A stretch of DNA of 33,001 nucleotides from Bacteroidaceae bacterium (GTDB taxonomy: Bacteria; Bacteroidota; Bacteroidia; Bacteroidales; Bacteroidaceae): assembly GCA_017442185.1 (NCBI GenBank), contig JAFSAT010000033.1, forward strand, positions 1-33,001, given 5' to 3'. Below the pieces are notes generated by a model. It did no database searches. It saw only the letters and a program-made list of their open reading frames with translations, and was not told the origin of the DNA. Positions 1-33,001 of the stretch are shown piece after piece. Within the stretch, counting starts at the first letter, position 1; each line of letters begins with the position of its first letter. A program made the position numbers and the translations under genes.

Positions 1-95
1 CTGTTTATACCATATATTTCAGTAACCTGTTTTTCGGAATAACCTGATAAGTAACACTTAACTGCTTCTAGTTTAATTTGAAAACTATGCTTCAT
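1..95 (-). CDS. IS3-type transposase OrfA-like protein, N-terminal 31 codons only
   Basis: Reading the minus strand from the ATG at 95-93 gives MKHSFQIKLEAVKCYLSGYS, then EKQVTEIYGIN, before the window edge. The pattern F-x-x-K-L-E-A-V followed by a short helix, a turn and a second helix is what one sees at the start of IS3/IS150-group OrfA proteins and other HTH_28-type transposase subunits. It would bind the element's terminal repeats. Only the DNA-binding start is visible, so the family and whether the gene is intact cannot be judged. A large hairpin sits directly upstream of the start codon, a common IS arrangement that limits translation from read-through transcripts. Confidence 0.5.
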   Translation of the reverse strand, partial: MKHSFQIKLEAVKCYLSGYSEKQVTEIYGIN

Positions 96-100
96 AACAA

Positions 101-134
101 AACCCCGAAAGTTTTTTGTCTAACTTTCGGGGTT
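101..134. repeat. 13-bp perfect inverted repeat upstream of the transposase start
   Basis: AACCCCGAAAGTT (101-113) and AACTTTCGGGGTT (122-134) are exact reverse complements separated by eight bases. The hairpin ends five bases before the transposase ATG on the minus strand. It could sequester the transposase start in transcripts entering from outside the element. It has no T-run on the minus-strand side, so a terminator role is less likely. Confidence 0.7.
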
Positions 135-186
135 CATGTCATACTTTTTAGTCAGCCTCTTTTTTTATGCGGCGAAAAATATTTAC

Positions 187-209
187 AAGTGTGCAATTTT
201 TGCACACTT
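187..209. repeat. 10-bp perfect inverted repeat, possible terminator or operator before tolC
   Basis: AAGTGTGCAA (187-196) and TTGCACACTT (200-209) pair perfectly around a TTT loop, about 100 bases before the first tolC. It could be a weak terminator for transcripts leaving the insertion sequence or an operator for the efflux genes. The sequence alone does not decide. Confidence 0.5.
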
Positions 210-242
210 TTGTCAAAAAAACGGCGATTTAACATATTTTTC

Positions 243-274
243 TTGCTGTGTAAGCGGTGAATAATTTTACTTTG
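243..274 (+). promoter_or_regulatory. Weak candidate Bacteroidetes promoter for the first efflux operon
   Basis: TTG at 243-245 and TACTTTG at 268-274 approximate the -33/-7 pair. The spacing is 22 rather than 19-20, and the -7 box has one base fewer than TAnnTTTG. The position, about 35 bases before the TolC start, is right. Low certainty. Confidence 0.3.
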
Positions 275-309
275 GGATAGAATTTGAATTTATGTCAATC
301 TGTCTTGAA

Positions 310-1779
310 ATGAAAATATTTCTCTCGCTGCTGATGTTCGTCGCAATTGCCGCAGAGTCGGGTGCGCAGGTTATGCTCACCCTTGACGATGCAATAGCAA
401 TAGGTCAAAGGAAATCTTATTCGGCAAAAATGGCCGATTTTCGCTTCATGAACGACTATTGGAGCTATCGCAATTACAGGGCTGCGTGGTTGCCGTCGCT
501 CAATCTCTCAGGCACACTCATGAACTATAATCGCTCTATTGTAGAGGCACGCGACTATGAGACGGGGCGTGTTTCGTATGTCGACAATAACTCGCTGTAT
601 AATGCCGTTGCGTTGTCGGTTAATCAGAATCTGCCGTGGGCCGACGGCACTGTGTCGCTGCGTTCCAATCTATCGCGTCTCGACCAATTTGATTATAATC
701 ACGAGACTTACAACAGCACGCCGCTCCTCTTGTATTATAATCAGCCGTTGCGTCGATACAGTAATCTTCGTTGGCGTCGCAGGATTGAGCCGCTGCAATA
801 TGAGAGTGCCAAGCGCAGCTATCTTGAGACTATGCAGAGCATAACGATAAGTGTGACAGGGCTGTTTTTTCAGGCACTCTCGGCACAGTCCGACCTTGAA
901 CGTACCAAGGCGCGTCACCGCGACCTTACGACACTCTACGAAAAGACTGAGAGGCGTCTCGACCTTGGTCTTGTGACAAAGGGCGAGCTGTTGCAACTTG
1001 AACTTTCGTTGCTGAATGTCGAGATGGGCATAAGTTACAGCCGCCTGTCGCTCGAGAATGCTCTCTTTAATCTGTTTTCCTATCTGCACATTGACGACTA
1101 TAAGAACATTGTGCTTGTGGCTCCATCCTATCTGCCCGACCTGTCGATTGGGGTGGATGATGTGATTGAGAAGTCGCACTCAAACTCCACTCACACAATA
1201 GAGAGGCAGTTGCAACTGCTGAATGCCGAAAAGAATCTGGCCTATACAAAGGCCGAGACAGGATTGCAGGTGAGCTTGCAGGCACAATTGGGGCTTACGC
1301 AGACGGCCGACAATCCCAAAGGTGCTTATAGTCGATTGAAAGATAACGAGGTGGTGGGAATAACGTTCAGCCTGCCTATATATGATTGGGGGCAGCGACG
1401 GGGCAGCATACGCATGGCAAAGGCACAGCTCGAACTTGCACGCACACAGATGCACCAAAGTAATATGGAGCATATTCAAGAGATACGTACCACGGTGATG
1501 CACTTTAATAATCAGGCCGGGCAGTGCAAAATATCGCGCCGCGCACTTGACATAGCCGAAGAGACCTACCTGATGGCCTATAAACGCTATGCCAACGGGG
1601 CACTCTCGGTAACCGACCTTAACAATGCAAGCAACGACCTTGAAAATGCTCATGCACAGTATCTTGCACAGCTTAATACCTTTTGGTCGTACTATTATAC
1701 CATTCAGCGTCTTACGCTCTACAATTATATAAAGGACGAGGCTATTGATTGCGACTTTGAAGCAATAATCAGAAACTGA
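310..1779 (+). CDS. TolC-family outer membrane efflux protein
   Basis: Outer-membrane channel subunit of a tripartite efflux or type I export system, forming a beta-barrel plus periplasmic alpha-helical tunnel. The ORF is open from an ATG at 292, but the second ATG at 310 gives a clean signal peptide (MKIFLSLLMFVAIAAESGAQ), so I use 310 (489 residues). Two repeated halves are visible: each has LTLDDAIAIG/ARTQMHQ-type long helices, with the signature PIYDWGQRRGSI in the second half, as is typical of Bacteroidetes TolC homologues. It is followed by a membrane-fusion gene 40 bases on and an ABC ATPase, so the three presumably act together. The substrate is unknown. A related paralogue lies at 12033-13523. 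Confidence 0.9.
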   Translation: MKIFLSLLMFVAIAAESGAQVMLTLDDAIAIGQRKSYSAKMADFRFMNDYWSYRNYRAAWLPSLNLSGTLMNYNRSIVEARDYETGRVSYVDNNSLYNAVALSVNQNLPWADGTVSLRSNLSRLDQFDYNHETYNSTPLLLYYNQPLRRYSNLRWRRRIEPLQYESAKRSYLETMQSITISVTGLFFQALSAQSDLERTKARHRDLTTLYEKTERRLDLGLVTKGELLQLELSLLNVEMGISYSRLSLENALFNLFSYLHIDDYKNIVLVAPSYLPDLSIGVDDVIEKSHSNSTHTIERQLQLLNAEKNLAYTKAETGLQVSLQAQLGLTQTADNPKGAYSRLKDNEVVGITFSLPIYDWGQRRGSIRMAKAQLELARTQMHQSNMEHIQEIRTTVMHFNNQAGQCKISRRALDIAEETYLMAYKRYANGALSVTDLNNASNDLENAHAQYLAQLNTFWSYYYTIQRLTLYNYIKDEAIDCDFEAIIRN

Positions 1780-1781
1780 TT

Positions 1782-1802
1782 AAATTTAAACAGCTTCTTA
1801 AT
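1782..1802 (-). repeat. Dispersed repeat copy (inverted partner of 3087-3107)
   Basis: AAATTTAAACAGCTTCTTAAT reads, on the minus strand, as the family core AGAAGCTGTTTAAATTT. It is the exact reverse complement of bases 3087-3107, so hlyD is bracketed by perfect 21-bp inverted copies. It starts just after the tolC stop codon. Confidence 0.8.
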
Positions 1803-1819
1803 ATAATATCATATTATTT

Positions 1820-3067
1820 ATGGACAGATTGATTGAACAGAAAAAGGGGTTGAAGAAGAAGCATATACCATATATCCTTGCAGGTGCGCTATTTCTCTTT
1901 TTTACGGGGTGGATGATATTCGGCGACCACAGCAGCAAGATGCGTGTGGATGCAGGCAGCCTTATAATAAGCAGTGTGGAGAGTGGATTCTTCAACGATT
2001 ATATACGTTTGAACGGACAGGTGCAGCCAAAAACCACAGTGGTGCTGTCGGCAACAGAGGGTGGCTGGGTTGAGCACTGTCCTGTGAATGATGGTGCGAC
2101 GGTGAAACGGGGCGATACGCTTTTGGTGTTGCGTAACCCCGACCTTATGAAGCTGGTGGCCGACCTTGAATCGCGTTACCGCGAACTTATCAACACCAAC
2201 AGGGATGCCGAGATTACACTCGAAAAGGAGCGGCTGTCGATACAGCAGCAGCGTCTTGCCGCAAAAATAGAGGCCAACCGTGCAATGCGCACTTTTGAGC
2301 AGCAGGATGCACTTTATGCCGATGGTCTTACCACACGCGAGGAGCATCTGCGTGCCCGAGAGAATCACGAGCTTGCACGCACGCAACAGCAACTGCTCGA
2401 AAAGCGTCTGCATCAGGATTCTCTCTACCGCAATGTGCAGCGTGCCAAAATGGAGCACTCGATGGCTGATATGCGCCGCGACCTTGAGCTTGCCCGCACT
2501 CGTGTAAGGAATCTTAATGTGTGTGCCACGCATGATGGGCAGCTCTGCTCTTTTGCCGCGCAGATTGGGCAGAATATAGGCGCAGGCTCCACGATAGGCA
2601 ATATAAACATTGTGGGTGAGTATAAGATACAGGTGAGCATCGACGAGCGGTATATCGACCGTGTGGTGCCGGGGCTTGCCGGCTCTTTTGAACGTCAAGG
2701 TTCCGAATTTGATGTGTTTGTGAGCACCGTCTATCCCAACGTGCGAGACGGGCTGTTTCTTGCCGACCTTGCATTTGGCGGTGAAACTCCGCGCAACATA
2801 CGTGTCGGGCAGACATATTATATAAATCTTGAACTTGGCGAGCCTGTCGAGGCGCTGCTTCTGCCGCGTGGCAGTTTCTTCTCGGGCACAGGCGGAAAGT
2901 GGGTCTATGTTCTTTCGCCCGACGGCAGCAAGGCTGTGCGACGCAACATAAAGATTGGTCGTCAGAATCCGCAATTCTACGAGGTTATAGAGGGCTTGGA
3001 GCCGGGCGACAGGGTGATAACCTCGGGCTACGACACATTTGGCGATAATGAGTCTCTTATTTTGTGA
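1820..3067 (+). CDS. HlyD/AcrA-family periplasmic adaptor (membrane fusion protein)
   Basis: Periplasmic adaptor that would link an inner-membrane ABC transporter to the TolC channel. Visible parts are a basic N-terminus and one membrane anchor (about residues 17-34), a first lipoyl half (VEHCPVNDGATVKRGDTLLV, about 93-112), a long charged coiled-coil hairpin (about 115-235), the second lipoyl half (about 236-260), a beta-barrel, and the membrane-proximal domain with LEPGDRVITSG near the end. The 415-residue length is normal. It is flanked by perfectly inverted copies of an intergenic repeat. The permease expected beside such an adaptor is absent here. Confidence 0.9.
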   Translation: MDRLIEQKKGLKKKHIPYILAGALFLFFTGWMIFGDHSSKMRVDAGSLIISSVESGFFNDYIRLNGQVQPKTTVVLSATEGGWVEHCPVNDGATVKRGDTLLVLRNPDLMKLVADLESRYRELINTNRDAEITLEKERLSIQQQRLAAKIEANRAMRTFEQQDALYADGLTTREEHLRARENHELARTQQQLLEKRLHQDSLYRNVQRAKMEHSMADMRRDLELARTRVRNLNVCATHDGQLCSFAAQIGQNIGAGSTIGNINIVGEYKIQVSIDERYIDRVVPGLAGSFERQGSEFDVFVSTVYPNVRDGLFLADLAFGGETPRNIRVGQTYYINLELGEPVEALLLPRGSFFSGTGGKWVYVLSPDGSKAVRRNIKIGRQNPQFYEVIEGLEPGDRVITSGYDTFGDNESLIL

Positions 3068-3086
3068 TAGAATTATTTATGGGTTT

Positions 3087-3107
3087 ATTAAGAAGCTGTT
3101 TAAATTT
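3087..3107 (+). repeat. Dispersed repeat copy (inverted partner of 1782-1802)
   Basis: The sequence is ATTA followed by the exact core AGAAGCTGTTTAAATTT (3091-3107), in the 80-base gap between hlyD and the ABC ATPase gene. It is the exact reverse complement of 1782-1802. Confidence 0.8.
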
Positions 3108-3156
3108 GTGTCGTTTGATTTTTATTGAATGTAAAAATTAAAAAAATGTGATAAAT

Positions 3157-3840
3157 ATGAAATTGATAACTGAAAATTTAGAAAAAGTGTTCCGCACCGA
3201 GCTTGTTGAGACTGTAGCTCTGAACGGTGTGTCGATAGAGGTAAACGATGGCGAATTTGTTGCCATCATGGGGCCGTCGGGATGTGGAAAATCTACGTTG
3301 CTCAATATCCTTGGGTTGTTGGATAACCCTACAAGCGGAAAGTATCAGATTGACGGCGTCGAGGTTGCACATCTGAAAGAGAAGGAGCGCACACACTATC
3401 GACGTGGAAAGATTGGCTTTGTGTTTCAGAGTTTTAACCTTATAGAGGAGATGACGGTTGAGGAGAATATTGCTCTTCCGCTCACCTATATGAAGTATTC
3501 GGCCGGCGAGCGCAAGAGACTTGTCGACGAGGTGATGATGCGTCTGAACATTGCGCATCGCGCCAAGCATTTTCCCAATCAGCTGTCGGGCGGACAGCAG
3601 CAGCGTGTTGCCATTGCACGTGCGGTGGTTACAAAGCCCGGACTTATTTTGGCCGACGAGCCGACAGGTAATCTCGATTCAAAGAATGGGCGCGATGTGA
3701 TGAACACACTGAGCGAACTGAACAAACAGGGAACAACGGTGGTGATGGTGACACACTCGCATAAGGATGCGCTATATGCCAATCGTATAATAAATCTTTT
3801 TGACGGCCTTGTTGTAGATTCGCTCGAAGATAGAATGTAG
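3157..3840 (+). CDS. ABC transporter ATPase of the LolD/MacB type
   Basis: ATP-hydrolysing subunit for an FtsX/MacB-type permease. Walker A (GPSGCGKST), the Q-loop [12 protein letters not shown], the signature LSGGQQQR, Walker B with [12 protein letters not shown], and an H-loop VTHSH are all intact, so it should be active. The frame is open from a GTG at 3148, but the ATG at 3157 ([12 protein letters not shown]) fits the family start better and is used here. It closes the tolC-hlyD cluster. No permease gene precedes or follows it, unlike its paralogue at 13549-14223, which is next to two permeases. It may serve a permease encoded elsewhere, or the operon has lost one. Confidence 0.92.
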
Positions 3841-3875
3841 CAGGTGCTGTATGCAACGCGGACATAACTTCTGTG

Positions 3876-3888
3876 GCTGTTTAAATTT
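3876..3888 (+). repeat. Partial dispersed repeat copy
   Basis: GCTGTTTAAATTT matches the 3' 13 bases of the family core, about 35 bases after the ABC ATPase stop. The AGAA part is degenerate. Confidence 0.5.
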
Positions 3889-3993
3889 ATGTTAAATTTA
3901 TGAGTATATCCCCGGTTTTGTGTCATAATTGTAATTTTTTTTCGTCTTGTTAATAGAGATATTATAATATCATAAACATAAGTTTTAATTTGT

Positions 3994-4035
3994 AAAAGCA
4001 CAGCGCGACATCATCAGGTTGCGTTGTGCTTTTTT
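3994..4035 (+). terminator. Rho-independent terminator after the first efflux operon
   Basis: AAAAGCACAGCGC (3994-4006) pairs with GCGTTGTGCTTTT (4021-4033), with one G-T pair, followed by a T-run to 4035. It lies in the 379-base gap between the ATPase gene and the GlsB-like gene. The rest of that gap holds two partial repeat copies (3876-3888, 4039-4051) and no gene that I can support. Confidence 0.75.
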
Positions 4036-4038
4036 ATC

Positions 4039-4051
4039 AGAAGCTGTTAAA
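4039..4051 (+). repeat. Partial dispersed repeat copy
   Basis: AGAAGCTGTTAAA is the family core with one T missing, immediately after the terminator T-run. Confidence 0.5.
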
Positions 4052-4219
4052 CATCGACAAACAGGTAACAAATATTTTATCCTGCATAAATTGATGTTAA
4101 GACTTTGTCCTGTGCACGAACCAAAAAAACAGTCTCATGTTTTTCTACTGTGAACAGGATGAGCAGGCAATGTGCCGCTGTTGCTTTGTTTGATATTAGC
4201 TAACTTAAAATTTATACTT

Positions 4220-4462
4220 ATGTATTTCATTTGGTACATTATCACCGGTATTATTGCCGGATTTGTGGCAGGTAAAATTATGCGTGGAGGTGGTTTCGGC
4301 CTCATTGTAAACCTGCTTCTTGGTATCGTTGGAGGAGTGCTTGGCGGATGGATTTTCGGCCTGCTCGGTATTCCGGGCGGTGGAATAATCGGAGGTTTGG
4401 CATCCTCCATAGTGGGAGCTGTGTTGCTGTTGTGGATAGCTTCTATGTTCAGGAGAGTATAA
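4220..4462 (+). CDS. GlsB/YeaQ/YmgE-family stress-associated membrane protein
   Basis: Small (80-residue) inner-membrane protein of the transglycosylase-associated GlsB/YeaQ family, often induced in envelope or oxidative stress. No enzymatic function is established for the family. The start at 4220 (MYFIWYIITGIIAGFVAGKI) is preferred over an upstream in-frame ATG at 4172 because it gives the usual length of about 80 residues. Three hydrophobic glycine-rich segments are visible, with the repeated G-x-x-x-G pattern (GIVGGVLGGWIFGLLGIPGGG). It heads a cluster with a YtxH-like protein and manganese catalase, which supports a stress role. Confidence 0.85.
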   Translation: MYFIWYIITGIIAGFVAGKIMRGGGFGLIVNLLLGIVGGVLGGWIFGLLGIPGGGIIGGLASSIVGAVLLLWIASMFRRV

Positions 4463-4498
4463 CAGCGTCTTAATTATTAATTTTTAAATTTTTATCTT

Positions 4499-4741
4499 AT
4501 GAGTTTATTTGGAACAAAATTTTGGGTCGGCATGATGGTTGGCTCGGCTGTGGGTGTACTTGCTTATCGTTGTGCACAGACTGAGAAAGCAAAGCAGTGG
4601 AAGGCTGATATTTGTAAAAAAATGAAAGAGATGCGCGGTAAGGCAGCCGATGCCGGCGAAAAAGTTGCCGATGCAGTGGCAGATAAGGCGCAGGAGGCTA
4701 AGGAAAAGGTACACTCTTTTGCTCGTGATATGAAATCTTAA
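4499..4741 (+). CDS. YtxH-like small membrane-anchored protein
   Basis: An 80-residue protein with one N-terminal membrane segment (about residues 9-24, FWVGMMVGSAVGVLAYRC). A long charged amphipathic tail follows, rich in Lys, Ala, Glu and Asp, with the heptad-like repeat AADAGEKVADAVADKAQEAKEKV. This is the layout of the YtxH and LEA-like general-stress proteins. No catalytic function is expected. It sits 36 bases after the GlsB-like gene and 80 bases before manganese catalase, so it is probably co-expressed with them. Confidence 0.75.
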   Translation: MSLFGTKFWVGMMVGSAVGVLAYRCAQTEKAKQWKADICKKMKEMRGKAADAGEKVADAVADKAQEAKEKVHSFARDMKS

Positions 4742-4821
4742 AAATTGTTTAATTTATATCGCCAAATTTTTATAGAGCAAAAATAGGCTGTTCATTTATT
4801 AACCATTAAAAATCAGACGTT

Positions 4822-5805
4822 ATGTTTTATCATGTGAAAGATTTGCAGTTTAATGCGCGTGTGTCGCAACCCGATCCTCGCTTTGCGCGTATGATGCTCG
4901 AGGCTTTCGGTGGTAAGGATGGTGAACTGAAATCGGCAATGCAATATTTTGTGCAGGCATTCAGCTGTCATAACCCGTTTCCCAAACATTATGATATGTT
5001 GATGGATATTGCCGCCGAGGAACTTGCGCATCTTGAAATCGTGGGAGCTACGATACACATGCTTTTAGGCCCTGTAAACGGGCGTATGAAAGATGCCGTA
5101 AACGATATGCCCATAAACCGTATGATGCAGGGAAAGACCTCAAAAGAGGAATTTATCCACGAGGCGTATACAAATCCGCAGTTTCTTATAGTGTCGGCCG
5201 GAGGGCCTATGCTCACCGACAGCAACGGCAATCCTTGGTGCGGCTCATACGTGTCGGCAAATTCCGACCTGACGGTGGATTTGCGTTCCAATATGGCCGG
5301 TGAGAGCCGTGCCAAAATAGGCTATGAGTATCTGATGCCGTTCACCGACGACCCGTATGTAAAGGAGACTTTGGGCTTCTTGATGACACGCGAGGTCACT
5401 CATTATCAGCAGTTTGAAGCGGCACTCGAAACCATACAGCCCAATTTCCCGCCCGGAGTGATGCAGACAAGTCCTAAGTACAGCAATCTCTATTTTGATA
5501 TGTCAAAGGGCAACGAGGCACGCGGCCCCTGGAACGAGGGTCGAAGCACGCAACTTGGCGAGGAGTGGCAATATATAGATACTCCGCTTGAGACTGTGCG
5601 CTCCACAAACGGGCTTGTGGATATTGAACCGTGCGGCACCGAGCGTACAATGGAGAGTATGCGCGAAGCTGATGAGAAACTCTCAAAAGAGCGCAGCAGG
5701 CACATAAAAGAGGCTTCCAAAGGAAAGGATATGCAGTGGTGCGACTACAACGAAAAAAGTGATAAAAAGAAAAAGGCTGCCTCGGTGCATGCCGATATTG
5801 TTTAA
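4822..5805 (+). CDS. Manganese catalase
   Basis: Non-haem catalase that disproportionates hydrogen peroxide at a di-manganese centre; expected to be cytoplasmic. The ligands of the family are all present: E35 (GELKSAMQY), E67 and H70 (EELAHLEIV), E161 (AGESRAKIGYEYL) and H194 (TREVTHYQQFE). The C-terminal part (about 230-327) is polar and lysine-rich, as in family members of 290-330 residues. Its place behind the GlsB- and YtxH-like genes, and ahead of a tiny basic peptide and a terminator, suggests one stress-response transcription unit. Manganese rather than haem catalase would suit an anaerobe with limited haem. Confidence 0.93.
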   Translation: MFYHVKDLQFNARVSQPDPRFARMMLEAFGGKDGELKSAMQYFVQAFSCHNPFPKHYDMLMDIAAEELAHLEIVGATIHMLLGPVNGRMKDAVNDMPINRMMQGKTSKEEFIHEAYTNPQFLIVSAGGPMLTDSNGNPWCGSYVSANSDLTVDLRSNMAGESRAKIGYEYLMPFTDDPYVKETLGFLMTREVTHYQQFEAALETIQPNFPPGVMQTSPKYSNLYFDMSKGNEARGPWNEGRSTQLGEEWQYIDTPLETVRSTNGLVDIEPCGTERTMESMREADEKLSKERSRHIKEASKGKDMQWCDYNEKSDKKKKAASVHADIV

Positions 5806-5823
5806 CTTATAAATATCAATGTT

Positions 5824-5943
5824 ATGAACAAGAATGTCGAAGGTAAGAAAAACGAAGAGGTAAAGTGTGCAAGCAACGATAAGAAGTCGACACAGTCGGG
5901 TTCAAAATCTCAAACCTCAAAAAAGAGTAACGAAAAGAATTAA
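5824..5943 (+). CDS. Small basic hypothetical protein (39 residues) after manganese catalase
   Basis: An ATG 18 bases after the catalase stop opens a 39-codon frame beginning MNKNVEGKKNEEVKCASNDK and ending KKSNEKN, directly before a strong terminator. It is rich in Lys, Asn and Ser, with a single Cys and no hydrophobic stretch, so it is probably disordered. I do not recognise a family. Its position inside the transcription unit and the lysine-rich bias, which echoes the tail of the catalase, argue for a real small protein, but coding proof needs homologues. Confidence 0.55.
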   Translation: MNKNVEGKKNEEVKCASNDKKSTQSGSKSQTSKKSNEKN

Positions 5944-5953
5944 ATCCGGATGA

Positions 5954-5988
5954 AAAAAGAGACGCAAATTTTTGTTGCGTCTCTTTTT
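5954..5988 (+). terminator. Strong rho-independent terminator of the catalase operon
   Basis: AAAAAGAGACGCAA (5954-5967) and TTGCGTCTCTTTTT (5975-5988) are perfect complements around a seven-base loop, and the stem ends in a T-run. The A-run on the other side means it can also stop minus-strand transcripts leaving the tRNA gene. Confidence 0.9.
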
Positions 5989-5991
5989 CAG

Positions 5992-6062
5992 TTGTCCTAT
6001 CCGGATTCGAACCAGAACAAACAGAACCAAAACCTGTTGTGCTACCATTACACCATAGGACA
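5992..6062 (-). tRNA. tRNA-Gln (anticodon UUG)
   Basis: On the minus strand the gene folds as a cloverleaf: acceptor TGTCCTA/TAGGACA, D-loop with GTAATGGTAGC, anticodon stem ACAGG/TCTGT around loop TTTTGGT (anticodon TTG), and a T-arm with GGTTCGAATCC. The discriminator base is A and CCA is not encoded. A perfect -33/-7 promoter lies about 30 bases upstream. Confidence 0.95.
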
Positions 6063-6092
6063 ATCCTCTGTGCTTTCTGTTAAAAAGCGGTG

Positions 6093-6124
6093 CAAAGATA
6101 ATTCTTTTTTATGAAAAGTGCAAA
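6093..6124 (-). promoter_or_regulatory. Bacteroidetes -33/-7 promoter for tRNA-Gln
   Basis: On the minus strand TTTG (6124-6121), 20 bases, then TATCTTTG (6100-6093) match the TTTG-N19/20-TAnnTTTG consensus exactly. The expected start near 6086 leaves a 24-base tRNA leader. Confidence 0.8.
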
Positions 6125-6209
6125 TTTTATCTGATTTTTTTATTCGACGATGCTGCTTTTTCTGTTTTTCTTCTCTTTCTTGTCGCTGATTGCAGAATTT
6201 ATACTGTGA

Positions 6210-6250
6210 TTATTAGAAGTGGTTTAAATTTCTAATAAATCTTTTTTTAA
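6210..6250 (+). repeat. Extended dispersed repeat copy with internal hairpin
   Basis: The core variant AGAAGTGGTTTAAATTT (6215-6231) is followed by CTAATAAATCTTTTTTTAA. Over 36 bases it matches 18288-18323 with five differences. TTATTAGAA (6210-6218) and TTCTAATAA (6230-6238) form a hairpin. It overlaps the stop codon of the minus-strand acyltransferase gene and may help end that transcript. Confidence 0.65.
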
Positions 6251-7227
6251 AGCAGCGGTTTCTTGATATCTATCATATAAGTGTCGTACATTATTGCGCG
6301 GCCTCCGAGATTCTCTTTGCTTGTTATCAGGCCGCTGTTCAGATAGTGACCGCCCTGTTCGGTGGATATTCCAAAGTCGAGATATTGTATGTTGGTGAAC
6401 CTTTCGTGTATGAGATATTCGCACAGGTGGTAAAGTGCACCTGCACGTCTTCCTGTGTCGGTGGTTGCTATATATTGCATGTGGGCAACATTGTCGGTAA
6501 GATAGATTAGTGTGCCGGCAATGGTTGCTCCATGCTCGTCGGTTACACGAAACAGTCGTATGTTTTGCGAAAAATGGTTGTGCAGCATGGTTATCTCATT
6601 GAGGGTGTGTACGGGGCTTACACCATATTTCTGTTGCAGTCGGTTGGTGAGTATTTCCCAAAAAGCTGCAAAGTTGTCGTCTTCGATAATGCCGAGCCTG
6701 CTTTTTGCCGTAGCCGTAAGTTTGCGTCGTCCGCGGGTGGGGAGGGGATTTTTTATCTGAACGGCCGATGATATTTTGCGTTCCACAAGTGTGGCTCCCA
6801 TACGAAAAAGGGCATAAAGGTCTTCGTCGCACGGATATTTGTGGTAGATGTGTGGAATACAGCGATAGATGATTTTTTTTATTTGGGTGTCGCAGGCAAG
6901 ATATTCGGCAAGAAGGGTGAATATCTGCATAACCATCTCGGCTGTTGTATGGTTGCTTATTATAAGTCCGCCGTATGTAAGTCCGCCATGCGAAGATAGT
7001 GTGTCGCCATCTGCGTTGGCCGGCAGGAGGGCTGCAATTCTCTTCCCATCGTCCACCGTAAAAAGCAGCGAGTGGTCGCAGAAGCGGTTGCTGTGATATT
7101 CCATATATTCGCGCATGTGCAGGAAGGTGCCGTTGCGGCTCTCTCTCACAAAAGTGTTCCACGCTGAGCGGTGTTGCTGTGTGTAGCGCACAATGCTTAT
7201 TGTCGTATCTTTTTTATTCTCTGTCAT
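6247..7227 (-). CDS. GNAT/FemAB-like acyltransferase of the sugar operon
   Basis: A 326-residue protein resembling the double-GNAT fold of FemAB and BioF2-like acetyltransferases (Acetyltransf_6). Visible hallmarks are the N-terminal STTF-like segment (NGTFLHMREYMEYHSNRF), the central GLTYGGLII, and a C-terminal GNAT half with GATIAGTLIYL, HMQYIATTDTGRRAGALYHL and YLDFGISTEQGG. It probably transfers an acyl or aminoacyl group to an amino sugar. Here the likely acceptor is the 3-amino sugar made by the upstream aminotransferase, 12 bases away. Donor and acceptor are inferred from context only. Confidence 0.7.
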   Translation of the reverse strand: MTENKKDTTISIVRYTQQHRSAWNTFVRESRNGTFLHMREYMEYHSNRFCDHSLLFTVDDGKRIAALLPANADGDTLSSHGGLTYGGLIISNHTTAEMVMQIFTLLAEYLACDTQIKKIIYRCIPHIYHKYPCDEDLYALFRMGATLVERKISSAVQIKNPLPTRGRRKLTATAKSRLGIIEDDNFAAFWEILTNRLQQKYGVSPVHTLNEITMLHNHFSQNIRLFRVTDEHGATIAGTLIYLTDNVAHMQYIATTDTGRRAGALYHLCEYLIHERFTNIQYLDFGISTEQGGHYLNSGLITSKENLGGRAIMYDTYMIDIKKPLL

Positions 7228-7239
7228 GCGCGTTGGCGG

Positions 7240-8343
7240 CTAAGGTTTGAAACTGTTTACTGTTGCTATGATGTGTGTTACCTCTTCCTCCTTTAAAAGA
7301 GGGTGGCAGGGCAGGCTCAGTTCCGTTGCCGACAGAGCCTCGGCAATGGGCATGCTGAGATGGTTGTATTCTTTATAGCAGGCCTGTTTGTGCGGCGGCA
7401 CAGGATAGTGTATCTGTGTATGTATGCCGTTTGTTGTCAGGTGTTGTTGCAGTGTGTCGCGGTGGTCGCTCATCAAGGGGAATATGTGAAATACATGCGA
7501 TGATGGCTCTTTTATGTGCTGTGTCCTCACGTATGGATTCTTTATCTCGGCAATATATCGCATGGCTATGGTGCGGCGTTTTTCGTTGTCGCTGTCGAGG
7601 TGTCTCAGTTTCACTCGCAGTGCCGCAGCTTGTATCTCGTCGAGCCTGCTGTTTACGCCAATCTCGTCGTGTCTGTATTTTGTGCTGCTGCCGTAGTTGC
7701 GCAGTTTCTCTATTGTGGCTGCCAGCAGAGGGTTGTTGGTTGTCACTGCGCCGGCATCGCCAAGCGCTCCTAAATTCTTGCCCGGGTAGAAGCTGTGTGC
7801 TGCTGCATCGCCAAGGCTTCCTGTGCGTCGTGTGCCGTACATTGCGCCGTGTGCCTGCGCATTGTCTTCTATTATTATGATGCCTCTGTCGCGGCACACT
7901 TGTGCAAGGCGGTCGGTATAAGAATTTTGACCATACAGATGAACCAAAAGCACCGCCTTTGTATGTTTGCCGAGTGTCGCAAGAATCTGCTCATCGCCCA
8001 TCAGGCAGGTGTTTGCGTCGGGGTCGGTGAAGATGGGGCGCAGTCTGTTGCGGGTGATGGCAAGCACCGATGCTATAAAGGTGTTTGCAGGCACCATCAC
8101 TTCGTCGCCATCGTGCAAAAGTCCCATTTGACGATAGGCATTGAAAATGAGCCATAGTGCATCGTAGCCGTTGCCGCAGCCTATGCAGTGGCGCGTGCCG
8201 ATATATGCGGCATATTCCTGCTCAAAGTGTGTGCACTCTTTGCCCATTATGTACCATCCGTCTTGAACCACACGTTGTATTGCCTCGTTTATCTGTGGCG
8301 CGTAGGATGCGTTAATCTCTTTAAGTGGCAGATAGGGTATCAT
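7240..8343 (-). CDS. DegT/DnrJ/EryC1-family sugar aminotransferase (FdtB/QdtB-like)
   Basis: PLP-dependent aminotransferase of 367 residues that converts a nucleotide-linked keto-sugar to an amino-sugar. Family marks present are [23 protein letters not shown] (the PLP-ring aspartate), and [17 protein letters not shown] with the Schiff-base lysine, followed by [12 protein letters not shown]. Its start overlaps the end of an FdtA-like 3,4-ketoisomerase by four bases. This points to the FdtB/QdtB subgroup acting on dTDP-3-keto-6-deoxyhexose to give the 3-amino sugar for lipopolysaccharide or another surface glycan. Confidence 0.9.
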
Positions 8344-8759
8344 TGCTCTCTTTTATATTCAAGAAATGTATCAAAGTCTCTTATATAATCTTCGGGGCGA
8401 TACTCTGTGGAGGCAAGTACAAGTGCCACCGCTCCCGATGAAAAGTTTCTTAGCTCCTCCCACACTCCATGAGGCAGAAATAGTGCTCGTGAGGGGTGGT
8501 TGAGTGTGATGCTGCGTTCGCGATTGCCATCGTGCACATATACGTCGAAACTGCCTGAAACGGCAATTATAAGTTCGTGCAGTGTCTTGTGTGCGTGTCC
8601 TCCGCGTGACACTCCGCCCGGGATGTCGTATATGAAGAATACTCGTTTGGCGTCGAAGTCTGCGGTCTTGCCATTCTCCACTGCCGTAAGGTTGCCTGTG
8701 GCGCCGTGATGCTTGCCAAGTTCGATGGTGCGGCAATCGTCAACTGTGGTTCTTTTCAT
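8340..8759 (-). CDS. FdtA/WxcM-family dTDP-sugar 3,4-ketoisomerase (second copy)
   Basis: A 139-residue cupin that would move the keto group of dTDP-4-keto-6-deoxyglucose from C4 to C3. The cupin core [20 protein letters not shown] carries the HxH pair used in catalysis by FdtA-family enzymes, and the tail [16 protein letters not shown] is characteristic. It overlaps its neighbours on both sides by four bases (ATGA), implying translational coupling. It is the more canonical of the two tandem copies. Confidence 0.88.
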
Positions 8760-9184
8760 ATCCTGCCCTCCTTTTTAAGCATTGTGTATTCTTGGAAGTC
8801 GCGTATATAGTCGTGGGGAGTGTAGGGGGTGGATGTTACCACAAGCGCAATTGAATTGGTGGCAAAATTTCGCATCTGACGCCAAGTGCCCGAGGGGATA
8901 TATAAACCTCGGCTGCATCGGTCGAGGTGAAACACCTCTTCGTGTGTGCCATCGTGCACCGCTACATCGAAACTGCCCGAAAGGGCTGTTATAAGTTCGA
9001 GGCTGCTGCGATAGGCATGAGCACCGCGATGCTCTCCGCCGGGAACATCATATATCCAATATGTGCGCTCTATTTTGAACGGTATTTTGCTTTCGTCTAT
9101 TACCGATAGGTTGCCGCGCTTATCGCGTATCTTGCCAAGCTCTATTATGTGCACATTATCTCTGTTATCTGCCTTTTTTGCCAT
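8756..9184 (-). CDS. FdtA/WxcM-family dTDP-sugar 3,4-ketoisomerase (first copy, variant HxY)
   Basis: A 142-residue cupin, clearly a paralogue of the next gene (IIELGKIRDKRGNLSVIDES, YWIYDVPGGEHRGAHAYRSS, DYIRDFQEYTMLKK). The second histidine of the HxH motif is replaced by tyrosine (GAHAYR). The activity may therefore be the same with altered stereochemistry, or changed; related bacterial copies with HAY may simply be a natural subclass. It is the first gene of the four-gene operon. Two neighbouring ketoisomerases could supply two different 3-keto sugars or act as a pair. Confidence 0.85.
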   Translation of the reverse strand: MAKKADNRDNVHIIELGKIRDKRGNLSVIDESKIPFKIERTYWIYDVPGGEHRGAHAYRSSLELITALSGSFDVAVHDGTHEEVFHLDRCSRGLYIPSGTWRQMRNFATNSIALVVTSTPYTPHDYIRDFQEYTMLKKEGRI

Positions 9185-9207
9185 TGTGCGCGTGTGTAGT
9201 ATTTGCG

Positions 9208-9215
9208 CGAAGATA
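9208..9215 (-). promoter_or_regulatory. Candidate -7 element for the sugar operon
   Basis: TATCTTCG on the minus strand is one base off TAnnTTTG and lies about 25 bases before the first FdtA-like start. A matching -33 TTTG is not evident at the right distance. Confidence 0.3.
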
Positions 9216-9247
9216 GTGAATTTTATTGTATGATGATGGAACAGTTT

Positions 9248-10543
9248 CTAAAATTTTATGACAAAGCGTGTGAGACCGTCGTTGCAGGTTCGCAACGAGA
9301 ATATGCAATGGTGTGCCGAAAGTACTTCGCGCACAAAAATAAGTCCTATGCCTTGTCCGTGTGCCTTTGTCGAGAAGAAGGGTGAGAAAATCTTCTGCTC
9401 CACCTCTTTGCTTATTCCCTTGCCATTGTCGGCAATCTCCAATGTGGTGGGGTGTGCTGTGGTTCGTATGTATATGTCGCCCCCCTCTCCGATACTCTCG
9501 ACTGCGTTTTTCACAATGTTTGCTATCACCTGTTCAAACAGTATTGTGTCAATATTCACAGGCAGTGGCCGGTCGCATGTCTCTATGTGTAGCGTTATGT
9601 TGTGTTTGCGGCAGATGCTGTCGAGTAGTATGTGCCACGATGCTATCGTGGTGTTCAATTCTGTTGCAATGGGTTGTGGTGGCGGAATTTTTACTACATT
9701 GGCGAAATTGGTTATGAACTGGCTCATGTTCATGTTGCGCTCTATACATATACGCATTATTTCGTGCAGTTCTTGGTTGTTGTCGGTTTCGGCAATAACG
9801 TCGGCAACACTTTCGAGCGCCGATGATACGCCGGCCACCGTGTTGTTTACCTCATGGGCTATCATTCTGATAACCTGTTCATAGGCTTTTTTCTCGGCTT
9901 TTACAATCTCGTCGGTAAGGCTTTCTATGAGCATGAAAGGGTGGGCAAAACCGCGGTCGGGGAATGTGAGGTGTCGGCAGCGGTATATCATGGAGTCGCT
10001 CAGACGCAGTGTCTTTTCGCTCTCTTTTGGCAGTTGTGCGAGCTGCGTTGCAAGCGGCGATGGCAGTTTTGCGAGTGTCGTTCCTGTCACATCCTCTCTC
10101 TTCTCTATCTCCAGCATGCGCAGTGCGCTGTTGTTGGCCATTTGGATGCGTCCGTCAAAATCGAGTATAATCACGCCCATTGGCGAGGCTGCAATCAGCA
10201 GGTCGAGGAAGCGGTTCTGCTCGCGCAGGCGAAGGCGCTCCTCCTTCAATCGGCTCATCATATCGTTGAACACTGTAACCACGCGGTCTGTTTCTCGTTG
10301 ACCGACCTCTTTCAGTCGGCTGCTGAAGTCTTGTTCACGCAATAAATCCATTCCGTTGGCAATGTCGTCCAAAGGCTTCACCACTTTACGATAGAAGAAG
10401 ATAAGGTATATGATGTTTACCCAGGTTACTCCCTCGACAATGTAAAATAACATTCCGGGCTCGCCCGACGTGAAGATAAAAAGTATCACCTCAATGACAA
10501 GCAACAAAACTACGAGTATTGCGAAGTAGTGTTTGAGCTTCAT
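9248..10543 (-). CDS. NtrY-like sensor histidine kinase, partner of the NtrC-type regulator
   Basis: Inner-membrane sensor of 431 residues. Two membrane segments (about 7-25 and 37-52) enclose only a short loop, followed by a HAMP linker (about 53-105), a PAS domain (about 110-215) and the kinase core. Phospho-accepting H230 lies in MIAHEVNNT, the N box is EQVIANIVKNAVES, and the ATP lid has DNGKGIS and GQGIGL. With almost no periplasmic domain it probably senses a membrane or cytoplasmic signal. Its start overlaps the response-regulator stop by four bases, so the two are co-translated. It lies downstream of the efflux genes that the pair probably controls. Confidence 0.92.
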   Translation of the reverse strand: MKLKHYFAILVVLLLVIEVILFIFTSGEPGMLFYIVEGVTWVNIIYLIFFYRKVVKPLDDIANGMDLLREQDFSSRLKEVGQRETDRVVTVFNDMMSRLKEERLRLREQNRFLDLLIAASPMGVIILDFDGRIQMANNSALRMLEIEKREDVTGTTLAKLPSPLATQLAQLPKESEKTLRLSDSMIYRCRHLTFPDRGFAHPFMLIESLTDEIVKAEKKAYEQVIRMIAHEVNNTVAGVSSALESVADVIAETDNNQELHEIMRICIERNMNMSQFITNFANVVKIPPPQPIATELNTTIASWHILLDSICRKHNITLHIETCDRPLPVNIDTILFEQVIANIVKNAVESIGEGGDIYIRTTAHPTTLEIADNGKGISKEVEQKIFSPFFSTKAHGQGIGLIFVREVLSAHHCIFSLRTCNDGLTRFVIKF

Positions 10544-11874
10544 AACTTTATACCATATTTTTCTATTCGTCGATAGAGTGCCTGACGTGTTATCCCCAAT
10601 TCAGCTGCGGCTTGTGATATGTTGCCTCGGCAATTGCGCAGTGTCTCTTCGATACGATGCCGCTCGGTCTCTTTCAGTGGCAGTGTCGATGCTGTGGCCT
10701 CATGGGGTGTGACGGGGATATATTGTGCTCTTATATCGTCGGCGTCTATCGTTTGTTTGTTGTTCATCAGAATGGTGCGCTCTATCAGATTCTTAAGCTC
10801 GCGTATATTGCCGGGGTAGGGCAGGCTTTTCAGATAGTCGATGGCTTCGGTGGTGAAATTTACGCACTCTCTGTTGTTTGCCTTGCTTTGTTTGTCGGCA
10901 AAATGATGTGCCAACAGTGGTATGTCGTTGCGTCTCTCGCGCAGCGCCGGCAGATGTACGGTGATAAGGTTTATTCGATAGAAGAGGTCTTCGCGGAATG
11001 TGTGTTCCTGAACCATTTTTTGCAGATTGGCGTTTGTTGCGCACACAACACGTATATCAACCTTGCGCGGAGTGCTGTCGCCAAGCATCTCAAATGTTTG
11101 CTCTTGCAGCACGCGCAGTAGCTTCACCTGGCTTGCCTGGTCGAGCTCGCCAATCTCGTCGAGGAAGATTGTCCCCTTGTCGGCCATCCCGAATCGTCCT
11201 TCACGGTCGCTGACGGCATCGGTGAAGGCTCCTCTTTTGTGTCCGAACATCTCACTCTCGAACAGCGATTGTGATATTCCGCCAAGGTTAACCTTTACAA
11301 AGGGGTTGTTGCGTCGCAGGCTGTTGCGGTGAAGCGCCTCGGCTATCAGCTCCTTGCCTGTGCCGCTCTCTCCGGTTATCAGCACCGGGGCGTTGGTGCA
11401 TGCTATGCGCTCGATTGTGTCGAGCAGATTGGTCAGTTCTTTGCTGTTGCCTATTATGCCGCTGCGGTCGAATGTGGCTTTGTCGGTTTGCTCTATGTTT
11501 TTCTCTTCGGATAGTTTGAGGGCTGTCTCGATGCGTTGCATAAGTGCGACATTGTTCCAAGGTTTTGTCACAAAATCGAATGCTCCTGCACGCATCCCCT
11601 GTACGGCAAGCTGTATGCTCCCCCATGCTGTTATGAGAATGACCGGGGTCTCGGGTGTGAGCACTTTTATTTTACGCAGCAGCATCAGCCCCTCTTCGCC
11701 ATTGGTCGAGAGGCTGTAATTCATGTCCATGAGTATGAGTGACGGGGTGCATCGGCGTACCGCGGCTATGGCCTCGTCGGGCATTGATACAGCCTCGGTG
11801 ATGTATCCTGCACGCTTCAGCATGAAGGTGAGGGATGAACGTATTGAACTGTCGTCGTCTATTATGAGTATCAT
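10540..11874 (-). CDS. NtrC-family sigma-54-dependent response regulator
   Basis: A 444-residue enhancer-binding activator. The receiver domain (1-120) has the acidic cluster D6-D8, probable phospho-acceptor D50 (LILMDMNYS) and K104 (VTKPW). The AAA+ domain has Walker A GESGTGKE (168-175) and the sigma-54 contact loop GAFTDA (215-220, a common variant of GAFTGA). A Fis-type helix-turn-helix ends the protein (NISQAAAELGITRQALYRRI). The matching target is a perfect sigma-54 promoter with an upstream palindrome in front of the efflux operon at about 18.2 kb. A 158-base gap with several repeat copies separates it from tolC, so it may be read through or have its own promoter. Confidence 0.95.
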   Translation of the reverse strand: MILIIDDDSSIRSSLTFMLKRAGYITEAVSMPDEAIAAVRRCTPSLILMDMNYSLSTNGEEGLMLLRKIKVLTPETPVILITAWGSIQLAVQGMRAGAFDFVTKPWNNVALMQRIETALKLSEEKNIEQTDKATFDRSGIIGNSKELTNLLDTIERIACTNAPVLITGESGTGKELIAEALHRNSLRRNNPFVKVNLGGISQSLFESEMFGHKRGAFTDAVSDREGRFGMADKGTIFLDEIGELDQASQVKLLRVLQEQTFEMLGDSTPRKVDIRVVCATNANLQKMVQEHTFREDLFYRINLITVHLPALRERRNDIPLLAHHFADKQSKANNRECVNFTTEAIDYLKSLPYPGNIRELKNLIERTILMNNKQTIDADDIRAQYIPVTPHEATASTLPLKETERHRIEETLRNCRGNISQAAAELGITRQALYRRIEKYGIKL

Positions 11875-11909
11875 GATGCGAAGATAAAAAACTTTTTATA
11901 AACAAATTC

Positions 11910-11926
11910 AGAAGCTGCTTGAATTT
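11910..11926 (+). repeat. Dispersed repeat copy
   Basis: AGAAGCTGCTTGAATTT differs from the core at two positions. It lies between the regulator gene and tolC, facing the two copies at 11967-12000, so the interval can fold into a stem. Confidence 0.65.
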
Positions 11927-11966
11927 CTATTAAAATATATTCTGAGGGTTGTTTGAGGAACTTTTA

Positions 11967-12000
11967 AAATTTAAACAGCTTCTGAATTTAAGCAGCTTCT
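11967..12000 (-). repeat. Two tandem dispersed repeat copies
   Basis: Bases 11967-11983 are an exact core copy on the minus strand (AAATTTAAACAGCTTCT). Bases 11984-12000 (GAATTTAAGCAGCTTCT) are a second copy with two changes, joined directly head to tail. Confidence 0.75.
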
Positions 12001-12032
12001 GAACTTTTGAAATTTGTGAATTTGGAACTGTA

Positions 12033-13523
12033 TCATCGGCCTTTTATTATTTTCTCAAAATCGGCATCTATGTTACAGTTTAGGTTGAAATCCCACAGTG
12101 TGATGCTGCGCAACTGATAGTAGTAGTACCAATAGTAGAAAAGTTCGCTTATGTGTTTGCGGCGGGCTTCGTCTTTTTTGCTTTGTGAGTCGTTAAGGTC
12201 GAGTGTGGATATTTTGCCAATCATGAAGGTCTCGATATTGGTGCTGTAACGATGTTGGGCTATTCTATCCGACTTGTCGGCTATCTGAAGCTGCATCTGT
12301 TGGTTGTTGAACTGCTCCACCAACACAAAGAGATTTTGGTTGAAGTTCATTGTCTCCTGACGCAAACGGCTCTCTGTGACGTCGCGGTTGCTCTCGGCTA
12401 TCTTCACGCGGCCTCGACGCTTCCCCCAATCGAGCAGTGGGATGCTGAAGCCCACCTCCACGGCTACATTCTCTCTAAGGTCGCCGTAGGCCTTTTGTAT
12501 CTCTCTTTCAGTGCCGGTCAGTCCCACCTGTGCATACAGGTTAATTTGTCGTTGGTTGCCGCGTGCCTGTGCCACTGCATATTCGGCCTCGATGCGTCGT
12601 CGCATTATGTTTTTCGCAAAGGAATTGTTGGCGAGGGCTTTGTCGAGCACCTCGTTGTAGTTAAGTGTCACTGTGGGCAGCATCTGTGGCATCACAGGCA
12701 CAAGATTAACCTCTTCGCTTATGGCCAAGAATGAACGCAGCCTGAACATACAGCTCTTCAGAGAGCTCTCGTTGTTGGTGAGTGCCGAGCGGGCGTCGAG
12801 GGTGTTCAGCTCCATTTGCAGAAGGTCGTTCTCGCTTATCTGCCCCATGCTTCGCTTGGCCTTTGCCACTTCGTATAGTTTCTCGGCGTTTCGCAGGTTG
12901 AGCTTGGATATTCCCACATTTTCGTGTGCCAGAAGAAGCTCGAAGAAATAGTTTATGGCGCTCATTGTAACCTGCTCAGTCTCGCTCAGAAAGTTGGCTT
13001 TGGCTTCTTGATAGCGCATCGGCTCTATTCGGCGGCTCCACTTTATGTTGTTCACTCCGAAGATGGGCTGAGTGAGACGCAACACCACAGGCACCGACAT
13101 GTAACGCTCGGCATTGTTGCCGTCGAGCTGCTTCAAAAAATCCAACGATGAATTCAGCGACAGTGTTCCGCCTGTGGGCCATATATTCTGTGTTACCGAA
13201 ATTCCGCCATTCATGCTCAGATAGTTGTTGCGCACAAAGGTGTAGGAGCCGTCGCTTTGCTGATAGCTGCTGTAGCTGCTGTTATATGCAGGCAGTGTGG
13301 CGCTGAGTCCCACCTCGGGCAGCAGTCCTGCGCGAAATGTGCGGTATTCCCAATAGGAGGTTTTCAGCTTGTTGAGTGCCACAGCGGCATCCACACTTTG
13401 TGTGCGTGCTATTGTGATGGCTTCGTCGAGGGTGATATGGCGCACACTGTCGGCTTCTTCAGCTGCCACACGTGGCAGCTGAAGAAGCATGGTTGCTAAA
13501 AGTAATGTTGCTTTTCTTATCAT
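12033..13523 (-). CDS. TolC-family outer membrane efflux protein (second copy)
   Basis: Outer-membrane channel protein of 496 residues when started at 13523, which gives the signal peptide MIRKATLLLATMLLQLPRVA. An ATG at 13568 would add 15 residues and overlap the ABC ATPase gene. The features of the TolC fold are present: THE/ITLDEAITIARTQSVDA helices, PLLDWGKRRGRVKIAES in the second half, and the LRSITLWDFN ending near the C-terminus. It lies 25 bases downstream of the ATPase gene, so it belongs to the HlyD-FtsX-FtsX-ABC transcription unit. The codons for residues 12-23 form a 36-base near-perfect palindrome. Confidence 0.92.
   Translation of the reverse strand: MIRKATLLLATMLLQLPRVAAEEADSVRHITLDEAITIARTQSVDAAVALNKLKTSYWEYRTFRAGLLPEVGLSATLPAYNSSYSSYQQSDGSYTFVRNNYLSMNGGISVTQNIWPTGGTLSLNSSLDFLKQLDGNNAERYMSVPVVLRLTQPIFGVNNIKWSRRIEPMRYQEAKANFLSETEQVTMSAINYFFELLLAHENVGISKLNLRNAEKLYEVAKAKRSMGQISENDLLQMELNTLDARSALTNNESSLKSCMFRLRSFLAISEEVNLVPVMPQMLPTVTLNYNEVLDKALANNSFAKNIMRRRIEAEYAVAQARGNQRQINLYAQVGLTGTEREIQKAYGDLRENVAVEVGFSIPLLDWGKRRGRVKIAESNRDVTESRLRQETMNFNQNLFVLVEQFNNQQMQLQIADKSDRIAQHRYSTNIETFMIGKISTLDLNDSQSKKDEARRKHISELFYYWYYYYQLRSITLWDFNLNCNIDADFEKIIKGR
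13453..13488. repeat. 17-bp perfect inverted repeat inside the tolC signal-peptide codons
   Basis: GCTTCTTCAGCTGCCAC (13453-13469) and GTGGCAGCTGAAGAAGC (13472-13488) are exact reverse complements separated by two bases. In mRNA this would be a long GC-rich hairpin starting 36 bases after the start codon. It codes for L-L-Q-L-P-R-V-A-A-E-E-A. Confidence 0.85.
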
Positions 13524-13548
13524 AAGGTGTTGTTTTTTAAAGTGGCTG

Positions 13549-14223
13549 TCAGCACACCTGTCTGCCATCGAAGAATCTTATGGTGCGATGGGTTTGCTTG
13601 GCTTGTTCTTCGTTGTGTGTTACCATTACTATGGTGCGTCCATCCTCGCTGTTGAGCTTGTGCAGCAGCTCCATCACCTCGGCGCCCATCTTGGAGTCGA
13701 GATTGCCCGTAGGCTCATCGGCAAGAATTATCAGAGGATTGCCAATGATGGCACGTGCTATTGCCACGCGCTGACACTGTCCGCCCGACAGCTGTGAGGG
13801 CAGGTGGCGCATGCGGTGGCTCAGTCCCACACGCTCAAGCACCTGCTTGGCAAGCTCTATGCGCTCCTTTTCGGGTGTTCCGCGGTATATGAGAGGCAAT
13901 TGAACGTTGTCTATCACACTGAGCGAATTTATAAGATGAAAACTCTGAAAAACAAAGCCGAGTGTTTGGTTGCGGAATGTTGCAAGCTGCTTGTCGTTCA
14001 TCTGTGTCACATCGGTGTCGTTGATGATGATTTTGCCCGATGAGGGTGTGTCGAGAAGCCCTATGATATTAAGCAGTGTCGATTTTCCACAGCCCGAGGG
14101 GCCCATAATGCTCACAAATTCTCTCTCTTTAATTTCGATATTCACATTTTCGAGTGCCTGTGTCTCAATCTCGTCGGTGGTGTATATTTTGTTTACACCC
14201 TCTATTTTAATCATTGTATTCAT
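13549..14223 (-). CDS. ABC transporter ATPase of the LolD/MacB type (second copy)
   Basis: Motor subunit of the two-permease efflux system, 224 residues. It has Walker [11 protein letters not shown]-loop VFQSFHLINSL, signature LSGGQCQR, Walker [14 protein letters not shown] and H-loop VTHNEEQ, all intact. The start MNTMIKIEGVNKIYTT at 14223 is plausible; Met4 at 14214 is the alternative. It lies between the second permease (34 bases upstream) and tolC (25 bases downstream), so the export complex is complete in this operon. The substrate is not evident from sequence. Confidence 0.93.
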   Translation of the reverse strand: MNTMIKIEGVNKIYTTDEIETQALENVNIEIKEREFVSIMGPSGCGKSTLLNIIGLLDTPSSGKIIINDTDVTQMNDKQLATFRNQTLGFVFQSFHLINSLSVIDNVQLPLIYRGTPEKERIELAKQVLERVGLSHRMRHLPSQLSGGQCQRVAIARAIIGNPLIILADEPTGNLDSKMGAEVMELLHKLNSEDGRTIVMVTHNEEQAKQTHRTIRFFDGRQVC

Positions 14224-14257
14224 AATATTATTCTTTTTTTTTGTTTGTACTTACTGT

Positions 14258-15553
14258 TTATTCGTCTCTTAGAGCGTCGGCCGGATTAATTTGTGCAGCC
14301 CTGTGTGCCGGAATATATGTTCCCACGAGGGATGTTATCAACATAATTATGAGTGTCACTATTGAAACAATCAAAATATGTCGGTCGAGGTTATTTTGCC
14401 AATATTGTGGGTCGGGGCTTATAAAATTGGTGATTCTGAGTGTACTTGTGTATACTCCGTTTGCAATTGCATTGTGCAGAATAAAGGGCATCGAGCATAA
14501 GTAGCTTATGCCAACCAGCAGTGCGGCCTCGGTAAGATGTTGTCTTATGATATTGCTGCGCTTGGCTCCTATGCTGCACATCAGGCCTATTTCGCCGCTG
14601 CGCGATTGACAACGTACCCAGAATGTTCCCAACATTCCAAGGAAAACGCACAACAGTGCAAAGCCGGCAAGTATGAACTTAAGGCGCATTTCGCTATACA
14701 CTCCGCTTGATTCGTTGTAAATATCGTTCATCTCCTCTAACGATATGAATTGGTTTACATAATTGTTGTTGAATGTGAGCGTGGGTACAACCTCGTTGCG
14801 GAAGCGCTCTTCAAAGGCTTCGGGGTCTACTTCCTTTTTCAACTTTATAATGTAGATAAGATGTTTCCAATCGAACTGTAGCAGGTGCCCTGCTATTGTA
14901 AGCGGATAGGGCTGGAGAAAGTCATTTTGTTTGACGTTATATGCAACACCGGCAATTTTGTTCTCGGCTCCGCTGCCGTCGATTATTTTTTTACCAACGA
15001 CATCGGTTGTGCCAAACATTGTTTTGGCAAGATTCTCGGTTATTATAATTCCGTTGTTGTAAATCTCGGGTTTGAAATAATCGCCTGTGCGTATGTCGCG
15101 CACTCCGAGAGTTTTGAACGGGTCGCTGCCATGATCCATAAAATAATGATAATGTTGGCAATGAGTATAATTCTCCGAGGCGTATTGCGTTGAGTCGCTA
15201 TACATGGTCATTCCGTTGAATCCACCTGAACCGGGTATGCTCGTAGCCTCACCCATTGTGAACGACTCTACCTCGGGGAGGTCGCGCAGTGTAAACACCA
15301 CGTGCTCCCAATCGCCGTTATAGTCTATTCTTTCCGTCGGAGTATATTTGCCGTGGCCATCCTCGTATCTGTCAAATATTATCATGTATCGTTTTTCACT
15401 CTCGTATCCGCGCGGAATAAGATAGTTGCCGATGAGTATACACACGGGGTCGAGCATTGTCCACAGAAAGAATCCTGTTATTACAAGCTCAAGGAATATC
15501 CAACCGTTCATTCGACGTTGGTTCCACATTTGTTTTAGAATTATCTTTATCAT
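14258..15553 (-). CDS. FtsX/MacB-type ABC permease (second of pair)
   Basis: Inner-membrane permease of about 431 residues started at 15553 (MIKIILKQMWNQRRMNGWIF). The frame extends upstream to 15622 but would then overlap the preceding permease gene. Four membrane segments are visible: one near residues 20-42, then a large periplasmic MacB_PCD domain, then three in the C-terminal FtsX domain, with SGEIGLMCSIGAKRSNIIRQ between the first and second of those. The end LVGTYIPAHRAAQINPADAL is the family coupling segment. It probably forms a heterodimer with the permease encoded 20 bases upstream. Confidence 0.9.
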   Translation of the reverse strand: MIKIILKQMWNQRRMNGWIFLELVITGFFLWTMLDPVCILIGNYLIPRGYESEKRYMIIFDRYEDGHGKYTPTERIDYNGDWEHVVFTLRDLPEVESFTMGEATSIPGSGGFNGMTMYSDSTQYASENYTHCQHYHYFMDHGSDPFKTLGVRDIRTGDYFKPEIYNNGIIITENLAKTMFGTTDVVGKKIIDGSGAENKIAGVAYNVKQNDFLQPYPLTIAGHLLQFDWKHLIYIIKLKKEVDPEAFEERFRNEVVPTLTFNNNYVNQFISLEEMNDIYNESSGVYSEMRLKFILAGFALLCVFLGMLGTFWVRCQSRSGEIGLMCSIGAKRSNIIRQHLTEAALLVGISYLCSMPFILHNAIANGVYTSTLRITNFISPDPQYWQNNLDRHILIVSIVTLIIMLITSLVGTYIPAHRAAQINPADALRDE

Positions 15554-15573
15554 GTTTGTGGCTTTATTGGGGG

Positions 15574-16860
15574 TTATCTTTTTGCGTTTATTGATTGTAT
15601 TATGGGGGTGCGCAGCGCCCAAAGGGTGGGTATGAGTGCCGAAATGACATTAAGTATAAGGCACAAGGTAAGCGCGCCGACGAATATGTATGGGTTGAAG
15701 AGCATCTCGGTCGATAGTGAGGTTTCGATTCTCTCTCCGCTATATATGTACCAGCTGTATTCGTTTGTGCCGAAGAGGGTCATAATCCAATTGCTCGATG
15801 TTATTACTGCAATGTACGACAGTATAAGTCCCACAAGACCGCCTATTCCTGTGAGCAGAAGATTCTCCCATAGCACTTGCGAAACAAGTTTGCTGTTTGT
15901 GGCACCGTAGGCTTTTCGCACGCCTATCTCGCTGCGGCGGCTGTCCATGCGCGACGACAGCATGCCGCTCAGGTTGAGTGCCGGAATAATGAGCAGTGCC
16001 AGCAGTATCACTATAATATCTTTCAGGGGGGCGCTTTCGTTGTCGGTTATGATGTTAGAGAGTCCTGTCTCCCACTGAGGGATTGTCCTGTTTGTGTGAT
16101 TGAATGTTATTTTAAAATCGCTCTGAGAATTGTTGAAGCGGTGCACAAAGGCCTCAAATTCCATGCTTAGCGAGTCGGGATTATCGGTGAGCATATACAC
16201 CCTGTTATTGCCGCGGAAACTGTTGGCGTTGGTGTATGTGTCTACGCCTTGTTGCTCTAAGGGAATCCACACCTCGGAGTATGTGTCGGGAGTGGCGGCC
16301 GAAACATCCCGTACCACGCCGGATATACTGAATTTGTTGCCGTTCAGCAATATGCTCTTTCCCACAATGTCGATAGATGCAAACAGTCGTTTGGCAAGGC
16401 TTTCGCTTATTATGGCCATTCGGCGTCGGGCAAGCACATCTTCCTGTGTAAAGGCGTTTCCCTTTATAAAGTCAAAGGTGAATATTTTCCAGAATCCGCC
16501 GTCTACCGGCATACATGGTACTTTAGCGCTGATGTTGTCTGTCTGTACGCTTGCTTCAACGTTCACTAATCGTCCTATTTTTGTGCCTATGGCTTTTGCG
16601 TGTTTGAGCTTGGGAAATTCGTGCTTCACCCAATAGTAGCCAATGTATCCCGAGTGATTGTTGTTGATGTCGATATATCCTACGACAGCTGTGTTTGCTC
16701 TGTTGTACTCGGGATAGATAGGTGCGATTTTTACATAGAAGATTATGAACAGTGTCATAATGAGTGCGATGCTCAATCCCGTTCCGGCAATATAAATGCT
16801 CGAAAAGAGCTTGTGTTGCCGAAGCATCGTCCATGCTTGTTTTAAATAGGTCTTAATCAT
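15574..16860 (-). CDS. FtsX/MacB-type ABC permease (first of pair)
   Basis: Inner-membrane permease of 428 residues. There is one N-terminal membrane segment (about 22-44), a periplasmic MacB_PCD-like domain with RRMAIISESLAKRLFASIDIVGK, and a C-terminal FtsX domain with three segments and the motif RRSEIGVRKAYGATNSKLVSQ. The protein ends with PIIQSINAKR. Such MacB-like proteins do not move substrate through the membrane but drive periplasmic substrates into TolC. It starts 21 bases after the hlyD stop and belongs to the sigma-54-controlled block. Confidence 0.92.
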   Translation of the reverse strand: MIKTYLKQAWTMLRQHKLFSSIYIAGTGLSIALIMTLFIIFYVKIAPIYPEYNRANTAVVGYIDINNNHSGYIGYYWVKHEFPKLKHAKAIGTKIGRLVNVEASVQTDNISAKVPCMPVDGGFWKIFTFDFIKGNAFTQEDVLARRRMAIISESLAKRLFASIDIVGKSILLNGNKFSISGVVRDVSAATPDTYSEVWIPLEQQGVDTYTNANSFRGNNRVYMLTDNPDSLSMEFEAFVHRFNNSQSDFKITFNHTNRTIPQWETGLSNIITDNESAPLKDIIVILLALLIIPALNLSGMLSSRMDSRRSEIGVRKAYGATNSKLVSQVLWENLLLTGIGGLVGLILSYIAVITSSNWIMTLFGTNEYSWYIYSGERIETSLSTEMLFNPYIFVGALTLCLILNVISALIPTLWALRTPIIQSINAKR

Positions 16861-16881
16861 ATTGTTATTTTTTTATAAGGT

Positions 16882-18129
16882 TTATTCCACTTGAATATTA
16901 TCGTGTCTCATGTAGGCGCTCATGTCGCTCACCACCACTCGGTCGCCGGGTGCAAGGCCGTTTATTACCTCTACGTATTCATAATTGCCGGCTCCCAAGC
17001 GCACTTTGCGCTTTTCGAGTGTGTCGTCGTTGGTGAGTACGAACATCTCATACTCTCCATCGCCTATGTAATATGTGCCGTTGTCTATGAGCACTACATC
17101 TTCTTTTGATGATATATCTATGTATACATCTCCTTTTACTCCCGAGCGCAGGCGTGGGTGATTATCCTCGACAAGTTGTATGCTGAATGCCATTGCTCCG
17201 TCTTTTGATTGTGGGGTGAGGGCGCTCATTGTGCCATGCAGAGTGTCTTTTCCCACTATGATGGTGGCTTTTTGTCCTATGGCTACTCTGTCGCTGTAAT
17301 AATCGGTAATGTAGCCGTCGACGCGATAGTGGCTGAGGTCTGACACTGTGGCCACCTGCATGCCGCTGCTCACCTGTGCACCCACTTGGGTGTTTATGTA
17401 GGTGAGCACGCCTTTGCGAGGTGACAGCAATTGTGCCTGTTGCAGTGTGATGCGCGACTCTTCGAGGCTTTTGTGGAAGATGTCAAGTTCCAACTGTTTA
17501 ACCTTGAGGTCGGCCTCGCGTACCATCTTCTCGTTGTTATATTGATGGCGCAGCTGTTTGAGCCTTAGCACTCCTGTGTTGTAGGCAAGCTCGGCCTGAC
17601 GAACTTTGTCGGTGGTTCCCGAGCCTATGCTGTCTAAGTAGCGCTCGTTGCGCAGTTCCACCTGCATGCGGCTCACCTCCATGCTGCTTATCTCGATGTT
17701 CATTTCGAGATTGCTGAGGCTTGTGGCGTTGTTTGCCTTTAACTGTTCCAGTTGGTAGCGTTTCATCTTCTCCTCGTCGAGCATCTTGCGGTATTGTGTC
17801 TCCACCTGTTGAAGGTCGAGCTTCAATAGCGGGGTGCCTATGTCCACGCTGTCGCCCTCGCGTCGGTATACCTCTAAAATGCGGCTGGATATGGGGCTGT
17901 TTATTATCTCCTCTATTGATGGTACCATTGCTCCCGATGCTGTCACTGTTACGGAGATTGTGCCGCGGTGGGCTGTGGAGATTTTCAGAAGATTTGCCTC
18001 TATGCTTGTGCGCATTGCGTTTATGGCTGCAAAGGCTGCCACTGCTGCTACAATTATCACTGCTGCTGCTTGCAACAGTTTCTTGCGCAGCTTCTCTTGT
18101 CTCTCTTTATTAGAAATTTTTCTGTCCAT
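16882..18129 (-). CDS. HlyD/AcrA-family periplasmic adaptor (second copy)
   Basis: First gene of the second efflux operon, 415 residues from the ATG at 18129 (MDRKISNKERQEKLRKK). The frame is open to 18177, but those upstream ATGs lie in or before the sigma-54 promoter, which predicts transcription starting near 18150. Only the 18129 start is therefore compatible. The protein has one membrane anchor (about 18-37), a first lipoyl half with YRREGDSVDIGTPLLKL, a long coiled coil (about 115-235), the second half, and a barrel and proximal domain ending GLAPGDRVVVSDMS. The expected partner permeases, ATPase and TolC follow directly. Confidence 0.92.
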   Translation of the reverse strand: MDRKISNKERQEKLRKKLLQAAAVIIVAAVAAFAAINAMRTSIEANLLKISTAHRGTISVTVTASGAMVPSIEEIINSPISSRILEVYRREGDSVDIGTPLLKLDLQQVETQYRKMLDEEKMKRYQLEQLKANNATSLSNLEMNIEISSMEVSRMQVELRNERYLDSIGSGTTDKVRQAELAYNTGVLRLKQLRHQYNNEKMVREADLKVKQLELDIFHKSLEESRITLQQAQLLSPRKGVLTYINTQVGAQVSSGMQVATVSDLSHYRVDGYITDYYSDRVAIGQKATIIVGKDTLHGTMSALTPQSKDGAMAFSIQLVEDNHPRLRSGVKGDVYIDISSKEDVVLIDNGTYYIGDGEYEMFVLTNDDTLEKRKVRLGAGNYEYVEVINGLAPGDRVVVSDMSAYMRHDNIQVE

Positions 18130-18160
18130 TAGTGTTGATATATGTTTCTGCATATTATAT

Positions 18161-18177
18161 AGCAAATATCGTGCCAA
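18161..18177 (-). promoter_or_regulatory. Sigma-54 (RpoN) promoter of the second efflux operon
   Basis: On the minus strand TTGGCACG-ATAT-TTGCT matches the consensus YTGGCACG-N4-TTGCW at every position. The invariant GG (18175-18174) and GC (18163-18162) are correctly spaced for -24/-12. The predicted start is near 18150, leaving a 5' leader of about 20 bases before hlyD. The sigma-54 activator encoded at the far end of the same gene block is the obvious candidate regulator. Confidence 0.88.
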
Positions 18178-18212
18178 GAGTGTAAAGTGTTGATAATCAA
18201 TAGATGGTTAAA

Positions 18213-18242
18213 CGCGATGTGTCCGTTTGCGGACACATCGCG
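18213..18242. promoter_or_regulatory. Candidate enhancer (upstream activator site) for the sigma-54 promoter
   Basis: CGCGATGTGTCCG (18213-18225) and CGGACACATCGCG (18230-18242) form a perfect 13-bp inverted repeat with a TTTG spacer. It lies about 63-92 bases upstream of the predicted start, the usual distance for a dimeric NtrC-type site. There is no T-run to make it a terminator. Binding by the linked regulator is inferred. Confidence 0.65.
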
Positions 18243-18287
18243 TACAGTGGTGGACAAAAATTGTTTAAAAAAGGGAGCCGGATTCTC

Positions 18288-18323
18288 AGAAGCTGTTTAA
18301 ATCTCCAATAAATCTTTTCTTAA
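18288..18323 (+). repeat. Extended dispersed repeat copy
   Basis: AGAAGCTGTTTAAATCT followed by a TA-rich tail matches 6215-6250 over 36 bases with five differences. With the inverted copy at 18380-18396 it bounds a 109-base unit. Confidence 0.7.
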
Positions 18324-18379
18324 TAGAAACTGTCTGGTTTGTTTCGCCATTTTTGAATATAAAAAAAATTTGGTGATAT

Positions 18380-18396
18380 AAATTTAAGCAGTTTCT
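18380..18396 (-). repeat. Dispersed repeat copy (inverted)
   Basis: AAATTTAAGCAGTTTCT is the core on the minus strand with two changes. It faces the copy at 18288 and lies about 45 bases downstream of the tatD-like stop. Confidence 0.6.
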
Positions 18397-18439
18397 CGGT
18401 TTGTGATTTTATTATGTAAAATAAGATTTATTCGGGCAG

Positions 18440-19069
18440 TTATGGTATAAGGCCCGACGTTTTGCAGTTCTCTTTGACGGCCTTGGCAAGCTCTTCTGTT
18501 GATATATCTTTTGCTGCTGCTATATTATGATAAATGTTGCGCAGGGGAACTTGGCTCTCGTCGCTCTCGACAAACAGCCTGTGCAGCGGTGTGCAGGCTG
18601 CGGCACTCTTGTTGAATTTCTCTCCGAATGAAAGATAGAGGCCTGCTGCTATCAGCTGTTGCGCTTGTGTCTCTTTTCCGCGGAAGCCGTGTATTATCCA
18701 CGGTTGCGAGTGGCGGTGTTCTTTCAGGGCACGAAAAAGTTCGTCTGTCCCTTTTACCAAATGTATTATGAGTGGTTTTTTTGTCTCTTCGGATAGAGCA
18801 ATGTGCGCAGCAAAAATGGTGTGTTGCAATTCTACTGTTGCCGGAGATTTCAAGAGGTCGAATCCACATTCACCTATTGCAACGGCATTTTTTCGCTGTG
18901 CATATTCTCTTATTCTGGCAAACTGTATTTGCCATTCGTCATTTATGTACCAGGGGTGTATTCCTGTTGAGAATAGTCTGTTGTCTTGTGGCTCGGCGTC
19001 ACCCTTATCCTCTATGCTGATGTGTCCATCGTTGCGAGTGCGGTGGCAGTGTATGTCTGTCAGTTGCAT
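18440..19069 (-). CDS. TatD-family metal-dependent hydrolase
   Basis: Short TatD-like hydrolase of 209 residues from the ATG at 19069 (MQLTDIHCHRTRNDG). The open frame further upstream only overlaps yidD and rnpA and is not coding. Metal-binding landmarks are the N-terminal D-I-H-C-H, AIGECGFDLL with its glutamate, PLIIHLVKG, and FVESDESQVPLRN near the end. TIM-barrel family members act as 3'-5' DNA exonucleases or related phosphoesterases. It is shorter than the usual 260 residues, as is common for this Bacteroidales lineage. It is the last gene of the rnpA-yidD-tatD run, 11 bases after yidD. Confidence 0.85.
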   Translation of the reverse strand: MQLTDIHCHRTRNDGHISIEDKGDAEPQDNRLFSTGIHPWYINDEWQIQFARIREYAQRKNAVAIGECGFDLLKSPATVELQHTIFAAHIALSEETKKPLIIHLVKGTDELFRALKEHRHSQPWIIHGFRGKETQAQQLIAAGLYLSFGEKFNKSAAACTPLHRLFVESDESQVPLRNIYHNIAAAKDISTEELAKAVKENCKTSGLIP

Positions 19070-19080
19070 CTTTTTATTAT

Positions 19081-19302
19081 TTATGGAACAGGGTCGTAGC
19101 CCGAGCCGCCCCAGGGATGGCAGCGCAGCAGGCGTCTGACTGCAAGATATACTCCTTTTAACGGGCCGTGTTTGCTGATTGCTTCGATGGCATATTGTGA
19201 GCAGGTGGGGGTGAATCGGCAGGCGGGTGGCGTCATTGGTGATATGCAGTGCCGATAGAATTGTATTAGCAGGATGAGGATTTTTATTATATACTTCCGC
19301 AT
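19081..19302 (-). CDS. yidD: YidD, membrane protein insertion efficiency factor
   Basis: A 73-residue protein with an amphipathic N-terminus ([20 protein letters not shown]) and the invariant family core: [20 protein letters not shown], the cysteines at the CxxxPTC site, HGPLKG and the ending [12 protein letters not shown]. It assists YidC-dependent insertion of inner-membrane proteins. It overlaps the 3' end of rnpA by 16 bases, the usual neighbourhood of yidD. Confidence 0.95.
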
Positions 19303-19709
19303 GTCTTTTGCTCTTTTTCAATGATGCTTGCAAGCAATTTGGCCATTTTACGTTTAAGATACTCTGTGCCTGCCGGTTTGTTGTCTATGTAGAGTATGGC
19401 TATGGCAAGGTGTTTGCCTTGTGATTGAAGGTGCTCTATGAATGTGGGCTTATTGAGGCGATAGGCTTCGCGTATGCGGCGCTTCATCAGGTTGCGGTCT
19501 ACCGCGTGACGGAAACGACGCTTGGCAACACTCACCAAGATTGTTGCTGCCGGGTGCTCTTGCTGTTGTTGAGGAAGTGCAACGAAGATGGCACGCAACG
19601 GGAACACAGTGGCTGATGCTCCTTTTGCATAAAGGTGCTCTATGGTGGTTTTGCTTTTGAGATGCTCTTTCTTGGGAAAACTATATGTGCCTCTCTTCGT
19701 CATCATCAT
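19287..19709 (-). CDS. rnpA: Ribonuclease P protein component
   Basis: Protein subunit of RNase P, which matures the 5' ends of tRNAs, 140 residues. The family signature [16 protein letters not shown] (RNR motif) and the N-terminal [20 protein letters not shown] are clear. The true start may be Met1 or Met3 of MMMTKRG. It lies after a terminator that ends the hemD transcript and overlaps yidD. The rpmH gene often found upstream is not here; instead hemD and DUF4271 precede it. Confidence 0.95.
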
Positions 19710-19733
19710 CTTCTTCTTTGTTTGCGGAATATG

Positions 19734-19783
19734 AAAAAGAGGGTGGCAGTGAAACTTTGGTTCCTACTCGACCCACCCTCTTT
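19734..19783 (-). terminator. Terminator after hemD
   Basis: AAAGAGGGTGG (19736-19746) pairs perfectly with CCACCCTCTTT (19773-19783). Read on the minus strand the stem is followed by T residues. The 26-base loop is large. It separates the ahcY-to-hemD transcript from rnpA, and the plus-strand side also ends T-rich, so it may act both ways. Confidence 0.7.
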
Positions 19784-19807
19784 ATTTTTGAGTTATAGTG
19801 TTACTTG

Positions 19808-20551
19808 TTATGCGTTATGCTTAGACAGATACTCGTCAAGGGCGGCGGGCATGGATGCAGCCGTTGTTGTGGGTGCTTCAATGTCGAGTCTCAGGCCGGC
19901 TTCTCTTATGGCGTCGGCCGTAACTTTTCCGAAGCATGCTATCAGCTTGTCGCCTTGAACAAAGTCGGGGACATTCTTCTTGAGTGATTCTATGCCGTAG
20001 GGGCTGAAGAAAATGAGCATGTCGTAGGGCGTGATGAAGTCCGGCTCGAAGTCGTTGCTTACGGTGCGGTACATCTCTGCCTCGGAGTGTTGAATGCCAT
20101 GTGCGTTGAATATGCTGCAAAGGTCTTGATTCTGTGTGTTTGACATTGGCACAAAATAGCGCTCGTTTTTATGTTTGACAAACAACGGTTCAAGGTCTTT
20201 TATATGCCCGTTTCCGAAGAATACCTTGCGCTTGCGATATTGAACATACTTTTGTATGTATAATGAGATTGTTTCAGAAAGGCAGAAGTACTTCATGTCG
20301 TCGGGGATGGTTACTCTCAGTTCCTTACACAGTGTGAAGAAGTGATCTATCGCATGTCGCGAGAGGAATACTATTGCCGTATGTCCGGGGATGGATACCT
20401 TTTGCTGTCTGAACTCCTTAGCGGTAAGCCCTTCTACCTTGATGAAAGAACGGAAATCAAGTTGTACATTGTACTTCTTTTCTATATCGTAATAAGGAGA
20501 CTTCTCTGTCGCCGGCTTAGGTTGGGAAACCAGAATCTTATTTACTTTCAC
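19808..20551 (-). CDS. hemD: Uroporphyrinogen-III synthase
   Basis: A 247-residue two-lobed HemD-type protein that would cyclise hydroxymethylbilane with inversion of ring D. Visible features are KILVSQPKPATEKSPYYD at the start, TAIVFLSRHAIDHFF at the end of the first lobe, DMLIFFSPYGIESLKKN, and the ending KLIACFGKVTADAIREAGL followed by EAPTTTAASMPAAL. These are the conserved features of an otherwise very divergent family. The DUF4271 gene ends four bases upstream, a partnership typical of Bacteroidetes. Confidence 0.88.
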   Translation of the reverse strand: MKVNKILVSQPKPATEKSPYYDIEKKYNVQLDFRSFIKVEGLTAKEFRQQKVSIPGHTAIVFLSRHAIDHFFTLCKELRVTIPDDMKYFCLSETISLYIQKYVQYRKRKVFFGNGHIKDLEPLFVKHKNERYFVPMSNTQNQDLCSIFNAHGIQHSEAEMYRTVSNDFEPDFITPYDMLIFFSPYGIESLKKNVPDFVQGDKLIACFGKVTADAIREAGLRLDIEAPTTTAASMPAALDEYLSKHNA

Positions 20552-20555
20552 TGTC

Positions 20556-21251
20556 CTAAAAATTTATTATTTTGTAAAGGTTAGTTACATCAATTGTACG
20601 CCATATCAGGGCTAATGGCGCCAATTCAATTGCGCAAAGGTACAAAAAAATATCCAAAAAAAAGCAGTTATCCTTGAAAATGATGTTAAAACAGCGTGTA
20701 AATAGCATAGAGAGGTATATAATGCCCACTATTGCCATGTAAATGTAATAGATTATGTGTGGTGTGTGGGGTAGCAAAATCAGTGCCGCAGCTATGGGTA
20801 ACAGCATGAATCCTGTCAGTTGTATTGTAAAGAAATATGATTCTCTCCACTCCTTTGCCTGTTCCTTTGTGAAGAGTATTTTGTTAACAATATCATACAT
20901 GAATCGCTTTAACGGCAGATATAGCAGGAATATTACAGATAGGGTCAGAAGTTGTATGTGTGCAGAGGTTGTATCGTGCAGTCGCCCCATCTGTTTAAGG
21001 TAACCCATTGTTACAATCGACGAGTAAAATATTACCATTGCATAGAGTATGACATTGCCTAATCCTCCAATGTCAGTGCGAGTGTTGTAGGGGATTGCCT
21101 GTCCCGAGTAATAGAACATGTTTTTTATGCGCTCGGTAATGCTGCTGCCGTAGAATACCGAAACGTATGCTCCTCCCAAAAGGCTCAACACAAAGAGCAG
21201 CAACACAAGATTGTCGGTGCCTAAGGAGTATGGTATGGGTGCTCCTGTCAT
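20556..21251 (-). CDS. DUF4271 family integral membrane protein
   Basis: A 231-residue membrane protein from the ATG at 21251 (MTGAPIPYSLGTDN), which overlaps the end of the LOG-family gene by four bases. About six hydrophobic segments are visible, for example LVLLLFVLSLLGGAYVSVFY, HIQLLTLSVIFLLYLPL and IYYIYMAIVGIIYLSML. The conserved ending APLALIWRTIDVTNLYKI is typical of DUF4271. Function is unknown. Its constant place next to hemD in Bacteroidetes suggests a link to envelope or haem biology, which is unproven. Confidence 0.82.
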   Translation of the reverse strand: MTGAPIPYSLGTDNLVLLLFVLSLLGGAYVSVFYGSSITERIKNMFYYSGQAIPYNTRTDIGGLGNVILYAMVIFYSSIVTMGYLKQMGRLHDTTSAHIQLLTLSVIFLLYLPLKRFMYDIVNKILFTKEQAKEWRESYFFTIQLTGFMLLPIAAALILLPHTPHIIYYIYMAIVGIIYLSMLFTRCFNIIFKDNCFFLDIFLYLCAIELAPLALIWRTIDVTNLYKIINF

Positions 21252-21832
21252 AGTGCAGCGTATTTTCGTATCTCGGGGTTCCACTGCGGGGTGTTACGTA
21301 TCTGGTCGAGCGCCTCTTCGGGGGTGGCGGCCACGCTCCATATATTGCCATGTATTTTACCCATGAAGTGCTGCTCGATGGCTTTTTCCAGCTGTGCAAT
21401 CAGGTGGTCGTAATATCCGTTTATGTTGAGTATTACAATGGGGTTAAGATACAGGCCCAACTGTTTCCAGGTGATTATCTCGCACAACTCCTCCATTGTA
21501 CCGCATCCTCCCGGGAGGGCTATAACTGCATCGGACAATTCTGCCATCAGCTGTTTGCGGCTGTGCATGTCTTTTGTGATACGAAGTTCGGTGAGTCCTG
21601 TGTGATTCCATTTTTGCTCAACCATGAATTGCGGTATTACGCCTGTTGCTTTTCCGCCAGCGTCAAGAGTGCCATCTTCCACGGCTCGCATAAGGCCTTG
21701 GTTGCCGCCGCCGGTGACAAGGAGTATATCCTCGCGGGCGAGCAGCGCTCCAAGGTTGTATGCGGCATTGCTGTAGCAGTGCTCCACGCGACTGCTCGAT
21801 GCACAATAAACGCAAATGCTTTGTGGCGTCAT
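21248..21832 (-). CDS. LOG-family (TIGR00730) nucleotide 5'-monophosphate phosphoribohydrolase
   Basis: A 194-residue Rossmann-fold protein. It has SICVYCASSSRVEHCYSNAA, LVTGGGNQGLMRAV and the catalytic signature LPGGCGTMEELCEIITWKQL (PGGxGTxxE). LOG-family enzymes release bases from nucleoside or cytokinin riboside 5'-monophosphates; the bacterial substrates are usually ordinary nucleotides. It follows ahcY by seven bases, so it is probably translated from the same transcript. Confidence 0.9.
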   Translation of the reverse strand: MTPQSICVYCASSSRVEHCYSNAAYNLGALLAREDILLVTGGGNQGLMRAVEDGTLDAGGKATGVIPQFMVEQKWNHTGLTELRITKDMHSRKQLMAELSDAVIALPGGCGTMEELCEIITWKQLGLYLNPIVILNINGYYDHLIAQLEKAIEQHFMGKIHGNIWSVAATPEEALDQIRNTPQWNPEIRKYAAL

Positions 21833-21839
21833 ACGTTTG

Positions 21840-23261
21840 TCAATAGCGGTAGATGTCCGATTTATAGGGGCCTTCTACATTTACGCCAATATAGGCAGCC
21901 TGTTTGGGTGTGAGGGTTGTGAGCTTCACATTCAGGCGTCCCAAATGCAGGCGTGCAACCTCTTCGTCGAGGTGCTTGGGCAGACAGTATACTCCCGTTG
22001 CATACTCTTTTGTGAATAATTCTATCTGCGCCAATGTTTGATTGGTGAATGAATTGCTCATAACAAAAGAGGGGTGTCCGGTTGCACATCCAAGGTTTAC
22101 CAAACGACCGTCAGCCAACAGTATTATGCTGTGTCCGTCGGGGAAGAAGTAGCGGTCGACCTGCGGCTTTATGTTGAGGCAGCGAATGTCTTTGTAGTTT
22201 TTAAGTGCCTCAACCTGTATCTCATTATCAAAATGTCCTATGTTGCATACTATTGCTTGGTCGGGCATTTGTGCCATGTGTTCTATTGTTACAATGTCGA
22301 TGTTGCCGGTGCATGTCACAAATATATTGCCATATTTGCAAGCCTCGTCCATTGTCACAACTTCAAAGCCCTCCATTGCTGCTTGCAGTGCGCATATCGG
22401 GTCTATCTCGGTGACAAGTACGCGAGCACCGTATGAGCGCATGCTGTGTGCGCAACCTTTGCCCACATCGCCGTAGCCGCAAACAACGGCCACTTTTCCG
22501 GCTATCATCACGTCGGTGGCACGCTTTATTCCGTCGGCAAGAGATTCGCGGCAACCATACAGATTGTCGAATTTGCTCTTTGTCACCGAGTCGTTTACGT
22601 TGAAAGCGGGGAACAGCAATTCTTTATTTTCCATCATCTGATAGAGACGATGCACGCCGGTTGTTGTCTCTTCTGACACACCACGCACTTTTTCTGCCAC
22701 TTTGTGCCAATGGCGATTGTCGTGCTTCAGTACTTCGGCCAGCAGTTTCTTCAGCTCACGCTCATCCTCAGGGTCGCTATCGCTGTAGTTGAGAACCTCG
22801 GGATTATTCTCGGCTGCATAGCCCAGATGTATCATCAGTGTGGCGTCTCCGCCATCGTCTACTATTGTGTCGGGGCCTGAGCCATCCTCAAATGTGAGTG
22901 CCTGAAGTGTGCACCACCAATAATCGGCCAGATTCTCGCCTTTCCATGCAAATACGGGTATGCCGGCGTTTGCTATTGCGGCTGCTGCATGGTCTTGTGT
23001 GGAGTATATGTTACATGATACCCAACGTATCTCGGCGCCTAAATGTGCCAATGTCTCTATCAGCACGGCTGTTTGTATGGTCATGTGCAGCGAGCCCATG
23101 ATGCGTGCGCCTTTCAGTGGCTTTTGTTCTCCGTATTTTTCGCGCAACGCCATGAGGCCGGGCATTTCGTGCTCGGCCATCTCAATCTCCTTGCGTCCAA
23201 AGTCGGCAAGGTTTATGTCGGCAATCTTATATGCCTCCTTTGTGAACAGTTCTCTTGTCAT
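21840..23261 (-). CDS. ahcY: S-adenosylhomocysteine hydrolase
   Basis: A 473-residue enzyme that splits S-adenosylhomocysteine to adenosine and homocysteine in the methyl cycle. The start at 23261 ([20 protein letters not shown]) is chosen because the frame upstream runs through the promoter. Present are [15 protein letters not shown], the NAD-binding [45 protein letters not shown], and the C-terminal [10 protein letters not shown] that closes the partner subunit's NAD site. A consensus Bacteroidetes promoter lies 40 bases upstream. Confidence 0.97.
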
Positions 23262-23299
23262 TGTATTATATAATATTTGCTTGTTTCTTTTTCTGTGTG

Positions 23300-23330
23300 C
23301 AAAAGTACACAATTTAATTCAAATGGCAAA
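23300..23330 (-). promoter_or_regulatory. Bacteroidetes -33/-7 promoter of ahcY
   Basis: On the minus strand TTTG (23330-23327), 19 bases, then TACTTTTG (23307-23300) match the consensus exactly. The start of transcription would be near 23293, about 32 bases before the ahcY ATG. Confidence 0.8.
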
Positions 23331-23382
23331 GGGTGTTCACTTATGGTGCATTATTGTTGCTATTGATTCTTTTAAACACTCT

Positions 23383-24690
23383 TTACAGCTCACCCAACAT
23401 AAGGAATTTTTTCAAGTCTTGCAGGTTTGGTGACATTGGGATGCTCTGTTTGCTTCCTTGCATAAAGGCTTGTAGTTTGTCGGGAATATCTATGGTGTGT
23501 CCTATTATGTTCTCTATGGTCTCTTTGAACTTTGCAGGGTGAGCTGTCTCTAAGAATACTCCCACTTCATTCTCTCGAAGATTCTCGCACAAGGCGCGAT
23601 AGCCGCAGGCTCCGTGTGGGTCGAGCAGATAATCTTCGTCAATCCATGCCTGTTTCACGCTTTCGGCAATCTGTTCGTTGTTGTATGCAGCGCCGCTGAT
23701 ATCGGCGCACACCGCAGCATGACTGTTTCCATAGAGTGATATTATACGGGCAAAATTGCTCGGGTCGCCCACGTCCATTGCGTTGGCTATGGTGCTCACC
23801 GATGCACGCGGTGAGTATTCTCCTGTTTGCAGATATTTGTAGAAAATATCGTTGGCATTATTGGCTGCTATAAAGCGTTTGACAGGCAGTCCCATGCGTT
23901 TCCCGAAAAGTCCGGCAGCAAGATTGCCGAAATTTCCGCTTGGTACGCTCACTACAATATCTTTTTTCACGCCCATGCGTTTGAGCTGTGCGTATGCGTA
24001 AAAGTAGTAAAAGGCTTGCGGCAGGAATCGTGCAATGTTTATGGAATTTGCACTTGTGAGGTGTAGCATCGAGTTAAGCTCCTCGTCCATGAACGCACCC
24101 TTTACAAGCGCCTGACAGTCGTCGAAGCAACCATCTATTTCGATTGCGGTAATGTTACGGCCTAATGTGGTGAATTGTTTCTCTTGAATTTCACTTACTT
24201 TGCCTTTGGGGTAGAATACATATACATTTATTCCCTCGACGCCGAGAAATCCGTTGGCAACGGCGCTGCCTGTGTCGCCCGATGTGGCGACAAGCACATT
24301 TACCTGTTTGTGGTTCTGTCTCTTTAGGAAGTATCTTAAAAGACGTGCCATGAAGCGGCCGCCCACATCTTTGAACGCAAGTGTAGGGCCATGAAAAAGT
24401 TCCAATGAGTAAATATCCTCTTTGACTTTTACAATCGGAGCATCGAATGAGAGTGTGTCATATACAATATCGCGCAAATCCTCCTCGGGAACATCATCGC
24501 CAAAGAAGGCGTCTGCCACTCTGAATGCGATATCCTTGAAGTCCATCTTCTCGATATTGTCGAAAAAATCCTGTGGCAAAGGGCGAATATCGCATGGCAT
24601 GAACAATCCTTTGTCTGAGGCTAATCCTTTTACAACGGCCTCTTCGAGTGATACATTGGCTGCGCGGTGGTTTGTGCTGTAATATCTCAT
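23383..24690 (-). CDS. thrC: Threonine synthase
   Basis: PLP enzyme of 435 residues converting O-phosphohomoserine to threonine. Marks are MRYYSTNHRAANVSLEEAVV, the PLP-binding K107 in GPTLAFKDVGGRFMARLL, ATSGDTGSAVANGF (phosphate cup), VSVPSGNFGNLAAGL and the fold-type II ending. It lies 82 bases after an apgM-type gene and is controlled by a threonine-rich leader 1.6 kb upstream. Enzyme substrate, neighbour and regulation therefore all agree. Confidence 0.97.
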   Translation of the reverse strand: MRYYSTNHRAANVSLEEAVVKGLASDKGLFMPCDIRPLPQDFFDNIEKMDFKDIAFRVADAFFGDDVPEEDLRDIVYDTLSFDAPIVKVKEDIYSLELFHGPTLAFKDVGGRFMARLLRYFLKRQNHKQVNVLVATSGDTGSAVANGFLGVEGINVYVFYPKGKVSEIQEKQFTTLGRNITAIEIDGCFDDCQALVKGAFMDEELNSMLHLTSANSINIARFLPQAFYYFYAYAQLKRMGVKKDIVVSVPSGNFGNLAAGLFGKRMGLPVKRFIAANNANDIFYKYLQTGEYSPRASVSTIANAMDVGDPSNFARIISLYGNSHAAVCADISGAAYNNEQIAESVKQAWIDEDYLLDPHGACGYRALCENLRENEVGVFLETAHPAKFKETIENIIGHTIDIPDKLQAFMQGSKQSIPMSPNLQDLKKFLMLGEL

Positions 24691-24772
24691 GGTATTTTTG
24701 TGTGCTTTTGTTTATATTATACTTATAACTTGTTTCTCGGCTCTGTTGTGCAAAGCCTTTTTCGCTCCTCTT

Positions 24773-25987
24773 TTAAGCCGACTTCATGAATGTGTTGATA
24801 AATTCATCCTCTTTAAGAAGTCCGTAACTGCCTGCGAGTGTCGATTCTTCATCGAACTTTTGCACGCTGTCGGCCTGTATGTCGCGATGCCAGATGAGGA
24901 ACGGAACAGGTTCGGCTGTGTGAGTGCGATGCTCGCAAGGGGTGGGGTGGTCGGGCAGCAGTGCTATTGCCACAGGCTCGTCCCACTCTTTCACAGCCTC
25001 GTAAATTGGGGCAACTACGCGGCTGTCGAGATTTTCAATTGTTTTTATCTTCAGTGGAATGTTACCCTCGTGTCCGGCTTCGTCGCTGGCTTCTATATGC
25101 AGATACACAAAGTCATCCTTTTTCAGAGCTTCGAGCAGTGCTTTTACCTTATTTTCGTAATTTGTGTCATAAAGTCCGGTTGCTCCCTCAACATCAAGAA
25201 CTTTTAGTCCGGCGTAGTGTCCTATTCCCCGTATGAGGTCGACTGCAGATATTACCGAGCCGCTGTGAACTTGCGGAAATTTATCGCCCAATGCCTCCAT
25301 TTGCGGACGGTAGCCGCCACCCCAAGGCCAGATGCTGTTTGCAGGGTCTTTGCCCTCGGCAATACGTTTCAAATTCAACGGATGTTTCTTCAATAGTTCT
25401 TGTGAACGCAGTATAAGGTCGTTGATAAGGCGGGCAGTCTCTTCGGCCTCGGGTACCTCGGCCTTCACCATCAGTGGCCGAAATTCCTCACCCGGAACAT
25501 CGTGCGGAGGTGTGCAGTGCAGGCGTTTGTCGCCCCCTTTAATCACAAGCAGATGGCGATATTGCACTCCTGTGTAAAAGTGTATCTGTTCGTTGCCAAG
25601 ATGTTCTTGAAGATATTTCATCAGCACGTCGGCCTCCTCGGTCGATATATGTCCCGATGAGTGATTTTTTATTTTATCCTCTTCAATGCAGATTATGTTA
25701 CAACGCAGAGCAAGTTCTCCGGGTGCAAGCTCTATGCCGATGCTTGCAGCTTCAAGCGGGCCGCGCCCCTCATACACCTTGGGCAGATTATATCCCAATA
25801 CCGACATGTTTGCAACCTCGCTTCCGGGGTGAAAGCCGTCGGCAACAGTCACAAGGCGTCCTGTGCGTCCCATTGCTGCAAGTTTGTCCATATATGGTGT
25901 GTTTGCCGCTTGAAGAAGTGTCTTTCCTCCCAATGCTTCCACAGGCCAATCGGCCATTCCGTCGCCCAATATTATAATGTGTTTCAT
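24773..25987 (-). CDS. ApgM-family phosphotransferase, probable homoserine kinase (ThrB substitute)
   Basis: A 404-residue alkaline-phosphatase-fold protein usually labelled cofactor-independent phosphoglycerate mutase. Metal and catalytic motifs are intact: IILGDGMADWP, the nucleophile serine S62 in ANMSVLGYN, DFVYLHIEASDEAGHEGN and LLPDHPTPCEHRTHT. Homologues in Bacteroides have been linked experimentally to homoserine phosphorylation. Here the gene sits between a Thr-rich leader peptide and thrC, with no classical thrB in view, so homoserine kinase is the better reading. A mutase role in glycolysis is the alternative. Confidence 0.82.
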   Translation of the reverse strand: MKHIIILGDGMADWPVEALGGKTLLQAANTPYMDKLAAMGRTGRLVTVADGFHPGSEVANMSVLGYNLPKVYEGRGPLEAASIGIELAPGELALRCNIICIEEDKIKNHSSGHISTEEADVLMKYLQEHLGNEQIHFYTGVQYRHLLVIKGGDKRLHCTPPHDVPGEEFRPLMVKAEVPEAEETARLINDLILRSQELLKKHPLNLKRIAEGKDPANSIWPWGGGYRPQMEALGDKFPQVHSGSVISAVDLIRGIGHYAGLKVLDVEGATGLYDTNYENKVKALLEALKKDDFVYLHIEASDEAGHEGNIPLKIKTIENLDSRVVAPIYEAVKEWDEPVAIALLPDHPTPCEHRTHTAEPVPFLIWHRDIQADSVQKFDEESTLAGSYGLLKEDEFINTFMKSA

Positions 25988-26157
25988 AAGTCTTCAAATT
26001 TTTATGATTGATATGTGTCAGTGAATGGTGTTGCTTGGCTTTTGGGAGCCGTGCATCACCGCAGCTGTATTCTTTGATGATATTCGACAAACGGTGAAGC
26101 ATGCTTAGGCTTTGCTTCGCTCTGTTGTCTTTAAAATAAAAAGAAGTGATTTTTTTG

Positions 26158-26209
26158 AAAAAGATGTTTCACGTAGAAACACAACAACTATCCCTAACCC
26201 CGAAGGGTT
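26158..26209 (-). promoter_or_regulatory. Candidate threonine attenuator hairpins
   Basis: Read as minus-strand RNA, AACCC-UUCG-GGGUU (26209-26196) is a UUCG tetraloop hairpin overlapping the last codons and stop of the leader peptide. It is followed by UGUUUC-UACGU-GAAACA (26181-26165) and UCUUUUUC, a weak terminator-like hairpin with a U-run. CACAAC (26212-26207) can instead pair with GUUGUG (26185-26180), which overlaps the second stem. The folding is read by eye and is not an energy calculation. Confidence 0.5.
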
Positions 26210-26259
26210 GTGGTTGTACCTGTACCGGTAGTTATAATATGCAGGGTGTTGTTTATCAT
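26194..26259 (-). CDS. Threonine operon leader peptide (ThrL-like)
   Basis: A 21-residue frame, too short for routine gene calling, starts at 26259 with MINNTLHIITTGTGTTTT and ends with LRG and a TAG stop. Eight of its residues are threonine, four of them consecutive, and three are isoleucine. This composition is the hallmark of the leader peptides that control threonine operons through ribosome stalling (compare E. coli ThrL). It lies about 20 bases after the predicted transcription start and about 207 bases before apgM-thrC. The family is not homologous in sequence, so recognition rests on composition and context. Confidence 0.85.
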   Translation of the reverse strand: MINNTLHIITTGTGTTTTLRG

Positions 26260-26285
26260 CTGCTGTCTTTTGTCTTTGTATGTGG

Positions 26286-26316
26286 CGAAAGTATGAATAA
26301 AATGTTAGAATCCAAA
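26286..26316 (-). promoter_or_regulatory. Promoter of the threonine operon leader
   Basis: TTTG (26316-26313), 19 bases, then TACTTTCG (26293-26286) on the minus strand match the Bacteroidetes consensus with one change in the -7 box. The transcript would start near 26279, about 20 bases before the leader peptide. Confidence 0.75.
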
Positions 26317-26442
26317 ATTTTTCGGATAAAAAATCGACAAATGTCGTGAAAAACTTCAAATTGATGGAAAAATGTATGAAAATATCTTCGTGAAACAATC
26401 TGTTTTGATGCTCCTTGAGGATTTGATTGGAAGAATGTACCT

Positions 26443-26479
26443 AAAAAAGCAGTGCGCAGGAAAAACCTGCGCACTGCTT
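26443..26479 (-). terminator. Strong terminator after the sialidase reading frame
   Basis: AAGCAGTGCGCAGG (26447-26460) and CCTGCGCACTGCTT (26466-26479) are perfect complements around a five-base loop. On the minus strand the stem runs into six T. It ends the glycosidase transcript 32 bases after the stop codon and insulates the threonine operon. Confidence 0.92.
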
Positions 26480-26489
26480 ATGAACATAT

Positions 26490-26504
26490 CCTGCATAGTG
26501 CAGG
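26490..26504. repeat. Short hairpin before the terminator
   Basis: CCTGCA-TAG-TGCAGG is a six-base inverted repeat between the sialidase stop and the main terminator. It may stabilise the 3' end of the mRNA. Confidence 0.5.
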
Positions 26505-26511
26505 TAAATGT

Positions 26512-28467
26512 CTATTTTATCAATATTTTTTTACCACCTTTTATATATATACCCTTGGTTGCATTTTTAACTTCGCGTCCCATGAGGTCATATATTCTAT
26601 TGTTCTCTGTTGACTCTTTGACATTCTCAATGCTTGTGGTATTATCGGATGCCTCAATACGAAAAAGATTGCTGTATCTGTTGCTGAATCCCACTCCTGT
26701 TGACCATGCGTCGAATTTGCCGTCTGCCATAAGTATTATTGTGCCGTCGGTTTTTCCGTCGTTTCTTTTGCTTTGAAGATAATATGTGTCGGCAAGTGAA
26801 CTTGCGCCGCTGTTTATGCTCCAATCGCAGTATGTGGCATTATATTCGGCGAGTGTGCCTGCGTTGTTGTTATAGCCATAATTGTTGCCTGCACGCCATA
26901 TCATGTAAAGCTCTTTCTCTTGGTTGTAGAAACTGTATTTACCCGATGGCTGCTTTGTGCACAGGAATTGTGCTGCTGCTCCAAGCTCTTTGGCTTTTTC
27001 TGTGCTTATGTTCAGAATACTATTTTCGTCTATATACAGTGTATATTCTGTGCCATTTTGTTGAATGTTGGTGAATGTGAGCACCTTGCCATCCCAAGGG
27101 TCGGCAGGAGCACCGCCGGCCAATATAAAGTAAATGTTATCTATCTCTTCGGTTGCAGGCTCAGAGCTCAGTGCAGCCAATGCTGCATCAAGATTAGTAA
27201 TCAATTCGTCCGACATTTGAGCATCCTTTGCATAGGCCTTGAAATAATTTTGCAGGAATGCACGGCGGTCGGTGTCTCTCTTTACACTGTACGCGCCATT
27301 TGTTATGTATTCAAGGGTGTATGCAATATACATATTATCGAATCCGTCGAAGTTGTGTTGTCCGGCGCCTGTGGGGAAACTTGTTGATACGGGATTGTTG
27401 CGCTTGCCGAATCCTGTGAGTGTCTCCTCGTATATGAATCCTATGCGGTCGTCTGCCTGAAGATCCATTGAGCTATATGCCGAAGATGTTGAACTTACCT
27501 GATAGAATCCGTTCCAATCGTTGGCGAGATTCTCCACAGTGTTGAGGTCGCTCAGATTGGTAAGCTCCTTGTAGTATATACCTACGTTGGTGCGTCCGCT
27601 GCCGGTAGGCAGAGATTGCAGAATCAGATACATCTCTTTTTTATCGCTGTTGCGCTGAACAGGTAACACAAGTGCCTCGCCATTGGTGGAATTTCCACCG
27701 GGGGTTAGTCCCGAGCCGGCAAATGTACCCTTAACCTCGTTGCTCCAGCTGCCCTCACCCTCAAGAGTGTTGCTGTATGTGAATATGTTGAAGATACGGC
27801 CGCCGCCAACACGGCTCGACAGTATTACACGACCGTCGGGAAGCTCTTCGCACTTGGGCTCGTCGCCACCTGTTGCGGGGAGTGCATATTCGCCGCCAAG
27901 AGCGTGCCATGTTGAACCAAAGTCGTCAGAGTATATCACGCGGTTGCCGTTGGGGCGTGCGCACATTGCAGCGTACACACGATAATAATCGCCCTTCTTT
28001 ACGATGCGGCTTTGGAAAATCTTACCTCCAGCAACAAATGCGGCCTGAATGGGGTTGCCTTTATCAAAAAGGCTGTATATCTGCTCGGTAACATCAATGG
28101 GCTTCTCCCATGTCTCTCCATTGTCTTTACTGCGGATAAGAGCAATCATGTTTGGATTTTTACGTGTGGTGTTTCCGTTGCCATATACGGTGCATCCTGC
28201 TACGGCAAGAATCATCACCTCGTTGCTTGTGCGGTCGGCAACTATTGCGGGGTCGCCGAATGCAGTTTCAAAATAGTTCTTTGTGGCCGAGGTTTTTCCG
28301 TTTCCAACGGCTACATCTCTAATGTCACTCCATGTTTCGCCATTGTTGTCGCTTATGCGGCATACAACGTCTACCTGTCCGTATCCGGGGTCTGTTCCGC
28401 ATACAAGGCGCGATGCAACAGTTATCAGGCGTCCGGTGCTTGTGGTTGTTATTCCCGGTATACGATA
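26512..28467 (-). CDS. Sialidase (GH33-like) half of a frameshifted giant glycosidase, with T9SS-like tail
   Basis: Exo-alpha-sialidase region, 651 codons in one open frame from 28467 downward; the first in-frame ATG is only at 28218. Upstream of that ATG the frame still encodes essential sialidase parts: the arginine motif YRIPGI at the very start and an Asp-box SDNNGETW. Two further Asp-boxes (SKDNGETW, SDDFGSTW), ELPDGRVILSSR, the NGEALVLPV segment and AYSSMDL with the following FIYEE complete the propeller. A carbohydrate-binding-like region and a C-terminal sorting tail (RIYDLMGREV, KGIYIKGGKKILIK) follow. As it stands it lacks a signal peptide, because the frame joins the GH123 gene through a missing base at 28468-28473. 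Confidence 0.85.
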   Translation of the reverse strand, partial: YRIPGITTTSTGRLITVASRLVCGTDPGYGQVDVVCRISDNNGETWSDIRDVAVGNGKTSATKNYFETAFGDPAIVADRTSNEVMILAVAGCTVYGNGNTTRKNPNMIALIRSKDNGETWEKPIDVTEQIYSLFDKGNPIQAAFVAGGKIFQSRIVKKGDYYRVYAAMCARPNGNRVIYSDDFGSTWHALGGEYALPATGGDEPKCEELPDGRVILSSRVGGGRIFNIFTYSNTLEGEGSWSNEVKGTFAGSGLTPGGNSTNGEALVLPVQRNSDKKEMYLILQSLPTGSGRTNVGIYYKELTNLSDLNTVENLANDWNGFYQVSSTSSAYSSMDLQADDRIGFIYEETLTGFGKRNNPVSTSFPTGAGQHNFDGFDNMYIAYTLEYITNGAYSVKRDTDRRAFLQNYFKAYAKDAQMSDELITNLDAALAALSSEPATEEIDNIYFILAGGAPADPWDGKVLTFTNIQQNGTEYTLYIDENSILNISTEKAKELGAAAQFLCTKQPSGKYSFYNQEKELYMIWRAGNNYGYNNNAGTLAEYNATYCDWSINSGASSLADTYYLQSKRNDGKTDGTIILMADGKFDAWSTGVGFSNRYSNLFRIEASDNTTSIENVKESTENNRIYDLMGREVKNATKGIYIKGGKKILIK

Positions 28468-31400
28468 GGGGGGATTACGCCGTCGCCGTTGCTGGTGTTA
28501 AAGAGGTCTTGCTTCTCGGGGGTTGCAGCGGCTTTTATGTTTGTAACCTTTATAGTGGTTCCCTCTACTGCTATTGTTGCATCCTCTAATACAGTTCCAA
28601 TGATGTTTGCCGACAGCATGTTGCTCTTAATCTCGTTTGTCGATAAGAAGAAACCTCCATTGAAGGCCTTCTCCTGTGTCGAGCCGTTATTATAGATTAC
28701 ATAAACATCATCGTTACCCTCTATCACCACGTCATAAATATACAATCCTTCTGTATCAACAGGCTCGAATCGCCATAGGTTATCATCGGCACTGCTGCCA
28801 CCGTCGGTCCAAGTTGTTACAAAGTCGGTGTTGCCTACTTTGAAGTTTGCCGTACCGTTGGTGCAGTTTATGGCTTCGGTGAAATAGTAGTAGAGATATT
28901 CGCCAACCTCGAACGTTTCACCCACTGTAAGCTCGGTGTAGCTGCCGGCAATCGAAGCACCCCAATTGGCGCCTGCCACAAGTGCATTGCCATCGCCGTT
29001 CTTTATTCCCAGCTTATTGCCGTCTTTTACGGTAATGTGCCATATTCCATTGTTTGTATATACAGTTTCGTTGGATTGCAGAGTGAAGCGCATGCTGTTT
29101 CCGCTAAGTGTGGCATCGTTGTAGAGGTGTTCGGTGCGTGCTGTTGCTTTGCTCACAAGATGGTAGTAGCCGGTGGTTACCTCTTTGGGAGTGGGTATTT
29201 CAACCTCAAGGCCATTTAGGAAATCCTCAATATCGTTTACCCACGCGGCGCATTGCTCGCCTGATACGCTGCTGCTTTTGAAGCGACCCAAAAGTGCATC
29301 AAGTGCAGCGAGCTTTTCTGTGTCGTTCTTATATTCCTCTTTCAGAATCTGTATCTTCTCATATTGGTGTATTCCCTCGATAAGACGTTCGAAACGTATG
29401 CTTGAACGGTTGCCGGGATAGTAGAAATATGTGTCGCCCGAGCCGAATTTGCGGAAGCGGCTGTCGGTGAGCGGAGTCTCGTGCCAATTTATCCAGGCCC
29501 AATGCAGATAACCGTTAAGTCTGTTTGCCGCTGCATATATTGGCAGATAGGCAGCCTCTGCGGGCATTGAGTTAGTGTATATGTTAGGTTCGCTGTCGGC
29601 GCAGCTTGTATAGAATGTGGTCACCATGCCTTTTGCGTTACGGTCGGCCAACTGCTTGTCGGTAAACTGCTTGTCTTGTCCGAGTGCAACGCAGAAGTCT
29701 TGCAGCTTATCGGTTAGCGATGAATGGTAGTTTCCGGCAAGTGCCATGTTAAAGCCCAATGAGTGAGCTATGTTATAGGCGTTGAGCATGTCCGATTCGG
29801 CACGCTCGTCCATTGCTATATTGGTCTTTTCAAACCAGCCTTTCTCTTGCAGGTGGGCTTTGAACGAGGTTAGGAAACTTGTCCACAATTCTTTGTAAAC
29901 GCTTGTGCTTGTTGTTGTTTTTATGTTTTTGTATGAGCTTGTGGCTTCGTCCCAATATCTGAAGCTCATGTCCCAAGGCACCATGCTGAAGCAGTTAATC
30001 TGTTTGTCTATTCCATATTCTGCGCATAGCTCCACATATTTGTCGAAAATCTCATAGTCATAGGCCCATGTGCCGTCGCTCTTTTTTGTTGTCTGCACCA
30101 TAGGGTCGAAAAGGTCGTGTGTCTGCTCGCCCCAAGGTTCGTAGAACATTATTGTTGTAACGGTGCGCTGACCGGCGCGTGCAAGTGCTTGCAGATAGGG
30201 GCGCAGAGCGTCAATGTGTTCTTTGCTCCATCGCTCCACTCCGTAGTAGCGGCTCACTGCATAGGGTTGCTGCCAAAGGTCGAGGTGGAATTTCTGTTCG
30301 GCAACGGTGGGTAGCGAGCGGCTGTTGACGTTTATATTAAGGGTGAGACTTTTTATTACCTCTTTATTCTCGTTGAGTATTTGAAGTTCGGTTACATATT
30401 CTCCGGATTCGGCATTACGGGGAATTTCGAGTGTGCACCACACGGGGCGTGTCTCCATTGCCGGAACGGCATGTGGTTTATCTTGGTCTATCACATCGGC
30501 AACAAGCCACAGCGGCAGTGTCATGGGGTGGTTGCCACATGCGTCGTAGTCGTCGGTGATTATGTAGTTTACAAAGCGTGCTTCGCCGGCATTTATGCCT
30601 GTGGGTTCGCCTGCTCTCTTCCACTCTGTCATTTGCAGGCTGAGCATTCCCTGGTCGCTCTTGCTGAAGAGCACAGCCTGTATGTTGGCACGCTCGCCCT
30701 TCCAGGCGTGTATGGTTGCTTCGTTCTTTTGTGTGAGTGCGGGAACTTTGTGCAGCGAGTAGTGTACGTCGCGCGATGCCCATGAAACATTCAGTCCGTC
30801 GGCAATGGTGTTCCATTCGGCCTCGTCGGGTGTTGTGTCGAGGCGAGGCTCTTTATATTCGTCTATCGGGTAGCTTGTGTCCACAGCTTCGGCCACGCCC
30901 GATATTTTCAGTGTGACGTCGATTATCGAGCCGCCGTCGGTGATGAATTTATCTCCCTCTCCTGCGGGGTCGATGCTGTTCCACTCTACTTTGTAGCGCA
31001 TGCGATAGGTTGAACCCACTTCGAGACCTTCGGGAACTTTGAAACTGCCGGGGGCCAGCACATTGCCGTTCGATTGGTAGATGCCGTCGCTGTTCCATCC
31101 TGTGTCGCCGTTGGTGTCTTTGCCGTAGAGCGACCAGCACATAAGCTCGTTGCCTTCGCCTTGTGTGTAGGGGCCGTCGCCATTGATATTTACATCAAAC
31201 TGTTTGTTGCCGTTCCAATCGACATAAACATATCCATGCATCCATTCGCCGTTAATGGTGATGCTTGGTGTTACAATGTCGCCCGATTTTACCTCGAACA
31301 CTGTTTCGGTCTTGTCGAAATAGGCTGCACAGCCCGGTGCCGAAGCTATATTGTCGAGCACCTCTCTGTCGCTTTGTGTTCCTACAATGCCCACAGCCTT

Positions 31401-31526
31401 TGGGTAGTGTGTGCCATGGGTGATTTTTACATCGGCTCCATGAGCAACATAGTAGTCGCTCTGTGCATTTGTCACCAGGCAGACGAGTATGGTGAACATT
31501 GCCATAATGGTTCGTTTGAGTTTCAT
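28449..31526 (-). CDS. GEVED-GH123 (beta-N-acetylgalactosaminidase-like) half of the frameshifted glycosidase
   Basis: A 1025-residue secreted protein. It has a signal peptide (about 1-21, ending TNAQ), a GEVED domain (about 70-210, GEWMHGYVYVDWNGNKQFD), a beta-sandwich (about 230-400), and a GH123/DUF4091 TIM barrel (about 410-760) with the catalytic Asp-Glu pair D573-E574 in AMDERAESDM. More beta domains follow to about 1005. GH123 enzymes remove terminal beta-linked GalNAc by substrate assistance. The end, DLFNTSNGDGVIPP then IVYRE and stop, is the start of a sialidase thrown out of frame. Adding one C at 28468-28473 joins it to YRIPGI, giving a 1671-residue protein. Confidence 0.88.
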   Translation of the reverse strand: MKLKRTIMAMFTILVCLVTNAQSDYYVAHGADVKITHGTHYPKAVGIVGTQSDREVLDNIASAPGCAAYFDKTETVFEVKSGDIVTPSITINGEWMHGYVYVDWNGNKQFDVNINGDGPYTQGEGNELMCWSLYGKDTNGDTGWNSDGIYQSNGNVLAPGSFKVPEGLEVGSTYRMRYKVEWNSIDPAGEGDKFITDGGSIIDVTLKISGVAEAVDTSYPIDEYKEPRLDTTPDEAEWNTIADGLNVSWASRDVHYSLHKVPALTQKNEATIHAWKGERANIQAVLFSKSDQGMLSLQMTEWKRAGEPTGINAGEARFVNYIITDDYDACGNHPMTLPLWLVADVIDQDKPHAVPAMETRPVWCTLEIPRNAESGEYVTELQILNENKEVIKSLTLNINVNSRSLPTVAEQKFHLDLWQQPYAVSRYYGVERWSKEHIDALRPYLQALARAGQRTVTTIMFYEPWGEQTHDLFDPMVQTTKKSDGTWAYDYEIFDKYVELCAEYGIDKQINCFSMVPWDMSFRYWDEATSSYKNIKTTTSTSVYKELWTSFLTSFKAHLQEKGWFEKTNIAMDERAESDMLNAYNIAHSLGFNMALAGNYHSSLTDKLQDFCVALGQDKQFTDKQLADRNAKGMVTTFYTSCADSEPNIYTNSMPAEAAYLPIYAAANRLNGYLHWAWINWHETPLTDSRFRKFGSGDTYFYYPGNRSSIRFERLIEGIHQYEKIQILKEEYKNDTEKLAALDALLGRFKSSSVSGEQCAAWVNDIEDFLNGLEVEIPTPKEVTTGYYHLVSKATARTEHLYNDATLSGNSMRFTLQSNETVYTNNGIWHITVKDGNKLGIKNGDGNALVAGANWGASIAGSYTELTVGETFEVGEYLYYYFTEAINCTNGTANFKVGNTDFVTTWTDGGSSADDNLWRFEPVDTEGLYIYDVVIEGNDDVYVIYNNGSTQEKAFNGGFFLSTNEIKSNMLSANIIGTVLEDATIAVEGTTIKVTNIKAAATPEKQDLFNTSNGDGVIPPIVYRE
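28468..28473 (-). other. Homopolymer frameshift site (six C) in the GH123-sialidase gene
   Basis: The minus strand reads GTAATC-CCCCC-TATCG, i.e. a run of six C. In the present frame translation stops 15-18 bases later. With seven C it continues as D-G-V-I-P-P-Y-R-I-P-G-I into an intact sialidase. The frame of the sialidase is blocked upstream by a TAA at 28478-28476, so the two frames meet exactly here. Confidence 0.9.
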
Positions 31527-31602
31527 ATTTCTATGTTTTTATGTGGTTGATATATTATTGGAGAGTGTATTCTGTGCCGGTGAATGTGTGTTGTGTCTTC
31601 TA

Positions 31603-32790
31603 TTATTGTCGCGACTGTCTTTCGGCAAGCGGTGCCGACGCTCTTTGGAACACTTTAAGCCCGAATCGTGGAGCTATGGCAATGGCATAGTCGGTGATGT
31701 CGCTTTGCAGCTCCTCGTAGTTCTCCCATGATTTATCCTTGCTGAAGCAATACATTTCGAGCGGCAATCCCTCTTCGTGTGGTTGCAGTTGACGCACCAT
31801 CAGTGTCATCTCTTTATTCACTCCGGGGTGTTGTTTAAGGTACATCAGAAGGTGTCGGCGCAGTATTGTGCTGTTGGTGATGGTGCTTGCATCTTCGTTT
31901 TGCGCAATCAACCCCTCGGCTTTGTATTTGATAATCTCGTCGTCGGTGCAAAAGTCTATGCTCATCATATCTATTATGATGCTGCGGTTGATGCGTCGTC
32001 CTTGGCCCTCCTCCATGCCTCGCCAATTTACAAATGAGCCGCTCACAAGGGTGTATGGTGGTACTGTGGATATAGTGTTGTCCCAATTGCGTACCTTTAC
32101 GGTGGTCAGCCCCACCTCGAACACCACTCCGTCGGCATTGCTATCGGGTACCACAATCCAATCGCCGGGACGCAACATGTCGTTGGCCGATAATTGCACT
32201 CCTGCCACAAGGCCCACAATGCTGTCTTTGAAGATGAGCATGAGCACAGTGGCGGCGGCACTCAGTCCCACGAGTAATTCCAATGGCGATTTGTCGAACA
32301 GCGAACTTACTATCAGTATTATACCTATTGCAATTGTCACCACCTGAAGCATCTGGTGTATGCCTTTGAGAGGGCGGTTACGCATGGCGCTGTTACTCTC
32401 GGCCAATCTATATATTGAATCCAATATGTTCAGTATCAACTGCACAAGTGTGCCTATTATATATACCTCGCACACTTTTACCGCTATATTCAGGGTTATT
32501 GGAGCATCGTAGAATGTGTACGGCAGCACAGGCAGCAGCATTGTGGCCGGTATAATCTTGCAGATGCTGTTGAGCACTCGGGGGCACAGCAGTATGTCGT
32601 CCCACGAGAATGACGTTCTTATCACAAGTCTTGTGATTGCGGGAATGACAATTTTTTTACAGGCATAGTAGGTTATGAGTACGGCTGCTATGGTTGTGAG
32701 CACTACAATGACTCTTCCGTGCCACCCCATCTCTTTGATGGTGCTTGCTAATGTGGCAATTATTCCACTTGTTAAAATGGTGCTGTGCAT
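31603..32790 (-). CDS. MscS-family mechanosensitive ion channel (YbdG-like)
   Basis: A 395-residue inner-membrane channel that would release osmolytes on hypo-osmotic shock. About five membrane segments lie in the first 200 residues. The pore helix and beta domain are seen in GLSAAATVLMLIFKDSIVGLVAGVQLSANDMLRPGDWI, followed by VPDSNADGVVFEVGLTTVKVRNWDNTISTVPPYTL. The large soluble C-terminal domain with SFVNWRGMEEGQGRRINRSI marks the YbdG/miniconductance subgroup. It begins 27 bases after a ComM-like gene, so the two may share a transcript. Confidence 0.92.
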   Translation of the reverse strand: MHSTILTSGIIATLASTIKEMGWHGRVIVVLTTIAAVLITYYACKKIVIPAITRLVIRTSFSWDDILLCPRVLNSICKIIPATMLLPVLPYTFYDAPITLNIAVKVCEVYIIGTLVQLILNILDSIYRLAESNSAMRNRPLKGIHQMLQVVTIAIGIILIVSSLFDKSPLELLVGLSAAATVLMLIFKDSIVGLVAGVQLSANDMLRPGDWIVVPDSNADGVVFEVGLTTVKVRNWDNTISTVPPYTLVSGSFVNWRGMEEGQGRRINRSIIIDMMSIDFCTDDEIIKYKAEGLIAQNEDASTITNSTILRRHLLMYLKQHPGVNKEMTLMVRQLQPHEEGLPLEMYCFSKDKSWENYEELQSDITDYAIAIAPRFGLKVFQRASAPLAERQSRQ

Positions 32791-32817
32791 GGTGTGATGT
32801 GTTTATTTTGTTTTGTT

Positions 32818-33001
32818 TCACTCGCCCCAGCTCTCTCTGTCGAGGCTGCGATAGCCTATTGCTTCGGCAATGTGCATGGTCTCTACGCTTTCCGAGCCGG
32901 CAAGGTCGGCGATGGTGCGGGCTACTTTCAGAATACGGTCGTAGGCGCGTGCCGATAGGTTTAGGCGCTCCATTGCGCTTTTGAGCATTGTGAGACTCTG
33001 C
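32818..33001 (-). CDS. ComM/YifB-family Mg-chelatase-like AAA ATPase, C-terminal 60 codons
   Basis: Only the end of the gene is in the window. Its last codons read [36 protein letters not shown] and [13 protein letters not shown] before a TGA at 32820-32818. [23 protein letters not shown] and YRSLDR are the C-terminal signature of YifB/ComM proteins, helicases that extend branch migration in natural transformation. The ATPase core lies outside the window. Confidence 0.9.

Follow-up and report, generated by a model that had tools for sequence, protein, structure and literature searches.

Background

What controls the apgM-thrC operon in a member of the Bacteroidaceae, and what is the short threonine-rich frame that precedes it? 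Both questions are raised by a stretch of 33,001 nt (contig JAFSAT010000033.1), here called the window, in which the two genes are arranged as follows:

24773..25987, minus strand: apgM, cofactor-independent phosphoglycerate mutase family
23383..24690, minus strand: thrC, threonine synthase (TIGR00260, 299 bits against a cut-off of 167)

Among the protein-family models, the window ApgM obtains 579 bits on NF003242 (cut-off 426) and also exceeds the cut-off of TIGR02535, 'proposed homoserine kinase' (577 bits against 446.3), and hence scores as high on the latter as on the phosphoglycerate mutase model NF003242. Since it passes TIGR02535, the apgM-thrC operon is plausibly devoted to threonine synthesis throughout, and the position of ApgM between thrA and thrC in relatives would be explained if ApgM were the homoserine kinase. 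Should the TIGR02535 proposal be right, thrA-apgM-thrC would constitute a complete homoserine-to-threonine operon.

The thrL attenuator of the E. coli thrABC operon consists of a short Thr- and Ile-rich leader peptide between the promoter and the threonine genes, with a hairpin and a U-tract behind it. An earlier note on the window had suggested that an attenuator of this kind controls apgM-thrC.

Results and discussion

A threonine-rich frame before apgM

The following features of the leader can be read on the minus strand:

26194..26259, minus strand: leader peptide frame MINNTLHIITTGTGTTTTLRG, followed by a stop codon; read directly, and conserved as a frame in relatives
26206..26232, minus strand: control codons 10-18 (TTGTGTTTT), a Thr run beyond that of shuffles
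26286..26316, minus strand: promoter-like pair TTTG (26316..26313), 19 nt, TACTTTCG (26293..26286), read directly

The frame (26259..26194) comprises 21 codons with eight threonines, four of them consecutive (codons 15-18), and three isoleucines, exactly as the earlier note had it, and the apgM start lies 206 nt past its stop. Seven of the threonines fall within nine residues, a density that ATG frames of 10-50 aa reached in none of 5000 dinucleotide shuffles of the 303-nt region.

The promoter-like pair, TTTG-N19-TACTTTCG, is situated 27-57 nt upstream of the frame. TACTTTCG differs at one base from TAnnTTTG, which we take to be the consensus of the Bacteroides promoter box, and of 98 aligned leaders, 96 carry TAnnTT[TC]G no more than 75 nt upstream, as against 41 of 1200 random 75-mers. 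A sigma-70 scan of positions 25900-26500 returned no promoter. We read the pair as a promoter of the Bacteroides type. Between the leader and its upstream neighbour gene, at 26479..26447, there is a strong hairpin resembling a terminator.

Conservation and distribution in relatives

Loci containing apgM were gathered in two sets that share some places, namely 30 from the window's family (151 matching genomes) and the best 80 of 415. At 58 of the loci, apgM is preceded at a distance of at most 260 nt by the end of a long thrA frame. This thrA-first layout has a Thr-rich frame, in most cases with TLRG or TPRG at its end, upstream of thrA; at least one of the 58 (L069, with a short thrA 5' end) has no leader. 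Of the 18 loci scanned without a neighbouring thrA, 15 have the Thr-rich frame before apgM, the remaining three being L035 (leader before thrA), L104 (cut by the contig end) and L009 (the same place as L081, matched by the model R1 described below). The leader is thus located before thrA in thrA-apgM-thrC operons, as in B. fragilis and P. vulgatus, and before apgM where thrA lies elsewhere. Altogether, 69 distinct leaders were found by pattern.

A covariance model, R1, was built from 47 leaders (alignment A1) and matches 74 of 78 sources, that is, the window and 77 of the best-80 loci (L043, L097 and L104 were left out). Three of the four sources missed (L066, L092, L105) end before the region and the fourth is L069 with its short thrA 5' end. 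Across genomes drawn from the window's family R1 matched 47 of 201, belonging to 10 of 30 genera, and a search of 393 genomes of the order gave matches in four of the window's family plus one outside, bearing in mind that the filters of these large searches lose weak matches. The outside match (G218, E 0.004) precedes a gene that, judged by eye, is unrelated, and was taken as a chance match. Within the window's genus R1 matched 7 of 13 genomes, and these seven are also the ones in which apgM was matched at E 1e-60. In 18 of 22 chosen family genomes that were negative for R1, 19 thrA starts were read, among which L233 has a degenerate leader and L245 a strong Thr leader.

The check set beforehand, namely whether a short Thr-rich frame is conserved, was run on these loci: relatives keep the frame as well as the stop hairpin and the one behind it, even as the sequence drifts. 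The low complexity of the Thr codons would suit an open frame arisen by chance in an A/C-rich intergenic stretch; however, none of the 5000 shuffles yields such a frame, and the distance from the ATG to the stop hairpin keeps a single reading frame in 93 of 93 leaders despite 18 different lengths. (Of 98 distinct aligned leaders, the five without ATG in the aligned column, L063, L072, L170, L190 and L195, were excluded from this count.) As far as sequence comparison goes, conservation refutes a chance origin, which we regard as practically negligible. The leader of L039 is in frame up to the hairpin, has no stop there and extends to 43 codons.

Threonine makes up 25.9% of the leader residues in the thrA-type and 29.5% in the apgM-first leaders. 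It is very unlikely that translation of the leader alters expression by reinitiation or mRNA protection without any sensing of threonine, the Thr codons being mere constraints of RNA structure (ACC in the stop hairpin, C/A-rich codons elsewhere). ACCCUUCGGGGU does fix some codons (TLRG, TPRG), and reinitiation at short leaders has been proposed for bacteria including Bacteroidetes (PMC4833913). The Thr codons are, however, spread throughout leaders of up to 35 codons, far from the stop hairpin, with all four Thr codons in use, and the gap from the leader stop to the next gene amounts to 68-243 nt (63 leaders measured), as compared with a Bacteroidetes peak of 11-14 bp in PMC4833913.

Two hairpins at and behind the stop

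Two hairpins follow the Thr run of the window:

26196..26209, minus strand: hairpin P2, AACCC-UUCG-GGGUU, over the leader end (window fold; conserved pairs)
26164..26182, minus strand: terminator-like hairpin T1, GUGUUUC-UACGU-GAAACAU (window fold; covariation)
26158..26162, minus strand: U-tract after T1 (UUUUU), read directly

Both had been noticed previously, one as a UUCG hairpin overlapping the leader stop and the other as a U-tract hairpin behind the leader, and both descriptions hold: P2 (26209..26196) includes the first base of the stop codon, and T1 (26182..26164) is directly followed by CUUUUUC. In the window, P2 has five pairs and -6.3 kcal/mol, with 8 of 200 shuffles equally stable; across 98 distinct rows two of its C-G pairs are invariant and a third is kept in 96. 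T1 has seven pairs and likewise -6.3 kcal/mol, with none of 200 shuffles equally stable. The 291-nt window region as a whole folds more stably than all 200 of its own shuffles (z -3.1), and the fold of the 127-nt window leader alone is unexceptional (28 of 200 shuffles equally stable).

Whether T1 acts as a terminator bears on the output of the system. The same sensor could have another output, in which the stalled ribosome and the helix P1 (see below) expose or hide RNA for Rho, for pausing or for downstream translation, T1 being a conserved structural or protein-binding hairpin. T1 is indeed weak, with just two G-C pairs in the window, and was not called when a terminator rule was applied to 25900-26500. 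At least five T within 10 nt past T1 occur in 31 of 98 leaders, the window among them (8 of 16 apgM-first and 23 of 82 thrA-type), leaving 67 of 98 with no immediate U-tract, and many leaders carry a second hairpin after T1 in its place. Furthermore, the T1 loop CURCGYG (window loop 26171..26175) is nearly invariant while the stem drifts, the exception being L106 with CAAAUAG, and a terminator loop needs no such constancy. TTTCTACGYG occurs less often than its reversed control in 7 of 7 genomes, and among the 30 of its 53 sites that were read by eye, 4 are thr leaders and the other 26 are unlike them. Against this other output stand the five U that follow T1 in the window and in its nearest relative L032, and the covariation of the stems: both-sided changes occur at 3 of 6 pairs (alignment A3), and pairing is kept in drifted forms such as GCGUUUC/GAAACGC in L184 and CGUCUC/GAGACG in L186. 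On balance, we consider an output other than termination unlikely.

The T1 site also resembles a DNA element. TGTTTCTACGTGAAACA equals parS with one base inserted, the parS consensus presumably being TGTTTCACGTGAAACA, and T1 could accordingly be a ParB (parS) or other DNA site instead of an RNA structure. This reading of T1 was rejected, and we give it hardly any weight: a parS-like site with at most one mismatch lies elsewhere in 7 of 7 genomes searched (the reversed control gave single matches in 4 of 7), and many leaders are not palindromic at the T1 site (GTGTTTCTACGTGTTACAC).

A covarying helix between the first codons and the post-stop segment

The third structure, P1, joins the beginning of the frame to the RNA behind its stop:

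26243..26253, minus strand: P1 5' strand, leader codons 3-6 (fold of 26183-26259; covariation in A3)
26183..26195, minus strand: P1 3' strand, at and directly past the leader stop (window fold; covariation in A3)

Alignment A3 comprises 99 matches, 98 of them distinct, and is fitted to the structure. In it, the two strands of P1 are leader columns 18-28 and the post-stop segment, and both-sided changes occur at 10 of 10 pairs, a count to be read with the fitting in mind. For the whole structure A3 holds 105 both-sided-change cells as against 35.4 in shuffles, with none of 500 reaching 105, and sliding the partner by 1-3 columns lowers the paired cells from 85.6% to at most 55.4%. In the sequence-only alignment A1 there are 25 such cells as against 14.3 in shuffles (again reached in none of 500); slides of -1 or -2 do at least as well as the true register on both-sided changes, and paired cells amount to 79.8% in register as against at most 55.9%. 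RNAalifold applied to A1 proposed P2 alone, and the P1 fold of the window (26183-26259) is on its own no better than shuffles (39 of 200).

The proposed switch

The frame, its conservation, P2, T1 and the covarying P1 are all features of the aligned sequences, and they argue that the leader is, with good probability, a ribosome-mediated, threonine-responsive transcription attenuator. Translation of the leader, termination at T1, competition between P1 and T1, and the signal with its direction are what we infer from them. A ribosome would begin the 21-codon leader behind RNA polymerase. With ample charged tRNA-Thr it would reach the stop, where its footprint would cover the post-stop segment and block P1, so that T1 and the U-tract could form and transcription would end before apgM-thrC. 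Under a shortage of charged tRNA-Thr, the ribosome would halt within the Thr run, leaving free both the first codons of the leader behind it and the segment ahead; P1 would close around the stalled ribosome and the polymerase would read through, possibly by P1 zipping into the 5' arm of T1.

The ribosome positions were modelled by masked folding of 97 leaders (L039 was dropped), with the RNA stopped at the T1 arm. With the ribosome on the Thr codons P1 forms at 0.48 in apgM-first and 0.52 in thrA-type leaders, as compared with 0.05 and 0.04 at the stop. P1 is likelier on the Thr codons in 15 of 15 apgM-first and 82 of 82 thrA-type leaders, which is partly so by construction: the low P1 at the stop follows from the mask, whereas it is the sequence itself that places the post-stop strand within the footprint. 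P1 forms without any ribosome too, so absent translation would read as starvation.

The classical attenuator design uses the RNA ahead of the stalled ribosome. In folding up to the T1 arm, in 98 leaders and also in a run on 47, pairing of the arm with P2, the post-stop segment and the remainder of the leader came to a mean of 0.02, and thus no antiterminator ahead of the stalled ribosome was found. A second candidate, an antiterminator in the 5' UTR (AGAAAC with GUUUCU), reached p 0.1 or less in 19 of 36 thrA-type and in 1 of 11 apgM-first leaders, with p 0.92 in the window; given this weakness in the apgM-first leaders and the window, it is not claimed for the window.

Pairing of the T1 arm with the UTR and the first codons was 0.69 in 98 leaders, as compared with 0.59 when the UTR and first codons were shuffled and 0.65 when they were swapped between leaders. 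No excess was seen in the 16 apgM-first leaders (0.57 observed, 0.56 shuffled, 0.62 swapped), and the window value did not rise above shuffles (0.62 observed, 0.86 shuffled, 0.59 swapped). In a partner-swap duplex test on 69 leaders, own pairs were slightly better than swapped ones (14 of 10000 permutations did as well); the 14 apgM-first leaders by themselves gave no own-pair advantage (3874 of 10000).

Moving the ribosome from the Thr codons to the stop in the masked folding lowers the pairing of the T1 arm with the 5' end from 0.56 to 0.33 in the apgM-first leaders (11 of 15 fall) and takes it from 0.62 to 0.60 in the thrA-type (47 of 82 fall); the window shows no fall, with 0.53-0.71 on the Thr codons and 0.58 at the stop. 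In equilibrium folding with T1 complete, the T1 index of the apgM-first leaders (n=11) rises from 0.71 on the Thr codons to 1.00 at the stop, as expected, and that of the thrA-type (n=34, two of 47 rows being left out) is unmoved at 0.37 and 0.35.

The covarying partner of the post-stop segment is the start of the leader frame itself, and for the window no competing antiterminator is established. The earlier reading as an attenuator seems right in kind, the Thr frame and the hairpins being conserved, and its classical layout of pause, antiterminator and terminator is only partly seen. We tentatively consider a variant, which may well prove wrong, in which the 5' end of the leader itself supplies the antiterminator: its first codons, joined in Bacteroides by the 5' UTR, would base-pair with both the post-stop segment and T1's 5' arm, enclosing a ribosome held up at Thr codons (and, with thrA, Met codons), and the leader codons would have been retuned from Thr and Met to Thr and Ile when thrA left the operon.

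Leader composition and operon content

Non-start Met is present in 46 of 49 distinct peptides before thrA-apgM-thrC (13.7% of residues) and in 0 of 14 before apgM-thrC, 12 of which contain Ile. Thr-rich leaders of the thrA-type without Met exist too (L041, L045, L057, L101). Two further apgM-first leaders were read: L186 has no non-start Met, and L184 has none if the nearer ATG is the start, the model placing the start at an upstream ATG. This association of Met and Ile with the operon is compatible with each leader sensing the products that its own operon serves.

In the window's genus, thrA and apgM lie on different contigs in 7 of 7 genomes with both. In the window's own genome the 5' end of thrA (G000:C19) is short, and no Thr-rich frame precedes it. 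A script located the thrA start in 11 of the 13 genomes of the genus, the window's own included, and in none of these 11 does a frame upstream of thrA have more than 3 Thr in 9 residues. These genomes amount to a natural experiment, in which thrA lies apart, the leader stands with the threonine-specific genes and its peptide is without Met. A corrected ApgM tree needs four changes of operon label, two of which are forced by well-supported branches. The link between Met and operon was assessed on a tree that was discarded for impossible branch lengths; it gave three independent contrasts, a mean of 2.6 in the expected direction and a median sign-test p of 0.25, and is not significant because the independent events are too few.

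The attenuator is best read, from these comparisons, as an ancestral feature of the thr operon in Bacteroides and its near relatives. The assignment of the leader to apgM-thrC in the earlier note holds for the window's genus, where it is found, and ancestrally the leader would belong to thrA-apgM-thrC. If this is true, ribosome-mediated amino-acid attenuation would operate at the entry of the aspartate pathway in common gut Bacteroidaceae, given that B. fragilis and P. vulgatus carry the leader.

Relation to known systems

The leader resembles E. coli thrL in its Thr- and Ile-rich peptide, its placement between the promoter and a thr gene, its hairpin with U-tract and its presumed logic. It differs in that a long covarying helix joins the first codons to the post-stop segment and a tetraloop hairpin covers the stop, and in that the genes are thrA-apgM-thrC or apgM-thrC. 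At gathering score, Rfam yielded tRNA only and no Thr_leader in the window, and up to E 5 it yielded five weak chance matches in 25980-26400, none of them Thr_leader.

The abstract of Vitreschak et al. 2004 (FEMS Microbiol Lett 234:357) reportedly covers Bacteroidetes/Chlorobi besides Proteobacteria, and the study is said to predict control of thrA by Thr, Ile and Met in Pasteurellales. The Bacteroides thr leader may be among its candidate attenuators, and priority for this leader is therefore uncertain. In a full-text literature search, the matches listed included no paper on a Bacteroides threonine leader and no description of its short peptide. Within the same family, short frames reminiscent of leader peptides occur in 5' UTRs of B. 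thetaiotaomicron, for example BT_4401, according to PMC7366714, a paper whose main text is without the word 'threonine'. For the same phylum and the same proposed mechanism, PMC9723704 reports clues to leader-peptide attenuation upstream of amino-acid operons in Flavobacterium psychrophilum, its main text also being without 'threonine'.

Further leaders and elements

In addition, several other elements were noticed. The window's own genome (G000:C12, L247:1185-1238, plus strand) also has a His-rich leader, MKVTLLHHHRHLHSIFL, whose start lies 172 nt upstream of hisG (TIGR00070). Behind it comes a GAAGCCTGC...GCAGGCTTC hairpin that looks strong and has a T-run, and attenuation by leader peptides may thus extend to other amino acids here. 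The contig JAGBBX010000011.1 of one MAG contains the apgM locus with leader twice (L043 and L044), in opposite orientation and about 160 kb apart.

The Thr-rich leader of L245, MLSNSITYSSFLGASTIYISRGCTSLGSTYTITTTTTP, stands in G009, a genome unmatched by R1, before a second ThrA homologue (45% identical), and its stop TAA lies within an ACCCC-GTAA-GGGGT hairpin, the same design of P2 over the stop. In L054, L055, L089, L109 and similar thrA loci a second hairpin, GCTTACGGACGTAAGC, together with stem-changed variants of it, abuts T1. By eye, an CCCCGTTTGTTNNGGGG-like hairpin occurs close before thrA in some leaderless genera (L237, L241, L232, L233) and is perhaps another thr control element. 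At L122 (G101) and L124 (G144) the 5' region of the solitary thrA genes is longer; by eye, it contains an AACAGC...GCTGTT hairpin and a T-run but no Thr-rich frame.
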